From the NCBI RefSeq assembly GCF_000184945.1, contig NZ_GL586311.1, positions 1,962,598-2,026,597 of the forward strand: DNA of 64,000 bases. The letters run 5' to 3'. The notes under the pieces are model-generated. The model had not been told where the DNA came from. It did not search any database and saw nothing but the letters and a program-made list of their open reading frames with translations. Made by a program: the position numbers and the translations under genes. Of the stretch, positions 1 through 64,000 are shown in pieces (positions within the stretch are counted from its first letter, which is position 1; each line of letters starts with the position of its first letter). This DNA comes from Segatella buccae ATCC 33574 (GTDB lineage Bacteria; Bacteroidota; Bacteroidia; Bacteroidales; Bacteroidaceae).

Positions 1-354
1 AGTGAGAGTGCAGCCTTGAGGCGCGTTTTTGGTGATGCCTTGCCGGCCGTGTCATCGACAAAAGGCTTTACAGGGCATACGACGAGTGCAAGTGGAAGCA
101 TTGAGAGTGTTTTTTGCCTTTTGGCACTGCAGCACCGGTTTGTACCACAGAACCTTAATTGGCAGAAATCTGATGAGAAATGTATCGTACCGGTGCATGG
201 AGTGTTGGCAGACGGTCTCTCAAGAAGTATGGAAAAATCAGAGGAGCATGATGGTTGCCCCATGCTGAATCATGTTATGTGCAATGGCTTTGGATTTGGT
301 GGTAATGACTCTACGGTGATTTTGGGGCGTTTCGAACAGGGAAAAGCCTTGTGA
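1..354 (+). CDS. beta-ketoacyl synthase, C-terminal part (5' end outside window)
   Basis: The reading frame is open from the first base, so this is the last 117 residues of a ketosynthase. It carries the C-terminal thiolase-fold signature: a GHT motif followed by ASG (second catalytic His of the Cys-His-His triad) and the terminal glycine-rich NGFGFGGND stretch. FabF-like enzymes condense malonyl-ACP with a growing chain. The next gene is a chain-length-factor-like partner 33 nt downstream, and the whole run to 13076 is co-directional, so a polyene-type KS is more likely than housekeeping FabF. The active-site Cys is outside the window and cannot be checked. Confidence 0.85.
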   Translation, partial: SESAALRRVFGDALPAVSSTKGFTGHTTSASGSIESVFCLLALQHRFVPQNLNWQKSDEKCIVPVHGVLADGLSRSMEKSEEHDGCPMLNHVMCNGFGFGGNDSTVILGRFEQGKAL

Positions 355-387
355 ACAGCGTGTCCGAATAAAGATGCGAAAATCGAT

Positions 388-1050
388 ATGGAGAATAAAG
401 TATATGTCATAGGGCGTGCGGAAAATGTGCCGGAAGAGGAATATCGCCGGTATCTCAATCCGATGAAAACCCGTCGTTACGGCAGGTTGCTGAAGCGTGC
501 GTTGGCCACAGCCCTGAAAGTCATCGGAGAAACCGGTGTGGAGCATCCCGATGCCATCATCAACGGTACGGCTTTAGGATGCTTGGAGGAGACAGAATAT
601 CTGCTGAACGGACTTGCTTTGGAAGGTGAAGAGGTGAGTATGCCCACCCATTTTATGCAGTCCACCCATAACACGGTGGCCTCTCTTATTGGCATCTACA
701 CCCATACACATGGGTACAACTGCACGTACAGTCATCGCAAAATATCCTTTGAATGCGCTATGCAGGACGCGTTCATACAAATGAAGGTGGGAAAAATCAG
801 GACGGCTCTCGTGTGTGCTAATGACGAGCTACCCCCGGGGGTGAAGAAAATTTTTAATGATTTGGGGTTTGGAAAAGAATTGGTGGATGGAAATTCCATT
901 CCGATGGTAGGTGTTGCGACCGACCGTTCGGTGGCGGTGATGTTGTCGACCGAACCGGGAAAGCACCCACTTGCAGAGATTACGGCTGTAGAAATTTGGC
1001 ATGGTGTGGGCAAAGAAGATACGGCAGAGATCAAATATACGGCCCTATGA
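388..1050 (+). CDS. ketosynthase-like chain length factor
   Basis: A 220-residue protein resembling the short ketosynthase-like proteins (Ketoacyl-synt_2 type) of aryl polyene clusters, such as ApeC. The thiolase-fold core is visible (NTVASLIGIY, then FECAMQDAF). Where an active ketosynthase has its nucleophilic Cys, the segment at residues 115-120 reads SHRKIS, so it is probably a non-catalytic partner. Family knowledge says such proteins pair with a full KS and influence chain length; pairing with the upstream KS is inferred. No Shine-Dalgarno site is seen, as is usual in Bacteroidetes. Its stop codon overlaps the start of the next gene (ATGA). Confidence 0.75.
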   Translation: MENKVYVIGRAENVPEEEYRRYLNPMKTRRYGRLLKRALATALKVIGETGVEHPDAIINGTALGCLEETEYLLNGLALEGEEVSMPTHFMQSTHNTVASLIGIYTHTHGYNCTYSHRKISFECAMQDAFIQMKVGKIRTALVCANDELPPGVKKIFNDLGFGKELVDGNSIPMVGVATDRSVAVMLSTEPGKHPLAEITAVEIWHGVGKEDTAEIKYTAL

Positions 1051-1397
1051 GATTGTTTTTGATAGCCGTTGTGCAAAGTATGTTGCTCTGTGGAGGACAA
1101 GTTTTGCTTAAGTTTGCACTCCAAAAGATGGGAGGATTCGCGTGGACTGTACATTTCTTTGCGAGCCAACTTACCAACTGGTGGTTTCTCGGTTGTGGGA
1201 TCTGCTATGCTGCGGCAACAGTCCTCTGGATGTACATTATCAAGAACTTTCCCTTTTCCATGGCTTATCCGATGATATCGCTTAGCTATGTATTTGGCAT
1301 GTTGACAGCTATGCTTATTTTCCACGAGACGATTCCTGTAACAAGATGGATAGGCGTTGCGCTCATCATGGGTGGTTGCATATTGGTTGCACGTTGA
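1047..1397 (+). CDS. small four-helix DMT/SMR-like membrane protein
   Basis: A 116-residue, very hydrophobic protein with about four predicted transmembrane helices (near residues 2-20, 32-55, 60-85 and 92-115). This matches half-size EamA/SMR-type drug/metabolite transporters such as EmrE or ArnE. I chose the ATG at 1047 because it overlaps the previous stop by 4 nt; an upstream in-frame start at 996 would lie inside the preceding gene. Its place in a pigment-like operon suggests movement or flipping of a product or lipid-linked intermediate, but the substrate is unknown. Confidence 0.7.
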   Translation: MRLFLIAVVQSMLLCGGQVLLKFALQKMGGFAWTVHFFASQLTNWWFLGCGICYAAATVLWMYIIKNFPFSMAYPMISLSYVFGMLTAMLIFHETIPVTRWIGVALIMGGCILVAR

Positions 1398-1464
1398 GGG
1401 GGAAGGCTAAAGTGCATGTTGCGAAGTGAGACATGATATGAACTAACAAATAAATGTGGAGCAA

Positions 1465-2088
1465 ATGAAGTCATATATAAGAAATTTTATAGTTGGAGCA
1501 GTGCTTTCGCTGGGGACAGTCCTTCCCATGTCTGCACAACAGTTGCGCAAGGTAACGGCGCAACAGAGTGCCGTTATGATTAAGGAAATCTGCAAGTCAG
1601 CGCAAACGGTGAAGGCTTTGAGTTGTGATTTCATCCAAGTGAGTGAGGTGTCGTTTTTGGAAGAGAAAGTCACTTCCCACGGTTTGATGAAGTATCGTAA
1701 TATGGGTAGTCTGGTGTGGCAATATACCTCTCCATTCAAATACACGTTTTCGATTGATAATAATGTAGTCACGATGAAGTCTGGAAGTCGCACGCAATCT
1801 GTTGATCTGGCTGCGAGTAAAACCTTTCAAAACGTTGTCAAGATGGTGAAAAGCAGCATCACAGGACAGAATCTTAACAATAATCGGGATTTTAGCGTGG
1901 TCATGTATGCCGGTGGGAGCACTTGGATGGCGCAGCTCACTCCCCGTCACAATCAGATGAAGCAATTTGTAAAAACCGTCAGTCTTTATTTTGATAAATC
2001 TCGTTGCATGGTGAATAAAGTAGTGATGATACAAGCCAATGGTGATAAAATCACTATTGAGTTGACTAATATAAAGGTGTCGCGATGA
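1465..2088 (+). CDS. LolA-like outer membrane lipoprotein carrier protein
   Basis: 207 residues with a signal peptide (hydrophobic core residues 8-22, cleavage likely near SAQ at 23-25). The mature part resembles the LolA/LolB fold: an N-terminal helix with C-D-F-I-Q after the coil, then G-L-M-K-Y-R and L-V-W-Q-Y strands, the typical LolA half-barrel signature. The periplasmic carrier family ferries lipids or lipoproteins; clusters making aryl polyenes often carry a dedicated copy. The ATG at 1465 has GGAG just upstream; a GTG at 1456 is an alternative. Its stop overlaps the next start (ATGA), supporting one transcript. Confidence 0.8.
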   Translation: MKSYIRNFIVGAVLSLGTVLPMSAQQLRKVTAQQSAVMIKEICKSAQTVKALSCDFIQVSEVSFLEEKVTSHGLMKYRNMGSLVWQYTSPFKYTFSIDNNVVTMKSGSRTQSVDLAASKTFQNVVKMVKSSITGQNLNNNRDFSVVMYAGGSTWMAQLTPRHNQMKQFVKTVSLYFDKSRCMVNKVVMIQANGDKITIELTNIKVSR

Positions 2089-2480
2089 AGCTGTTACACT
2101 CTATGTTCGAAATAAGTGGGGACAACATTGGCGGCAAGGCAGTTTCTTTGTCAGATGAGACAGCTTCCCATGCCGATTTCACTCTCTGTTTCAATCCTGA
2201 CCATCCGATTTATCAGGCGCATTTTCCCGGTAAACCGATCACTCCCGGTGTGTGCATCGTTAAAGTACTTGGCGAATTGCTTGAGTTGAAACTCGGAAGG
2301 CGGCTCGAACTGAAGGAAATCAAAAACCTGAAGTTCGTTTCTCCTATTTCGCCGATAGCCAATGCGAGGGTAGATGTCCGCTTTCGTAAAATAGATGTGA
2401 GCGAACATGTCAAGGTGCAGGGGGCCATCACTCGGGGGGAAACTGTCTATACGAAATTCTCTTTGATATTTCATGAATAA
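2085..2480 (+). CDS. FabZ/ApeI-like hotdog-fold 3-hydroxyacyl-ACP dehydratase
   Basis: 131 residues with the FabA/FabZ motif HFPGKPITPG at residues 46-55; His46 is the expected catalytic histidine. Dehydratases of this type remove water from 3-hydroxyacyl-ACP to create each double bond, which suits polyene synthesis with the KS/CLF pair upstream. The N-terminal half is shorter and more divergent than housekeeping FabZ, as in the cluster-specific dehydratases. It overlaps lolA-like by 4 nt and the glycosyltransferase by 8 nt. Confidence 0.8.
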   Translation: MKLLHSMFEISGDNIGGKAVSLSDETASHADFTLCFNPDHPIYQAHFPGKPITPGVCIVKVLGELLELKLGRRLELKEIKNLKFVSPISPIANARVDVRFRKIDVSEHVKVQGAITRGETVYTKFSLIFHE

Positions 2481-3234
2481 CGAGGAAATTAGAGCCGTCA
2501 TGGAGACTGAGCACATTTGTGTGCTCATTCCTTCCTATCACAACGAGAAGACGATTGTCGGTGTGTTGCATCGTGTTATGATGTACACCGACAACGTTAT
2601 TGTCGTGCTCGACGGCGAACCTCAAAAGGCGTGTCAAGTTATAGCTGATGCCGGTCTGAAACCCTATATCTTGTCATACAAAAAGAATCAGGGGAAAGGC
2701 CATGCCTTGAAAGAAGGCTTTAAGGAGGCCATCCGCCGAGGTTATGAATATGCCATTACGCTAGATAGCGATGGACAGCACTATCCCGAGGACATCCCTC
2801 TCTTCATTGACGCTTTTCTTGCCAATAGAGGCTCTTTTCTTGTTGGTGTTCGAAATTTTGGCCATGAGAATATGCCGGGTGGAAATACTTTTGCCAATAA
2901 GTTTTCAAACTTCTGGTTTCATCTCCAGACCGGTCACTCCCTCGAAGACACCCAGTGTGGTTTCCGTATGTATCCTCTTTCCATGCTCAATGCCGGTTGG
3001 GTCATCACCTCTCGCTATGAATCGGAGTTGGAACTGCTCGTCTATTCGGCTTGGAAAGGCGTTAAGCTTGTCCCAATACCCATTCGGGTTTATTATCCCC
3101 CTCAAGGAGAAAGGGTCAGTAACTTTCGCCCATTCCAAGATTTCATGCGTATCACCCTATTGAATATCGTGCTTACGACAGGTGCTCTTTGCTATTATCT
3201 GCCGCTGCAAATGATTAGGAGGCTTTGCCGATGA
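2473..3234 (+). CDS. family 2 glycosyltransferase (DPM1-like)
   Basis: 253 residues with a GT2 fold: an N-terminal VLIPSYHNE nucleotide-binding strand (near residue 17), GKGHALKEGF (residues 74-83), and the metal-binding DSDGQH at residues 98-103. The C-terminus has one hydrophobic stretch (about 228-247) ending in basic residues, probably a membrane anchor. The family transfers a sugar from an activated donor, often to polyprenyl phosphate or lipids. In this operon it may decorate or prime the pigment; that is inference. The GUG/ATG choice is clear but an internal ATG at 2500 is a possible alternative start because the 5' end overlaps the previous gene. Confidence 0.85.
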   Translation: MNNEEIRAVMETEHICVLIPSYHNEKTIVGVLHRVMMYTDNVIVVLDGEPQKACQVIADAGLKPYILSYKKNQGKGHALKEGFKEAIRRGYEYAITLDSDGQHYPEDIPLFIDAFLANRGSFLVGVRNFGHENMPGGNTFANKFSNFWFHLQTGHSLEDTQCGFRMYPLSMLNAGWVITSRYESELELLVYSAWKGVKLVPIPIRVYYPPQGERVSNFRPFQDFMRITLLNIVLTTGALCYYLPLQMIRRLCR

Positions 3235-6200
3235 ATACGTTTTTCTTGAAAATATACGATGTTTTGGGCAGGCATAAGGTCATGACGGTGGTTTTGATGC
3301 TTGCTTTTGTCGCAGCGTTTGTGGCAATGGCATTACGCGTGGACTACGAAGAGGATATTTCCAAGTTTCTCCCTCAGAACGAGCAGAATGAGAAGTATGC
3401 CGATGTGTATCGGCAGATAAACTCTCAAAACCGTATAGCTGTTATCTTTGAGATGCGGGATACTACCGCCGTAGTCGATACCGACAGCATGGAAGAGGCC
3501 ATGGAATATCTTGGCACTTGTTTGAGGCAGATGGCGCAATCTTCCAGCTTCCAGACTAAAACCGGTCTTCGGGTGACGAATCTACAAACGGCTATTGATG
3601 AGGAAAAGCTGCTCGGTATGCTCGATTTCGTATATCGCAACGCTCCTTATTTTGTTCTTCCGGATGATTATGAACGTTTAGACACGATCGTGCTTAATCG
3701 GGAATATATTCACAACCGGCTGGTGGAGGCCAAGCAGCAGCTTATCGTTACCAACGGAATGGCCATGCAGACACTGCAATACGATCCGTTGCAACTTTTC
3801 GCCCCTGTGATGAAACGGCTTCAAGACTTGCGGATGAACGACAGTTTTCAGCTGGTCGATGGTTATATCTTTACCAAAGACGGGCGTCACTCCATGATTA
3901 CTTTCGACAGTCCGTATGGTTCCAGCGAGACCCAAAAGAATGCAGAGCTTGCCGGTGCTCTTGACACATTGATGGCCCGGACCGAAATGCGTTTTCCGTC
4001 CATCCGTGTGTCAGCCATTGGAGCCCCCTTGATAGCAGTCACCAATGCCCGGCAAATCAAGACCGACTCTCTCATTGCCGTGTCGATAGCGGTGGTTCTC
4101 ATTCTGGTATTGCTCGTTTGGCATTATCGTCGGTTGTCCGATATCGTGTGGATTGGTGCAAGCATTTCGTTTGGATGGCTCTTTGCCATAGCCGGCATGA
4201 GTGTTTTCTACGACAGTGTATCCATTATCGTGCTCGGTATCGGCAGTGTCATCATCGGCATTGCTGTCAACTATCCGCTTCATTTCCTTGATCACATTCG
4301 TGAAGTCACCGACAGGCGTGAGGCTTTACGTGAAATGGTGTCACCCTTGTTGATAGGTAACATCACGACGGTGGCAGCTTTTCTCTGCCTTGTATGGCTT
4401 GATGCACAGGCCATGCGCGACCTCGGGGCATTCGGCAGCCTGATGTTGATAGGTACCATTCTTTTTGTCTTGGTTTTTCTGCCGTTGTTTACCAAGGCTC
4501 ACAAACGCCGGCAGTATGAACATCACAGTTCCCGTTTCCGTCTTCCCCAAATCCCTTACCTCTTCCCGCTGGTTTGTGCCATAACGCTCGTGTTGGGTTA
4601 TTTTTCCTTGCAAACTTCTTTCGATTCTAATCTTGCCCATATCAATTATATGACTCCTTCCCAACGTTCGGACATGGAGTTGCTGGCTTCATCCGTACAT
4701 GATGCACCGGTCTATGTGGTGGTTGAGGGCAAGACCCTCGAAGAAGTAGCTGGACAGAACAGACGGGTGGAAAGGGAATTGCGCCAAAAAGGGATGCCCT
4801 TGCAAGGTGTTGGCGATTTTTTGAATGTGGACGGAGATTCCCAAGTGACGGGAAATGAATGGAACCGGTATATGAATAAGGATACCTATTTTGTCGGTCG
4901 TGCCTCCTGCAAGTGTGAGGAAGACTTGCGTCATTTGTCCCATACAACTGTCCGTGAACGGTTGTTGACCGTTTTTCGCAATGAATGTCGGTCATTGGGC
5001 TTCTCCGAGCGCGCTTTCCAGCCTTTCGTCGAACTCATCAGCCGTAATGTGTCTCCCCGTTCCGTTTCTTATTTCCAACCATTGACCGCCCAATTTTTGG
5101 GAACTTACATTTTGAAAACGGGTTCAGGCTATCGTATGGTGAATTATCTCCACACCGAACGGGAGCAACTTGCGAAAGATGCCGTCAGGGCCTCGTCGGC
5201 CAATGCCTTTGCTTTCAGTGCCAAAGATATTGGCAACCAACTTGTTGACATTCTCAACAACTCGTTCAATTACGTTGGTTTTGTTTGCGGTTGTGTTGTA
5301 TTCTTTTTCCTCTGGCTTTCTTTCCGTCGCGTCGAACTGGCTTTGATGTCCTTTTTGCCGTTGGCAGTCGGATGGATTTGGATATTGGGTCTGATGCAGC
5401 TTTTAGGCATTCAGTTTAATATTGTCAATGTCATCCTTGCTACATTTATTTTCGGGCAAGGCGACGACTACACCATTTTCATCACAGAGGGGCTGCTCTA
5501 TGAACACACCACCGGACAAAAAAGGCTTGCAAGCTATAAGCGCAGTGTGATGCTCAGTGCCGTACTCATGTTCATCGGCATTGGCACTCTTATTTTTGCC
5601 AAGCACCCCGCTCTTCGTTCTTTGGCCGAAGTGACTATCATTGGTATGGTTACTGTTGTCCTGATGGCCAACTATCTCCCTCCTCTTGTGTTCCGTTGGC
5701 TGGTGCGAGCTGATGTTGCAGATGTCCAAAAACGTTTGGCATCCACCGGGAAAACGGTTCCGGTGCCAATGAGGGGCAGTTCGTCAGCCTTGGCACCAAC
5801 GGCATTCTTCTCCCGCCCGCTCCCCCTCACGCTGAAGCGTTTGACCTATTCTGTAGGCTACATGCTGTTTTTTCTGATGTTTATGTATTGCGGGGCTCTG
5901 CCTTATACATGGCTGTACTTCCATCTCGGGCGAATAACGGAGCGGAAACGCCTTCACTATCACCGTCTCATCAGGGGCGTGGCGAAATATGGCTTGCGTT
6001 TGCTTCCCGGCATTCGCTTTGCTGTTGACAATCGGGTAGGAGAGACTTTTGAGAAGCCGGCAGTCATTATTTGTAATCATCAGAGCCATCTTGACATCCT
6101 CAGTGTGTTGCAATTCTCGCCGAAACTGATTATTGTCACCAACGGATGGACGTGGCACAATCCATTCTACGGTTCCGTGCTTCATCATGGCGACTTCCTG

Positions 6201-6632
6201 CCCGCAGCTGACGGGATGGAAAAGAATATGCCCAAACTACGCGAACTTTACAAGAAAGGTTATAGCATCGTCATCTTCCCCGAAGCCACTCGTAGTGCAG
6301 ATTACAGCATTTTGCGTTTCCATAAAGGCGCTTTTTATCTGGCCCACGAACTTGGTGCCGATATCCTGCCACTCTATATCCACGGTGCAGGCCATGTGTT
6401 GCCCAAGAAAGACTTTATGTTGCGTCAAGGCCGAATCCTTATTGAAGTGGGGCGGCGTGTGTGTTTTGAGCGATATGATGATGAAGGCATTACAGCCAAT
6501 GAGGCCATCCGTAAGATGACAAAGGCTATGCGCCATCATTATCAGAAACATTATGCTGAGTTGTGCTCATCGATAGAAACCGATGACTATCTTGCTCCTT
6601 ATCGCAAATTGCGCGACTATTACAAAAACTAA
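3231..6632 (+). CDS. MMPL/RND-family exporter fused to a PlsC-type acyltransferase
   Basis: A 1133-residue fusion. Residues 1-870 form an MMPL/RND transporter: an N-terminal TM helix, a large periplasmic loop (about 40-270), a TM bundle (275-425), a second loop (440-680) and a second bundle (685-835) with the sequence GQGDDYTIF typical of the family's proton-relay region. After two linker helices, residues 930-1133 are a lysophospholipid acyltransferase domain with NHQSHLD (949-955, HX4D) and FPEATRS (near 1015). A strong AGGAGG lies 8 nt before the ATG at 3231, unusual for this genome and supporting this start over a TTG at 3225. It probably exports and/or acylates the operon's product. Confidence 0.85.
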   Translation: MNTFFLKIYDVLGRHKVMTVVLMLAFVAAFVAMALRVDYEEDISKFLPQNEQNEKYADVYRQINSQNRIAVIFEMRDTTAVVDTDSMEEAMEYLGTCLRQMAQSSSFQTKTGLRVTNLQTAIDEEKLLGMLDFVYRNAPYFVLPDDYERLDTIVLNREYIHNRLVEAKQQLIVTNGMAMQTLQYDPLQLFAPVMKRLQDLRMNDSFQLVDGYIFTKDGRHSMITFDSPYGSSETQKNAELAGALDTLMARTEMRFPSIRVSAIGAPLIAVTNARQIKTDSLIAVSIAVVLILVLLVWHYRRLSDIVWIGASISFGWLFAIAGMSVFYDSVSIIVLGIGSVIIGIAVNYPLHFLDHIREVTDRREALREMVSPLLIGNITTVAAFLCLVWLDAQAMRDLGAFGSLMLIGTILFVLVFLPLFTKAHKRRQYEHHSSRFRLPQIPYLFPLVCAITLVLGYFSLQTSFDSNLAHINYMTPSQRSDMELLASSVHDAPVYVVVEGKTLEEVAGQNRRVERELRQKGMPLQGVGDFLNVDGDSQVTGNEWNRYMNKDTYFVGRASCKCEEDLRHLSHTTVRERLLTVFRNECRSLGFSERAFQPFVELISRNVSPRSVSYFQPLTAQFLGTYILKTGSGYRMVNYLHTEREQLAKDAVRASSANAFAFSAKDIGNQLVDILNNSFNYVGFVCGCVVFFFLWLSFRRVELALMSFLPLAVGWIWILGLMQLLGIQFNIVNVILATFIFGQGDDYTIFITEGLLYEHTTGQKRLASYKRSVMLSAVLMFIGIGTLIFAKHPALRSLAEVTIIGMVTVVLMANYLPPLVFRWLVRADVADVQKRLASTGKTVPVPMRGSSSALAPTAFFSRPLPLTLKRLTYSVGYMLFFLMFMYCGALPYTWLYFHLGRITERKRLHYHRLIRGVAKYGLRLLPGIRFAVDNRVGETFEKPAVIICNHQSHLDILSVLQFSPKLIIVTNGWTWHNPFYGSVLHHGDFLPAADGMEKNMPKLRELYKKGYSIVIFPEATRSADYSILRFHKGAFYLAHELGADILPLYIHGAGHVLPKKDFMLRQGRILIEVGRRVCFERYDDEGITANEAIRKMTKAMRHHYQKHYAELCSSIETDDYLAPYRKLRDYYKN

Positions 6633-8128
6633 TGAGTATGGAGAAAGATGCAATCATTATAGGTGCCGGCTTGGGAGGACTTTCCACCGGTGTGGTGCTG
6701 GCTAAAAACGGTTATCGCGTGACAGTGCTTGAGCAGGGTGGGCAGCCCGGTGGCTGTCTGCAATGCTTCACACGTCAGGGCGTTAAGTTTGAAACCGGTA
6801 TGCATTTTATTGGTTCTGCTGCAGAGGGGCAGACCCTGCACCGACTTCTTCATTATCTGGAAGTCGATGTGCCCCTTTCACAACTTGATGCAGAAGCATA
6901 CGAAGTCATATCCCTGCAAGGCCGCCACTATCCTTTTGCCTGTGGCCGTCGGCGTTTTGTAGAACGCCTTTCTGAGTTTTTCCCCGACCAGCGGGCCAAT
7001 CTTGATCGCTTCTGCGACCTCATCAGTCAAGTAGCTGAAGCCTCCTCCCTCCACAGTTTGAAGCATACGGAAACAGATGCTGCCATCAATACGGAGTATC
7101 TGTTGAAGAGCATCAATGAGGTGGTCGATGCGACCATCACCGATCCTGTCCTACGGCAAGTGGTGGTAGGCAATTTGCCCCTTTATGCCGCAGAGAAAGA
7201 CAAGACCCCTTTTTCTACCTACGCTTTTGTGATGGATTTCTATAATCGTAGTGCATGGCGCGTGGTGGGAGGCAGCGACCGCATTGCCCGCAGCCTTGTC
7301 CGGACCATCCGTCGGTATGGCGGTGAGGTGCTTATTCGCAAACAGGTGACCCACATCGACTGCGATGCCTCCCACGCCACGGGTGTCACCTGTGCCGATG
7401 GCAGCCATTTCGAGGCAGCCGTCATTATCAGCGATGCCCATCCCGTCCGCACACTCGAACTTGTAGATTCGCCGCTCCTCCGTCCTGCCTATCGACGCCG
7501 CATCAAGTCGCTGCGCAACACGGTGGGCGGCTTTTCTGTTTATCTGCGTTTCAAGGAGAACACCGTGCCTTACATGAACTATAATTTCTATGGCTATAAA
7601 AGGCCTTCACCTTGGAATTGTGAACACTATACGCCGGAAGAGTGGCCCAAAGGCTATCTCTACATGCACTTTTGTGACGAAGAACATCAGCAGTACGCCC
7701 GCAGTGGAGTCATTCTTTCCTATATGCAAATGGACGATGTAGAGCCGTGGAAAGGTACACAGGTGGGAAAGCACGGAGAAGCCTACGAACGTTTCAAGAC
7801 CGAACATGCCGAGCGCCTGTTGGATGAAATGGAGAAAGAGTTTCCGGGGTTACGCAGTCGGATAGCCGGCTATTATACTTCCACTCCGCTCACCTACCTC
7901 AATTACACCGGTACAGAGGACGGTTCGATGTATGGCATAGCCAAAGACATTCATCTCGGACCGGCAGCCCGCGTGCATCATCGCACAAAGATTCCCAATC
8001 TTCTGCTCACCGGCCAGAATATCAACAGTCATGGCATCCTTGGGGTGCTTGTGGGGACAATGGTCACATGTGGCGAGCTGTTGACAAGTGAAAAGATATT
8101 TAAGGAGATTGTCTATGGAGAGGAGTAG
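6632..8128 (+). CDS. CrtI/CrtISO-like FAD-dependent oxidoreductase (first of a pair)
   Basis: 498 residues of the phytoene desaturase/carotene isomerase superfamily. An N-terminal Rossmann motif GAGLGGLSTG (residues 11-20) followed by an acidic strand end (VLEQ) binds FAD, and GGCLQ plus a C-terminal GQNINSHG region complete the FAD site. Family members desaturate or isomerise polyenes or saturate prenyl chains. The start overlaps the stop of the MMPL fusion by one base; an in-frame ATG two codons later is also possible. It is a clear paralogue of the next gene. The substrate is not evident; polyene or resorcinol modification is inferred from context. Confidence 0.85.
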   Translation: MSMEKDAIIIGAGLGGLSTGVVLAKNGYRVTVLEQGGQPGGCLQCFTRQGVKFETGMHFIGSAAEGQTLHRLLHYLEVDVPLSQLDAEAYEVISLQGRHYPFACGRRRFVERLSEFFPDQRANLDRFCDLISQVAEASSLHSLKHTETDAAINTEYLLKSINEVVDATITDPVLRQVVVGNLPLYAAEKDKTPFSTYAFVMDFYNRSAWRVVGGSDRIARSLVRTIRRYGGEVLIRKQVTHIDCDASHATGVTCADGSHFEAAVIISDAHPVRTLELVDSPLLRPAYRRRIKSLRNTVGGFSVYLRFKENTVPYMNYNFYGYKRPSPWNCEHYTPEEWPKGYLYMHFCDEEHQQYARSGVILSYMQMDDVEPWKGTQVGKHGEAYERFKTEHAERLLDEMEKEFPGLRSRIAGYYTSTPLTYLNYTGTEDGSMYGIAKDIHLGPAARVHHRTKIPNLLLTGQNINSHGILGVLVGTMVTCGELLTSEKIFKEIVYGEE

Positions 8129-9701
8129 TTATCAATCTTCGGCCGGCAGCCGGCAGCCGGCATCTTTGCATGAGCAGTCGGCTGTAGTCATCGGTGGCGG
8201 ATTGGGAGGACTGTTTACGGGGGCCATCCTTTCCAAAGAAGGCTATCGCGTCACCGTGCTTGAGAAAAATCAAGTCATTGGCGGCGGTCTTCAGATGTTT
8301 CGCCGTCATGGTGTGGCCTTTGAAACGGGTATGCACCTTCTTGGGGGCATACGGCCGGGTGGCAGCATCTATAAGCTCTGCAAGTGGTTGGGCATCACAG
8401 GGCACATCGCTTTGCGCGATGTCGATGCCGACTGCATGGATGAAATCACCTATCTTGCCGATGGCAAAACCTACCGCATACCCGAAGGCAAAGGGGCTTT
8501 TATCCGTTATTTCCAGCAGGAGTTTCCCGATGAGGCGCAGGGCATCCGCGACTATGTGGAAGAACTCTATCGTATCACCGGTGAGATAGACTTTTTCTAT
8601 CTCCGCACGGGCAACAGCCATGTCTACACCCACGACGAGAAATTTTACTGGCCGGCCGACCGCATTGTCAACTACTATCTGAAAGATCCGAAATTGCGCG
8701 ATGTCATATCCTACATGAACCCGATGTTCGGCGGTGTGGCCGGTCATACGCCCGGTTATATCTCTGCTCTTATCAACGTGCTCTACATTGAGGGGCCGTC
8801 GCGTTTTGTCGGAGGCAGCCAGCAACTGGCCGATGCTTTGGCCCATATCATTTGTGCCGGCGGGGGAGAAGTGAAGGCCGGCTGTAAAGTTGTGGAAATG
8901 GAAGTCGCCGACCGTGAAGTGCGGTCGGTCACCTATCGGCATGGAGGCCGCCGGTTGCAATTGCCCACATTGGGCGATGACGGACAGGCTGTGCCCGTTA
9001 TCTGCGCCATCCATCCGCTGCAGCTGCTGCGACTCACCGATACCAAGGCTTTCTCCAAAGCCTATCGGAGTCGTATGGAGGAAGTTCCCCAAAGCTACAG
9101 CACCTTTTGTGTGTATTGCCTGTTGAAACCAAAGAGCTTCCCTTACATCAACCACACCTGCTACTATCAGCGCGACTATGGCAAAGTGTGGCACTATGGT
9201 GAATACGACCCGGCTGACTGGCCCCGCGGGTTCATGTATATGACACCTGCCGAAACCGGCCAAGGAGAGTGGGCCACGAAGGTGGTGATCAATTCCCCCA
9301 TCCCCTATAGCACCTGCTCTCAATGGGCCGATACCACAACCGGCAGGCGCGGAAGTGACTATGAGGCGTGGAAGCAACAGCACATCGACCGCATCATCGA
9401 CTGTATGGAACTTCTCTATCCCGGTTTTCGGAGCAAGTGCGAATATATCTTTGCGGCCGGCCCGCTCACCATTCGTGACTATTACGGTCAGCCCGAAGGT
9501 TCACTTTACGGTCTGTTGCGCGATTGCGACAATCTTGCACGCTCGCAAGTGCCTGTGTTCACTAAGTTGCACAACCTTTACATGACCGGACAGAATGTCA
9601 ATCTGCACGGCTTCTGTGGCGTGCCGCTCACAGCTATTAATACGGTTGAAGCCATTGTCGGACTCAATCAAATCATCAAGAAAATCAATGAAACAGAATA
9701 A
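8115..9701 (+). CDS. CrtI/CrtISO-like FAD-dependent oxidoreductase (second of a pair)
   Basis: 528 residues, homologous along its length to the preceding protein: GGGLGGLFTG (27-36), VIGGGLQ (54-60), conserved ETGMH and the C-terminal GQNVNLHG. It has a polar N-terminal extension of about 20 residues. The ATG at 8115 was chosen because AAGGAG precedes it by about 8 nt; the longer reading from a GTG at 8088 would overlap the upstream gene more deeply. It overlaps its neighbour by 14 nt. The two paralogues probably act on the same pathway, perhaps as a heteromeric or sequential pair. Confidence 0.85.
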   Translation: MERSSYQSSAGSRQPASLHEQSAVVIGGGLGGLFTGAILSKEGYRVTVLEKNQVIGGGLQMFRRHGVAFETGMHLLGGIRPGGSIYKLCKWLGITGHIALRDVDADCMDEITYLADGKTYRIPEGKGAFIRYFQQEFPDEAQGIRDYVEELYRITGEIDFFYLRTGNSHVYTHDEKFYWPADRIVNYYLKDPKLRDVISYMNPMFGGVAGHTPGYISALINVLYIEGPSRFVGGSQQLADALAHIICAGGGEVKAGCKVVEMEVADREVRSVTYRHGGRRLQLPTLGDDGQAVPVICAIHPLQLLRLTDTKAFSKAYRSRMEEVPQSYSTFCVYCLLKPKSFPYINHTCYYQRDYGKVWHYGEYDPADWPRGFMYMTPAETGQGEWATKVVINSPIPYSTCSQWADTTTGRRGSDYEAWKQQHIDRIIDCMELLYPGFRSKCEYIFAAGPLTIRDYYGQPEGSLYGLLRDCDNLARSQVPVFTKLHNLYMTGQNVNLHGFCGVPLTAINTVEAIVGLNQIIKKINETE

Positions 9702-10506
9702 CTTTCTTTGTATCCGTCGCCTGTCGATGCTCCTCCTTATCGCCGGCTTTTTGCCATCTGCTTTGTCACTCTCTGCCCGGCGGCTGCAGGAGTTTTTACC
9801 GGCAAAGTCCACCTCCACGGCCGTCGTCGTGTGCCCCGGGGGCAGCTATTGCTGGTTGAGCAAGAAGACGGAGGGTAGGGAAGTAGGCCAATGGTTGGCC
9901 GACCACGGCATTGCCGCCTATGTGCTCTATTATCCCACGGCCGGCTGGGCGGGTTTTGCCCTTCACTCCCGATGGCTTTTTCACGGTCGTCAGCATCCCG
10001 ACCAGATCAATGCCCTCAACCGTGCCCTCGAAATAGTGCGCTCTAAGGGCTACCGGCGAGTGGGGGCCATGGGATTTTCAGCAGGTGGTCATCTCGTGTT
10101 GCAGGCCGCAGCTTACAGTCCCCGAAACCTCTCTCCTGATTTTGTCGCCCCCATCTATCCTGTTGTCTCGATGAGCCATCCTTGTGTTCATCGGCGTAGT
10201 CGTCGGGGGCTTTTGGGCGAGTGCAGATGGAGAGACAAACTCGTATGTGATAGTTTATCGATGGAGCGACATGCGGATCGTATTTGTTGCCCGGTATTTA
10301 TGATCAACTGCATGGACGACCCTATTGTGAATCATCATAATGCCGAGCTCATGGATAGTGCGCTCACTGTTCACCGTGTGCCTCATTTCTACAGACAATA
10401 CCGCACCGGAGGACATGGTTTCGGTGTCAATCCCCGCAAGACGAGTGAGGAAGCCATCGAATGGAAAGAAGAGTTTTTGAAATGGATTAAAGCCATCATG
10501 CAATAA
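9688..10506 (+). CDS. exported alpha/beta hydrolase (BD-FAE-like esterase)
   Basis: 272 residues with a signal peptide (hydrophobic residues 12-30, possible cleavage after LSA at 28-30). The alpha/beta-hydrolase fold shows an oxyanion segment VVCPGGSY (47-54), the nucleophile elbow GFSAGGH (129-135, Ser131), an acid in CMDDPIV (Asp210/211) and the catalytic His in GGHGFG (His243). Family members cleave acyl esters; several Bacteroidetes relatives are carbohydrate esterases. Here it sits between an FAD oxidoreductase (14-nt overlap) and a ligase (adjacent, no gap), so it could hydrolyse or transfer an acyl group in the periplasm. Confidence 0.8.
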   Translation: MKQNNFLCIRRLSMLLLIAGFLPSALSLSARRLQEFLPAKSTSTAVVVCPGGSYCWLSKKTEGREVGQWLADHGIAAYVLYYPTAGWAGFALHSRWLFHGRQHPDQINALNRALEIVRSKGYRRVGAMGFSAGGHLVLQAAAYSPRNLSPDFVAPIYPVVSMSHPCVHRRSRRGLLGECRWRDKLVCDSLSMERHADRICCPVFMINCMDDPIVNHHNAELMDSALTVHRVPHFYRQYRTGGHGFGVNPRKTSEEAIEWKEEFLKWIKAIMQ

Positions 10507-11799
10507 ATGGAAAAGGATATTGAATTTGAATCGCTTGAGGCCATTAAGGCCTTTCAGGAGCAGAAACTCCATGAGGCGTTGCTGTATTTGCAGCACAGCT
10601 CCCCCTACTATCAACGGATGTTTGAAAGTCAGGGCATTGACATCGGTAAGATAAGGCATCTTGAAGACTTGACGGCCATTCCTTTCACGGAGAAGAAAGA
10701 CTTGCAACTCTTCAACGACGACTTCCTTTGTGTGCCTCGGGAGAAGATTGTTGACTACATCACGACCAGTGGCACGCTTGGCGACCCCGTCACTTTCGGC
10801 TGCACGGAAAAAGACCTGCAACGGCTGGCCTTTAACGAGGCCAAGAGCTTTGCTTGTGCCGGTCTCCGGCCCGGTAACATCTTGCAGTTGATGACCACCA
10901 TCGACAAGCGTTTTATGGCCGGCCTGGCCTATTTCCTCGGTATCCGTCGGCTTGGCGCTTCCATCATCCGGGTGGGCAACGGCATTCCCGAGCTTCAGTG
11001 GGACACCATTCGACGCATCAAGCCCGATAGCATCATGTGTGTGCCCTCGTTCATTCCCCGTCTCATACAGTATGCCGAGGAGCATGGCATAGACTATCGC
11101 AAATCCAGTGTGCACCGTATCATCGGCATCGGTGAAGGACTGCGCAATCAAGATTTTTCACTCAATCTTCTGGGCCGTCAGATCAAGGAGAAGTGGGATG
11201 TCGAGCTCTTCGCCACTTATAGCAGCACTGAGATGGGGGCCACTTTCAGCGAATGCGAATACGGGGAAGGGGGCCATTGTCATCCCGAACTTATCATTGT
11301 AGAGATTATAGGAGAGGACGACAAGCCTGTCAGCGACGGCGAAGTTGGTGAAGTCGTGGTCACAACGCTGGGTGTGGAAGGCATGCCGCTGCTCCGTTTC
11401 CGCACAGGCGATATGTGTGCCAAGATCACCGAGCGTTGTAAGTGCAGGCGCAACTCTTTCCGTCTGACTCCGTTGGTGGGTCGGAAGAACAATATGATAA
11501 AACTCAAAGGTACCACCCTCTATCCGCCGGCCATCAACGATGTGCTTGACAATACACCTTACGTGCAAAACTATGTGGTATGTGTGAAAGAGAGCGAGAG
11601 CGGGACAGACGATGTCATCGTGAAAGTGGGCTTGAAGTACCGTCCCCCCTTCGATGCCGTGAAAGACTTGAAAGACCATTTCCGCAGTCATTTGCGTGTG
11701 GCTCCGCAAGTGGAGATTCTGCCTGTGGAGGAAGTGCAGAAAATCAATTTTCCACCCAAGACGCGCAAACCGGTCAAGTTTCTGGATATGCGGCAATGA
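10507..11799 (+). CDS. PaaK-like AMP-forming acyl/aryl-CoA ligase
   Basis: 430 residues of the phenylacetate-CoA ligase branch of the ANL superfamily. The P-loop-like TSGTLGDP is at residues 87-94, the adenylate-binding YSSTEMG at about 238-244, RFRTGD in the hinge region (near 300), and KLKGTTLYP starts the C-terminal subdomain. PaaK-type enzymes activate aryl acids as CoA thioesters. In aryl polyene pathways an AMP ligase activates the aryl starter, so activation of a 4-hydroxybenzoate- or cinnamate-type acid is a reasonable guess. It starts directly after the hydrolase stop codon. Confidence 0.82.
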   Translation: MEKDIEFESLEAIKAFQEQKLHEALLYLQHSSPYYQRMFESQGIDIGKIRHLEDLTAIPFTEKKDLQLFNDDFLCVPREKIVDYITTSGTLGDPVTFGCTEKDLQRLAFNEAKSFACAGLRPGNILQLMTTIDKRFMAGLAYFLGIRRLGASIIRVGNGIPELQWDTIRRIKPDSIMCVPSFIPRLIQYAEEHGIDYRKSSVHRIIGIGEGLRNQDFSLNLLGRQIKEKWDVELFATYSSTEMGATFSECEYGEGGHCHPELIIVEIIGEDDKPVSDGEVGEVVVTTLGVEGMPLLRFRTGDMCAKITERCKCRRNSFRLTPLVGRKNNMIKLKGTTLYPPAINDVLDNTPYVQNYVVCVKESESGTDDVIVKVGLKYRPPFDAVKDLKDHFRSHLRVAPQVEILPVEEVQKINFPPKTRKPVKFLDMRQ

Positions 11800-11849
11800 C
11801 GGCCTGTAACAAACTTGACAATGTTAAAACCCAACCTTGAAAGAAGAAT

Positions 11850-13076
11850 ATGGAACAACTGAAAGGCAATCAAGAACCGACTGGAGATGTCCGAGAGGGA
11901 CATGCCACAGTGTCGCAGGGGACCGACGGGGGCGGGGGCGGTGCAGTCTCCTTCGACGACATTCGCCCCTATAATGATGCGGAGATTCCCGCAGCAATGC
12001 AGCGCATTGCAAAAAGCGATGCTTTCCCGCTGTTGGCCTCGTGGATATTCCCCGACCGCAAGTTGGAGGACATCCGCGAGATGGTGAGCCGGCTCACCAC
12101 CACATGGAATTTTCAGCGGCAGGTAATGATGCCCGTCAACTTGCAGATCATCGGGCGCACCATTAACAGGCTCACGTTCAGCGGTATGGAGCAGTTGCGT
12201 CCCGACCGTCAGTATCTCTTTGTGAGCAACCATCGCGACATCATGCTCGACGCTTCGCTCCTGCAATATCTGCTTGTCAAGGCCGGCCGCGACACCACTG
12301 AAATCACATTTGGTGCCAATCTGATGAGTCCCGGAGTGGTCACCGACATCGGCAAGTCCAACAAGATGTTTCGGGTGGAGCGCGGGGGAAAGCTGAAAGA
12401 TTTCTATATGAGCAGCCGCCACTTGAGCGATTACATCCGCCACACGTTGCTGGAGAAGCGGCAGAGCGTATGGATAGCCCAGCGTAACGGTCGCACCAAA
12501 GACGGAAACGATCACACCGACCAAGGCATCATCAAGATGTTTTGCATGAGTAAGTCGGAGGATAAGATCAAGGCGCTCAGCGAGCTCCATATCATTCCCG
12601 TTTCCATCAGCTATGAACGGGAGAGTTGTGACATCCTCAAGGCCATCGAACTTTACGAAAGTCGTTTCTCACCCTATATCAAGAAGCCGGGAGAAGATCT
12701 CAACAGCATCCTTACCGGTATCGTGCAACACAAGGGCAACGTGAACATCGCGCTTTGCAAAGAAGTCACGGAGGAAGACCTTATGCAGTTTGATGCCTGC
12801 ACGAGCAATGAGTATCACAAGCGGGTGGCACATCTGCTTGACGAGCGTATCAATGCTGCCTATCAGCTCTCGCCGTTCAACTACATCGCCCACGACCTCC
12901 GCTACGGCCGGCAGACCTATTGCAACCATTATACCGAAGCCGAGCGCAACGCTTTCCTGAAATACATGGAGCGGCTCAACGAATACGACATCAGCGAGCC
13001 CGATGTGCTCAAGGATATCTTCCTTGGCATTTATGCCAATCCGCTGAAGAATAAGGAGAAGGCAAAAGACGAATAA
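11850..13076 (+). CDS. glycerol-phosphate-type acyltransferase
   Basis: 408 residues of the PlsB/PlsC acyltransferase superfamily. The acceptor motif reads SNHRDIMLD (126-134); His128 and Asp134 are separated by five residues, not the usual four of HX4D. Downstream WIAQRNGRTKDG (about 208-219) resembles the FPEGTRS-like motif and HIIPVSISYE fits the next conserved block. The N-terminus has a low-complexity polyglycine run (27-31). It follows the ligase by 50 nt and is the last gene of the operon. It may be a bacteroidetal phospholipid acyltransferase or acylate the operon's product; the sequence does not decide. Confidence 0.78.
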   Translation: MEQLKGNQEPTGDVREGHATVSQGTDGGGGGAVSFDDIRPYNDAEIPAAMQRIAKSDAFPLLASWIFPDRKLEDIREMVSRLTTTWNFQRQVMMPVNLQIIGRTINRLTFSGMEQLRPDRQYLFVSNHRDIMLDASLLQYLLVKAGRDTTEITFGANLMSPGVVTDIGKSNKMFRVERGGKLKDFYMSSRHLSDYIRHTLLEKRQSVWIAQRNGRTKDGNDHTDQGIIKMFCMSKSEDKIKALSELHIIPVSISYERESCDILKAIELYESRFSPYIKKPGEDLNSILTGIVQHKGNVNIALCKEVTEEDLMQFDACTSNEYHKRVAHLLDERINAAYQLSPFNYIAHDLRYGRQTYCNHYTEAERNAFLKYMERLNEYDISEPDVLKDIFLGIYANPLKNKEKAKDE

Positions 13077-13204
13077 AGAACTGCTGCCAAGTCGTGCCGG
13101 CCCATAGTATAGCATGAACTATTAAAGAATGCGAAAATACGCGACATGAGAAATGTTAAAGGGCGGAATGCAGACCGAAAACTCCACTCTCTGATGACAA
13201 GAAA

Positions 13205-13392
13205 AACGAAAAAGTTCTCCCGGTGTGGCTCTTTGACATCGTGAAAGGGCCACACCGGGAAACAGAAACGGCCGTAGTGAGAAGCCGAAAGGGCCACTTT
13301 TACGGTCACTTTTGGTTGTGATGGAAAGACAAAATGCCGGAAAATGAAAAAAGGGAAACATCTGTATGCTTCCCTTGCCAATGCAAAGATAC
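13205..13392 (-). ncRNA. candidate small RNA, family copy 1
   Basis: This intergenic stretch (13077-13460) has no credible ORF. On the minus strand it shows a full Bacteroidetes promoter: TTTG (13412-13415), 20 bp, TATCTTTG (13384-13391). About 10 nt downstream lies a hairpin (arms 13368-13374 and 13353-13359, GGGAAGC/GTTTCCC) followed by six T. The minus strand then ends, about 160 nt after the predicted start, in a perfect 12-bp stem (13249-13260 with 13218-13229) followed by a T-rich run. A related 150-bp segment with the same promoter lies at 62151-62300. The transcript is inferred. Confidence 0.5.
13218..13260 (-). terminator. perfect 12-bp hairpin with T run
   Basis: The arms TCCCGGTGTGGC (13218-13229) and GCCACACCGGGA (13249-13260) are perfect complements around a 19-nt loop that itself can pair (CTTTGAC with GTGAAAG). 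On the minus strand the stem is followed by GAACTTTTTCG, an intrinsic-terminator arrangement that would end the candidate small RNA starting near 13377. Copy 2 lacks this stem. Confidence 0.6.
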
Positions 13393-13460
13393 TGCTTTTA
13401 GGGGCAGAATGCAAATGCGTGTTGAAAAACTCTGACAGATAAATGGGGCGATCTGTACAC

Positions 13461-14636
13461 TTACTGATGCTGCTTCCGCCACCACCAATGATACACCCTG
13501 AACCAAGGCTCCCATAAACATTCGGACGGGAAATACCATGCGAGACGCATGTCCCGGACGATGCGTTGAATGTTTTTCATGAATGGAGAGTTGTAGGCTC
13601 CGCTCAATGTGCGTTCGTCGTATTTGCCGAAATTCCCTCCGGCCACCATTTCGCGGAGCACCACCTTTCCCAATCTCTCATTGGGGGGCACGATGAGACA
13701 TTCCGCTTCCAGTTCCAAAAACTCTTTCAAGAGCCACATCACGGCTCCGGCAATGGGTATCAGTCCCAGACGGTCGATGGTTTTGGCTATATCGGTCTTC
13801 GAAGTGTCTCCCGACTCTTGGCGGCGTTTTAGCAATTCGTAGTAGTCGATGAGCTGACGCAGGCCTATCCCCTCGTGCAGCAGATGGTTGTAGAGATGGG
13901 CAAGCATGAAGACCACGTTGAAGTCGATGGTGGGAACGGCCGTGTCTTTCGTGCTATTGGACAGATGTACATAGTTGGTAAACTGCTCTTCCGCCATTTC
14001 TTGGAAGAAGCATTGCAGCCTTCGGTTGTGCCACGGATTGTTCAGCCATTGCGGGCGGTAGTGTACTTCTATCGACACGCCTTTTGGGGAAATGAAGTCT
14101 ATGTGATGATAGCACGCCTTGGCTTTGGGCACTATCTTGTGTACGTATTGGATGATGTCGTGTATCTCTGGGTCGATTTCTCCCTGCGTTTTTCTACGCT
14201 TATCGGCTGTGTTTTCCCTTGTTTTTCTCACCCATACATCCACATCGCCCGGTGTGCGCATTGCTTTGTGCGGATAGAGGAGAGCTGCCCCTTGGCCTTT
14301 AAGGATGCAGGCGTCATACCCGGTGGCCTTGAAGTTTTTGGCAGTCCAGACGGCCACTTCATCTACTTTTTTGTTGAGCGTGGTCACCATGTTCTTTGCC
14401 GACATCCATGCCATGACATCCTCGTCCGTAGGCTTGTTTGACAGGAAGCCTTCATCGTGCAGCAACGCCTCGTTGTCGTTCAGCAGCCTTTCGGCGAAGA
14501 TGCCCACTACGGTTTGCTTTTTGGCAAACTCCAACAGCTTTGTCCAGTTGATGGACGACACGCAGGAGGGTACGGGGCGCGTGTCTGACAGGCAGAAACT
14601 GAGAAAAGACAGGTATGAATGTATTTCTTTGTTCAT
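13461..14636 (-). CDS. nucleotidyltransferase family protein (NTP_transf_5 type)
   Basis: 391 residues with KGQGAALLYP (113-122) and RTPGDVDVWV (127-136), the pattern of minimal nucleotidyltransferases with paired acidic metal ligands (Asp131, Asp133), and a long helical C-terminal half rich in aromatic residues. Relatives (PF14907) are usually found near polysaccharide genes and their substrates are mostly unknown. The reading frame extends to 14810, but the promoter -7 (14698-14705) places transcription start near 14692, so the true start is ATG 14636 (or 14642). It is monocistronic, divergent from the beta-barrel gene. Confidence 0.75.
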   Translation of the reverse strand: MNKEIHSYLSFLSFCLSDTRPVPSCVSSINWTKLLEFAKKQTVVGIFAERLLNDNEALLHDEGFLSNKPTDEDVMAWMSAKNMVTTLNKKVDEVAVWTAKNFKATGYDACILKGQGAALLYPHKAMRTPGDVDVWVRKTRENTADKRRKTQGEIDPEIHDIIQYVHKIVPKAKACYHHIDFISPKGVSIEVHYRPQWLNNPWHNRRLQCFFQEMAEEQFTNYVHLSNSTKDTAVPTIDFNVVFMLAHLYNHLLHEGIGLRQLIDYYELLKRRQESGDTSKTDIAKTIDRLGLIPIAGAVMWLLKEFLELEAECLIVPPNERLGKVVLREMVAGGNFGKYDERTLSGAYNSPFMKNIQRIVRDMRLAWYFPSECLWEPWFRVYHWWWRKQHQ

Positions 14637-14697
14637 AGGCATTCTGTGGAAAACGGTTAATTCTTCCTCCTCTATCCGACCAAAGGATAGAGCCTTG

Positions 14698-14705
14698 CAA
14701 AGGTA
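14698..14705 (-). promoter_or_regulatory. -7 element for the nucleotidyltransferase gene
   Basis: CAAAGGTA on the plus strand reads TACCTTTG on the minus strand, matching the Bacteroidetes -7 TAnnTTTG. The predicted leader is about 50 nt. Together with the plus-strand promoter at 14891 it accounts for the 306-bp divergent gap 14637-14942, in which I see nothing else. Confidence 0.6.
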
Positions 14706-14890
14706 AGCATTTTGTGTGGTTGCGGCAAGAGATTGGGTGGAAAACCTCTGTCGGTCGGCTGATGGGAGACATTGCGCAAGGCTTTTGCGTGTTCGTCGGA
14801 TGTGCTTCATTTACAGTGTGTTTGCTTCTGTGATTGTTACGTTTATGTTGAAAATGGTGGAAAAGTTTTTGCTTTTTCGTATATTTAGTG

Positions 14891-14898
14891 TAACTTTG
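14891..14898 (+). promoter_or_regulatory. Bacteroidetes-type promoter for the beta-barrel gene
   Basis: TAACTTTG matches the -7 consensus; TTTG at 14868-14871 is a -33 element with a 19-bp spacer. Predicted leader about 40 nt. Confidence 0.7.
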
Positions 14899-14942
14899 TA
14901 ACCGTGATCGACAGGATTTATAAACTTAAAAGAATCGGAACT

Positions 14943-15431
14943 ATGATGAAGAAGTTAGGAACAATGGTAGTTGCGTTGATGATGGCAGTGGGTGCCCACG
15001 CACAGTTTGAAGAAGGCAAAGTGTATGTCGGCGCTTCATTGACAGGCATCAACTTGAACTACAACGGCAACGATGGTTTCAATCTCGGTGCACAGGCCCA
15101 TGTAGGCTATCTGTGTATGGACAACTTGATGCTGCTCGGACAAGTCGGATACGAACATAAGGGAACCGATGGCATGCCGGACAAATTGACCTTGGGTGTG
15201 GCCGGTCGCTATTACATCATTCAAAACGGTCTTTATCTCGGTGCAGGCTGCAAACTCGTGCATGCCAACCATAACTACAACGATGTGATGCCGGGCGTGG
15301 AAGTGGGCTATGCCTTTTTCCTCAGCCGCACGGTGACCGTTGAACCGGCCATTTACTATGACCAGTCGTTCAAAGACCATTCCAACTATTCGACGATAGG
15401 TTTGAAGATTGGCATCGGTGTCTACCTATGA
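14943..15431 (+). CDS. small outer membrane beta-barrel protein
   Basis: 162 residues: an Met-rich signal peptide (residues 1-20, cleavage after AHA) followed by alternating hydrophobic/polar strands with repeated G-Y and A-G patterns and the terminal strand IGLKIGIGVYL ending in a hydrophobic residue. This fits an 8-strand OmpX/OmpW-like porin-family barrel. Start at the first of two adjacent ATGs (14943/14946); an in-frame start at 14904 lies too close to the promoter. Function unknown: probably structural or a narrow pore. No terminator separates it from the GltD-like gene 39 nt downstream, so the two may be co-transcribed. Confidence 0.78.
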   Translation: MMKKLGTMVVALMMAVGAHAQFEEGKVYVGASLTGINLNYNGNDGFNLGAQAHVGYLCMDNLMLLGQVGYEHKGTDGMPDKLTLGVAGRYYIIQNGLYLGAGCKLVHANHNYNDVMPGVEVGYAFFLSRTVTVEPAIYYDQSFKDHSNYSTIGLKIGIGVYL

Positions 15432-15470
15432 ACTGAATAGGGAGACGAGGGTAACGCAAATTAAATAGGT

Positions 15471-16862
15471 ATGAGTAATAATGAAGAAGTGAGCGCCTTT
15501 CAGGTTGTTCACGAGGAGTTTTCTACCCGTGAGGCAATAGAAGAAGCCAAGCGATGCTTGCATTGCAAAGTGCCGTCGTGCGAGAAAGGATGCCCGATAG
15601 GCAATGACATCCGTGATTTCATCCACGAGCTGTCCAAAGGCAACATGGGTGATGCGATGGCCATTATCAACGAAAAGAGTAATCTGCCGGCCATTTGTGG
15701 CCGGGTGTGTCCCCATGAGAAGCAGTGCCAGGGGCATTGTGTGCTCGCCCGCAAGGGCAATCCCATACAAATAGGTAAGATAGAGCAGTTTATTGCCGAC
15801 TTTGATACAAGTATGAATCTCACCCGCGAGAAACTTCCGCAGAAGGATCGGGGTAAGGTGGCGGTTATAGGTAGTGGTCCTGCAGGCCTCACTGTGGCCG
15901 GCGACTTGGCCCGTCAAGGTTTCTCGGTGACCATCTTTGAGGGGCAGGACGAGCCCGGTGGTGTGCTCATGTATGGCATCCCGGAGTATCGGTTGCCCAA
16001 AAAGGTGGTGCGTGCCGAGGTGAAGAAAATCGAGGCGTTGGGAGTGAACTTTGTCTGCAATGCTTTGGTGGGCGAGAACAATGTGACGGTAGACAGCTTG
16101 TTTCGTCAGGGGTTTGATGCCATTTTCATGGGAACCGGTACCGGAGTGCCGCAGAATATGGATTCCACTCCGGGGGCCGACTTGCACGGAGTGAGCCAAA
16201 GCACTTATTTCCTTCACAATGTAAACAGTTTCAATGAAGGAGCCGTCGACCGCAATGTCATTCCTCTGCGCAAAGGCGAAAGGGTGGGTGTTATTGGCGG
16301 TGGCAACGTTGCGATGGATGCAGCCCGCACAGCCATTCGGTTGGGAGCCGACGTGACGGTGCTCTACCGGCGCACACAGGAAGAGATGCCTGCCATACTC
16401 AGCGAGTATGAGGAGGCCGTGAAAGAAGGCGTGAAGTTTGAGTGGGAGACCACCGTGGAGGAGTTCATCAAGGGCAAGAACGGCCGTTTGGGGGCTTGCC
16501 GGGTAAAATCTCCTGCCGGCGAGCGCATAGAAGAATTTCAACGCATCTATCTGGCCATTGGAAGCCGACCCGCCAATCGCATTGTGAGCACCACCGAAGG
16601 GATTGAAGTCGACGAGAAAGGATATGTGAAAGTGCTTGATCGGCCTGTGGGCATGACCACCCGTCGCGGAGTGTTTGCCGGGGGCGATGTTGTGCATCGT
16701 CCGCAGACCGTGGTGCTGGCCATGAAAGCTGCCAAGGAGGTTGCCCAAGGCATTGCCCAGTATGTGGATGCCATTAAGTTGTTGCAAGATGTGGGAGTTG
16801 AACTGAAAGAGGAACCGACAGATATAACCGCCGGTTCCGATGCCGCTTTTGAAAAAAAGTGA
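15471..16862 (+). CDS. GltD/SudA-like NADPH-dependent oxidoreductase
   Basis: 463 residues, the glutamate synthase small-subunit family. The N-terminal domain carries two Cys clusters for 4Fe-4S centres (Cys29, 32, 37, 41 and Cys76, 80, 86, 90). An FAD Rossmann motif GSGPAGL lies at 134-140, an NADPH motif GVIGGGNVAMD near 274-284, and the C-terminal FAGGDVV closes the FAD site. The family moves electrons between NAD(P)H and a partner (GltB, ferredoxin in NfnB/SudA). No gltB or sudB lies next to it here, so it may be the stand-alone homotetrameric type or have a distant partner. Confidence 0.85.
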   Translation: MSNNEEVSAFQVVHEEFSTREAIEEAKRCLHCKVPSCEKGCPIGNDIRDFIHELSKGNMGDAMAIINEKSNLPAICGRVCPHEKQCQGHCVLARKGNPIQIGKIEQFIADFDTSMNLTREKLPQKDRGKVAVIGSGPAGLTVAGDLARQGFSVTIFEGQDEPGGVLMYGIPEYRLPKKVVRAEVKKIEALGVNFVCNALVGENNVTVDSLFRQGFDAIFMGTGTGVPQNMDSTPGADLHGVSQSTYFLHNVNSFNEGAVDRNVIPLRKGERVGVIGGGNVAMDAARTAIRLGADVTVLYRRTQEEMPAILSEYEEAVKEGVKFEWETTVEEFIKGKNGRLGACRVKSPAGERIEEFQRIYLAIGSRPANRIVSTTEGIEVDEKGYVKVLDRPVGMTTRRGVFAGGDVVHRPQTVVLAMKAAKEVAQGIAQYVDAIKLLQDVGVELKEEPTDITAGSDAAFEKK

Positions 16863-16911
16863 TTTTAGTTTAATTCCATTTAATAAATTTGTCGAATACA
16901 ATTCAAACCTT

Positions 16912-16919
16912 TACTTTTG
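16912..16919 (+). promoter_or_regulatory. Bacteroidetes-type promoter upstream of 16945
   Basis: TACTTTTG matches TAnnTTTG; TTTG at 16888-16891 gives a 20-bp spacer. It lies just after the GltD-like gene and fixes the start of the next gene downstream of about 16925. Confidence 0.65.
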
Positions 16920-16944
16920 TCGCAAAATTTTAAATGATTTGGCG

Positions 16945-17589
16945 ATGGGAGTAGCGGGTAGAGGCGTTTTTCTCTTGATGGGGGTGACGATATTTGGGCA
17001 GGCCGACGCACAACGTACATGTGTGGTGGCTGATATGGAGAATCATGTCCCCATCAAGGAGGCGGTCATACATACCAATACGGGCCATTGGGCCCGCACC
17101 GACTATCGGGGCTATTTCGCCATGAAGTATGCTTTCGATTCGGCCAAGGTGTCCAAGCCCGGCTACATTCCGGTCACCATCCATTTGGCCGCACTCCCCG
17201 ATACGGTGTTTTTGCTGCCTGCCGCCCATCAAATAGGTGAGGTGGAGGTGTGGGGGGAGAACCAGCACAATGTCTCTGTGTTTGAAAAGGATGCCGGCAA
17301 TGCAGCTCGCACAGTTCCTCGCCCGGGGGGTATCCAAGGCGACTTCCTTGGATGGATGGATCGTCGTGCCGTGCGCGACCGCAAACATTATAGAAAAGCC
17401 AAGAAGATTATAGCTGAATTGGACAAGGAGACGGGAGATCCCATTGTGGATACTTATCTCCAACAGAAGCGGGCCGATGAGGAACGGAAGCTACAGGCCG
17501 CAGAACAAGAAAAGGCTAAAAAGGAGCGCGAAGCGGCCAAACTTGATGATCTGAAGGCCCGGGAAGAGGCGAAAATAGCCAATCAATGA
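16945..17589 (+). CDS. exported carboxypeptidase-regulatory-like domain protein
   Basis: 214 residues. A signal peptide (1-22, ADA then Q) precedes a CarbopepD_reg_2-like beta domain (about 25-105: repair of VPIKEAVIHTNTG, Y-R-G-Y-F, then D-T-V-F-L-L-P) as found at the N-terminus of TonB-dependent receptors. A linker and a strongly charged K/E/A/D helix (about 165-214) follow, likely a coiled coil. It stops where a receptor barrel would begin, so it is a stand-alone relative. I chose ATG 16945 because longer in-frame starts lie upstream of the predicted transcription start. Confidence 0.7.
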   Translation: MGVAGRGVFLLMGVTIFGQADAQRTCVVADMENHVPIKEAVIHTNTGHWARTDYRGYFAMKYAFDSAKVSKPGYIPVTIHLAALPDTVFLLPAAHQIGEVEVWGENQHNVSVFEKDAGNAARTVPRPGGIQGDFLGWMDRRAVRDRKHYRKAKKIIAELDKETGDPIVDTYLQQKRADEERKLQAAEQEKAKKEREAAKLDDLKAREEAKIANQ

Positions 17590-17633
17590 CGATAAAATAT
17601 GATAATTCGTTTTGTCGTTTGTTCATTTATATG

Positions 17634-17641
17634 TACCTTTG
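17634..17641 (+). promoter_or_regulatory. ffh promoter
   Basis: TACCTTTG with TTTG at 17611-17614 (19-bp spacer); the leader to the ffh ATG is about 20 nt. Confidence 0.7.
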
Positions 17642-17665
17642 CAAACCAAAAGGAATTAGCTAAAT

Positions 17666-19009
17666 ATGTTTGAAAATCTTAGTGACAGACTTGAACGCAG
17701 CTTTAAGATTCTGAAAGGTGAAGGCAAAATAACGGAAATCAACGTTGCCGAAACGATGAAAGACGTGCGCCGGGCATTGCTTGATGCGGACGTTAATTTC
17801 AAAGTGGCAAAGAATTTCACCAATACCGTCAAGGAGAAAGCTTTGGGCATGAATGTGCTCACGGCTGTGAAACCCGGGCAGTTGATGGTGAAGTTGGTGC
17901 ACGACGAGCTTGCCGAACTCATGGGGGGCGAAGATGCGCCGCTTGTGTTGAAGAATCGTCCTGCCATCATTCTGATGAGCGGTCTGCAAGGTTCGGGTAA
18001 GACTACTTTCAGCGGCAAGTTGGCTAATATGCTCAAGACCAAGGAACATAAGAATCCTTTGTTGGTGGCTTGCGATGTTTATCGTCCGGCTGCCATTGAC
18101 CAGTTGAAGGTCGTGGGTGAGCAAGTGGGCGTGCCGGTCTATGCCGAGCCCGACAACAAAGATGTTATTGCCATTGCCGCTAATGCGCTCAAGGAGGCTA
18201 AAGCCAAGAATTATGATGTGGTCATCATCGATACCGCCGGTCGTCTGGCTGTCGATGAGCAGATGATGACTGAGATTTCAAACCTCAAACAGGCTGTCAA
18301 TCCTGACGAAACGCTTTTTGTGGTCGACTCCATGACCGGTCAAGATGCTGTCAACACGGCTAAGGAATTTAACGATCGACTTGATTTCGACGGTGTGGTA
18401 CTTACCAAACTTGATGGTGATACTCGTGGCGGTGCAGCCCTTTCCATTCGGACGGTGGTTACCAAACCGATCAAGTTTATCGGTACCGGCGAGAAGATGG
18501 AGGCTATCGATGTGTTCCATCCGGCCCGTATGGCCGATCGTATTCTCGGTATGGGCGATGTGGTCAGTCTTGTGGAGCGTGCCCAGGAACAGTTTGATGA
18601 AGAGGAAGCCCGGCGCTTGCAGAAGAAGATTCAGAAGAACCAGTTCGACTTTAATGATTTCCTTAACCAGATAGAGCAAATCAAGAAGATGGGTAACCTG
18701 AAAGATTTGGCATCCATGATTCCCGGTGTGGGCAAGGCCATTCGTGATGTAGATATTGATGACAATGCTTTTAAGGGTATTGAAAGCATCATCAAGAGCA
18801 TGACGCCTAAGGAACGTTCCAATCCGGAAATCCTTAACTCCAGTCGTCGGCAGCGCATAGCCAAAGGCTCGGGGATGAATATTCAGGACGTGAACCGGCT
18901 GATCAAGCAGTTCGACCAGACTCGTAAGATGATGAAAATGGTCACCGGTAACAAGATGGCCGGCATGATGGGCCGCATGAAAGGTATGCCCGGTATGCCT
19001 AAGATGTAA
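17666..19009 (+). CDS. ffh: signal recognition particle protein Ffh (SRP54)
   Basis: 447 residues with the complete order N-domain (1-85), GTPase G-domain (about 95-295) and Met-rich M-domain (about 325-447). The P-loop is GLQGSGKT (106-113); DTAGR and TKLDGD supply the other nucleotide-binding motifs. The M-domain ends in a G-M-M-G-R-M-K-G-M-P run. With 4.5S RNA and FtsY it targets membrane proteins co-translationally. It is probably co-transcribed with folD, which begins 36 nt downstream. Confidence 0.97.
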   Translation: MFENLSDRLERSFKILKGEGKITEINVAETMKDVRRALLDADVNFKVAKNFTNTVKEKALGMNVLTAVKPGQLMVKLVHDELAELMGGEDAPLVLKNRPAIILMSGLQGSGKTTFSGKLANMLKTKEHKNPLLVACDVYRPAAIDQLKVVGEQVGVPVYAEPDNKDVIAIAANALKEAKAKNYDVVIIDTAGRLAVDEQMMTEISNLKQAVNPDETLFVVDSMTGQDAVNTAKEFNDRLDFDGVVLTKLDGDTRGGAALSIRTVVTKPIKFIGTGEKMEAIDVFHPARMADRILGMGDVVSLVERAQEQFDEEEARRLQKKIQKNQFDFNDFLNQIEQIKKMGNLKDLASMIPGVGKAIRDVDIDDNAFKGIESIIKSMTPKERSNPEILNSSRRQRIAKGSGMNIQDVNRLIKQFDQTRKMMKMVTGNKMAGMMGRMKGMPGMPKM

Positions 19010-19045
19010 TCGAATTGCTTGTTAAGACAGACAAAGAGACGGAAT

Positions 19046-19924
19046 ATGACACTAATCGACGGTAAGGCAACGGCAAATGTCATCAAGGCGCAGATAGCCG
19101 AAGAAGTGAAGGCTATTGTGGCAGCAGGGGGGAAGCAGCCCCATTTGGCAGCTGTACTTGTGGGCCATGACGGTGGTAGCGAGACTTACGTAAAGAATAA
19201 GGTGATAGCTTGCGAGCAATGTGGGTTTAAGTCTACTCTCATTCGGTTTGAAGATACAGTGACCGAAGAGGAACTGTTGGCTTGTGTAGACCGGCTCAAT
19301 GGCGATGCGGATGTAGACGGATTCATTGTGCAGTTACCCCTGCCCAAGCACATCAATGAGCAACGCATCATTGAAGCCATTGACTATCGGAAAGATGTAG
19401 ATGGTTTCCATCCCATCAATGTGGGACGTATGGCCATCGGACTCCCTTGCTTCATATCTGCCACGCCTTTGGGCATTCTTACTCTTTTGCAGCATTATCA
19501 CGTTGATACTTCAGGCAAGAAGTGTGTCGTGCTTGGCCGTAGTAACATTGTAGGTAAGCCTATGGCGCAACTCATGATGCAGAAGCAATATGGCGATGCC
19601 ACTGTGACTGTGTGCCACAGTCATTCCCGTGACCTGAAAAAAGAGTGCCGTGAGGCCGATATTATCATTGCTGCTATCGGTCGTCCCGACTTTTTGACAG
19701 CCGACATGGTAAAGCCCGGAGCAGTCGTTATCGACGTGGGCACCACGCGTGTTCCTGATGCTACGCGCAAAAGCGGTTTCCGACTCAATGGCGATGTGAA
19801 GTTTAATGAAGTGGCCGAGAAGTGCAGCTTCATCACTCCTGTGCCCGGTGGTGTGGGCCCCATGACCATCTGTTCGCTGATGAAAAATACGTTGGCGGCA
19901 GGTAAGAAGGAATTTTATCAATAA
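19046..19924 (+). CDS. folD: bifunctional methylenetetrahydrofolate dehydrogenase/cyclohydrolase FolD
   Basis: 292 residues. Y-V-K-N-K (with the catalytic Lys) near residue 50, [10 protein letters not shown] near 92, [11 protein letters not shown] near 165 (NADP-binding) and [10 protein letters not shown] near 270 are the family signatures. It interconverts 5,10-methylene- and 10-formyl-tetrahydrofolate for one-carbon supply. The start MTLIDG at 19046 matches the family N-terminus; an in-frame start at 19019 adds nine non-conserved residues. A wobble-paired terminator follows at 19971. Confidence 0.97.
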
Positions 19925-19970
19925 GACCTAACAATAAACTTGATTTTTTATAACTCTCTAATTTGTTCGG

Positions 19971-20006
19971 GGGGCTTTTCGCAGTGATGCGGGAAGTCCC
20001 TTTTTT
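19971..20006 (+). terminator. ffh-folD intrinsic terminator
   Basis: GGGGCTTTTCGC (19971-19982) pairs fully, with G-U wobbles, to GCGGGAAGTCCC (19989-20000) across a 6-nt loop and is followed by six T. Confidence 0.75.
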
Positions 20007-20102
20007 CTGTCTTTATTTTTTTGTTAAGGCCGGTACGACCTCTATACTGATGCAGTGGGAGTTCTTTTTTTCTGTCTGTACTTACTTTCTCAAGGCAGCC
20101 GG
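19985..20102 (+). repeat. imperfect tandem duplication of about 50 bp
   Basis: Segment 19985-20033 (TGATGC, G-rich, T run, CTGTCT, AAGGC, CGG) recurs at 20048-20102 with the same order of blocks. The first copy includes the right arm and T run of the folD terminator. The gap 19925-20288 otherwise holds the SDR promoter and no gene. Confidence 0.5.
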
Positions 20103-20215
20103 AAGCACCCTGTCGTCTTGTTTTAGAGATAGGGTGTGGCGATGGTGCAAATAGAAATTATGAGGGTTGCCTTAACTTTTTTATCGTAAAGAAGCGAAAT
20201 ATCAAAAAAAACATG

Positions 20216-20223
20216 TAAGTTTG
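20216..20223 (+). promoter_or_regulatory. -7 element for the SDR gene
   Basis: TAAGTTTG matches TAnnTTTG; a clear -33 TTTG is not seen at 19-20 bp. Predicted leader about 60 nt. Confidence 0.5.
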
Positions 20224-20288
20224 TGCAATCAGGAACCTTGGAGTATGCCTGTAATGAGTCTTTTACCATTTTAATGACCGTCATGATT

Positions 20289-21020
20289 ATGAAGCATGCA
20301 ATAGTTATCGGAGCCAGTAGTGGCATTGGGCGTGAAGTGGTTTTGCGCCTTATAGAAGAAGGTTGGAACGTGGGCATAGCCGCTCGTCGTCAAGCACTTT
20401 TGGAAGAATTGCGCTCGAAAGCACCGGAGACGGTGACATGTCGGGAGATAGATGTCTGTAAAGACACCGCGCCGGAAGTGCTACAGGAGTTGATTGCTGA
20501 GACGGGAGGAATGGAGCTGTTCTTCTATGCTTCCGGCATAGGCCGTAAGAATGTGGATTTGGAACCGGGCATAGAACTGTCTACCGTGGCTACCAATGGC
20601 CTGGGATTCGTTCGGATGGTTGGAGAAGCCTACCGCTATTTCAGTCGGCATGGCGGTGGACATATTGTCTGCATTACAAGCGTGGCAGGGACAAAAGGAT
20701 TGGGTATGGCCCCAAGTTATAGTGCCACAAAAGCCATGCAGAGCACCTATCTGCAAGCACTTGAGCAACAAGCCGCTTTTCGTCATTTAAATATTCGGGT
20801 GACCGACATCCGCCCCGGATTTGTCGATACAGAATTGTTGCGTGGAGACGCACACTATCCGCTCCTGATGAATACAGAAAGCGTTGCCGATGAAATCATG
20901 GATGCCATTCGCCACCGGCGTCACGTTTGGATTATCGACTGGCGTTGGCGCATTGTCACTGCACTCTGGCGCAGGCTCCCACGCTGGGTTTGGCGCAACT
21001 TGAGAGTGGCAATCAAATGA
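20289..21020 (+). CDS. short-chain dehydrogenase/reductase with Trp/Arg-rich C-terminal tail
   Basis: 243 residues of the classical SDR family: an N-terminal cofactor motif GASSGIG (residues 8-14), an R-R after the second strand suggesting NADPH preference, the active-site Ser in CITSVAG and the YSATK pair (Tyr/Lys). The last 30 residues are unusual, with about seven Trp and many Arg, resembling an amphipathic membrane-binding helix. The start chosen is the ATG immediately before the Rossmann strand; longer in-frame starts (20274, 20223) lack conserved sequence. Monocistronic. Substrate unknown. Confidence 0.82.
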   Translation: MKHAIVIGASSGIGREVVLRLIEEGWNVGIAARRQALLEELRSKAPETVTCREIDVCKDTAPEVLQELIAETGGMELFFYASGIGRKNVDLEPGIELSTVATNGLGFVRMVGEAYRYFSRHGGGHIVCITSVAGTKGLGMAPSYSATKAMQSTYLQALEQQAAFRHLNIRVTDIRPGFVDTELLRGDAHYPLLMNTESVADEIMDAIRHRRHVWIIDWRWRIVTALWRRLPRWVWRNLRVAIK

Positions 21021-21135
21021 TTTTCCTTCTCGAATTGACAGTTCGTTACAAACATTTTTGGGCGCGTCAGGTAAATTTCTGGCGGGTTTTATTTTAGTTT
21101 TTTATTTTACCGTTTTATAATCGGAATATTTTACT

Positions 21136-21143
21136 TATATTTG
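21136..21143 (+). promoter_or_regulatory. sucCD promoter (-7)
   Basis: TATATTTG matches the -7 consensus, about 38 nt before the sucC ATG, in an AT-rich stretch. Confidence 0.6.
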
Positions 21144-21180
21144 CACGTAGAACAATACACAACTATAAAATTGTCAGACT

Positions 21181-22314
21181 ATGAAAGTTCATGAGTATCA
21201 AGCAAAAGGATTTTTTGCGAGTTATGGCCTGCCCGTTGACAACAGTATTCTCTGCTTCACGCCCGATGAAGCGGTAGCGGCATATAAGAAGCTGGGCGTG
21301 GAACGGGCTGTGGTAAAGGCCCAGGTGCACACCGGAGGCCGGGGAAAGGCCGGCGGTGTGAAACTTGCAGGCAGTGAAACGGAGGTGAGAGTATGTGCCG
21401 AAGCCATACTGAGAATGAATATTAAAGGATTTACCGTAGACAGAGTCCTTGTAGGCGAGGCTGTGGATATCGCCGCAGAATATTATGTGAGTATTGTCAT
21501 CGACCGCAAGTCCAAAACGGCCATCTTGATGTTGAGCCGTGAAGGGGGCATGGACATCGAGGCCGTGGCCAAGGAGACACCGGAAAAGATTTTCAAGATA
21601 GCCATTGATCCCACCATCGGGCTTGCCGACTTCAAGGCGCGTGAAGCCGCTCTGAAACTCTTTGACGACATGGCGCAGGTGAAACAAGCCATACCATTAT
21701 TTCAAAAACTCTATCAACTCTTCGTAGAGAAAGACGCATCACTGGCCGAAATCAATCCGCTTGTAAAACTCAAGGACGGTTCGTTGAAGGCTATTGATGC
21801 CAAAATGACTTTCGATGACAATGCCCTCTACCGTCATCCGGATATATCGGCCATGTTTGAACCCACAGAGGAGGAAAAGAAAGAGCATGAAGCCAAGGAG
21901 AAAGGTTTCAGCTATGTGAATCTCGGTGGCGAAATTGGCTGTATGGTCAATGGTGCCGGGCTGGCTATGGCCACCATGGACATGATAAAGCTTTATGGTG
22001 GAAACCCTGCTAATTTCCTTGATATTGGTGGCAGTTCCAACCCACAGAAAATCGTGGAGGCCATGAAATTGCTGTTGGCCGACAAGCATGTGAAGGTGGT
22101 GCTCATCAACATCTTTGGCGGTATCACACGTTGCGACGATGTGGCCAAGGGGTTGATAGAGGCCTTTAAGGAAATCAAAACTGACATGCCGATTGTGATT
22201 CGGCTCACGGGAACCAATGAAGCCGAAGGGCGAGAACTGCTCAAGGGCACGGCTTTCCATGTGGCAGCAACTATGAGCGAGGCCGGTAGAAAGGCTGTGG
22301 AGTTGGCCAAATAG
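21181..22314 (+). CDS. sucC: succinyl-CoA synthetase beta subunit
   Basis: 377 residues. An ATP-grasp domain with GGRGKAGGVK (near residue 43-52), the metal/nucleotide region E-I-N-P-L and the C-terminal CoA-ligase domain with GGEIGCMVNGAGLAM (about 243) and FLDIGG are all present. With SucD it interconverts succinyl-CoA and succinate with nucleotide phosphorylation; in Bacteroidales it serves the fumarate-succinate-propionate branch. SucD follows 58 nt downstream, so the two form an operon from the promoter at 21136. Confidence 0.97.
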   Translation: MKVHEYQAKGFFASYGLPVDNSILCFTPDEAVAAYKKLGVERAVVKAQVHTGGRGKAGGVKLAGSETEVRVCAEAILRMNIKGFTVDRVLVGEAVDIAAEYYVSIVIDRKSKTAILMLSREGGMDIEAVAKETPEKIFKIAIDPTIGLADFKAREAALKLFDDMAQVKQAIPLFQKLYQLFVEKDASLAEINPLVKLKDGSLKAIDAKMTFDDNALYRHPDISAMFEPTEEEKKEHEAKEKGFSYVNLGGEIGCMVNGAGLAMATMDMIKLYGGNPANFLDIGGSSNPQKIVEAMKLLLADKHVKVVLINIFGGITRCDDVAKGLIEAFKEIKTDMPIVIRLTGTNEAEGRELLKGTAFHVAATMSEAGRKAVELAK

Positions 22315-22372
22315 GGTGACAAATCTATGAAATGGTTGATGAAAAGTTCAACGAATAACAAGAACGAATAAT

Positions 22373-23245
22373 ATGAGTATCCTTATCAATAAAAATACGC
22401 GACTGATTGTGCAAGGCATCACAGGGCGCGACGGCAGTTTTCATGCCACCAAGATGAAAGAGTATGGTACCAATGTCGTAGGTGGGACATCCCCCGGAAA
22501 AGCCGGACAGGAAGTGAGCGGTATACCGGTTTTCAACACCGTGAGAGATGCGGTGGAAGCTACGCAAGCCAACACTTCCGTTATCTTCGTGCCGGCACCT
22601 TTTGCCAAAGATGCCATGATGGAAGCAGCTGATGCCGGCATCAATCTCATCATCTGTATCACGGAGGGTGTGCCCACGCTTGATGTGGTGCAGGCCTACA
22701 ACTATATCAGGCAGAAGGGCGCCAATCTCATAGGCCCCAACTGCCCGGGATTGATTTCACCCGAGGAGAGTATGGCGGGCATTATGCCCACCGGTATCTT
22801 CAAGAAGGGGCGCACGGGCGTGATAAGCCGTAGTGGCACACTGACCTACGAGGTGGTTTACAACCTCACGCAAAGCGGTCTGGGGCAGTCCACCGCCGTG
22901 GGAGTTGGGGGAGACCCTATCGTGGGCCTCTACTTCCAAGACCTTTTGGAGATGTTTGAGAAAGATGCCGAAACCGACAGTATTGCCATCATCGGTGAAA
23001 TAGGTGGCGACGCCGAAGAGCGTGCTGCCGCCTATATCAAGGCTCATGTGACCAAACCTGTTGTGGCTTTCATTTCCGGGCGTGAAGCTCCGAAGGGCAA
23101 ACAGATGGGGCACGCCGGTGCCATCATTTCAAGCGGTTCGGGCACGGCGAAAGAGAAAGTGGCTGCTTTTGAGGCTGTCGGCATTCCCGTGGCACGGGAA
23201 ACTGCCGAGATTCCGGCCTTGTTGAAAGCCCGGTTGGAGAAGTGA
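22373..23245 (+). CDS. sucD: succinyl-CoA synthetase alpha subunit
   Basis: 290 residues with the CoA-binding Rossmann domain ([11 protein letters not shown] near residue 14, GGTSPGKAG near 35) and the ligase domain with [10 protein letters not shown] and GHAGAII, where the His is the phosphorylated catalytic residue. Partner of SucC, co-transcribed. A long terminator hairpin follows at 23286. Confidence 0.97.
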
Positions 23246-23285
23246 CAGGTATATAAAGTGTCTGTCATTAGACGATGTTACGTCA

Positions 23286-23330
23286 AAAGGGAGAAAGTTC
23301 CGGCTAAAAACCGGAGCTTTCTCCCTTTCT
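23286..23330 (+). terminator. sucCD terminator with 18-bp stem
   Basis: Arms 23286-23303 and 23311-23328 pair over 18 bp with one G-U wobble around the loop CTAAAAA, ending in CCCTTTCT. It could also stop minus-strand readthrough (TTTTG on the other side). Confidence 0.75.
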
Positions 23331-23383
23331 CCATTGTGCCAAATTGCAGTGTCATCCCTTTGCAGAAAGAATATCGCGAGGCT

Positions 23384-23493
23384 CTTTTCGGTTTTGTGCA
23401 AGGCCATTGCACCATCCGTGCAGAGCCCATGCACGAGTGGAGCGGCAGCCATGCACAAAGTGTGCAGAGGCTCCGCACCATTTTTATGGTTGC
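23384..23493. repeat. 22-nt unit array, locus A
   Basis: In the 398-bp gap between sucD and cobC, 22-nt units begin at 23406, 23428, 23450 and 23472 after a half unit ending at 23405. Each good unit has TGCAC at its positions 3-7 and usually GTGC at 13-16. The fourth keeps only the GCAC half. Related arrays are at 38765-38875 and 48003-48100. There is no spacer sequence and no ORF that follows the period. Confidence 0.65.
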
Positions 23494-23643
23494 CTGCCGA
23501 TAGTTTGGTTTTTGCCCACCGATGCCTCCAATGGGGGAAGGTCGGAGTGTCAGGGAGACATGCCGGCTCATGTTGCAGGGTGTCGGGGGCATGCAACCTT
23601 CCTACACACGGAATATGTCTGCCACCTGCCGGTCTGTCAACTC

Positions 23644-24204
23644 CTATATCTCGATATTTTCAATGCCTCCGTAGTCCGTAAGGTTTTCGAAGGCGTTTTC
23701 TTTCTTGAAAAGTCCGCCATAGATGCCGGCGCAGATGAGTACACCTCCGTGGGCGAAGATGGCCACATGGCGGTATGGCTTGTTTTTCAGTTCGTCCAGA
23801 AACTCTGCCACGCGGGCATACATGATAGGAAAACTCTCACCCCCCGTGGCTGCAAGGTGCATGTAGTCATTATACCAGTCGAGGATGTGAGGATCCACTT
23901 TCGCGATGTCGTCGTAGAGTCTCATCTCCCAGTCGCCCATGTTCATTTCCTTTAGTCGGTCGTCTACGAGCGGGGAAGGGTAGCCGCAGAAAGCAGCCAG
24001 TTTGCGGGCGCGGGTGAGGGGTGAAGAGTACACACGGTCGAAATCGGCAAGGTGCAAGGGGGACTCCCGGAGTTGTCGGTCAAGATTTTTCCGGGTCGTG
24101 GCAGCCTCTTCCTCAAAGGTCTCAGCCAGAGGCACATCGCTCCAGCCATAGCAGGTTCCTTTGGGTACACCTACGCGAGTGTGTCTTATCAATGTCACTT
24201 TCAT
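23644..24204 (-). CDS. cobC: alpha-ribazole phosphatase / histidine phosphatase family
   Basis: 186 residues of the phosphoglycerate-mutase-like histidine phosphatase family: phospho-accepting RHTR (His8), SSPLTRA with a catalytic Arg (near residue 60), the acid E-M-N-M-G-D-W-E (near 86) and FAHGG (second His, near 150). CobC removes the phosphate of alpha-ribazole-5'-phosphate. The last gene of cobU-cobT-cobS-cobC, 15 nt after cobS, which supports the specific role over a general phosphatase. Confidence 0.88.
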   Translation of the reverse strand: MKVTLIRHTRVGVPKGTCYGWSDVPLAETFEEEAATTRKNLDRQLRESPLHLADFDRVYSSPLTRARKLAAFCGYPSPLVDDRLKEMNMGDWEMRLYDDIAKVDPHILDWYNDYMHLAATGGESFPIMYARVAEFLDELKNKPYRHVAIFAHGGVLICAGIYGGLFKKENAFENLTDYGGIENIEI

Positions 24205-24219
24205 AGTTTTCTGTCTTGT

Positions 24220-25068
24220 TTATGTTGTGGTAAATCGTAAGCTGTAATAGAGGGCTGTCGTGATGTAGAAACAGAGTTCCGTCAGCAGAAATACGGCTCC
24301 GCAGCAATCGCCCGTATAGCCGTGTATGCGTCGTAAGAGCAAGGAGTAAAGAGCGAAAAAGCACAAGCCGGCAAACGCGAAACTCTCATAGTAGAAGGCA
24401 ATGTGTTCTCCTTGCAGAAGCGGTTGGAGTGGACCGTAGTAAGCCAATAACATCAGGAGTCCTACGGGAAGAAGTCCTTGGAGAGCCAGACTAATGCCTG
24501 CGCGGATGCCGAATCTCCGGTAGACGACTCCGTTTTTGGAATCCTCGGCCGAACGTGCGTAGGGAAGCCAAAGGATGAGTTGGCCCGCAAGTGTCTTGCA
24601 GAACGGGTCGGCTATCAAGATGGTCAGCGCTGCTGTTGTCGGAGAGTTCAAGGCATACAGTGCCTGATAGAGAATGGTCGTGTAGAGGATGAGTCCCAGC
24701 ACGCCGTATGTGCCTATGTGGGAATCTTTCATAATTGTAAGTATCCGTTCACGGTCGTGTCCGCCTCCTCCGAAACCGTCAAAAAAGTCGGCCAGCCCGT
24801 CTTCGTGCAAAGCCCCTGTGAGGAGTATGCGAACCGTGATGGCCGCAATGATGCCAAATGGGAAATTGACATAGGTTCCTGCCAGATAGAGTGTCAGTGC
24901 CATGATGCCTCCTGTCAGCCATCCTGTCAACGGCCAATGTTCCACTACGGTTTCGTAGGCTTCTTTCTTGGGCTGGTGGATGCGCCAGAAGGGAAGGCGC
25001 GTGAAAAATATCAAGGCAGCCCAGATGCGGTCATACCATGCGAGGTTGTTGTCAATGGGGATTCTCAT
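24220..25068 (-). CDS. cobS: adenosylcobinamide-GDP ribazoletransferase
   Basis: 282 residues, polytopic inner-membrane enzyme with about six TM segments. The diagnostic cytoplasmic motif LHEDGLADFFDGFGGGG (residues near 87-103) followed by MKDSHIGTYG is complete. It joins adenosylcobinamide-GDP and alpha-ribazole (phosphate) to close the nucleotide loop of cobalamin. The start MRIPID at 25068 lies one base after the cobT stop; the longer frame would overlap cobT. Confidence 0.93.
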   Translation of the reverse strand: MRIPIDNNLAWYDRIWAALIFFTRLPFWRIHQPKKEAYETVVEHWPLTGWLTGGIMALTLYLAGTYVNFPFGIIAAITVRILLTGALHEDGLADFFDGFGGGGHDRERILTIMKDSHIGTYGVLGLILYTTILYQALYALNSPTTAALTILIADPFCKTLAGQLILWLPYARSAEDSKNGVVYRRFGIRAGISLALQGLLPVGLLMLLAYYGPLQPLLQGEHIAFYYESFAFAGLCFFALYSLLLRRIHGYTGDCCGAVFLLTELCFYITTALYYSLRFTTT

Positions 25069-25069
25069 G

Positions 25070-26137
25070 TCAGAAATATTTTGTGATGTGTGCGTTTTCA
25101 AAGTTGTTCATCTCGTTGATCATGCGTATCGCCGACTCTATGATGGGGTAGGCACAGAGTGCGCCCGTCCCTTCTCCCAGTCTCATGCCCAACTGCAACA
25201 GCGGCCGGGCCTGCATGAGGGAGAGCATCTTGCGGTGGCCGCTCTCTTCTCCGCAATGGCCGAAAATCATGTAGTGAAGGCTGTCCGGATAGAGGCGTGT
25301 GGCGGCCAATGCACATGCCCCCATGATGAAACCGTCTACCAACACCGTGAGATGGCGCTCGGCAGCGCGGAGCATGGCACCGATGGCGCCAACCATCTCG
25401 AAGCCGCCGAAATGGCGGATGATTTCTTCCACCTCGCTGGTGGATGACATGGGTGGAAATGGGGTGTGGCACCGGTGAAAGTTGTCAACGGCCTTTTGGA
25501 GCACAATGCGTTTATGTTCGATACTTTTCGCATCAAGTCCGGCTCCGGCTCCAATGCACTCATCAAGCGGGATGTGTCCCAAGAGACTCATCCAAATGCT
25601 GGAAGGCGAGGTGTTGGCAATACCCATTTCACCGATACTGATGATGTTGCACCCTTTCTCTACACAACGGTCTACAAGCATCGCGCCGCAGTCAATGGCC
25701 CGATCGAGTTGTTCACAGCTCATGGCCGGCTCGTGGAGGAAGTTACGGGTGCCGCGGGCCACTTTGCAATTCAGAATGTCCGGGTAGGGTGTGAGGTCAT
25801 AGTCCACTCCCATGTCAACGATGGTGAGGTCGAACCGGTGCTGTCGGCAAAACATGTTTACTCCTCCTCCGCCTCGACTGAAGTTGATCATCTGCTGCCA
25901 CGTGACCTCACGGGGCGACACGCTCACGCTTTCGCGCTCAATGCCATGGTCGCCTCCCAGCAGCAGGTGGCAGGGGTGGCGGAGGGCAGGGGAGAGCGTT
26001 TGCTGGATAAGCCCAATCTGAAAGGCGAGTTCTTCAAGTCTGCCCAAAGAACCTTTGGGCTTGTTCAGATTGTCTATTTTCGCTTGCAGAGCTTCTGACA
26101 GATGTGGGGCGGGGCGTTGTATGTTGAAAATTCTCAT
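25070..26137 (-). CDS. cobT: nicotinate-nucleotide-dimethylbenzimidazole phosphoribosyltransferase
   Basis: 355 residues. It has the N-terminal NKPKGSLGRLEEL, LGGDHGI, GEMGIANT and the C-terminal GEGTGA, whose Glu is the catalytic base in CobT. The enzyme makes alpha-ribazole-phosphate from a lower-ligand base and nicotinate mononucleotide. The chosen ATG 26137 gives the family N-terminus; nine upstream codons are not conserved. Gap of 54 nt to cobU. Confidence 0.95.
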   Translation of the reverse strand: MRIFNIQRPAPHLSEALQAKIDNLNKPKGSLGRLEELAFQIGLIQQTLSPALRHPCHLLLGGDHGIERESVSVSPREVTWQQMINFSRGGGGVNMFCRQHRFDLTIVDMGVDYDLTPYPDILNCKVARGTRNFLHEPAMSCEQLDRAIDCGAMLVDRCVEKGCNIISIGEMGIANTSPSSIWMSLLGHIPLDECIGAGAGLDAKSIEHKRIVLQKAVDNFHRCHTPFPPMSSTSEVEEIIRHFGGFEMVGAIGAMLRAAERHLTVLVDGFIMGACALAATRLYPDSLHYMIFGHCGEESGHRKMLSLMQARPLLQLGMRLGEGTGALCAYPIIESAIRMINEMNNFENAHITKYF

Positions 26138-26191
26138 GCGATTTTCTTGTAGTGTGAAAGGCAACGAATGATGGGTTTGTCGTAGGAGTGA

Positions 26192-26722
26192 TCATCCTTT
26201 TATTTTTACGGGAATGCCCGACACCATCAAGATCACTTCGTCGGCGCGGGCAGCCACGTATTGATTCATCCAGCCTTCGAGGTCGGTGAAGCGTCGCTGA
26301 ATAGGGTTGATGCTCACGCCGCCACAGCCTATCTCGTTGGTGACGAAGATAAATGTGGCATCTTGAGCGACAAAGCTGTCGAACTCCTGCCTGAGTTGCC
26401 TGAGCACCTCGTCGACATCGGGCGACTGCTGTTTGTCTGCATCGGGCGTGTAGAAGAAGTTGGTACACCACAGCGTGATACAGTCTATCACCGCCACCTT
26501 ATTATATATAGACAGTCGCGAGAGATATTTCTCTTCCTCAATGTTGGTCCAGTTGCTGCCCCGACGCGCCCGATGTCGTTCCACCCGCTCCCTAAACTCC
26601 TCGTCCCAGATGTGGGCCGTGGCTATATAGCAGGGGGTGGAGGACAGGCTGAGGGCGAGTTGCTCGGCGTAGGAACTTTTACCGGAACGTTGTCCGCCTG
26701 TGATCATGATGATTCTTTTCAT
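26192..26722 (-). CDS. cobU: bifunctional adenosylcobinamide kinase / guanylyltransferase
   Basis: 176 residues. The Walker A P-loop GGQRSGKS is at residues 8-15; YIATAHIWDEEF and the His-rich RHRARRGSNW carry the guanylylation histidine region, and TNEIGCGGVS is the family's nucleotide-binding strand. It phosphorylates adenosylcobinamide and adds GMP. First gene of the cob run. The -7 box lies only 6 nt before the ATG at 26722, so the mRNA would be almost leaderless; an ATG at 26707 is the alternative. Confidence 0.93.
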   Translation of the reverse strand: MKRIIMITGGQRSGKSSYAEQLALSLSSTPCYIATAHIWDEEFRERVERHRARRGSNWTNIEEEKYLSRLSIYNKVAVIDCITLWCTNFFYTPDADKQQSPDVDEVLRQLRQEFDSFVAQDATFIFVTNEIGCGGVSINPIQRRFTDLEGWMNQYVAARADEVILMVSGIPVKIKG

Positions 26723-26728
26723 ACACGA

Positions 26729-26736
26729 CAAAGGTA
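26729..26736 (-). promoter_or_regulatory. cobU-T-S-C promoter (-7)
   Basis: CAAAGGTA on the plus strand is TACCTTTG on the minus strand. Transcription would start at or next to the cobU ATG. No cobalamin riboswitch fits in the short distance. Confidence 0.55.
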
Positions 26737-26864
26737 CATCTTTTTGTGGATAAATGATGGTTGCTATTGTTCTAAATCACACCTACTATAATTGTTTTTA
26801 CTCCTTTTATGTTGAAGAACATAAGATTTTATTAAAAATATTTGGAAGTTAGAAGTTTTTTTTA

Positions 26865-26872
26865 TTACTTTG
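26865..26872 (+). promoter_or_regulatory. ompA-family promoter (-7, near consensus)
   Basis: TTACTTTG differs from TAnnTTTG at one base; TTTGG at 26841-26845 is a plausible -33. The leader is about 55 nt and AT-rich, as expected for a strongly expressed porin. Confidence 0.5.
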
Positions 26873-26932
26873 CACCCGAAACGAGAATAAGGTAATATCA
26901 ATTCTATAAATAATAATAAATTTCAGAGAGAC

Positions 26933-28072
26933 ATGAAAAAGTTAGTTTTATTGTTTGCTGCCGCTTCTATGGCAGTATCCGTTTCGGCTCAGACCGTAAA
27001 CGAAAGCAAGACTTTTGACAACTTCTACATTGGTGTCAATGGTGGTGTTGCTACAGTGACCACCGGTCACAGCTGGTTGCGTGACTTGAATCCCAATGCC
27101 GGTCTGCGCATCGGTCGTTGGTTCACTCCGGTTTTTGGTTTGGCTGCTGAGAGCAATGCTTATTTCTCCAACAAGCCCGGTGTGTCTACCGGTACTGCAG
27201 TGCGCTACCTCAACACCAGCCTGCTTGCTACTGTTAACTTGAGCAACTGGTTCGGTGGTTACAAAGGTGAACCCCGCGTGTTTGAAGTTATCCCCGTATT
27301 CGGTTATGGATGGCTGCACACTTTCAACAGCAAGGGTTTGAAGAATACCAACGCCCTGACTTCCAAGGCCGGTATCGACTTCGCATTCAACCTTGGTTCC
27401 AGCAAGGCATGGCAGGTGTATGTTGAGCCTTCTATCCTTTGGGCTCTCAATGGTGCCGGTTACGATGGCGTTGCTTACAACATCAACAAGTCGCAGGTGC
27501 AGTTGAACGCCGGTGTCATCTATAAGTTTAAGAACTCCAATGGCACTCACAACTTCACCATTGCAAAACTTCGTGACCAGGCCGAAATCGACGGTTTGAA
27601 CTCTCAAATCAACAGCCTGCGCAACGACCTCAATGGTAAGGACGCACAGCTTGCTGCCAAGGATCGTCAGATTGCCGACCTCCAGAACGCTCTCGACGAG
27701 TGCAACAAGAAGCCTAAGTATGTGAAGCCCGCTACGGCTACTAACCTCCAGCCGACCGTTCTCTTCCGTCAGGGTAAGTCTGTTATCGATCCTGCCCAGT
27801 ATGCTCCGATCGAGCTGATTGCCACTTACATGAAGAAGAATCCTACCGCTAAGGTTGAGATCAAGGGCTATGCTTCTCCCGAAGGTTCTGCCGAACTGAA
27901 CCAGAAGTTGTCTGATGCTCGTGCCGAGGTGGTTAAGAAGGCTCTCATCAAGAAGTATAAGATTGCTGCCGACCGCCTGACAACAAAGGGTATGGGTGCA
28001 ACTGACAAGCTCTTCGAGCAGGTTGAGTTCAACCGCGTTGCTACTTTCAACGATAGCTCTAAAGGTGAATAA
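26933..28072 (+). CDS. OmpA-family outer membrane protein
   Basis: 379 residues: signal peptide (1-20, VSA then Q), an N-terminal eight-strand-type barrel (about 25-200), a heptad-like coiled coil (about 210-245) and a C-terminal OmpA/MotB peptidoglycan-binding domain (about 258-379) with V-E-I-K-G-Y-A-S-P-E-G and a SDAR...NR pattern that binds diaminopimelate. It anchors the outer membrane to the wall. Codon use is more restricted (AAC, AAG, CGT/CGC) than the neighbours, which fits high expression. Monocistronic with a clear terminator. Confidence 0.92.
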   Translation: MKKLVLLFAAASMAVSVSAQTVNESKTFDNFYIGVNGGVATVTTGHSWLRDLNPNAGLRIGRWFTPVFGLAAESNAYFSNKPGVSTGTAVRYLNTSLLATVNLSNWFGGYKGEPRVFEVIPVFGYGWLHTFNSKGLKNTNALTSKAGIDFAFNLGSSKAWQVYVEPSILWALNGAGYDGVAYNINKSQVQLNAGVIYKFKNSNGTHNFTIAKLRDQAEIDGLNSQINSLRNDLNGKDAQLAAKDRQIADLQNALDECNKKPKYVKPATATNLQPTVLFRQGKSVIDPAQYAPIELIATYMKKNPTAKVEIKGYASPEGSAELNQKLSDARAEVVKKALIKKYKIAADRLTTKGMGATDKLFEQVEFNRVATFNDSSKGE

Positions 28073-28094
28073 TTAGTCATCTTACAAATATCAA

Positions 28095-28127
28095 AGTCCC
28101 GATACAGCCATGTGTCGGGACTTTTTG
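28095..28127 (+). terminator. ompA-family terminator
   Basis: AGTCCCGA (28095-28102) and TCGGGACT (28115-28122) form an 8-bp perfect stem followed by TTTTTG. Confidence 0.85.
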
Positions 28128-28233
28128 TATTCGGATGGTTTTAGATTGCAATGACCATGTTGTAATAAGTTACGATTTCGCTCTATATTTCAACTTTATA
28201 GTTGTATTTGTTGGTTATTCTCTAAAAACTATG

Positions 28234-28241
28234 TATCTTTG
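28234..28241 (+). promoter_or_regulatory. ilv operon promoter
   Basis: TATCTTTG with TTGG at 28211-28214 (19-bp spacer); about 30 nt of leader to ilvD, too short for a leader-peptide attenuator. Confidence 0.65.
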
Positions 28242-28272
28242 CACGAACTATTGATTTATATACAAAAATGAT

Positions 28273-30075
28273 ATGAAACATCAGTTGAGAAGTTCGGTAT
28301 GTACAGAAGGCCGGCGTATGGCTGGGGCCAGAGCACTTTGGGTTGCCGGGGGAATGAAGCACGAGCAATTCGGCAAGCCTATTATAGCCATCGTCAATTC
28401 GTTCACGCAGTTTGTACCCGGGCATACTCATTTGCACGAGATTGGCCAAATTGTGAAAAGCGAAATAGAGGCTATGGGGTGCTATGCCGCCGAATTTAAT
28501 ACGATAGCCATTGACGACGGCATTGCCATGGGGCATGACGGTATGTTATATTCGCTACCTTCACGCGATATCATAGCCGACTCCGTCGAGTATATGGTAA
28601 ATGCTCACAAGGCTGATGCGATGATTTGTATTTCTAATTGCGACAAGGTGACACCCGGTATGCTGATGGCCGCCATGCGCCTGAATATCCCCACGGTTTT
28701 CTGTTCGGGTGGTCCTATGGAGGCCGGTCGGTGGAGAGGGGAGAATGCCGATTTGATCACAGCGATGATCAATGGTGCCGACGAGAGCACGAGTGATGAG
28801 GATATGAAGAAGATTGAGCAGAGTGCGTGTCCGGGGTGTGGAAGCTGTTCGGGTATGTTCACTGCTAATTCCATGAATTCGCTTACCGAGGCTATTGGCT
28901 TGAGTCTGCCCGGAAATGGGACGATTCTGGCAACTCACGAGAATCGCATCCGACTTTTCCGCGATGCTGCCCGGCAGATCGTGAAGAATGCTTACGCCTA
29001 TTATGAGAATGGAGATGAAAGCGTGTTGCCGCGTAATATTGCTACACGCAACGCCTTTCTGAATGCCATGACACTCGATATCGCTATGGGGGGAAGCACT
29101 AATACTGTATTACATTTACTGGCTGTGGCACAAGAGGCCGAGGCAGACTTCCGCATGGAAGATATAGACCGTCTGAGTCGTAAGGTGCCTTGTCTGTGCA
29201 AGTTGTCTCCCAACACGCAGAAATATAGCGTGCAGGAGTGCAACCGTGCAGGAGGAATATTGGGCATTTTGAATGAACTCAACAAAGGGGGACTGATAGA
29301 CGGCAGTGCGCGTCGGGTGGATGGAAAGACGCTTGACGAGCAAATGGCCAAATATGATATTACTGTTGCAGACATTGATCCGGAAGCCGACCGCGTCTAT
29401 CATAGCGCACCGGGTAGAAGATTTTCTACCGTCATGGGAAGCCAGAATGCTCAATGGGAGAGTCTCGATACCGACCGTGAGAATGGATGTATCCGTGATT
29501 TGGAACATGCCTACACAAAAGATGGCGGACTTGCCGTGCTTTTTGGCAATATAGCCCAGAAAGGGTGTGTCGTGAAAACGGCTGGTGTGGATGAAAGCCT
29601 ATGGCATTTTGAAGGCCCTGCCGTAGTATTCGACAGTCAGGACGATGCCTGTGAGGGCATTCTTGGCGGTAAAGTCCATGCGGGCGACTGCGTTGTCATC
29701 ACCCACGAAGGACCTAAAGGTGGCCCGGGGATGCAAGAGATGCTTTACCCCACATCGTATATCAAGAGCCGGCATTTGGGCAAGGAGTGTGCTTTGATTA
29801 CGGATGGTCGTTTCTCGGGTGGGACATCCGGCTTGAGCATAGGGCATATTTCGCCGGAAGCCGCTGCCGGTGGCAACATAGGAAAGATAAAAGACGGTGA
29901 CATCATCGTTATAGATATTCCCAATCGCTCAATCAATGTGAAGCTGTCCGATGAAGAGCTGGCAGCCCGTCCACAGCAACCTTTGCGGCGTAAGCGGGAG
30001 GTGAGCAAAGCCTTGAGAGCCTACGCGCAGAGTGTCAGTTCGGCTGACATGGGTGGAGTAAGAATTATAGACTAA
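28273..30075 (+). CDS. ilvD: dihydroxy-acid dehydratase
   Basis: 600 residues, usual length. The N-terminus matches the E. coli-type enzyme ([10 protein letters not shown], then [11 protein letters not shown]). Iron-sulfur ligands are seen as SNCDK (Cys123) and CPGCGSC (Cys186-192), and [10 protein letters not shown] near the C-terminus lines the active site. It dehydrates dihydroxyisovalerate and dihydroxymethylvalerate in valine and isoleucine synthesis. First gene of ilvD-ilvB-ilvN-thioesterase-ilvC, 10 nt before ilvB. Confidence 0.97.
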
Positions 30076-30085
30076 TAGATTATTT

Positions 30086-31801
30086 ATGGCAAAAGAAGTT
30101 ATTTCCGGTTCAGAAGCGTTGATGCGGGCCCTTCATCTGGAGGGCGTGAAAACCATTTTTGGTTATCCCGGTGGAGCTATCATGCCCGTGTTTGATGTTC
30201 TTTACGAATATACACGTGGAGAGAAAAAGATGTTCGACCATATTTTGGTGCGTCATGAACAGGCTGCTGCCCATGCAGCCCAAGGGTATGCCCGAGTCAG
30301 CGGAGAGGTGGGAGTGGCCTTGGTGACCAGCGGCCCTGGTGCCACCAACACTTTGACGGGAGTGGCTGATGCCATGATGGATTCGACACCTTTGGTGGTT
30401 ATCGCCGGTCAGGTTGGCATCGGAGCTCTCGGCACGGATGCTTTTCAAGAGGTGGATCTTGTGGGTGTGGCACAGCCTATCACGAAATGGGCCTATCAAA
30501 TACGCCGTCCTGAAGATGTGGCATGGGCTGTCAGCCGTGCTTTCTATATTGCCCGGAGTGGTCGCCCGGGTCCTGTGGTGCTCGATTTTCCCAAAAATGC
30601 TCAGACGCATGGTTGCGAATGGGAGCCCGTGAAGGTAGACCATATCCGTTCTTACAATCCTTATCCCAAGATAGACGCTGAAGCGGTGGCTCAAGCGGCA
30701 GAACTGATCAATGCTGCCGAACGCCCGTTCGCATTGGTGGGGCAAGGAGTAGAACTGGGAGGGGCGCACAATGAACTGCTTGAATTCTTGGAGAAAGCCG
30801 ATATTCCCGCAGGACGCACGCTGTTGGGGCTCTCCGCATTGGCTTCCGATCACCCCTTGAATATGGGTATGTTGGGAATGCATGGCAGTTATGCCACCAA
30901 TATGAAGACGCAGGAGTGTGACGTGCTCATCGCTATCGGTATGCGTTTTAGCGACCGTGTGACAGGTCTCCCATCCACCTACGCCAAGCAGGCAAAGGTG
31001 ATCCATTTAGACATAGATCGCGCCGAGATTAACAAGAACATCAAGTCGGATGTTGCGGTGGTGGGCGATTGCAAGATGTCGTTGCCTGCCATCACCCGCT
31101 TGTTGAAAAAGAATGAGCATAAGGAATGGATTGCTTCTTTCGACCAGTATGCTCGAATGGAGAATGAAAAGGTTATAGAACGCGACATTCATCCTACAGA
31201 CGGGCCGTTGCTGATGGGCGAAGTGACCAATGTCGTGGCAGAGGTGACTAATGGAGAAGGAGTGTTGGTTAACGATGTGGGGCAGAATCAGATGATTTCA
31301 AGCCGGTATTTTCGGTTTAGGAAAAAGCGTTCCATTGTTACCAGCGGTGGGTTTGGAACAATGGGCTTCGGTCTGCCGGCTGCTATTGGTGCTACGTTTG
31401 GTGCACCTGATCGTACCGTTTGCTGCTTCTTCGGCGATGGGGGATTCCAAATGAGTATTCAGGAGCTCGGCACCATAATGGAGCAACAGGCACCTGTGAA
31501 GATGATCCTTCTCAACAATAACTATCTGGGGAATGTGCGCCAATGGCAAGATCTGATGTATGAAGGGCGTTATTCTTTCACCAGAATGCTTAACCCCCAC
31601 TACGATGATATAGCCAGAGGATACGGTATTCCGTATGATGCAGTGATTGATCGTAAAGACTTGCGCGCCAAGGTGGAGAAGATGATGAATACCCCCGGGC
31701 CCTATTTGCTTGAATGTGCCATCAAGGAAGATGAAGACATTGTGCCAATGACCTTACCTGGCAAGAGTGTTGACGAGATGTTGTTGGAACTTCATTATTG
31801 A
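30086..31801 (+). CDS. ilvB: acetolactate synthase large subunit
   Basis: 571 residues of the ThDP-dependent carboligase family. GYPGGAIMP and the catalytic Glu in RHEQAAAHAAQGYAR (near residue 54) form the N-terminal ThDP domain; the C-terminal domain carries GDGGFQMS...NN, the ThDP/Mg motif (near residue 450-478). It makes acetolactate or acetohydroxybutyrate. The regulatory subunit gene follows 115 nt later. Confidence 0.97.
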   Translation: MAKEVISGSEALMRALHLEGVKTIFGYPGGAIMPVFDVLYEYTRGEKKMFDHILVRHEQAAAHAAQGYARVSGEVGVALVTSGPGATNTLTGVADAMMDSTPLVVIAGQVGIGALGTDAFQEVDLVGVAQPITKWAYQIRRPEDVAWAVSRAFYIARSGRPGPVVLDFPKNAQTHGCEWEPVKVDHIRSYNPYPKIDAEAVAQAAELINAAERPFALVGQGVELGGAHNELLEFLEKADIPAGRTLLGLSALASDHPLNMGMLGMHGSYATNMKTQECDVLIAIGMRFSDRVTGLPSTYAKQAKVIHLDIDRAEINKNIKSDVAVVGDCKMSLPAITRLLKKNEHKEWIASFDQYARMENEKVIERDIHPTDGPLLMGEVTNVVAEVTNGEGVLVNDVGQNQMISSRYFRFRKKRSIVTSGGFGTMGFGLPAAIGATFGAPDRTVCCFFGDGGFQMSIQELGTIMEQQAPVKMILLNNNYLGNVRQWQDLMYEGRYSFTRMLNPHYDDIARGYGIPYDAVIDRKDLRAKVEKMMNTPGPYLLECAIKEDEDIVPMTLPGKSVDEMLLELHY

Positions 31802-31916
31802 CACTCGGAATTTTATATAATGATAAGGTGACAGCCACAGTTACAGGTAGGTGGATACCATTTGTGCATGCGTCTATTTATAGAGCAGGTGTGATTAAAA
31901 AACAAAGAAAATCAAG

Positions 31917-32474
31917 ATGGACAACGAAAAGAAATTATATACCTTGCTGGTCTATTCGGAGAATATAGCCGGTATCTTAAACCAGATAACGGCCGTGTTT
32001 ACCCGTAGGCAAGTAAATATCGAGAGTCTTAATGTTTCTGCGAGCAGCATTCAAAACATTCATAAATACACGATCACCGTTTGGAGTGATGCCGAGCAGA
32101 TAGAAAAAATAAACAAGGCCATTGAGAATAAGATAGATGTGGTTAAGAGTGACTATTACACAGACGACCAATTATTCATTCATGAAGTTGCCTTGTATAA
32201 GATTTCAACTTCGTCACTGCTTGAGAATCCCGAAATCTCCCGTACCATCCGCAAGCATGATGCTCGTATGATGGAAGTAAATCCTACTTACAGTACTGTG
32301 CTACTTGCCGGTTTGACGGAAGACATTGTCGATTTGTTCGAACAGCTCAATGGGTTTGGGTGTGTGCTCCAGTACACTCGGAGTGGTAGGATTGCGGTGA
32401 CGCGCTCTTTTGAAGAACCTGTGAGCGACTATCTTGACCAAGAGGGAAAGCAAGAAAATGGAATTACTGAGTAA
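31917..32474 (+). CDS. ilvN: acetolactate synthase small (regulatory) subunit
   Basis: 185 residues. An N-terminal ACT domain (about 1-80) begins YTLLVYSENIAGILNQI with the pattern of IlvH/IlvN valine-binding subunits; the C-terminal half resembles the second regulatory domain (I-R-K-H-D-A-R-M-M-E-V). It activates the large subunit and confers feedback control by valine. Its 3' end overlaps the thioesterase gene by 17 nt. Confidence 0.92.
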   Translation: MDNEKKLYTLLVYSENIAGILNQITAVFTRRQVNIESLNVSASSIQNIHKYTITVWSDAEQIEKINKAIENKIDVVKSDYYTDDQLFIHEVALYKISTSSLLENPEISRTIRKHDARMMEVNPTYSTVLLAGLTEDIVDLFEQLNGFGCVLQYTRSGRIAVTRSFEEPVSDYLDQEGKQENGITE

Positions 32475-33228
32475 AATAGGACGTTACGATTTTTTGGCGG
32501 AGCCGTTTCATTGCGACTTCGCCAATCGCTTGTTTATGGGCCATTTGGGTAATCATCTGCTCAATGCGGCTGATTTCCACAGCAATGATCGGGGATATGG
32601 TATGCACTATCTCAACCCTAACCATAAAACGTGGGTGCTATCCCGGCTGGCTATCGAAATGAGCGAAATGCCCAAGGCGTATGACCGTTTCACGGTAGAC
32701 ACATGGATAGACGGAGCTATGCGCTATTTCACAAGTCGTAATTTCGCCATAAGGGGACAGAATGGCAAGGTGTACGGATATGGACGCAGCATTTGGGCTA
32801 TGATAGATACAGATTCTCGTCAGCCAACAGATATTTTAGCCATCCATGACGGGCTTATTATGAGCTATGTCGATACCGAAAAACCATGTCCCATAGAGAA
32901 AAGTTCGAGGGTTAAAATGGATTCCGGTGCTGAGTTTATGCGTACCATTGACACCTATTACAGTGATGTGGATGTAAATGGACATATTAATTCGGTCAAG
33001 TACATCGAGCATATACTTGATTTGTTTGATATTGATTTTTATGGACAACACCACTTGAAACGTTTTGAGATAGCGTACGTTGCTGAAAGCCATCAAGGCG
33101 ATCAGCTTAACTTCTATCGCCAAATGACAGGCGAGAGCGAGTATTGTGTCCGCATCACAAAAGGCATCAAAAATACAGATAACGAAGCGGAAGTTGTTAG
33201 AAGTAAGATGATATTCGTAAAAGATTAA
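32458..33228 (+). CDS. acyl-ACP thioesterase
   Basis: 256 residues, a double-hotdog acyl-ACP thioesterase (FatA/B-like, PF01643). The N-terminal half has R-Y-D-F...P-F-H-C-D-F and V-D-T-W-I-D-G; the C-terminal half has the DVNGHINSVKYIEHILD signature near residue 178 with the catalytic Asn and His. It releases fatty acids from ACP. Bacteroides species carry the same gene between ilvN and ilvC. ATG 32458 overlaps ilvN by 17 nt and makes translational coupling likely. Confidence 0.9.
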   Translation: MELLSKIGRYDFLAEPFHCDFANRLFMGHLGNHLLNAADFHSNDRGYGMHYLNPNHKTWVLSRLAIEMSEMPKAYDRFTVDTWIDGAMRYFTSRNFAIRGQNGKVYGYGRSIWAMIDTDSRQPTDILAIHDGLIMSYVDTEKPCPIEKSSRVKMDSGAEFMRTIDTYYSDVDVNGHINSVKYIEHILDLFDIDFYGQHHLKRFEIAYVAESHQGDQLNFYRQMTGESEYCVRITKGIKNTDNEAEVVRSKMIFVKD

Positions 33229-33259
33229 AAGAAAATTTGGTTGTTACAATTAAAATTGT

Positions 33260-33267
33260 TATCTTTG
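33260..33267 (+). promoter_or_regulatory. internal promoter before ilvC
   Basis: TATCTTTG with TTTG at 33236-33239 (20-bp spacer). It gives ilvC its own start and a 150-nt leader, long for this genome. Confidence 0.65.
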
Positions 33268-33421
33268 CAGCCGTATTTAAAACAATGATTTCCCCTGCCG
33301 TCATTTTGGATAGGTGATGGATGGATCGACAAGAGGACTGCTTTTGGATAAGGTGGGCATGGTTCATAGGGATAGTATTAACTGCGCACTCTGACGGAGG
33401 CGTTATAAAATTTTTGTATTT

Positions 33422-34465
33422 ATGGCAGAAATGAATTTTGGTGGCGTGATTGAGACTGTTGTCACCAGTAAGGAATTTTCATTGGAAAAGGCTCATGAAG
33501 TGTTGAAAAACGAAACCATCGCCGTGATTGGTTATGGTATTCAGGGGCCCGGTCAGGCTTGCAATCTGCGTGATAACGGTTTCAATGTGATTGTGGGGCA
33601 GCGTGAAGGAAAAACCTACGAGAAATGTCTGAAAGACGGATGGGTTCCCGGTAAGACACTGTTCCCCATAGAAGAAGCTTGTAAGAAAGGAACCATTATC
33701 TGCATGCTGCTTTCTGATGCCGGTCAGATTGCCGTTTGGCCTAAGATCAAGCCATATCTTACAGCCGGTAAAACATTGTATTATTCGCATGGTTTTGCCA
33801 TTAACTGGCAGGATCGCACGGGTGTCGTTCCCCCCAGTGACATAGATGTCATTATGGTTGCTCCTAAGGGTTCAGGCACCTCCTTGCGCACGATGTTCTG
33901 CGAAGGACGCGGGCTGAACTGTTCTTATGCCGTTTATCAAGATGCTTCCGGCAATGCAGAAGAGAAGACGATAGCCTTTGGTATCGGTATCGGTGCAGGC
34001 TACCTCTTTAAGACGACTTTCCAGCGCGAGGCCACTTCCGATTTGACTGGTGAGCGTGGCTCTTTGATGGGGGCCATTGAAGGGTTGTTTGAAGCCCAAT
34101 ATGATGTGCTCCGTGCTCATGGGCACTCTCCTTCTGAAGCTTTCAACGAGACCGTGGAAGAGCTGACACAGAGTTTGATGCCGCTCTTCGGCGAAAAGGG
34201 TATGGATTGGATGTATGCCAACTGTTCCACGACAGCCCAGCGCGGTGCGCTTGATTGGGCTCCCCGCTTCCGTGAGGCCATCAAGCCGGTCATGGAGTGG
34301 CTCTACTTGAGTGTGAAGACCGGTAACGAAGCTCAAATTGCGATAGACAAGAACTCCCAGCCAGACTATCGTGATAAATTGAACAAGGAACTTGAAGACA
34401 TGCGCAACAAGGAGATGTGGCAGGCCGGTGTGACGGTTCGCACGCTTCGTCCGGAAAACAACTGA
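33422..34465 (+). CDS. ilvC: ketol-acid reductoisomerase
   Basis: 347 residues, class I length. GYGIQGPGQACNLRD (near residue 37-51) binds NADPH, APKGSGTSLR follows the Rossmann domain, and the C-terminal knotted helical domain has the metal ligands in D-L-T-G-E-R-G and E-A-Q-Y-D. It isomerises and reduces acetohydroxy acids between IlvBN and IlvD. Last gene of the operon, with its own upstream promoter. Confidence 0.96.
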   Translation: MAEMNFGGVIETVVTSKEFSLEKAHEVLKNETIAVIGYGIQGPGQACNLRDNGFNVIVGQREGKTYEKCLKDGWVPGKTLFPIEEACKKGTIICMLLSDAGQIAVWPKIKPYLTAGKTLYYSHGFAINWQDRTGVVPPSDIDVIMVAPKGSGTSLRTMFCEGRGLNCSYAVYQDASGNAEEKTIAFGIGIGAGYLFKTTFQREATSDLTGERGSLMGAIEGLFEAQYDVLRAHGHSPSEAFNETVEELTQSLMPLFGEKGMDWMYANCSTTAQRGALDWAPRFREAIKPVMEWLYLSVKTGNEAQIAIDKNSQPDYRDKLNKELEDMRNKEMWQAGVTVRTLRPENN

Positions 34466-34500
34466 TAGTTTGACAACTAATTTTTCTCGTACATAATTAA

Positions 34501-34533
34501 AGGGCGTTTCTCGTTGAGAGAAGCGTCCTTTTT
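34501..34533 (+). terminator. ilv operon terminator
   Basis: AGGGCGTTTCTC (34501-34512) pairs with GAGAAGCGTCCT (34517-34528) with two wobbles, followed by TTTTTG. It lies between convergent ilvC and recQ. Confidence 0.8.
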
Positions 34534-34668
34534 GATTATATGGTGGTCGTGGCATGAGATATAAAAGAGGAGCATGGGAAAGGATTAAATGTGTAAATTA
34601 TCCATTGGCAAGGGTAAAAACGCCAAGTTTTTTGTCTTCCGTGAGACAAGCCTCTGCCTCCGCGCGGT

Positions 34669-36570
34669 TTATAAAAAGAGGAAAGAAGCATCCACACGGA
34701 CCGTCTCTTCATGTATGAGAAATCTCAGAGCCTCCTGAACTTGTACGGGCGGCAAGAGTATCTTGTTGATTTCTGTCACATGATGTCTTTTTCCGTCATT
34801 GAGCAAATTCAGAATTTGGTCTTTAGCCTCTTTTAAATTAGCGTCACTTGTCAGGTCTTGTTGGTGCTCAATGCAGACATCACAGTGTCCGCAGTCTTGC
34901 GAGGTTTCTTCCCCGAAATAGAGCAATAGTTGACGCGACCGGCACACATGCTCTCCCTTGGCATATTGCAGAAAGGCCTCAATGCGATTGACATACTGCT
35001 CTTTTCTCGTCTCATAAACCTCTTTGGGGATAATCACATACTTTTCTTCTTCCCTGTCTTGCAAGTAAGTGATGTAGGGAGTCTTACTACGAGGGATGAA
35101 ATGAATGACCTTACGGTGGCTGAGGTTTTTCAGAATCATATAAACCTGCTGTCTGTCAAGTCCGGCCTGTTGTGCCACCAGGCTCTCATCGATATAGACA
35201 TATTCGGCGAATATTCCCGTGTAGAGCCGCATGAGACTGGTAAGTACGTTTTCTTCGTTTTTGGATAAATCTTCCAGATGGTCGAGCGTGTGTCTGCTCA
35301 CGGTGAAGATAACCCGTGCATTGTCATTGGGATCACTCTCATAGTGTATATAGCCGGCATGTTCCAACAGGCGGAGGGCCGAATCTACATACGTGGGAAA
35401 ATACTTGTAGGTAAAGCAGAATCTCCCTATGTCGAAAGCAAAAGTGCGTCCGCATCCGCTCCCTACACCAATCTGATAAAAATAGGCCAGATGCTCATAG
35501 ACATCTCTGATATAATCTTTCTCGGGGAAATTTTCTGCTATCCGTTTATGGAATTTGTGTTCGTCGCTCCCGTCGTATATGAGTACGGCGTAGGCTTTCT
35601 TGCCATCTCGTCCCGCGCGCCCTGCCTCTTGGAAATAGGCTTCCAAGGAATCAGGGCAGTCGATGTGGACTACCACTCTGACATCGGGCTTGTCGATGCC
35701 CATACCGAACGCATTGGTTGCCACAATAACCCTCACCTGATCGTCCGTCCATGCCCGTTGGCACTCGTCTTTGACGGCTGTGTCGAGTCCCGCATGATAG
35801 AAAGTGGCGTTGATGCCGTTTTCCGTGAGTAGTGCGGCCATCTCCTTGGTTCGTTTCCGGCTCCTCACATAGACGATGGCCGAGCCCGCCACGGAGTTGA
35901 GTATGTGTATGAGTTGCGAGGGCTTGTCGGGTGTTTTCCTTACAATATAAGCCAAATTTCTCCGTTCAAAACTCATCCGGAAGACATTCTTCTCCTTGAA
36001 AGCCAACCGTTCCTGAATGTCATCCACCACGCGTGGCGTAGCCGTGGCAGTGAGAGCGAGTACGGGAACATCGGGCTTGATGTTGCGGATGGCTGCAATT
36101 TCCAGGTATGACGGGCGGAAATCATACCCCCATTGACTGATGCAGTGGGCTTCATCTACAGTGATGAAGCTCACTTTCATGTGCCTGAATTTGATTTGGA
36201 ACAGTTCAGAAGACAAGCGTTCGGGAGAGACATAAAGTATTTTTACCCCACCGAAGATGCTGTTTTCCAGCACCTGTATGATTTCGCTCCGCGAGCGTCC
36301 GGAGTAGATGGCGTCGGCCTTGATACCCCGTTTACGCAGATTCAGCACCTGATCTTTCATCAAGGCTATCAAGGGGGTGACCACCACGCACACGCCGTCG
36401 GCCCCCATGGCGGGTACCTGAAACGTGAGCGATTTTCCACCGCCCGTGGGCATCAGTCCAAGCGTATCCCGCCCGGCTGCAACACTTTCGATGATGTCGC
36501 GCTGTATGCCCCTGAAGTCGGGGTAGCCCCAATACCGATGAAGTATGTTGGTAAATCTGTCTTCCACCAA
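34669..36570 (-). CDS. recQ: ATP-dependent DNA helicase RecQ (no HRDC domain)
   Basis: 633 residues. Walker A MPTGGGKS (near 39-46), DEAHCISQWGYDFRPSY (motif II plus the RecQ loop), GMGIDKPDVR and QEAGRAGRDG (motifs V and VI) are intact. The zinc-binding cluster is C-R-S-R-Q...D-C-G-H-C-D-V-C (near residue 545-572), followed by a short winged helix. The protein ends there, so the C-terminal HRDC domain is absent. It unwinds duplex ends in RecF-type repair and starts 4 nt after recJ ends. Confidence 0.93.
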   Translation of the reverse strand: MVEDRFTNILHRYWGYPDFRGIQRDIIESVAAGRDTLGLMPTGGGKSLTFQVPAMGADGVCVVVTPLIALMKDQVLNLRKRGIKADAIYSGRSRSEIIQVLENSIFGGVKILYVSPERLSSELFQIKFRHMKVSFITVDEAHCISQWGYDFRPSYLEIAAIRNIKPDVPVLALTATATPRVVDDIQERLAFKEKNVFRMSFERRNLAYIVRKTPDKPSQLIHILNSVAGSAIVYVRSRKRTKEMAALLTENGINATFYHAGLDTAVKDECQRAWTDDQVRVIVATNAFGMGIDKPDVRVVVHIDCPDSLEAYFQEAGRAGRDGKKAYAVLIYDGSDEHKFHKRIAENFPEKDYIRDVYEHLAYFYQIGVGSGCGRTFAFDIGRFCFTYKYFPTYVDSALRLLEHAGYIHYESDPNDNARVIFTVSRHTLDHLEDLSKNEENVLTSLMRLYTGIFAEYVYIDESLVAQQAGLDRQQVYMILKNLSHRKVIHFIPRSKTPYITYLQDREEEKYVIIPKEVYETRKEQYVNRIEAFLQYAKGEHVCRSRQLLLYFGEETSQDCGHCDVCIEHQQDLTSDANLKEAKDQILNLLNDGKRHHVTEINKILLPPVQVQEALRFLIHEETVRVDASFLFL

Positions 36571-36574
36571 AAAC

Positions 36575-38296
36575 TCACTCCTTTTCCGGTCGAATATCTT
36601 CTATTTGTAGTTGCACTTGGTTGTGCTTGAACACGTTGTCCTCTATTGTATATACAATGTCAAAGCTTCGTTTGCTTTTGATGTAGCGGGCCGAAGCACT
36701 CTGGCCGAAGGCGATGCCGTTGACCACATTGCTCGACTTGGAGTCTACCAGTTCGAGTTTGATGTGCTCTTGTTCGCGGCCCACCACCTTGCTCGTACCG
36801 TAATCGTACACGCCACAAGTGCAGAAAAGCGGTTTCGAGTTGCCCGGCCCGAAGGGTGCAAACCTTTTCAAGTCGGTGTGCAGACGCTTGTTGATGTCCT
36901 TGAAGTCGATCATGGCATCGATGTTGAGCGTGGCCTCCGTCTGTTCTGGTTCTATGTGCTCCTCTACGAATTTTTGGAAACGGTCTCTGAATTCCTTGAC
37001 ATGTTCCCACTTCATCGTGAGGCCGGCTGCGTATGTGTGTCCGCCGAAGTTGATGAGGATGTCCCTGCAACTTTTGATGGCCGAATATACATCAAAGCCC
37101 GTCACGCTGCGTGCCGATCCCGTGGCCATGTCACCGTCGCGGGTGAGCACCACCGTGGGCCGGAAATAGATTTCCGTGAGGCGGGAGGCCACGATGCCGA
37201 TGACTCCTTTCTTCCAGTTTTCGTCGTAGAGCACGATGCTTGACCTATGGCGCTGGCTCTCCAGTCGGGAGACTATCTGGTTGGCCTCCTCTGTCATTTG
37301 TTTGTCGATGTCCTTGCGCTGTTCGTTGTATTCGTTGATGTGTGTGGCCATGCGCAAGGCTACCGGAAACTCCCGTTCCACCAGCAAGTCTACACTCTCC
37401 CTGCCATTTTCCATGCGTCCCGAGGCATTGATGCGCGGTCCTATCTTGAACACGATGTCACTCATCGAGATTTCCCGGCCGTTGAGGCCGCAGATGTCAA
37501 TGATGGATTTCAGTCCGATGCTCGGATTTTGGTTGAGTTGTTTCAGTCCGTGGAATGCAAGAATGCGGTTCTCGTCCATCACCGGCACGATGTCGGCGGC
37601 AATGGCCACGGTGCAAAAGTCGAGTAGGGGAATGAGTCGGGAAAAGGCAATGTCGTTGTTCTTGGCAAAGCCTTGCATGAACTTGAAGCCCACGCCGCAT
37701 CCGCACAGATGTTTGAAGGGGTAGGAGTCGTCGGGCCTTTTGGGATTGAGGATGGCCACGGCCGGTGGCATCACCTCGTCGGGCACATGATGGTCGCAGA
37801 TGATGAAGTCTATGCCAAGGCTTTTGGCATACGTGATTTCTTCTACGGCTTTGATGCCACAGTCAAGAATGATAATTAGTTTTACACCCGTTTCTTTCGC
37901 GTAGTCTATTCCTTTCTTGCTCACACCATACCCCTCGTCGTAGCGATCGGGGATGTAATAGCCTATATTGGAGTAGAACTGTTGCAGAAACTTGTACACC
38001 AGTGCCACAGCGGTACATCCGTCCACATCATAATCGCCATAGACCAAGATGCGCTCTTTCCTGCCCATGGCATCATTGAGTCTGTCCACAGCTACATCCA
38101 TATCCTTCATGAGGAATGGATTGATGAGGTCGGCCAGTTGGGGACGGAAAAAGCGTTTGGCGGCCGATTCGGTGGTGATACCTCGCCTGATGAGCAGTTG
38201 TGCAAGCGTGGGGCTCATATTCAGCTTTTCCCCCAACTCGTCAGCTGCCTGTCTTTCGTCCGGTGTAGGTGTTTGGTAATTCCATTTGAAATGCAT
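36575..38296 (-). CDS. recJ: single-stranded-DNA-specific exonuclease RecJ
   Basis: 573 residues of the DHH superfamily: YGDYDVDG (near residue 86) with Mn ligands, the DHH triad as CDHHVPD (near 166), then the DHHA1 domain with GGHTYAAG (near 426) and a C-terminal OB-like domain. RecJ resects 5' ends with RecQ, and here the two are an operon 4 nt apart, with a leader of about 245 nt upstream. Confidence 0.95.
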   Translation of the reverse strand: MHFKWNYQTPTPDERQAADELGEKLNMSPTLAQLLIRRGITTESAAKRFFRPQLADLINPFLMKDMDVAVDRLNDAMGRKERILVYGDYDVDGCTAVALVYKFLQQFYSNIGYYIPDRYDEGYGVSKKGIDYAKETGVKLIIILDCGIKAVEEITYAKSLGIDFIICDHHVPDEVMPPAVAILNPKRPDDSYPFKHLCGCGVGFKFMQGFAKNNDIAFSRLIPLLDFCTVAIAADIVPVMDENRILAFHGLKQLNQNPSIGLKSIIDICGLNGREISMSDIVFKIGPRINASGRMENGRESVDLLVEREFPVALRMATHINEYNEQRKDIDKQMTEEANQIVSRLESQRHRSSIVLYDENWKKGVIGIVASRLTEIYFRPTVVLTRDGDMATGSARSVTGFDVYSAIKSCRDILINFGGHTYAAGLTMKWEHVKEFRDRFQKFVEEHIEPEQTEATLNIDAMIDFKDINKRLHTDLKRFAPFGPGNSKPLFCTCGVYDYGTSKVVGREQEHIKLELVDSKSSNVVNGIAFGQSASARYIKSKRSFDIVYTIEDNVFKHNQVQLQIEDIRPEKE

Positions 38297-38336
38297 TTAT
38301 ATTGTTTTTATTTTCTCAAGTGTTAGATGCTTTACG

Positions 38337-38395
38337 TGGCGACACCGCTGTGATGGTCGCCCGATATAGCTTTGCCGAATTTGGGATCTTCGGCG
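38337..38395 (-). promoter_or_regulatory. two hairpins in the recJ leader
   Basis: GGCGAC (38338-38343) with GTCGCC (38356-38361), and GCCGAA (38374-38379) with TTCGGC (38389-38394), are perfect short dyads within the minus-strand leader. A role is not known. Confidence 0.35.
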
Positions 38396-38539
38396 AGACA
38401 TCTGCAATCTTCTTTGATGTGCTCCTTTCTCTCTGCTTGTTTGCTTGAAAAGGACTGCAGTCGCTGCGTTTTGCCGGTCTTTCACCGAAATGGCATAAGT
38501 AGGTGCAATAGGAGTCTGTTTGGAAACAGCCGAGTGCAG

Positions 38540-38560
38540 ACTATCTTTTGCAAAGATAGT
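38540..38560 (-). promoter_or_regulatory. recJ-recQ promoter within a perfect palindrome
   Basis: The -7 on the minus strand is TATCTTTG (plus 38551-38558). It sits in a 9-bp perfect dyad, ACTATCTTT (38540-38548) and AAAGATAGT (38552-38560), around TGC, so it could be an operator or simply a symmetric promoter. Confidence 0.5.
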
Positions 38561-38764
38561 AATTATTTCTGAATCATGGTATACGAAGATAATTAAAAAA
38601 GGTTGTCAACGGTAATATGTGAGTGGTTTCATGAAAAGTCATCCGGAGCGTCGCCTGAATCGGAACTGCTTGAAATAGTACGATAGACGAATGCAGACGT
38701 ATCGGCCAGTCTACGGTATTCAGTTGTGCGCATTATGCCACCACGATGTGGAATTTGGTGGAAG

Positions 38765-38875
38765 CGTCTTGTTTCCGTTCGAAGCCTTTGAACGCTTTGT
38801 GCAAGACTGTCGAACAGCTTGCGCATGGCCTATGCGCGAGTGGTGCGAACGTCTTGCACAAAGATGAAGACGGAA
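38765..38875. repeat. 22-nt unit array, locus C
   Basis: Units begin at 38787, 38809, 38831 and 38853 after a half unit ending in CGAAGCC at 38786. GTGC or GCGC stands at unit positions 13-16 and TTGAAC/TGCGC/TTGCAC at 2-7, as at loci A and B. The 725-bp gap 38297-39021 otherwise holds the recJ leader and promoter and an unassigned plus-strand hairpin; no gene is seen. Confidence 0.6.
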
Positions 38876-38920
38876 CGATGCTGCCCGAACTTGTCTTTTG
38901 AGACTATCTGAAAACACAAC

Positions 38921-38954
38921 GGGGATGTGCCTGTTTTGACACACCCCTTTTATG
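38921..38954 (+). terminator. plus-strand terminator-like hairpin without a gene
   Basis: GGGGATGTG (38921-38929) pairs, with one bulge, with CACACCCC (38940-38947), followed by TTTTATGTTTT. No plus-strand gene precedes it. Confidence 0.45.
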
Positions 38955-39021
38955 TTTTGGTTTTGACAATGCTCTATCCGGAAATCTCCCTGCTTAATAT
39001 CGGACGGCTTGTGATTATTGC

Positions 39022-40506
39022 TTATTGCTCCGCAACCGGCAGGATGGCATTCCCGATGCAGGCGTTGGGCTGTTGGATATGCAGCATTTGACACACCGTA
39101 GGCGCAATGTCAACGATGCGGGTGGGCAGCGCAGTAGCCCCGTGCTTGATGTTCCATCCCATAAAAACCAATGGGATATGAGCGTCGTATGGGTAGGGTT
39201 GTCCATGCATGGTGCCCCGATAGTTTGGTGAGTCTGTTGCACCGAAAAATCCCGGACGCGTCACCACTGTTATCTCGCCACTTCGTTGCCGGTTATAGCC
39301 GTTGGTCAATCGCTCTTTGAGCATGGAAGGCATCGTTTCATTGGCCAAATTCTCGTTATCCACGATGTAGAGATACTCCTTCGTGTTCTGTTTTAACCAT
39401 TTGATGGCATCACCGACAACCTTTTTCTTTTCCAGTCCCTTGGCTTGGATGGTGCTGTCGTTGAAATAGAATTGGTAGTTGTCTTCTCCCATCACCGGTG
39501 CGATGCCAAAACGGCTTTCAAGATATTTGTTCAGTTCGGCAGTGGCTTTCTTGTAATTCCATGCCCCTGCAGGGATGCGATGGTTTTTCATTAAGTTGTA
39601 ATTGTGGGCTGCTCCGTGGTCGGCAGTGAGAAACAGCAGGTAGTTGCCTTTTCCCACTTCCCTGTCGAGGGCGTTGAGGAACGTTGTCAAGTCTTTGTCC
39701 AACTGCATGTAGACATCGTGATTTTCTTTGCCACGTGTCCCGTATTCGTGCCCGATGGCATCTGTCGACGATACGCTCACGGTGAGCATATCCGTATCGG
39801 CATGTTTGCCCAACTGCTCATTTATTAAGGCCGCTTCTGCCATTTGAAATGTCAGTGTGACCCCGATATTGGCCGTCTTGACATTGGTACCGGTTTTTTG
39901 CCGGTGTGTCTTGTTAAACGCCGTCACCCAATCGGGAAGCTTGTCCATGTAAAAGGTCGATGTGATAAATTGTCCGGCCGATGTGTCCCACCAATAGGCA
40001 CCGTCGGCACTGTGTCCGGCCGGAAGAATGGAGGCACGGTCTTTCAGTGCTACACCAATCACCTTTGAGCGAAAGTCGGTGGCGATTTTCAGTTGGTCGC
40101 CAATGGTGGTCGCCAACATGCGGCTAGGGCTCATCTTGCCTTCGGGCGAATTGCTGCCCACACCGGCCACTTGGTTGTCACCACAGCAGTAGACACCGGC
40201 ATCGTCTTGATAGAAATTGTTGCCCGCAATGCCGTGAAGGGCTGGTACGGTTCCCGTATACACACTCGCATGGCCAATGGCCGTCACGGTCGGTGCATAG
40301 TTGATCATCGTGTTTTCACAGCTGAATCCCTCGTTGATCACTCGTTTCAGCCCTCCCTCTCCATACTCGTTTTGATAGTAGTAGAGGTAGTCCCACCGCA
40401 TCTGGTCGACTACCACTCCAACCACCAGTTTCGGTCTGGGCACTTGTGCGGAGGCTGTCAGCGTGGCGATGCACAGGAGCAGCCATACAAAGTTCTTTCT
40501 CGTCAT
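39022..40506 (-). CDS. PafA-like alkaline phosphatase family protein
   Basis: 494 residues with a signal peptide (cleavage after TASA, near residue 20). The alkaline-phosphatase-superfamily core is visible: VVDQMRWDY (metal Asp), APTVTAIGHAS with the nucleophilic Thr (near 71), LKDRASI with the Lys/Arg pair characteristic of PafA, DAIGHEYG and TADHGAA for metal ligands. PafA is a periplasmic, calcium-activated phosphomonoesterase that is not phosphate-repressed. It lies 48 nt after thrC and may be read from the thr promoter. Confidence 0.85.
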   Translation of the reverse strand: MTRKNFVWLLLCIATLTASAQVPRPKLVVGVVVDQMRWDYLYYYQNEYGEGGLKRVINEGFSCENTMINYAPTVTAIGHASVYTGTVPALHGIAGNNFYQDDAGVYCCGDNQVAGVGSNSPEGKMSPSRMLATTIGDQLKIATDFRSKVIGVALKDRASILPAGHSADGAYWWDTSAGQFITSTFYMDKLPDWVTAFNKTHRQKTGTNVKTANIGVTLTFQMAEAALINEQLGKHADTDMLTVSVSSTDAIGHEYGTRGKENHDVYMQLDKDLTTFLNALDREVGKGNYLLFLTADHGAAHNYNLMKNHRIPAGAWNYKKATAELNKYLESRFGIAPVMGEDNYQFYFNDSTIQAKGLEKKKVVGDAIKWLKQNTKEYLYIVDNENLANETMPSMLKERLTNGYNRQRSGEITVVTRPGFFGATDSPNYRGTMHGQPYPYDAHIPLVFMGWNIKHGATALPTRIVDIAPTVCQMLHIQQPNACIGNAILPVAEQ

Positions 40507-40554
40507 AATTGTATTTTTATTATAGTGAAGGTGCTTGGAATATCCGTTTGATTC

Positions 40555-41859
40555 TCATACTTTCATCAAGAAGTCTTTGAAATCATTAAAGTCTTTGGAC
40601 ATCTCTATACTCTGCTTCCTGCCACGCATGAAGTTGGCCAGCCGTTCAGGTATTTGGATGTTTCCATTGAGAATGGCATCCACCTTTTCTTTGAACTTTG
40701 CCGGGTGGGCAGTTTCGAGGAACACTCCCGTCTCTCCCGGTTGGAGGAGTTCTTTCAAGGCTCTGTATCCGCACGCACCGTGAGGATCCAGCGTGTAGCC
40801 CGTATCTTTGTGACACTGTCTCATGGTTTCCATGATTTGGGCGTCCGTATAGGTAGCCCCACTGATGCGGCTCGTAATCCTCTCGTGAGAACCGCCAAAC
40901 AAGTCATAGATGCGGGCGAAATTGCTCGGGTTTCCTACATCCATAGCGTTGGCTATGGTCTGTTTGGAAGGCTTTGGCTCATATTTTCCGCTCTTGAGAT
41001 ATTGATAGAAGATGTCGTTGGCATTATTGGCCGCAATAAAACGCTTGACGGGCAATCCCATTTCGTTGCCGAAGATGCCGGCCGTGATGTTGCCGAAGTT
41101 GCCTGACGGCACACATATCACGACTTCATGCTGCCTGCCAAGTTTTTTCAGTTGTGCGTAGGCATAGAAATAGTAGAATGCCTGGGGCAGGAAACGTGCC
41201 ACGTTAATGGAGTTGGCCGAAGTCAGTTTAATATGCCTGTTCAGTTCTTCATCCATGAAGGCCGATTTTACCAGAGCCTGACAGTCGTCGAATACGCCGT
41301 CGATTTCTATGGCTGTAATATTCTGTCCGAGCGTGGTAAACTGGCATTCTTGAATCTTGCTCACCTTCCCTTTGGGGTAGAGCACATATACATGGATTCC
41401 ATCGACACCCAGGAATCCGTTAGCTACGGCCGATCCCGTGTCTCCGGAAGTCGCTACAAGTACATTAACCGTTTGTCCGCCGGCTTCTTTCTTGATGAAA
41501 TGCTGAAGCAGACGGGCCATGAAGCGGGCTCCCACGTCTTTGAATGCCAATGTCGGGCCATGAAAAAGTTCAAGACTATAGATGTTGTCTTCCACCTTCA
41601 CGACCGGAGCATCAAAAGCCAGCGTGTCATATACGATTTGTTTCAGCGCATCGGGCTCCACATCGTCTCCAAAGAAAGCATCGGCCACCCGATAGGCTAT
41701 TTCTTGAAATGAGAGCGTCTCTATATGGTCGAAAAAGTCTTTCGGCAGTTGCTTGATTATCTCGGGCATATAAAGTCCCTTGTCGGGGGCCAGCCCTCTC
41801 ACGACCGCTTCTTCCAAAGTGGCGTGTGGCGCCACCTGATTGGTACTGTAATATTTCAT
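40555..41859 (-). CDS. thrC: threonine synthase
   Basis: 434 residues of the PLP fold type II family. The N-terminus K-Y-Y-S-T-N is typical; the PLP Lys lies in LAFKDVGARF (Lys107); ATSGDTGSAV binds the phosphate. It converts O-phosphohomoserine to threonine. It follows apgM by 7 nt in thrA-apgM-thrC. Confidence 0.95.
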   Translation of the reverse strand: MKYYSTNQVAPHATLEEAVVRGLAPDKGLYMPEIIKQLPKDFFDHIETLSFQEIAYRVADAFFGDDVEPDALKQIVYDTLAFDAPVVKVEDNIYSLELFHGPTLAFKDVGARFMARLLQHFIKKEAGGQTVNVLVATSGDTGSAVANGFLGVDGIHVYVLYPKGKVSKIQECQFTTLGQNITAIEIDGVFDDCQALVKSAFMDEELNRHIKLTSANSINVARFLPQAFYYFYAYAQLKKLGRQHEVVICVPSGNFGNITAGIFGNEMGLPVKRFIAANNANDIFYQYLKSGKYEPKPSKQTIANAMDVGNPSNFARIYDLFGGSHERITSRISGATYTDAQIMETMRQCHKDTGYTLDPHGACGYRALKELLQPGETGVFLETAHPAKFKEKVDAILNGNIQIPERLANFMRGRKQSIEMSKDFNDFKDFLMKV

Positions 41860-41866
41860 CTTTTTG

Positions 41867-43114
41867 TTAGTATTTCATGAATGTTTGCATAAACTCTTGC
41901 AGGTGAAGCATGCCGTAACTGCCACTTACACAACTCACCTCGTCATATTGTTTCACCTCGTCGGCGACGATCCCCGGATACCATATCAAGAATGGAACCG
42001 GCTCTTTCACATGGGTGCGGATTTCCACGGGAGTGGGGTGGTCGGGCAGTACGGCTATGCACACCGGTTCTTCCCACTTGCTCACCTCTTCGTAGATGGG
42101 CTTCACCACCCGCCGGTCAAGATTTTCTATGGTCTTGATTTTCAGTTCCAAATCTCCATCGTGTCCCGCTTCGTCGCTGGCTTCCACGTGAAGGAATACA
42201 AAATCTTTTTTTTTCAGTTCCTCGAGGGCAGCTTGGGTCTTGCCCTCGTAGTTGGTGTCGGCGAGTCCGGTGGCTCCGGGAACGATGATGACTTCCAGTC
42301 CGGCATATCGTCCTATGCCGCGTATGAGGTCTACGGCCGATATGACACTTCCGCTTTTGACCTTCGGATAAAGCTGCATCAGTGTTTCCATGGAAGGGCG
42401 GTAGCCACCGCTCCACGGCCAGATACTGTTAGCCGGCCGTTCGCCACAGGCTGTTTTTGCCTTGTTGAACGGGTGCTCTGCCAGCAGCTTTTGGCTTTTT
42501 ATAATCAGGTCGTTTATCAAATCGGCCGTCTCTTTGGGTGTCATCCGCCCCTTTTCTGCCGGGTCGTTGCTCCAGTCCCCCTCTTCGGGTTTCACGAGCA
42601 GGGGGTGCCATTCTTCATTCGGGTGGTCGTGTGGGGGAGCACAGACAATATGCTTACTGGCATTTTTGATGACCAGTAGGTGCCGGTATTGGATGCCCGT
42701 GATGAATCTCACCTGTTCGTTACCCAACTTGTCGTTCAGATAGTTGATCAGTATATCGGCATTCTCTGTTGAAAGGTTACCGCCATTGTGTGTGATGATT
42801 TTTCCATCATCCAAGGTGATAAGATTGCAGCGCATGGCCATGTCTTCCGAAGCCATGTCATATCCTATGCTGGCTGCTTCCAGCGGTCCCCTGCCTTCAT
42901 ACACCTTGTTGAGGTCGTAGCCGAGGATGGCTGTATTGGCCACTTCGCTTCCGGGTAGGAAACCGTCAGGCACGGTCATCAGTCGTCCGGTTTTTCCCTG
43001 TTTGGCCAACAAGTCCATGTAGGGCGTATTGGCATACTGCAAAAGCGTCTTGCTCCCCAGACGCTCCACGGCGTGATCGGCCATACCGTCGCCTAATATA
43101 ATAATGTGTTTCAT
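41867..43114 (-). CDS. apgM-type phosphoglycerate mutase, probable homoserine kinase
   Basis: 415 residues of the archaeal-type cofactor-independent phosphoglycerate mutase family (alkaline phosphatase superfamily): metal Asp9 in ILGDGMAD, the Ser nucleophile in GSEVANT (Ser56), and C-terminal A-V-L-P-D-H-P-T-P and EASDEAGHDG metal sites. Lying between thrA and thrC, it fills the position of the missing homoserine kinase step. Comparative-genomic work has proposed such a role for this family; the sequence alone cannot separate the two activities. Confidence 0.82.
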   Translation of the reverse strand: MKHIIILGDGMADHAVERLGSKTLLQYANTPYMDLLAKQGKTGRLMTVPDGFLPGSEVANTAILGYDLNKVYEGRGPLEAASIGYDMASEDMAMRCNLITLDDGKIITHNGGNLSTENADILINYLNDKLGNEQVRFITGIQYRHLLVIKNASKHIVCAPPHDHPNEEWHPLLVKPEEGDWSNDPAEKGRMTPKETADLINDLIIKSQKLLAEHPFNKAKTACGERPANSIWPWSGGYRPSMETLMQLYPKVKSGSVISAVDLIRGIGRYAGLEVIIVPGATGLADTNYEGKTQAALEELKKKDFVFLHVEASDEAGHDGDLELKIKTIENLDRRVVKPIYEEVSKWEEPVCIAVLPDHPTPVEIRTHVKEPVPFLIWYPGIVADEVKQYDEVSCVSGSYGMLHLQEFMQTFMKY

Positions 43115-43141
43115 CTTGCGTCTCTTTATTTGGTGATTGGG

Positions 43142-45577
43142 TTATATGTTTGCTATGCTCATGATATTGGCAAAAACACCGGCAGCCGTCACGCCGGCCC
43201 CGGCTCCATAGCCTTGTATTTGCATCGGATAGGCCTTGTAGCGGTCGGTGGTGAGCAACACGATGTTGTTGCTTCCTTCCAAATTGTAGAAAGGATGGTT
43301 GCGATCTACAGCTTTCAGGGCTACATTGGTCTTTCCGCCCTCCATTGTTGCCACGAAACGCCAGCGTTTGCCTTCCGCTTCGAGTTGCTTGCGGCGCTTT
43401 TCAAAGTCGGCATTGAGTCGGGGCAACCGCTCCCAAAAATCCTCCAAACTGCCTTCAAAGTATTCGTCGGGCACGAAAAGATGCTTCTCCACGTCGGCTT
43501 GTTCCACCTTGTAGCCGGCCTCGCGGGAGAGAATCACCAGTTTGCGGACAACATCCGTACCACTGAGGTCAATGCGGGGATCGGGCTCCGAATATCCTTG
43601 CTCTTTAGCCCTGAGTACCGTTTCGGAGAAGGGGACATCGGCACTGATTTCATTGAAGATAAAGTTGAGTGTACCGCTCAGCACCGCTTCTATTTTCAGT
43701 ATTTTGTCTCCCGAGTTGCGCAGGTCGTTGATGGTGCCGATGATGGGGAGCCCTGCCCCCACATTGGTTTCAAAACGGAATTTCACCCCTCGTGCCAGAG
43801 CCGTGGTCTTGAGTCTCAAATAACTGTCGTAGTCGCTCGAAGCGGCTATCTTGTTGGCTGCAACCACAGAGATGTTGTGCTCCAGAAACGATTGGTAGAG
43901 CATGGCTATGTCTTTACTGGCTGTGCAGTCTACGAACACCGAGTTGAATATGTTCATGTTGATGACGGCATCACGCAGCCGTTCGGGTGTACTGGGTTCG
44001 CTCCGTTTCAGTTCGTCATGAAAATTCTCCAGATCGAGTCCGTCGCGGTTAAAGATGGCGTTTCTTGAACTTGCGATGCCCACCACATTGAGTTTTAGGC
44101 GGTTGCGCTCTTTCAGTTCTTCGTATTGCTTCTTGATTTGTTCGATGAGTTTGCCCCCCACAGTGCCCACACCGCAGATGAAAAGGTTGAGCACCTTGTA
44201 TTCAGAGAGGAAGAAAGAGTCGTGAAGCACGTTGAGGCTCTTGCGTAGAAACTCTGCCTTCACGACAAACGAGATGTTGGTTTCCGATGCTCCCTGTGCG
44301 CAGGCTATTACGCTGATGCCCGAGCGACCGAGTGTGCCGAACAGTTTACCGGCAATACCGGCAGCGTGTTTCATGTTCTCACCGACAATGGCGATGGTGG
44401 CCAGTCCACATTCGGCATGCATGGGAAACATGGCACCGTCTTCTATTTCTGCGGCAAACTCATCGTTGAGCACCTCCACGGCAGCAGCAACATCCTGCTC
44501 GCGCACACCGATGGAGGTCGAATTTTCCGAAGAAGCCTGACTCACCATAAACACGGAGATACCGTGTGCCGCCAGTTTGGAGAATATGCGGCGGTTCACG
44601 CCTATCACTCCCACCATCGAAAGGCCTGTCACCGTGATGAGGGCCGTACCTCCGATAGACGATATACCCTTGATAGGCTTCCGGTTGTCTTCCACCTCCT
44701 GCTTGATGATGGTGCCCGGATTTTCAGGATTGAACGTGTTTTTTACCCTGATGGGGATATTCTTGATGCATACGGGATAGATGGTCGGAGGATAGATGAC
44801 CTTGGCACCGAAGTTACAAAGTTCCATGGCTTCGATGTAACTCAACTCGTTGATGGTGTAGGCTGTCTTGATAATGCGAGGATCGGCAGTCATGAATCCA
44901 TCCACGTCGGTCCATATTTCCAGCACCTCGGCATCAAGCACAGCTGCCAGTATGGCTGCCGTGTAGTCACTGCCGCCCCTTCCTAGATTGGTAGTCTCAT
45001 CTGTGTCGCGGTCGCGGCTGATGAAGCCCGGCACGAGCGACACCCGCGGCAGATTGTCGAAAGTGTCTAAAACTAACTTGTTGGTCAGCTCGTTGTCGAG
45101 AACGTGCTTGCCATTTTTGCGCTCTGTCTTGATGAAGTTGCGGGCGTCATACCATTTGGCTCCGCCGATGAGTGTGGCCACGATGTTGCTTGAAAGTCTC
45201 TCGCCATAACTCACGATGGCATCTTGGCTCTTCTCGCTCAGGTCATGTATGAGGTACACACCGAAGTAGATGCTCCTCAACTGTTCGAAAAGGGCATCGA
45301 CGGTGTTGAACAAGTCTTCTCGTTTCTTGGTGTCGGTGATGATGGTGTCTATCATTTTATGGTGTCTGTCCACCATATCGTCAAACTCCGTTTTCCACCC
45401 ATCATCGTGTTTTAGGGCTAACTTTGAGGTGGCTATCAGCTTGTCGGTAATACCCCCAAGGGCACTTACTACGACTACAACCGGCTGATGCTTGGCCTCG
45501 TTTTCTACAATCTTCTTTAAGCTGAGAATGCTTTTGACGGAACCAACAGATGTTCCGCCGAATTTTAAGACTTTCAT
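43142..45577 (-). CDS. thrA: bifunctional aspartokinase / homoserine dehydrogenase
   Basis: 811 residues. Aspartokinase (1 to about 290) begins KVLKFGGTSVGS and has GRGGSDYTAA; two ACT-like units (about 310-460) regulate it; homoserine dehydrogenase (about 463-811) starts FICGVGTVGG and has A-N-K-I-A-A and D-L-S-G-T-D. It performs the first and third steps from aspartate to homoserine. ATG 45577 is used; TTG at 45583 is an alternative. First gene of the thr operon. Confidence 0.96.
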   Translation of the reverse strand: MKVLKFGGTSVGSVKSILSLKKIVENEAKHQPVVVVVSALGGITDKLIATSKLALKHDDGWKTEFDDMVDRHHKMIDTIITDTKKREDLFNTVDALFEQLRSIYFGVYLIHDLSEKSQDAIVSYGERLSSNIVATLIGGAKWYDARNFIKTERKNGKHVLDNELTNKLVLDTFDNLPRVSLVPGFISRDRDTDETTNLGRGGSDYTAAILAAVLDAEVLEIWTDVDGFMTADPRIIKTAYTINELSYIEAMELCNFGAKVIYPPTIYPVCIKNIPIRVKNTFNPENPGTIIKQEVEDNRKPIKGISSIGGTALITVTGLSMVGVIGVNRRIFSKLAAHGISVFMVSQASSENSTSIGVREQDVAAAVEVLNDEFAAEIEDGAMFPMHAECGLATIAIVGENMKHAAGIAGKLFGTLGRSGISVIACAQGASETNISFVVKAEFLRKSLNVLHDSFFLSEYKVLNLFICGVGTVGGKLIEQIKKQYEELKERNRLKLNVVGIASSRNAIFNRDGLDLENFHDELKRSEPSTPERLRDAVINMNIFNSVFVDCTASKDIAMLYQSFLEHNISVVAANKIAASSDYDSYLRLKTTALARGVKFRFETNVGAGLPIIGTINDLRNSGDKILKIEAVLSGTLNFIFNEISADVPFSETVLRAKEQGYSEPDPRIDLSGTDVVRKLVILSREAGYKVEQADVEKHLFVPDEYFEGSLEDFWERLPRLNADFEKRRKQLEAEGKRWRFVATMEGGKTNVALKAVDRNHPFYNLEGSNNIVLLTTDRYKAYPMQIQGYGAGAGVTAAGVFANIMSIANI

Positions 45578-45605
45578 TTGCAATAATGTTTAGTAATGCA
45601 ATGCT

Positions 45606-45651
45606 CCCCCCGGAACAAACGGGGCTGAAGCAAAACTTGGTTGCAAATTTA
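45606..45651 (-). promoter_or_regulatory. thr operon promoter and leader hairpin
   Basis: TAAATTTG (plus 45644-45651 as CAAATTTA) is the -7. In the roughly 60-nt leader CCCCG and CGGGG can pair (plus 45606-45625). There is no U run, so an attenuator is not supported. Confidence 0.5.
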
Positions 45652-45803
45652 CAATAATTACATCAAATCCGCAATAAATCCGATGATATTTTGTAGATTT
45701 TTCCACGGTATTGTTATCCGGGCGGAGTGTAGCTGCATCTTGACTTCACTTAATTTTCGGGAAAAATATCCCGTTTATTTTTGCTGTTTCTATAAATTCT
45801 TCC

Positions 45804-45811
45804 TACTTTTG
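45804..45811 (+). promoter_or_regulatory. thrS promoter
   Basis: TACTTTTG with TTTG at 45780-45783 (20-bp spacer). Leader about 36 nt, without T-box features. Confidence 0.7.
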
Positions 45812-45852
45812 CAGTAATTTACATATAGTTACAAATAATCGTATCATTTGTT

Positions 45853-47805
45853 ATGGTAAAAATCACATTTCCGGATGGCTCTGTCCGTGAGTATGAACAG
45901 GGAGTGACCGGACTTCAAATCGCCGAGAGCATTTCGCCGGCTCTCGCTCGCAACGTTGTATCTTGCGGTGTCAATGGCGAAACAGTAGAGCTGAACCGTC
46001 CTATCAACGACGATGCAACCATTGCGCTCTACAAATTTGAGGATGAAGAAGGGAAGCACACTTTCTGGCATACATCCGCCCACTTGTTGGCTGAAGCCCT
46101 GAAAGAGCTTTATCCCGGCATTCAGTTCGGATTCGGTCCGGCCATAGAGAATGGTTTCTTCTATGACGTGATGCCGGCCGGCGGGCAGACTATTTCCGAA
46201 AACGACTTCCCCAAGATAGAGGCCAAGATGCTTGAATTGGCCAAAAAAGACGAACCGGTGGTGCGGCGTGAAGTGCCCAAGGCCGAAGCTCTGGAAGAAT
46301 TTAAGGCCGACGGGCAGACTTATAAGTGTGAGCACATCGATTTGGATCTTGAAGACGGAAGTATTTCCACCTACACTCAAGGCAATTTTACCGACCTTTG
46401 CCGTGGCCCGCACCTTATATCTACCGGTGCCATCAAGGCCCTCAAGATAACAAGTGTCGCCGGTGCTTTTTGGCGCGGTGATGCCAAGCGCGAACAAATG
46501 ACCCGTATCTACGGCATCAGCTTCCCCAAGAAGAAGATGCTTGATGAGTATCTTGTGATGCTTGAAGAAGCCAAAAAGCGTGACCATCGCAAGATAGGCA
46601 AGGAGATGGAACTCTTCATGTTCTCGGAGCGGGTGGGCAAGGGGTTACCCATTTGGCTGCCCAAAGGCACCGAACTTCGTCTTCGCCTGCAAGAGCTGCT
46701 GCGCAGCATGTTGCGCCCTTACAACTATCAGGAGGTCATCACGCCGGGCATAGGCGGTAAGAGTCTTTATGTCACTTCCGGCCACTATGCACATTATGGC
46801 AAAGACGCTTTCCAGCCCATTCATACGCCGGAAGAAGACGAGGAATACATGCTCAAGCCGATGAACTGCCCTCATCATTGTGAGGTGTTCGCCCGCAAGC
46901 CCCGTTCCTACAAAGATTTGCCTTTGCGCATCGCCGAGTTTGGCACGGTGTTCCGCTACGAGAAGAGTGGCGAACTGCATGGTCTCACCCGGGTACGCAC
47001 GTTCACACAAGACGATGCGCATATCTTCGTGCGTCCGGATCAGGTGAAGGCAGAGTTTGAGACCAATATCGACATCATCCTGAAGGTATTCAACATCTTC
47101 GGTTTCGACAACTATGAGGCCCAGATTTCCCTCCGTGATCCTAACGATAAGGAGAAGTATATCGGATCCGACGAGGTGTGGGAGGAGAGTGAGACGGCTA
47201 TTAAGGAAGCCTGCGCCGAGAAGGGACTCAAGGCCCGTGTTGAGCTTGGTGAGGCAGCCTTCTATGGTCCTAAGCTCGACTTTATGGTCAAAGACGCTAT
47301 TGGTCGCCGTTGGCAGTTGGGCACGATTCAGGTTGATTACAATCTCCCGAACCGCTTCAAGCTTGAATACACTGCCGAGGATAACTCAAAGAAGACACCT
47401 GTCATGATTCACCGTGCGCCGTTTGGCTCACTGGAGCGTTTCACCGCCGTGCTCATCGAGCACACTGCCGGTCACTTCCCCTTGTGGCTGACACCCGATC
47501 AGGTGGCCATCCTGCCCATTTCAGAAAAGTACAATGACTACGCCAAGAGCGTGGCACGCTATTTCGACTCTGTGGGGGTGCGTGCCATCATTGATGAACG
47601 CAACGAGAAGATTGGCCGTAAAATTCGCGACAACGAGTTGAAACGTGTGCCTTACATGGTCATCGTCGGTGAGAAAGAGAGTGCCGAAGGCCTTGTAAGT
47701 ATGCGTAAGCAGGGGGGGGGCGAGCAGGCTACCATGACGATGGAAGAGTTTGCGCAGCGCATCAACAGTGAAGTGGCCGACATGCTTTCGACCGTGAAAG
47801 AATAA
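45853..47805 (+). CDS. thrS: threonyl-tRNA synthetase
   Basis: 650 residues: an N-terminal TGS domain (1-60), editing domain with [11 protein letters not shown] (near 73-83), class II catalytic core with PMNCPHHCE (zinc Cys, near 337) and [11 protein letters not shown] (motif 3), and an anticodon-binding domain (about 535-645). It charges tRNA-Thr and edits Ser. A run of nine G at 47712-47720 encodes three Gly near the C-terminus. infC does not follow, unlike in many genomes. Confidence 0.97.
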
Positions 47806-47877
47806 GAATAACTCCCAAGAAAGCCTGTCTTTCTGATTTTTTGGAATGGACGGGTATTGGGTTTTTAAAATAACGAA

Positions 47878-47925
47878 ACGGGTGACAAATAGCTTCATCA
47901 AACTATTTGCCACCCGTATTTTTTC
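47878..47925 (+). terminator. thrS terminator
   Basis: ACGGGTGACAAATAG (47878-47892) pairs with CTATTTGCCACCCGT (47903-47917) with one mismatch, followed by ATTTTTTC. Confidence 0.85.
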
Positions 47926-48002
47926 TTTTTGTTGTGTAGTATAGCCATTTCGGCTTACCGAGCTTCTTTACTTCAAGTGTCACAAATGCTACCTTTACTT
48001 TG

Positions 48003-48100
48003 GTGCGAAGCCCTTGAACCATCTGTGCGGAGGCTTTGCACCATCTGTTCGGCAGCCTTGCACAGTATGTGCAACAGCCATGCACAGTCTCTGTGGCAGG
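48003..48100. repeat. 22-nt unit array, locus B (best preserved)
   Basis: A half unit GTGCGAAGCC (48003-48012) is followed by four contiguous 22-nt units starting at 48013, 48035, 48057 and 48079. GCAC (positions 4-7) and GTGC (13-16) alternate, so half-sites recur about every 11 bp. It lies in the 459-bp gap 47806-48264 between the thrS terminator and the next promoter; no ORF follows it. Confidence 0.7.
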
Positions 48101-48232
48101 ACTTTTGGGTTGGCACTTGGTTGGTTGGCATATACAAAGGAGTCCTGATACGCTTGCATGGAGTTATTTTGCTTTCTGCGAACAGATTGCGTTAATCTTC
48201 CAAATTCTTTCGGTTTTTACGGCGAATTTTCG

Positions 48233-48240
48233 TAAGTTTG
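48233..48240 (+). promoter_or_regulatory. promoter of the DUF5715 gene (-7)
   Basis: TAAGTTTG matches the -7 consensus, 24 nt before the ATG at 48265. Confidence 0.6.
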
Positions 48241-48264
48241 CAGGTGCTTAGAAAAAGGATTTGG

Positions 48265-49107
48265 ATGAAATCAAACAAGAATAAGTTTCTTCTCGGTTTT
48301 TCTGTTGTTGTGGTGGTGCTGGCCATCATACGCTGTGTGTTTCCCCGTATCGCTGAACCAAGGGGCAGTGGTGTGGTTGCAATGGATTCTCTCTCGACCG
48401 ATTCTGTGGCTTATGCCCTAAGTGACAGTGTGGACAAGGTGTCGCTGAAGGAGAAAAACAAGGAAACAGTGCCCGCTAATGATTCCGATTTTCGGGTGGC
48501 GGCGACTTCACCTTTTTTCAATGAGGACGGGACATTGACCAAACATCGTATATTCAGTGTTCCCAATTTTGCACAGACATTTCCCGACCAAAACGATGTA
48601 CAGTTGGAATCGGCCAACAAGTGGGGAGTGCAGCCGGTGGCTAATCGTTCAGAAGCTGAAGGTAAGAAGGCCGAACTTGTGTATGTGGGTAGTAATCCTT
48701 ATTTTTATATCGACGAGCTCCGTTCCAGTATTCCCTATCTTGTGCCGCGGGCTTCGGAACTGTTGCAGGACATAGGGCGCAATTTTTTCGATTCGTTGCA
48801 AGTGAAAGGAGTACCCTTGCACAAGCTTATTGTTACGAGTGTGATGCGGAGTAAGGAAGATGTGCAGAAACTTAGAAGTCATAACGGCAATGCCACTCAA
48901 AACTCCTGTCACATGTATGGGACGACTTTTGATATTTGCTACAACCGGTATAAGACAGTTGAAAGTCCCGGCGAGAAGCGTCGAGCAGTGCGTAACGATA
49001 CGTTGAAATGGGTACTCAGTGAAGTGTTGCGCGACCTTCGGCAGCAGGAACGTTGCTGGATCAAGTATGAGGTGCATCAAGGCTGCTTCCATATCACTAC
49101 GCGTTGA
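48265..49107 (+). CDS. DUF5715 protein, possible M15-like peptidase
   Basis: 280 residues: an N-terminal membrane anchor (8-23), a Ser/Asp-rich linker (35-85), then a globular domain. The C-terminal part has SCHMYGTTFD (214-223) and YEVHQGCFHI (268-277). The spacing S-x-H-x-x-G-x-x-x-D followed by E-x-H/H recalls the zinc ligands of M15 (VanY-type) D,D-carboxypeptidases, with His216, Asp223 and His271 or His276. It belongs to a conserved Bacteroidales family annotated only as DUF5715. A wall-related role is inference. Confidence 0.7.
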   Translation: MKSNKNKFLLGFSVVVVVLAIIRCVFPRIAEPRGSGVVAMDSLSTDSVAYALSDSVDKVSLKEKNKETVPANDSDFRVAATSPFFNEDGTLTKHRIFSVPNFAQTFPDQNDVQLESANKWGVQPVANRSEAEGKKAELVYVGSNPYFYIDELRSSIPYLVPRASELLQDIGRNFFDSLQVKGVPLHKLIVTSVMRSKEDVQKLRSHNGNATQNSCHMYGTTFDICYNRYKTVESPGEKRRAVRNDTLKWVLSEVLRDLRQQERCWIKYEVHQGCFHITTR

Positions 49108-49209
49108 TGCTGATAGTGTATATAATTCTGCTTGGGCAGTATATGGGGAAATGTGGGAAAAGTCGTATAGGCCAGCTATTTTGAAATCAGCATTTGATAG
49201 CTAAGAAAA

Positions 49210-49282
49210 CAAAAAGTAAGGGAATTAAAGAATAGAATCATGTTGAAGCATGAAACGATATTCTTTAATTCCCTTATTTTTG
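49210..49282. terminator. long bidirectional hairpin between convergent genes
   Basis: The arms (about 49210-49242 and 49250-49282) share a near-perfect stem of more than 20 bp built on TAAGGGAATTAAAGAAT and its complement, with T runs on both sides. It can end the DUF5715 mRNA and the minus-strand operon. Confidence 0.8.
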
Positions 49283-49345
49283 TGATTATTTTGCGATGCA
49301 CGCAAACTTTGATTCAAAAATGCGGAATGTCAGAAGTGGCTTTCG

Positions 49346-49858
49346 TTAGTATTTTGACCAGTCTATGTTGCGTATCACACCGAGAGCTTTTTCCCAATCG
49401 CAGTCCAAGCAAAACTGTAAGGGATAGTCATCGCGGTCGTAATAGGCATTTACAAGTTCTTTATCTTCATCATTGAAGAGCGGACTGTCAATGGTGGCAC
49501 GCTTGAAGAAGAATATCACCTTATCGCGGTTTTTCTTCTTGCATTCGTCCAAACGTTTGAAATAAAGTTGGAGATACTGGTGCATGGCATAACTCAACTC
49601 GTTGAGTTGTTTGATTTTGGCATTGAGCGTATCTACATTCATGTTGCCGGAAAGCATATCGGCTGCCGGAAGGATTTTGCCGCGAATGTAAGTGAGTTCG
49701 TCATATTTGAAGATGGCCACTTTCCTTTCGAATAAGCTCTTGGTCGTGTCATTGACCGTTTCCAATGCGTTGTGCATCATGTAGTTGAGCACATCTTGCG
49801 CTTTTGTTGGAGTGCATAGCAGCATGGTGAAAAACACCAAAGATAATAGTTTCTTCAT
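49346..49858 (-). CDS. exported protein of unknown function
   Basis: 170 residues with a clear signal peptide (1-20, TKA then Q). The mature protein is helical, with a Lys-rich segment (C-K-K-K-N-R-D-K-V near 106-114) and two Cys in FCLDCDWE near the end that could pair. I do not recognise the family. It is the last gene of a six-gene minus-strand run, 15 nt after the ABC protein, and so may be periplasmic and co-regulated with it. Confidence 0.65.
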   Translation of the reverse strand: MKKLLSLVFFTMLLCTPTKAQDVLNYMMHNALETVNDTTKSLFERKVAIFKYDELTYIRGKILPAADMLSGNMNVDTLNAKIKQLNELSYAMHQYLQLYFKRLDECKKKNRDKVIFFFKRATIDSPLFNDEDKELVNAYYDRDDYPLQFCLDCDWEKALGVIRNIDWSKY

Positions 49859-49873
49859 ATTTTCTAATCGTTT

Positions 49874-51382
49874 TTAAATGTTATTTTTTTGTTCTTTTTG
49901 TGTATGTCGGGTGAGAAAAAGTTGATGATCGATACATGTGGGAAGTTCTTCCTGATAGTGTGTGACCATGATCAGTGTCTTGTCTTGTCGCTGGCAAAAA
50001 ATGTCTATGATGTCTTTTACTTTACTTCTGTTTGGATTGTCAAGTCCGTGAAGAGGTTCGTCGAGAATCAACAATTCCGGATCTTTCACGAAAGCACGGG
50101 CCAATAACACCAGTCTTTGCTCGCCACTGGAAATTTTGAGGAATGTCCGTTCGGCCAACGCTTCAATGCCGAAAATGCGCATCCAGAAGCGACACCAGGC
50201 ATAGTCTTCCTCTTGCGGCTTGGCATAGAGCCCTATGGAGTCTGTCAGTCCGCTGGCTACAATCCGGATGCAGGGCAGGTCGCGCCGATATGCACGGTGC
50301 ATTTCAGGAGATACATAGCCTATGCGTTTTTTGATTTCCCAGATGGTTTCGCCGCTTCCTCTGGCTTTTCCGAACAAGGAGATGTCGCAAGCATAGCTTT
50401 GTGGATTGTCGGCACACACTAAACTGAGTAGGGTAGACTTTCCCGAACCGTTCTCTCCACTTAATGCCCACCTTTCTCCCTTTCTCACAGTCCAATTGAG
50501 ACTCTCTAAAATAGGACGTTCCCCATATCGGATATTCACTTTATTCATCCTGACCACATTTTCTGATAGGGCGGCTACGTGGATGTAAGGGAGGGAGAGG
50601 ATGGCTTCTCGACAGTCTTGTGGGAGCGTGGCGGAAAGCCATTCGTGCCGGCGGGCAATATAATCTGTACGCTTTTCCTTGGCACTCACCCGAAGATTGT
50701 TGATTTCCACCACGTGAGTGATGAATTCGGGAATCTCATCGCATTTGCTCAACACGAGGATTATTTGTAGCGTCTGTCGGGCGGATAATTCTCTGAGCAA
50801 GTCTTTCAGTTGCTTACGGGTGCCGGCATCCAGCCCTATGAACGGATTGTCAATGATGAGCACCCTTGGGGAAGATAAGAGCGTGGAAAGGAGTTTGAGT
50901 TTGCGCAATTCGCCGCTTGAGAGGAGAATGATATACTTATCAAGCAAAGTCTCCATGTGGAAGAGCCGACAAAGGTGTTCTTTGAATCTATGACGTTCGG
51001 GAGAGTCCTCGCCGTCCATACGATAGGCTTCTTCCAACCATTGGTCTGCGGTGGGCGTATTCTCATCTATTTCCTGCTGGTTCCAGCGTTGTTGTAAGAA
51101 ATAAGTACGGTCGTTGTCACTGCCATAGGAGTCGTGGAAAGTGATATACTTGATGTTGTCACTCACCAACGGTTTGGTACTTGGAGAAAAATCATAATGG
51201 GGAGGATGTGTCAGCAAGGAGTGCCGGCCTGTCAGCATATTCACCAACATGGATTTGCCACCGCCATTCGGCCCGACGATGGCGATGTGTTCACCATCGG
51301 CAAGCTCGAAATCAACGGGCTCGGCCAGTCGCCATTCGGGCATTCCTGCCACTCCTTTTTCTATATGTATGATCTTTTGCAT
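49874..51382 (-). CDS. tandem ABC ATPase (ModF-like)
   Basis: 502 residues, two nucleotide-binding domains and no membrane domain. Domain 1: Walker A GPNGGGKS (37-44), signature LSSGELRK (near 164), Walker B LIIDNPFIGLD where the catalytic Glu is Asn. Domain 2: GENGSGKST (near 308-316), ISSGEQR, LLILDEP with Glu intact. E. coli ModF has the same two-domain build and is linked to molybdate/photorepair genes. No transporter partner is adjacent. It lies 64 nt after ruvC. Confidence 0.82.
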   Translation of the reverse strand: MQKIIHIEKGVAGMPEWRLAEPVDFELADGEHIAIVGPNGGGKSMLVNMLTGRHSLLTHPPHYDFSPSTKPLVSDNIKYITFHDSYGSDNDRTYFLQQRWNQQEIDENTPTADQWLEEAYRMDGEDSPERHRFKEHLCRLFHMETLLDKYIILLSSGELRKLKLLSTLLSSPRVLIIDNPFIGLDAGTRKQLKDLLRELSARQTLQIILVLSKCDEIPEFITHVVEINNLRVSAKEKRTDYIARRHEWLSATLPQDCREAILSLPYIHVAALSENVVRMNKVNIRYGERPILESLNWTVRKGERWALSGENGSGKSTLLSLVCADNPQSYACDISLFGKARGSGETIWEIKKRIGYVSPEMHRAYRRDLPCIRIVASGLTDSIGLYAKPQEEDYAWCRFWMRIFGIEALAERTFLKISSGEQRLVLLARAFVKDPELLILDEPLHGLDNPNRSKVKDIIDIFCQRQDKTLIMVTHYQEELPTCIDHQLFLTRHTQKEQKNNI

Positions 51383-51446
51383 CCCCGTTAACGAGTTGTT
51401 GTGGGCTGTTTACACCGGTTGTTCACGACATCTTGCCTATTTGCCG

Positions 51447-52007
51447 CTATTTCACTCTGTCCATGTTCTTGGCCACAAAGTCTTTCCAACTTCCATAGTG
51501 TCTGGCTCCCGATTGTGGACGGCCCATTTGGAGGTAGTGGCAATAGGCGGCCCCGAGCGCATCGGTGGCATCCATAAACTTAGGCATGTCTCCATCGCTG
51601 ATGTTCAGTATGCGCCTCAACATCTCCGCCACTTGTTCTTTGGAGGCCTTTCCTTGTCCTGTGATGGATAGCTTGATTTTCAGCGGTGCGTATTCATGAA
51701 TAGGAATGTCGTGGTGAATGGCGGCGGCGATGGCTACCCCCTGTGCCCTTCCGAGCTTGAGCATTGACTGCACGTTTTTCCCGAAAAAGGGTGCTTCGAT
51801 GGCCATTTCATCGGGCAGATATTCGTCGATGACACCCGTCACGCGGTCGAAAATCTTGCCCAACCTGAGATAAGGGTCTCGCTCCTTGCGCATGTCAATG
51901 ATGCCCATGACAACGAGTGATGCCTTGTTGTCCACCACTCTCAACACGCCATAGCCCATAACGTTGGTTCCGGGGTCGATGCCTAAAATGATTTTCTCCG
52001 CCTTCAT
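51447..52007 (-). CDS. ruvC: Holliday junction resolvase RuvC
   Basis: 186 residues with [14 protein letters not shown] (catalytic Asp10), the second acid in A-I-E-A-P-F-F-G and the C-terminal D-A-T-D-A-L-G-A-A. RuvC is a dimeric RNase H-fold nuclease cutting Holliday junctions with RuvAB. Its start overlaps the stop of the MBL gene by 4 nt (ATGA), indicating coupling. Confidence 0.95.
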
Positions 52008-52648
52008 CTATCCATATAAGGGTTGTGGGCCAGTTCATTCCCGATGGTGGTCGTGGGACCGTGGCCGGGATAGACGACTGTCGAGTCGGGCAACTGGGCC
52101 AACAAACGGAGGCTCTGGATGATTTGGAACATGGAGCCACCTTCGAAATCGGTGCGTCCGATGGAACCGGAAAATAAGGTGTCGCCGGTAAAAGCCACTT
52201 GTTCTTTCGCAGAATAGAATGTCACAGAGCCACATGAGTGCCCGGGCGTCTCAATAATGGTAAACTCGGTATGGCCAAACTTGATACTTTCCCCTTCTTC
52301 AAAATAATGACCTACAGGGGGGAAGTCTTGCTCCAAGTCTATGTGAAAGAGGTTGTTACCTTGTTCCTTGAGCTTGTCCATCAGATATTTGTCCTTGGCA
52401 CTCACTTCCGGCTTCAGTCCGAAAGTGTCGTAGATAAAGCGGTTGCCAAAGTTGTGGTCTAAGTGTCCGTGTGTCAAGAGTAAATGGCGGGGGGTCAGTT
52501 TGTTTCCGCGAATATAATCTTCAATGGCATTGTTCTCCTCTTCGTAGAAGGCACCACAATCTATGATTACACATTCTTTAGTCTCATCGCTTACTATGTA
52601 GCAGTTTTCCATGAGCATATTGCATGGAAACTTTCTTATTTCTAACAT
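52004..52648 (-). CDS. MBL-fold metallo-hydrolase (glyoxalase II-like)
   Basis: 214 residues with the metallo-beta-lactamase signature THGHLDH (near 68-74), a second-site H in TPGHSCGSV (near 142), D in FTGDTLF and PGHGPTT for the last ligand. The size and motifs match small hydroxyacylglutathione-hydrolase-like proteins of Bacteroidetes; the substrate is unknown. Start ATG 52648 follows rsmG by 26 nt; a longer frame would run into rsmG. Confidence 0.85.
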
Positions 52649-52674
52649 TGTTTGAATCGTCTTTTTATGGGTTT

Positions 52675-53301
52675 TCAAATGGGCAGATAAATAAGTTTCT
52701 TGTCTTCCTTGAACCAGTCTTCTTCGAAAAACGTGTCGAGTGAGGTCACTTCCACGATATTGGAGAAAGGTTTAAGTTCATCTTCCAAATTGCCACCTTT
52801 CAGACATAAAACTCCGTTGGGGAGGGCATTGGCAGAAGTTTTTCGAATATTCCTTTTGACAATCTTCACCAAGTCGGGGAGAGGCATCACGGCTCGGCTC
52901 ACTACGAAGTCGAATTTGCCTTTTTCCTCCTCGCCACGTTGATGGACTGCCGTGACATTCTTTAGTTCCAAGGCCTGTGCCACCTCGTTGACCACTCGTA
53001 TTTTTTTGCCCGTTCCGTCAATCATGCGAAATTTTACTTCAGGAAACATGATGGCTAGCGGGATGCCGGGAAACCCTCCACCGGTGCCGAAATCGAGCAC
53101 TTCGGTGCCCGGTCTGAAATGTATGTTGCATGCTATGGCCAATGAGTGGAGTACATGACGCTCATAAAGATTGTCCATATCCTTACGTGAAATAACATTG
53201 ATTTTCGCATTCCACTCCCGATAAAGTTGGTCGAGCTGTGCATATTGTTCTTCCTGAATCTTTGAGAGATTAGGAAAATATTTCTTGATAAGGCTTATCA
53301 T
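52675..53301 (-). CDS. rsmG: 16S rRNA (guanine527-N7)-methyltransferase
   Basis: 208 residues. The SAM site LDFGTGGGFPGIPLA (near 69-83) and the acidic strand R-M-I-D-G-T-G-K-K are diagnostic for RsmG/GidB; VSRAV follows. It methylates G527 in the 530 loop of 16S rRNA. It begins 2 nt after the upstream lipoprotein gene. Confidence 0.95.
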   Translation of the reverse strand: MISLIKKYFPNLSKIQEEQYAQLDQLYREWNAKINVISRKDMDNLYERHVLHSLAIACNIHFRPGTEVLDFGTGGGFPGIPLAIMFPEVKFRMIDGTGKKIRVVNEVAQALELKNVTAVHQRGEEEKGKFDFVVSRAVMPLPDLVKIVKRNIRKTSANALPNGVLCLKGGNLEDELKPFSNIVEVTSLDTFFEEDWFKEDKKLIYLPI

Positions 53302-53303
53302 TT

Positions 53304-54122
53304 TTATTTCTTGAGTATATCTTTGATGTCGCTGCGATCTATCTCGACGCGTATTTCTCCCTCTGCGTGAGGTGCCACTTCATCTTCACAATAGATGAAA
53401 GTAATCGTGTCGTCTGTGGGGATGAAGTTGTCGGGGGCATAGAGTTTGCCGTCCGCAAAGAAATATCGGTCACCCAACGCTTTCCAATCGTCCACTTTGT
53501 ATTGCTTCATGAGCTTACTTTTGAGGACTTCGTTTAGCCTGTATTCATAACCTTTTACGAACAAGTCATTTATAGTGATGAGTTTCCCAGTCTTCACATT
53601 GAAGTTTTTCACGATGGTCTGGTGGCTTGTATGGGCTCCACCTCCGTAGTAAGCTATCCGGGCGATGTAGGTAAGTATGCCCTCGGCTCCACTTGTGGTG
53701 CTGGTGTTCACCTTGTAGAACGTGTTGAACGATGACGCATGTTCGGCATCTTGGCGGTAGATTTCCTTATAATCGGCTACATATCCATTCAGATATTCAG
53801 CAGCAAAAGAGTCTACACATTGCTTCACGTTCAGGTTGGTTTGCCCATCAAGTGAGAAATAGTCGGGGGTGAGAATGCCCGACTTAAGTAGCTCGTTGTT
53901 GATGATTTCTGCCAATTTTCCCCCTCGTGCGTATTGCATCGAGATGCTAACCTCACATTTGGGCGAGTTGGGGTCGGCGGTGATGTGTGTAGCCGTGTCT
54001 ATCACCACACTGTCGAATGTCAGGCCTTCGATTTGAGCAGTGCGTCCTCCTCCCTTGCCCCCGCATCCGGCAATGGCCAGCACGGCAAGTCCAATCATCA
54101 GAATGTTTTTTGTTTTAATCAT
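53304..54122 (-). CDS. lipoprotein with DUF4163/DUF3298 (RsiV-like) domains
   Basis: 272 residues. The lipobox LAIAGC (near 15-20) gives a lipid-modified Cys20. The remainder resembles the RsiV-type pair DUF4163-DUF3298: a beta-rich N-domain and a C-domain with G-G-A-H-T and G-K-L-I-T-I-N-D-L-F, then F-Y/F-F-A-D-G-K-L-Y. RsiV binds lysozyme in Gram-positives; here a general envelope role is all that can be said. First gene of the six-gene minus-strand run. Confidence 0.8.
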   Translation of the reverse strand: MIKTKNILMIGLAVLAIAGCGGKGGGRTAQIEGLTFDSVVIDTATHITADPNSPKCEVSISMQYARGGKLAEIINNELLKSGILTPDYFSLDGQTNLNVKQCVDSFAAEYLNGYVADYKEIYRQDAEHASSFNTFYKVNTSTTSGAEGILTYIARIAYYGGGAHTSHQTIVKNFNVKTGKLITINDLFVKGYEYRLNEVLKSKLMKQYKVDDWKALGDRYFFADGKLYAPDNFIPTDDTITFIYCEDEVAPHAEGEIRVEIDRSDIKDILKK

Positions 54123-54191
54123 TGTTTCCTCTCTGTGTCCCCATTCCCAATTAAGGAATCAGTTTTCCTCCTTGCATCAAACTTTTGGTGG

Positions 54192-54199
54192 CAAAGTTA
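54192..54199 (-). promoter_or_regulatory. promoter of the rsmG-ruvC operon (-7)
   Basis: CAAAGTTA on the plus strand is TAACTTTG on the minus strand, about 70 nt before the lipoprotein ATG. Confidence 0.6.
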
Positions 54200-54294
54200 G
54201 TGTAATTCAAAGATAAATCAAAATAAAACATGAATATTTTAGGTTTGTTCACGTGATAATCCTTGAGAAGTATGCGGATATGAATTAAAAATGG

Positions 54295-54302
54295 TAACTT
54301 TG
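54295..54302 (+). promoter_or_regulatory. promoter of HAD-panB (-7)
   Basis: TAACTTTG, 31 nt before the HAD phosphatase ATG. Confidence 0.6.
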
Positions 54303-54332
54303 CAGACCGAATAAAGTATTGAGGATTGCAAA

Positions 54333-54977
54333 ATGATAAAAGTAGCACTTTTCGATCTTGATGGTGTGGTTTTTGATACGGAGCCACAGTACACCATTTT
54401 CTGGAATGGCATTTGCAGGGAATTCCGCCCTGATTTGCCCGGACTTGAACACCAGATTAAAGGTCAAACACTGATACAGATATACGATAAGTATTTCAGC
54501 GGACTCAAAGATGTGCAGACCGTTATCACGCGTCGCCTTAATGAGTATGAGAAACGGATGGAATACAGGTATATAGCCGGATTGGAAGATTTCTTGAAAG
54601 ATCTCAAACGCAACGGGGTGCACACCGCAGTGGTGACGAGCAGCAATCTTGAGAAGATGGAATGTGTCTATGCGCAGCATCCCGAGTTTTCCGCTCTTTT
54701 TGACCGTATCCTTACTGCGGAAGACTTCTCCAAGAGCAAGCCCGATCCCGATTGCTACCTGAAAGGTGCCCGGGCTTTTGACGAAGAGGTGGCCCATTGC
54801 GTGGGATTCGAAGACAGTTTCAATGGTCTGAAAGCCGTCAGAGCTGCCGGCATGTTCACTGTTGGGCTTTCCACCACCAACTTGGCCGAAGATATCGCTT
54901 CTTATGCCGACTATGTGATGTCCGACTACACGGATATAGATTATTCGAAATTAGTGGAACTCGCACATCTGTCTTGA
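54333..54977 (+). CDS. HAD-superfamily phosphatase (beta-phosphoglucomutase-like)
   Basis: 214 residues: motif I DLDGVVFD (Asp8, Asp10), a helical cap (about 15-85), motif II T-S-S-N, the Lys of motif III in KSKPDPDCY (near 132) and motif IV FEDS (near 156). The order and cap type match the beta-phosphoglucomutase/phosphatase subgroup. The substrate is not evident. panB begins 40 nt downstream and may share the transcript. Confidence 0.88.
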   Translation: MIKVALFDLDGVVFDTEPQYTIFWNGICREFRPDLPGLEHQIKGQTLIQIYDKYFSGLKDVQTVITRRLNEYEKRMEYRYIAGLEDFLKDLKRNGVHTAVVTSSNLEKMECVYAQHPEFSALFDRILTAEDFSKSKPDPDCYLKGARAFDEEVAHCVGFEDSFNGLKAVRAAGMFTVGLSTTNLAEDIASYADYVMSDYTDIDYSKLVELAHLS

Positions 54978-55017
54978 TGAAACTACATACTTCTACAAGC
55001 AAATATTGAAAAAAATT

Positions 55018-55836
55018 ATGGGATATCTATCAACTGACAAGAAAAAAATAACGACCAAAACCTTTGCCGAGATGAAACAGGCCGCGGAAAAGGTGACGAT
55101 GCTTACGGCATACGACTACACAACGGCCGGTATCATTGATTCGGCGGGAATAGACAGCATCCTCATTGGCGATTCGGCTTCGAATGTCATGGCCGGCAAT
55201 GCGGATACACTCCCCATCACTGTCGATCAGATGATTTACCATGCCCGCTCGGTGGTTCGTGCTGTCAACCATGCTTTGGTGATATGTGACATGCCTTTTG
55301 GCAGCTACCAAGTGAGTCGTGAAGAGGCCCTCCGCAATGCATGCCGCATGATGAAAGAGAGCGGGGTGGATGCCCTAAAACTTGAAGGTGGTGTGGAGAT
55401 TGTCGACACGATAAGCGGACTTATTGCTGCCGGTATCCCTGTTTGCGGTCATTTAGGTCTCACTCCGCAAAGCATACACAAGTTTGGCGGCTATGGTCTT
55501 AGAGCCAAAGAAGAAGCTGAGGCGGCTAAACTTGTAAGCGATGCCAAGGCATTGGACGAGGTGGGATGTTTTGCCATCGTGCTTGAGAAAGTGCCGGCTG
55601 CCATAGCATCGGAAGTGGCACGGCAGGTGAAGGCCGTTACCATAGGTATTGGAGCCGGAAGCGGCTGTGACGGACAAGTACTGGTTTATGCTGATGCACT
55701 TGGCATGACGAGTGGTTTCAAGCCCAAGTTTCTTCGTCATTTTGCCCAAGTGGGCCAATGTATGGCAGCCGGGGTGGAAGAATATGTGAAGTGTGTGAAG
55801 GAAGGTTCTTTCCCCGGTGAAGCCGAGAGCTATTGA
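55018..55836 (+). CDS. panB: 3-methyl-2-oxobutanoate hydroxymethyltransferase
   Basis: 272 residues. T-A-Y-D-Y-T...A-G-I-D near the N-terminus, IGDSASNVMAG, D-M-P-F-G-S-Y, LEGG and GHLGLTPQS match the PanB barrel, with the metal Asps of GDS and DMP. It adds a hydroxymethyl from methylene-THF to ketoisovalerate for pantothenate. Start ATG 55018; TTG at 55006 is less likely. panC/panD are not in the window. Confidence 0.95.
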   Translation: MGYLSTDKKKITTKTFAEMKQAAEKVTMLTAYDYTTAGIIDSAGIDSILIGDSASNVMAGNADTLPITVDQMIYHARSVVRAVNHALVICDMPFGSYQVSREEALRNACRMMKESGVDALKLEGGVEIVDTISGLIAAGIPVCGHLGLTPQSIHKFGGYGLRAKEEAEAAKLVSDAKALDEVGCFAIVLEKVPAAIASEVARQVKAVTIGIGAGSGCDGQVLVYADALGMTSGFKPKFLRHFAQVGQCMAAGVEEYVKCVKEGSFPGEAESY

Positions 55837-55871
55837 TTCTTGTGGCGTTTGCAATGTGACGGAACGTTTTG

Positions 55872-55879
55872 TATCTTTG
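55872..55879 (+). promoter_or_regulatory. promoter of the MFS gene
   Basis: TATCTTTG with TTTG at 55848-55851 (20-bp spacer), 38 nt before the GTG start. Confidence 0.65.
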
Positions 55880-55916
55880 CACAAGCCTATTTTAATATTC
55901 CTCTAAAATAAGACCT

Positions 55917-57083
55917 GTGGATACCCAGAATACTCCTATTCATATCAAATTATGGCATCGTGACTTTTGGCTGATGAGCATGGCCGGTCTGTTGGTCACC
56001 ATGAGCGTTTATATGCTTGTGCCGGCTTTGCCTCCCCACTTGTTGATGAGTGGATTCAAGGGATGGCAGGTTGGACTGGTTATGGGCGTTTTGGGACTTG
56101 GAATCTATATGTTTGGGCCCTTTTGTTCTTACTTGTTGCAACGTTATCGCCGCAACCGGGTGTGCATATCTTCCATGATTGGGATGGTGGTTTGCATGGC
56201 GGGATTGTATTATGCTGACCTTTTGCCAACAGACAGAGGTAGATTTGAAGTTTTGGTTGCGTTGCGTTTTTTGCTGGGTGCTTGCTTCGGTTTGGCTCAG
56301 ATGAGTTTGTACAGTACGCTCATCATCGACAGTTGCGAATCATTCCTTCGCACCGAGGCCAATCATTCTTCCGTTTGGTTTTCGCGTTTTGCCCTTTCGC
56401 TCGGTCCGGTAGGTGCTCTGCTGGTTTCAAGACTTTTAGGCTATCGGGCTGTTTTGGTCTTTGCCGGTTGCCTCTCTGTGGTGTCATTCTTGCTGATAGG
56501 CATGGTCAGATTTCCCTTTAAGGCACCTGACGAACACATGCGCAAGGTCTCTCTCGATCGCTTCTTTCTTCCTTCAGCCTTTCCGCTCTTTGTTGGGTTG
56601 GCCGTTTTCACCTCAATAGTTGGCCTGCTCTTCTCCCTGCCCCATGTTGAGGAATTTTACGGTATGTTGATGTTTGGATTTTTCATCGCTCTTTTGGCTG
56701 AAAAATATGCTTTTGCCGATGCCAACCTCAAGAGCGAAATCGTGGCCGGACTGATAGCCTTGGGGGCCGCCGTACTCATTACCTTTACCGGTGAGGCAAC
56801 GGCTCTCCATTGGATAAGACCGGTGTTGGTTGGTTTTGCCGTAGGCATTGTGGGCAGTCGTTATCTTTTATTTTTCATCAAATTGGCCCGTCACTGCCAG
56901 CGTGGGACGAGTCAAAGCACATTTTTCCTTTCGTGGGAGACCGGTATGAGCCTTGGACTCTTTGCCGGTTGCACACTTGCCGGCCGACATGTCGATATGC
57001 TGGCCTTGATCTTGGTGGTGTTAAGTCTGATTGCCTATAACTTTTTGCTTCACCCTTGGTATATGAAACATAAGAATAGGTGA
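55917..57083 (+). CDS. major facilitator superfamily transporter
   Basis: 388 residues with about 12 TM helices (first near 18-38). R-Y-R-R-N-R after TM2 and the loop P-F-K-A-P-D between TM6 and TM7 fit the MFS layout; the first half has D-S-C-E-S-F in the cytoplasmic loop. The GTG at 55917 is used because no ATG occurs until 55971, which would cut into TM1. Substrate unknown; no linked pathway beyond panB upstream. A strong terminator follows. Confidence 0.8.
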   Translation: MDTQNTPIHIKLWHRDFWLMSMAGLLVTMSVYMLVPALPPHLLMSGFKGWQVGLVMGVLGLGIYMFGPFCSYLLQRYRRNRVCISSMIGMVVCMAGLYYADLLPTDRGRFEVLVALRFLLGACFGLAQMSLYSTLIIDSCESFLRTEANHSSVWFSRFALSLGPVGALLVSRLLGYRAVLVFAGCLSVVSFLLIGMVRFPFKAPDEHMRKVSLDRFFLPSAFPLFVGLAVFTSIVGLLFSLPHVEEFYGMLMFGFFIALLAEKYAFADANLKSEIVAGLIALGAAVLITFTGEATALHWIRPVLVGFAVGIVGSRYLLFFIKLARHCQRGTSQSTFFLSWETGMSLGLFAGCTLAGRHVDMLALILVVLSLIAYNFLLHPWYMKHKNR

Positions 57084-57103
57084 TGTTGGCCGTCACCTAA
57101 TAT

Positions 57104-57149
57104 AAAAGGCCCGTTCATTGTCTGATATTCAATGAACGGGCCTTTTATT
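57104..57149. terminator. bidirectional terminator, 17-bp perfect stem
   Basis: AAAAGGCCCGTTCATTG (57104-57120) is exactly complementary to 57130-57146; T runs lie on both strands. It separates convergent MFS and YhcH-like genes. Confidence 0.9.
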
Positions 57150-57197
57150 TGTTTTGGATGGCAAAAGACATGCACGGGTGTCGCATCAGAACGGCTG

Positions 57198-57875
57198 TCA
57201 GTCGATGTAGTCCACTTTGATGACGATCACACGAATATCTTGATTGCCCGAATCATTGTTGACCTTGGCGATGTGCCAATCACCGGGAAAGAAAATGAAA
57301 AACCGGTCGGGTGTACTGTCGTAGAATTGGGTACGCCCTTTGTCATAACTATAATGTATAACATCTTTTCGGGCATCATACTTGCAATCGGGTGTGCTGG
57401 TGTAATGGTCTATGAGTCCGAAACGCTCGGTTCCTTTCACGACATATTGAAAGTCGATGTGATGACTGTGGCTTTCACTCCGTCGTTTCTCAAGCGGTTC
57501 GTTGTGGGAGTCTTCCACGCTGGCCGTGAGCGTGGTGCCCTCAATGGGATGCCTGCCCTTTGGGATGTTGACGAGGTCGGTTGTGGCAAGCCATTTGAAG
57601 AGTGCCTCCCACTGTGTCGGATTCTTTTGATATTGCCGGTAAAACTCCGTGAGGTTGACACTCCTGTGAGGTGATGCGCCGGTGAAGCCCTGCCGCCATT
57701 GGTCGGTGGCGCACCACTCCGCAGCCTGCTTTTTCAAGGACTTGTCGGAGTAGTAGCGGGTGTAGTAGCCTTTGTCTTGCGCCTCTACGGACAAGGTGAA
57801 ATACAAGGTCGGCAAGACAAGTATGAGGGGCTTTAGAGTGTGGTGGAACAGCCACGTGTGGATGAATCGTGTCAT
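57198..57875 (-). CDS. YhcH/YjgK/YiaL family protein with a signal peptide
   Basis: 225 residues. The cupin-like DUF386 domain (about 70-225) has S-H-S-H-H-I-D-F-Q-Y-V-V-K-G and FFPGDWHIAKV, the metal-binding motifs. Preceding it is an N-terminal hydrophobic segment (12-31) ending VEA-Q, a probable signal peptide. Relatives are associated with sugar-acid and sialic-acid pathways (anomerase-type roles). It lies 188 nt after uxaB, suggesting a hexuronate function, though separate transcription is possible. Confidence 0.78.
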   Translation of the reverse strand: MTRFIHTWLFHHTLKPLILVLPTLYFTLSVEAQDKGYYTRYYSDKSLKKQAAEWCATDQWRQGFTGASPHRSVNLTEFYRQYQKNPTQWEALFKWLATTDLVNIPKGRHPIEGTTLTASVEDSHNEPLEKRRSESHSHHIDFQYVVKGTERFGLIDHYTSTPDCKYDARKDVIHYSYDKGRTQFYDSTPDRFFIFFPGDWHIAKVNNDSGNQDIRVIVIKVDYID

Positions 57876-58063
57876 GGTTGTTTAGAAACTTGGATGTTGG
57901 TGATGAGAATAAAATAAATGGTGAGTGGGGGGAGTGGAGAGAATGTGAATGGGGCGCTCCCTCTTCAGGAATCGCCCCACACACTATTGTCTTTTTATTC
58001 TCCGGTGGATGTTGATCTTCTTGTTGGGGCTTTAAGGGCCCTTGTCAAGAATCTCTCCAAAGC

Positions 58064-59542
58064 TTAGAGGATGGTCTTTACGGCTTCAAGCATGCCCTTT
58101 TCCTGTATGAGGTCGAGGTCTTTCTTCACAAGTTCGGCCAAGCCCTTCACGCTATGGAGGTCTTCACCCCAGATTGATTCTGCCGCGAGCACACCGTCGG
58201 TCACCTTCTGGGTGTCGCCCGTTGCCCAAAGGTTCTTGAGCAGATCCATGATGTCTTGTGCGTCATTGGGCACAATCTCGGTGCCGTCTTCGCGTTTTCC
58301 ACCTTTATAATAAGTGATGATGGCCGCCAAGCCGAATACGAGTCCTTGCGGCAGCTCGCCCTTGCGCTCAAGATAGGTCTTCACGCCGGGCAGGTCGCGG
58401 GCACAAAACTTGGGGAAAGAGTTGAGCATGATGCTTGTCACCTGGTGGTCGACATACGGATTGTCGAAGCGTTCGAGAACATCGGCAGCAAACTGGCGAA
58501 GCTCATCCATCGGCAGATTAAGCGTCTGCATGAGTTCGTCAAACTGCACCTTGTGGATATATTTGCCGATGACCTCGTGGTTGCAGGCATCGCGTACAAT
58601 GTTGACACCGCTCAAGAAGGCCACAGGCGAGAGCACCGTGTGGGGGCCGTTGAGCAGCGTCACCTTACGCTCGTGATAGGGTTTCTCGCTCTCGGCGATG
58701 AGTACATGGAGCCCGGCTTTCTCGGCAGGGAATTCTTTGCGGAGAGCTTCAATGCTCATGTTTTCCGGCTTTTCGATGACCCACAGATGGAATGTTTCGG
58801 CCTGCACCACAAGGTTGTCCTTGTAGCACACCTTTTCCTGAATCTCCTTAATGGTGTTGCGGGGGAATCCCGGCACGATGCGGTCCACGAGGGTGGCGCA
58901 AACATAGCAGTGGTTGGCAAACCAATCCTTGAAAGCGGCATAGTCGGCACCGAAGTCGTCTTTCCACAGTTCGATGTACTGATAGATGCACTCTTTCAGA
59001 TGGTGCCCGTTGAGGAAGATGAGCTCGCAAGGCATGATGATGAGGCCCTTGGAAGCATCGCCGTTGAAGAACTTGAACCGATGGAAGAGCAGCTGCACCA
59101 GTTTGCCCGGATAGGAAGAGGCCGGAGCGTCGGCAAACTTGCAAGTATCATCAAAAGCAATGCCTGCCTCGGTGGTGTTGGAAATCACGAAACGAATCTC
59201 GGGTTGCTCGGCAAGTGCCATGAAGGCCTGATTCTGCGTGTAGGGGTTGAGGGCACGGCTGATGACATCAATGCGTGTGAGTGTGTTTACAGGCTGACCG
59301 TTCTCCCGGCCTTGCAGGTTGACATGGTAGAGGCCGTCTTGTCCGTTAAGCCAGTCTACCATGCCGCGTTCGATGGGCTGCACCACGACCACGGAGCTGT
59401 TGAAGTCGGTCTTCTGGTTCATGTTGTAGATGATCCAATCTACAAAAGCACGGAGAAAGTTTCCCTCGCCAAACTGGATGATGCGTTCAGGCATGACACC
59501 CTTGGGGGCGGTGCGCTTGTTCAAAGATTTTAATTCTGACAT
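58064..59542 (-). CDS. uxaB: altronate oxidoreductase (tagaturonate reductase)
   Basis: 492 residues of the long-chain mannitol-dehydrogenase family. It begins K-R-T-A-P-K-G-V-M-P-E-R-I-I-Q-F-G-E-G-N-F-L-R-A-F, the UxaB N-terminus; the catalytic Lys/His region is near 280-340 (V-T-L-L-N-G-P-H-T). It reduces tagaturonate to altronate in galacturonate catabolism. The ORF is open for 166 further codons upstream, but these lie inside uxuB in another frame; ATG 59542 follows the -7 box at 59586. Confidence 0.92.
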   Translation of the reverse strand: MSELKSLNKRTAPKGVMPERIIQFGEGNFLRAFVDWIIYNMNQKTDFNSSVVVVQPIERGMVDWLNGQDGLYHVNLQGRENGQPVNTLTRIDVISRALNPYTQNQAFMALAEQPEIRFVISNTTEAGIAFDDTCKFADAPASSYPGKLVQLLFHRFKFFNGDASKGLIIMPCELIFLNGHHLKECIYQYIELWKDDFGADYAAFKDWFANHCYVCATLVDRIVPGFPRNTIKEIQEKVCYKDNLVVQAETFHLWVIEKPENMSIEALRKEFPAEKAGLHVLIAESEKPYHERKVTLLNGPHTVLSPVAFLSGVNIVRDACNHEVIGKYIHKVQFDELMQTLNLPMDELRQFAADVLERFDNPYVDHQVTSIMLNSFPKFCARDLPGVKTYLERKGELPQGLVFGLAAIITYYKGGKREDGTEIVPNDAQDIMDLLKNLWATGDTQKVTDGVLAAESIWGEDLHSVKGLAELVKKDLDLIQEKGMLEAVKTIL

Positions 59543-59585
59543 AGTTTGTTTTATGATTTGATTTTTAGATTTCGTTTGTGTAGTG

Positions 59586-59593
59586 CAAAGGTA
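59586..59593 (-). promoter_or_regulatory. uxaB promoter (-7)
   Basis: CAAAGGTA on the plus strand is TACCTTTG on the minus strand, about 40 nt before the uxaB ATG, so uxaB has its own start apart from uxuAB. Confidence 0.6.
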
Positions 59594-59712
59594 TAAAATA
59601 TTGGAATAGGGAGTGCCGAATTTCTCCGAAAACGTTGCGTAAACCTTTGCGTAAATGGGATTCACCCCTCCCGCCTTTAGTTGCCGGGTGGGAGAGGTGG
59701 AAAGAGGAAGGG

Positions 59713-60525
59713 CTACATGGCGAAGCAGTTGAACCCTCCGTCGACCACGGCCATGGTGCCTGTGACAAATTTGGCGGCATCGGACATCAGATAGTGGATG
59801 GTTCCACATAGTTCTTCGGGATCGCCCATGCGCCCGAACGGTGTCTGGCGTATCACGTCCTGTCCCCGTTGGGTGTAGCTGCCATCGGGATTGGTGAGCA
59901 AACTGCGATTTTGCTCGGTGATGAAAAATCCCGGGGCAATGGCATTGACACGGATGCCTTCGCCAAACTTCTTGGCACACTCGGTGGCCATGTAGGCCGT
60001 GAAGTTGGAGATGCCGGCTTTGGCGGCTGCATAACCGCACACGCGCGTCATGGGGCGGAAGGCGGCCATCGATGAGAAGTTGATGATGCTTCCTTTGCCG
60101 GCCTCCACCATGGGTTTGAGAAACACCTGCGTGGGAATCACCGTGCCTGTGAGATTGAGGTTGAGCACTTTCTGAAACTGTGCAGCATCAAGGTCAAAAA
60201 AGGTTTGGTCGGGGGTGATTGTCGCTCCTGGCTGGTTGCCTCCGGCTGCATTGAGTAGCGTGTCGATGCGCCCATAGCGGTCGAGGATGTCTTGGCAGTT
60301 TTGTTCAACCACGGTCTGATCCATGACATCGGTCTTGTAAAACGAGGCTTCGCCTCCGGCCTTGCAGATGTCGTCAACGATGGCGTGGCCAACATCCTCC
60401 TTGCGGCCCATGATGGCCACTTTGGCCCCTTCGAGGGCGAGATATTTGGCAATGGCACGGCCCAGCACTCCTGTGCCGCCGGTGATGACTACCACGTAGT
60501 CTTTGATATTGAAAAGTGAGTTCAT
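59713..60525 (-). CDS. uxuB: SDR-type D-mannonate oxidoreductase
   Basis: 270 residues, classical SDR with GGTGVLG (near 16-22), NAAGG, the active-site Ser in NFSSMAA and YAAAK. It sits 74 nt after uxuA, so fructuronate reduction to mannonate is the likely role; E. coli UxuB belongs to an unrelated family. Start ATG 60525; the longer frame overlaps uxuA's spacer without conserved residues. Confidence 0.85.
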   Translation of the reverse strand: MNSLFNIKDYVVVITGGTGVLGRAIAKYLALEGAKVAIMGRKEDVGHAIVDDICKAGGEASFYKTDVMDQTVVEQNCQDILDRYGRIDTLLNAAGGNQPGATITPDQTFFDLDAAQFQKVLNLNLTGTVIPTQVFLKPMVEAGKGSIINFSSMAAFRPMTRVCGYAAAKAGISNFTAYMATECAKKFGEGIRVNAIAPGFFITEQNRSLLTNPDGSYTQRGQDVIRQTPFGRMGDPEELCGTIHYLMSDAAKFVTGTMAVVDGGFNCFAM

Positions 60526-60599
60526 TGTATTTGTTGTGTTTGTGATGTCTTGTTGCTTAAAAGATAGCTTTGCGGAGTTTCCGCCCGTGCGCCGCACAT

Positions 60600-61820
60600 T
60601 CAGTCGAAGAAGCCCGGTTGCCTGTAGTCGATGCCCAATTCCCGGTCTACGGTGGCGAGAATGCCCTGCACTTGTCCCATGGCAAACATGCGGCCGAGGA
60701 AGCTGTAACCGGCATTGTAGCCTCGCGATTCGTCGCCGAGCATGGTCATGCCGTGGTCTACGCGCATGGGTAGCTGTGGATTTTGCTTCTCGAAGATGCG
60801 TGCCAGTTCGATGATGTCGGCCCGGCCGCCCAAATGGCTGGCTTCGGTGAAGTCACCGTTGTGGAATATGTGGCACGAGCGCAGATGCACAAACCATGAG
60901 CGGGAAGCATATTTGCGGGCCAAAGCCACCACATCGTTGTGGGCTCCGGCCGAGAGACTTCCGGCACAGAAGGTAAGTCCGTTGTGAGGATTGTCCACGG
61001 TCGAGAGCAGCCACTTGATATCTTCGTCGCAAGTCACGATGCGGGGGAGTCCGAGGATAGGGAATGGCGGGTCGTCGGGGTGTACGCACATATACATGCC
61101 ACACTCTTCACAAGTGGGCATGATGGCTTCAAGGAAGTAGCGCATGTTCTCGCGCAGCTGTTCTTTAGTGATGCCTTTATACAAGTCGCGCAACTGGCGG
61201 AAAAGTTCAATGGGGTGTTCATCATCTTCCTTGATGTTGCCGCTCACGAATCCTTGTGTTTTCACAATGATGTTATCCACGAGTTTGTGCTCCCTTTCAG
61301 GTGTCATGTCGCTTTTCAGCTTTTCCACCTCACTCATGATGTCGCGCCCCATGTCGTGGCCCATTTTTTCCCAATCGGCTGCAGCATTCTGCCTGCCGAG
61401 GATGTAGATGTCAAAATAGGCAAATTCGGAAAAACTGAAATAGAGATTGGTGGAGCCGTTGGGATTGGGATGGTTGAGGTCAGTGCGAGCCCAATCGAGC
61501 ACGGGCATGAAGTTATAGCAAATGGTGTGTATGCCTTCAGCAGAAAGGTTGCGCAGCGATTGCTTGTAATTGTCGATGAGCCGGTCGCGGTCGGGCCCGG
61601 CATATTTGATGCTCTCCGACACAGGCAGGCTTTCCACTACGCTCCAACGCATACCGAATTGCTCGATGTAGGTCTTGAGCTCATTGATTCTTTCACGTGT
61701 CCACACCTCTCCGTTGGGCACATCGTGCAGGGCGGTCACAATGCCCTCCACACCGATTTGTTTTAGCATGGCAAGCGTAATCTTATCGTTTTTGCCAAAC
61801 CATCTCCAGGTTCTTTCCAT
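60600..61820 (-). CDS. uxuA: mannonate dehydratase
   Basis: 406 residues. It begins M-E-R-T-W-R-W-F-G and has the family metal/active-site regions M-C-V-H-P-D-D-P-P (near 258), G-L-T-F-C-A-G-S, and H-L-R-S. UxuA dehydrates D-mannonate to 2-keto-3-deoxygluconate. ATG 61820 gives the standard N-terminus; 27 additional in-frame codons are unlikely because the -7 is at 61872. Confidence 0.95.
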   Translation of the reverse strand: MERTWRWFGKNDKITLAMLKQIGVEGIVTALHDVPNGEVWTRERINELKTYIEQFGMRWSVVESLPVSESIKYAGPDRDRLIDNYKQSLRNLSAEGIHTICYNFMPVLDWARTDLNHPNPNGSTNLYFSFSEFAYFDIYILGRQNAAADWEKMGHDMGRDIMSEVEKLKSDMTPEREHKLVDNIIVKTQGFVSGNIKEDDEHPIELFRQLRDLYKGITKEQLRENMRYFLEAIMPTCEECGMYMCVHPDDPPFPILGLPRIVTCDEDIKWLLSTVDNPHNGLTFCAGSLSAGAHNDVVALARKYASRSWFVHLRSCHIFHNGDFTEASHLGGRADIIELARIFEKQNPQLPMRVDHGMTMLGDESRGYNAGYSFLGRMFAMGQVQGILATVDRELGIDYRQPGFFD

Positions 61821-61871
61821 AGTTTTTGTTGATACTTTTTCTTGTCTTGACAGGGGTAGATATTCTACATG

Positions 61872-61879
61872 CAAAGATA
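61872..61879 (-). promoter_or_regulatory. uxuAB promoter
   Basis: TATCTTTG on the minus strand, with -33 TTTG at 61899-61902 (19-bp spacer), about 50 nt before uxuA. Confidence 0.7.
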
Positions 61880-62114
61880 ATGATTCTTTTTGGAATGGCA
61901 AAGAAACGGGATTATTTGTTCAGAGGATTTTTACAGGCTGTGAAATCGTCTCTATAGTCGGATGTCGTATGTTTCATACCGTCTTCTTGGGCTTTATCGG
62001 GAGGATGGCATAGGTTATAGAGAGAAGTATATTGATATTTCGAAAAAGTTTTATACGTCTGTCAGTAGGTTTTCTTGCATGTAACAAAATGAGGGATATA
62101 AGAAGTCAAAAAAG

Positions 62115-62300
62115 AAGAAAAAATGATGCGATCAAGCCATGGTCATGAGATGAAAGGGCCACAGTGGGGATGCAATTTGGCCGTAGTGAGAAAGCCAAAT
62201 GGGCCCTTTTGCACAGTTGTTTGGGTCTGATTGCAAGGGAAATTGGGAGAAAACAAAAAAGGGAAACATCAATGTGCTTCCCTTGCTGATGCAAAGATAC
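62115..62300 (-). ncRNA. candidate small RNA, family copy 2
   Basis: Related to 13242-13392 in sequence and in plan: minus-strand TTTG (62320-62323), 20 bp, TATCTTTG (62292-62299), then GGGAAGC/GTTTCCC hairpin (62261-62282) followed by T's, a conserved body (GGCCGTAGTGAGA, GGGCC) and a T-rich 3' end (about 62107-62123). It lies in the 763-bp gap 61821-62583, which otherwise holds the uxuAB promoter and the por terminator; no ORF is credible. Confidence 0.5.
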
Positions 62301-62483
62301 AACATTTTATCGCCTTTTGCAAACGTGATGGGAGAAATGTTGACAAAAAGAGGTGGGTAAGTGTAGGGGATAAGAAATCTGGCAGATGGAGTCGGGGAGG
62401 TGCTTTTGGAATATTGAGAGAGTAGGGGGAGGAAATGACATTTTACCAATAAGGTGTGAAAAGGTGACAGTTAGGGTGAGGAT

Positions 62484-62525
62484 ATAAAAAGAGGAGGCCT
62501 ATTTCTTTTACGAAATAAACCTCCT
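62484..62525 (-). terminator. terminator of pyruvate:ferredoxin oxidoreductase
   Basis: On the minus strand AGGAGGTTTATTTC pairs with GAAATAGGCCTCCT (plus 62492-62525) and is followed by CTTTTTATATC. Confidence 0.75.
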
Positions 62526-62583
62526 GATAGGTATTCATGATCTCCTTAAAAGGAGAAAGCAATACATGGTGAGTGTCAGTCGA

Positions 62584-64000
62584 TTAAGCCTCAGTCTCAT
62601 TACTCCAGTCCTCCTGCGACTTGCGCACATAGCTCTTATAACGGAGCTTGGCCATGTCTTCGCAGGCTTTGAACAAGTCATTGGCTTCTCCGGGGAACGC
62701 TTTCTTCACGGAGAGGAAGCGCACCTCGCTGTCCAAGAAGTCTTGGAACTTGGACCAGTCGGGAGCTTTTGAGTCGAGCGAGAATGGATTCTTGCCTTCC
62801 TCTGCCAGCTGTGGGTTATAGCGCCAAAGGTGCCAGTAGCCACACTCAACGGCGTTGGCTTCCTGTGCCTGGCTGCGTCCCATACCACCCTTAATCTTCA
62901 GGCCGTGATTGATACACGGTGAGTAAGCGATGATGAGCGACGGACCGGGATAGGCCTCTGCCTCGCGAATGGCTTTGAGCGTCTGGTTGTTGTCGGCACC
63001 CATTGCAATCTGGGCTACATATACATAGCCATAAGTGGTGGCCATGAGGCCGAGGTCCTTCTTGCGCACACGCTTGCCTTTGGCGGCAAACTGGGCAATG
63101 GCACCGAGCGGAGTGGACTTGGAACTCTGGCCACCGGTATTGGAATATACCTCGGTGTCGAGTACAAGGATGTTGACGTCTTCGCCGGAAGCAATCACGT
63201 GGTCGAGACCACCGTAACCGATATCGTAGGAAGCACCGTCACCACCGATGATCCACTGGCTGCGTTTCACAAGATAGTGGTCGAGGGTCTTCAGCTCTGT
63301 GCAGACGGGGCATCCGTGTTCGGCACCGGCAGCGATGAGCGGTTTGAGTTTGGCGGCAGCTACTTTTGATGCATCGGCATCATTCTGGCCGTCAATCCAG
63401 TCCTGTGCAGCTTCCTTGAAGTCGGCAGGAGTGTCTTCACGCCCTATCAGGTCGGTGAGCAGCACGGTGATACGTTCTTTCATCTTCTTGTTACCCATAG
63501 CCATACCCATGCCAAACTCGCAGAAGTCTTCAAACAGAGAGTTGTTGAAGGCCGGGCCCTGACCTTGTTCGTTGGTGGTGTAAGGTGTGGAAGGCACAGA
63601 AGCTGAATAGATAGATGAGCAACCGGTGGCATTGGCAATCATTTCACGGTCGCCGAAGAGCTGGGAGACGAGCTTCACATAAGGTGTCTCACCGCAACCG
63701 GCGCAAGCTCCGGAGAACTCGAAGAGCGGAGTGGCAAACTGCGTGTTCTTGGGATTGGTGCGGATGTCAATGAGGTGCTGCTTGGTTTTCACGTTCTTCA
63801 CGAGATAATCCCAGTCGGCTGCGCGTCTGGTAGCCTCTTCCTCACCGGCAACGAATTGGTTCATTACCAGAGCCTTTTCGCCCTTCTTGCCCGGGCATAC
63901 ATCGGCGCAGTTGCCGCAACCTGTGCAGTCGAGGACAGAAACTTCGATGCGGAATTGCATGCCTTTAAGCTGCTTCGGAGCGAGCACGTCAAGCGTAGGC
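62584..64000 (-). CDS. nifJ: pyruvate:ferredoxin (flavodoxin) oxidoreductase, C-terminal part
   Basis: The last 472 residues; the frame is open to the window edge. It has a 4Fe-4S ferredoxin motif CTGCGNCADVCPG, an ACAGCGET segment with Cys near the proximal cluster, and the ThDP-binding block GGDGASYDIGYGGLDH followed by VYSNTGGQSSKSTP. The enzyme converts pyruvate and CoA to acetyl-CoA, CO2 and reduced ferredoxin, central in anaerobic Bacteroidales. The pyruvate-binding and first ferredoxin parts lie outside. A terminator follows at 62484. Confidence 0.95.
   Translation of the reverse strand, partial: PTLDVLAPKQLKGMQFRIEVSVLDCTGCGNCADVCPGKKGEKALVMNQFVAGEEEATRRAADWDYLVKNVKTKQHLIDIRTNPKNTQFATPLFEFSGACAGCGETPYVKLVSQLFGDREMIANATGCSSIYSASVPSTPYTTNEQGQGPAFNNSLFEDFCEFGMGMAMGNKKMKERITVLLTDLIGREDTPADFKEAAQDWIDGQNDADASKVAAAKLKPLIAAGAEHGCPVCTELKTLDHYLVKRSQWIIGGDGASYDIGYGGLDHVIASGEDVNILVLDTEVYSNTGGQSSKSTPLGAIAQFAAKGKRVRKKDLGLMATTYGYVYVAQIAMGADNNQTLKAIREAEAYPGPSLIIAYSPCINHGLKIKGGMGRSQAQEANAVECGYWHLWRYNPQLAEEGKNPFSLDSKAPDWSKFQDFLDSEVRFLSVKKAFPGEANDLFKACEDMAKLRYKSYVRKSQEDWSNETEA

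Follow-up and report, generated by a model that had tools for sequence, protein, structure and literature searches.

Four described systems come closest to the element analyzed here. PINSR (PMC4755523) is an intergenic, high-copy repeat of 188 bp without coding capacity or terminal inverted repeats, of unknown function and restricted to one Prevotella lineage, with P. oris being PCR-negative for it. The BrickBuilt element of Porphyromonas gingivalis (PMC4596501) is also intergenic, is present in ~19 copies, and combines a leader, tandem repeats of ~2 helical turns (a 23-nt direct repeat) and a tail, with promoter activity in leader and tail and with IS5-type inverted ends (GAGACC..GGTCTC). The E. 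coli DNA gyrase motif (PMC6379681) is a long, degenerate, dyad-symmetric motif of 130 bp that is read by shape, in which arms with a 10.75-bp GC periodicity flank a 36-bp centre. Lastly, persistent ~11-bp sequence periodicity of bacterial chromosomes is a known phenomenon (PMC3431218), although that study does not mention Prevotella or Bacteroidetes and describes no discrete element locked to the phase.

Here we describe a dispersed, mostly intergenic DNA element of about 330-375 bp found in the genome containing a 64,000-nucleotide stretch of Segatella buccae ATCC 33574 (hereafter the window). Like PINSR it is multicopy and intergenic and lacks terminal inverted repeats (4 of 65 copies overlap a long ORF call), although PINSR was found in another clade; no promoter or hairpin has been described for PINSR. 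Like BrickBuilt it has a leader-array-tail plan, although its ends differ and its repeat unit is 22 bp in three genomes and 21 bp in a fourth. Helical phasing is not mentioned for PINSR or BrickBuilt in the parts of those papers that were consulted.

A first-pass annotation of the window had proposed a small RNA gene on the minus strand, with a promoter, a hairpin and six U within about 30 nt of the start, a second perfect 12-bp terminator about 160 nt further on, and a related copy at 62151-62300 with the same promoter. Re-examination confirmed this observation. In copy 1 (minus strand), TTTG (13415-13412) is followed by a 20-nt spacer and TATCTTTG (13391-13384), and then at once by an 11-bp hairpin, AAGGGAAGCAT-ACAG-ATGTTTCCCTT (13376-13351), with a six-T run (13352-13347), placing a predicted intrinsic terminator about 5-30 nt after the predicted start. 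Copy 2, also on the minus strand, has the same plan, with TATCTTTG at 62292-62299 and a hairpin and T-run directly after it, and it aligns with copy 1 through promoter, hairpin and beyond. A scan for a Bacteroidetes-type promoter followed immediately by a stable hairpin and T5 returned only these two sites in the window, and the promoter plus AAGGGAA occurred twice in the window against 0 in 100 shuffles.

Two corrections were required. First, the distal 12-bp inverted repeat (13218-13229 / 13249-13260) is perfect, but GAAC precedes TTTTT so that the T-run starts 4 nt late, making it a poor intrinsic terminator; it was not listed by the terminator scan, it is absent from copy 2, and it is not a family feature. 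Second, the true unit is longer than proposed. Alignment of copies and junction analysis defined copy 1 as a 330-bp element at 13108-13437 (-), running from TGTCAGAG to ATGCTATA, and copy 2 as an element of exactly the same length at 62016-62345 (-), running from TGTCAACA to CTCTATA. The 5′ end carries a box, TGTCAGAGTTTTTC in copy 1 (13424-13437), that is conserved as TGTmAA..TTTC in the genome containing the window (G000), in a complete congener (G016) and in Segatella maculosa. The 3′ end carries a second box, TGTCGCGTATTTTCGCATTCTTTAATAGTTCATGCTATA in copy 1 (13108-13146), ending in CTATA.

To determine the extent of the family, pattern searches of G000 were performed. The full promoter-hairpin pattern occurred 34 times and the 3′ box 41 times, with none for either reversed control. 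Merging 5′ and 3′ hits gave 69 loci, of which 65 show the -7 box in place, giving at least 65 copies in this genome, and in 36 aligned copies TATCTTTG and the TTT of the -33 box are invariant. A covariance model of the first 99 nt found 29 copies in G016, and a second model found at least 13 in a genome (G332) that shares a copy with the S. maculosa DSM 19339 record and none in the other 273 genus genomes of at least 90% completeness. Because these searches used stricter filters and scored only 15 to 51 candidates per genome, the copy numbers are lower bounds and weak versions may be missed. A divergent version occurs 19 or more times in a Bacteroidaceae MAG, RGIG858; the hairpins of the four genomes do not align in one register.

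We next asked whether the hairpin is maintained, since compensatory change across many aligned copies had been named beforehand as a test of the small RNA proposal. In 36 copies of G000, 99.2% of pair cells are standard pairs and 25 cells are changed on both sides, against 7.7 in shuffles (0/500). G016 plus one S. maculosa copy gave the same result (27 against 13.2, 0/500). T-runs of 6-7 follow the hairpin in most copies. Thus the proximal hairpin, the part to which this test was applied, covaries in two genomes, and transcription start and immediate stop look maintained, giving a predicted RNA of about 32 nt. The interpretation offered by the first-pass annotation, either a short attenuated RNA or a 170-nt read-through RNA, was only partly supported: the locus does belong to a family with a conserved promoter and hairpin-terminator module, but a read-through RNA with its own 3′ terminator was not supported, as copy 1 lies between two converging genes, neighbouring genes point either way, the distal stem is not a family feature, and the region after the hairpin conserves DNA features (11-bp rotational phasing and 11-bp length steps) rather than sequence. 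No match to a known RNA family was detected, with 0 Rfam matches in the window at gathering score and 0 at E of 5 or less for copy 1.

A leader or attenuator controlling the downstream gene was considered, because a promoter followed by a terminator is the plan of transcription attenuators. However, copy 1 lies between two converging genes, an acyltransferase (PF01553; 11850-13076, +) and an uncharacterised nucleotidyltransferase (PF14907; 13461-14810, -), and points into the 3′ end of a converging gene. Moreover, orientation to neighbouring genes is random: 36 of 65 copies in G000 and 18 of 28 in G016 have the next downstream gene on the opposite strand, as judged from a simple ORF picker rather than an annotation. 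This contradicts the attenuator as a general explanation, and we regard it as very unlikely. A protein-coding role was also rejected, because the 22-bp units are out of frame and small ORFs over it vary from copy to copy.

Downstream of the hairpin lies an array of 22-bp modules (13177-13346 (-) in copy 1, about +45 to +215 from TATCTTTG); in copy 1 it contains the copy-specific distal inverted repeat. Sequence autocorrelation peaks at 22, 44 and 66 bp in G000, G016 and the one S. maculosa copy tested, and at 21, 42 and 63 bp in RGIG858. The repeated word differs between genomes, being GGCC-type in G000, TGCGTCAAAT-type in G016 and others elsewhere. In G016 and G000 the words are forward before about +130 and reverse-complemented after it, on one 22-bp grid (G016 forward at 72, 94 and 116, reverse at 138, 160 and 182, Fisher p 1e-9; G000, p 9e-19), whereas this inversion was not seen in 8 S. 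maculosa copies. Since copies are related by descent, simple p-values are too small, and many periods and windows were examined. Near-palindromic units on a 22-bp grid, with one word per genome, could represent an operator array for a sequence-specific regulator that co-evolves with its word in each species. Dispersed short arrays of a different 22-bp palindromic word (AAAATAGGCTATATTGGTGAGT) also occur in another Prevotella genome (G028; 64 matches, reversed control 0; L352 1530-1650 and L418-L447), without the promoter-hairpin module and with other 22-bp tandem words beside some of them. Nevertheless, words within a genome are degenerate, composition phase is better conserved than the word, and no consistent target gene was found, making this reading improbable.

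To investigate what the array conserves, its AT/GC composition was analyzed. The strongest period was 10.75-11.0 bp in all four genomes. Power at 11 bp was 6.35 in copy 1 and 11.5 in copy 2 (62085-62254, -), the latter being the only 165-bp window with power of 9 or more in the 64 kb. Measured from TATCTTTG, AT peaks fall at about +80, 91, 102, 114, 124, 136 and 146-147 in G000, G016 and G332 alike. The AT profiles correlate at 0.69-0.71 at zero shift, and the two pairs tested with shifts turn negative at half a turn, while letter identity over the same stretch is only 0.31-0.37, against 0.53-0.67 for promoter plus hairpin. Furthermore, G000 element lengths fall in classes 11 bp apart (319, 330-334, 341-342, 350-353, 362-365, 373-377 and 386); 56 of 58 lie within 2 bp of a multiple of 11, and 11 gave the highest score of the eleven periods tried. 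The agreement of phase across species with changed letters and the 11-bp length classes are the strongest evidence obtained, and they point to selection on rotational phasing of DNA. We see no need for such phasing in an RNA, whereas DNA read by shape does need it; this is the main argument for a DNA-level function.

These observations bear on the possibility of a multicopy tiny-RNA gene family, in which each copy makes a ~32-nt hairpin RNA, or by read-through a longer structured RNA, acting in trans (for example as a protein decoy) with an incidental array. In its favour, promoter and hairpin are the best-conserved parts between species, the hairpin covaries, and fold z-scores of the arrays are moderately negative. 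However, nothing in an RNA explains AT/GC phasing at fixed offsets or 11-bp length classes, there is no Rfam match and the predicted transcript is very short; we consider this explanation unlikely.

We then asked whether the periodicity extends into the surrounding chromosome. G016 and S. maculosa DNA, mostly coding, has an 11.0-bp AT periodicity coherent over lags beyond 1.6 kb (L398-L417 and L371-L378, respectively), while G000 has a weak one. In G016 the flanks are phase-locked to the element for more than a kilobase (R 0.52-0.77; jittered anchors mean about 0.17, maximum 0.43), with the lock fading and drifting with distance. In G332 (8 copies) the lock was not distinguishable from jittered anchors, and in G000 the two of four tests that masked sequence did not preclude were weak (0.34 against a jittered maximum of 0.25; 0.27 against 0.27). 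Power at 11 bp was 3.7 near G016 elements, 2.6 in generic regions and 1.3 in an element-free gap; long stretches without the element span 1.19-1.64 Mb in G016, where periodicity is weak, and 2.48-2.83 Mb in G000 (both contig C1). Two Prevotella genomes in which no copy was found (G432 and G010) also show the periodicity in the 20 kb sampled (L346 and L342, respectively), while it is near absent in others sampled. The element therefore does not cause the periodicity, and part of the array signal may be chromosomal background, although in G000 the flanks are weak and the array strong.

Taken together, the data suggest a dispersed chromosomal DNA element that is not primarily an RNA gene. The sequence itself establishes the anatomy: defined ends, a promoter followed at once by a hairpin-terminator, about 15 turns of DNA with AT-rich steps every ~11 bp built of 22-bp modules (inverted about a centre near +130 in G000 and G016), and a rotational register to the promoter and the 3′ box that is conserved while letters change, extending in G016 to the surrounding chromosome. 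Transcription, protein binding, bending and function are inferred throughout. The best-supported reading is a bending or wrapping site with a tiny transcription unit beside it. We propose that the array is read by shape and that a DNA-wrapping protein wraps the ~160-bp phased segment, the first candidate being DNA gyrase, with the arms of its wrap held by the GyrA C-terminal domains, and otherwise an HU-like nucleoid protein. In this view the promoter would drive only a ~32-nt terminated transcript, holding RNA polymerase and open DNA at the edge of the wrapped segment while keeping transcription out of it, and the element would be a topological or nucleoid-folding site between genes. We consider this model as a whole about as likely as not, and the assignment to gyrase specifically remains doubtful. 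The E. coli gyrase motif is the closest known match in kind, with comparable periodicity; in the present element symmetry was seen in G000 and G016 only, the phasing is longer (~165 bp) and runs through the centre without an aperiodic segment, a promoter and terminator are attached, and RGIG858 has a 21-bp unit.

A broader reading, possible but less likely than not, is a new class of bacterial chromosome-architecture element: dispersed, rotationally phased wrapping sites, each with its own tiny promoter-terminator unit, set in register with a chromosome-wide 11-bp lattice and evolving under a rule that conserves helical phase rather than sequence. Long-range ~11-bp periodicity has been described without a defined functional site attached to it. 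A discrete, multicopy element whose length and composition follow the helical pitch makes the question of whether rotational phase matters in a bacterial nucleoid directly testable. It also warns that promoter-terminator pairs in Bacteroidota need not be small-RNA genes.

Finally, the history of the family was considered, including the alternative that it is a selfish non-coding repeat (MITE-like or PINSR-like) spread by an unknown enzyme, with promoter and array as passengers or serving mobility and the array merely following the chromosome's own periodicity. Sharp ends, high copy number, restricted distribution, different sides or orientation at some homologous loci and the existence of chromosome-wide periodicity are consistent with this idea. 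However, the 5′ (TGTmAA) and 3′ (CTATA) ends are not inverted copies, and only 1 of 42 copies had a flanking match of 4 bp or longer against 1.2 expected, so that neither terminal inverted repeats nor a target-site duplication characteristic of a classical MITE was found. No copy with a gene inside was seen; 3′ boxes lay within about 390 bp of a 5′ half, apart from four without an exact TATCTTTGCA in range. Some sites are shared between species, G000 flanks also nearly lack the periodicity of its arrays, and we regard the selfish-repeat reading as unlikely. A SINE-like, RNA-copied element was likewise judged unlikely because the upstream promoter lies inside the conserved unit. Searches for plasmid or phage carriage gave no match for the one copy examined, and positions relative to dnaA (which lies at 33 kb in G000 and at 2.587 Mb in G016) revealed no clear rule for an origin- or terminus-guided distribution, as a nucleoid-occlusion role might suggest.

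Some elements appear to hold the same site in different species (L313/L305 and L263/L340), with conserved 5′ parts and changed arrays, whereas others lie on another side of the same gene or in opposite orientation, as at L242/L288, where the element is upstream of the same gene (80% identical protein) in two species but inverted. The family thus looks old and moves at times, and its arrays change letters in concert while keeping phase. At the 3′ flank of several copies (e.g. L247, L225, L251 and L257) a second repeat, GGGAG..CCTCCCCCGACCCCTCC, often starts directly at the end of the element, and at one locus (L270) an extra 3′-box-like sequence (CTTTTTCTCAATCTTGGTAAGTTTGGTACTATA) follows the element's own 3′ box, after +330.
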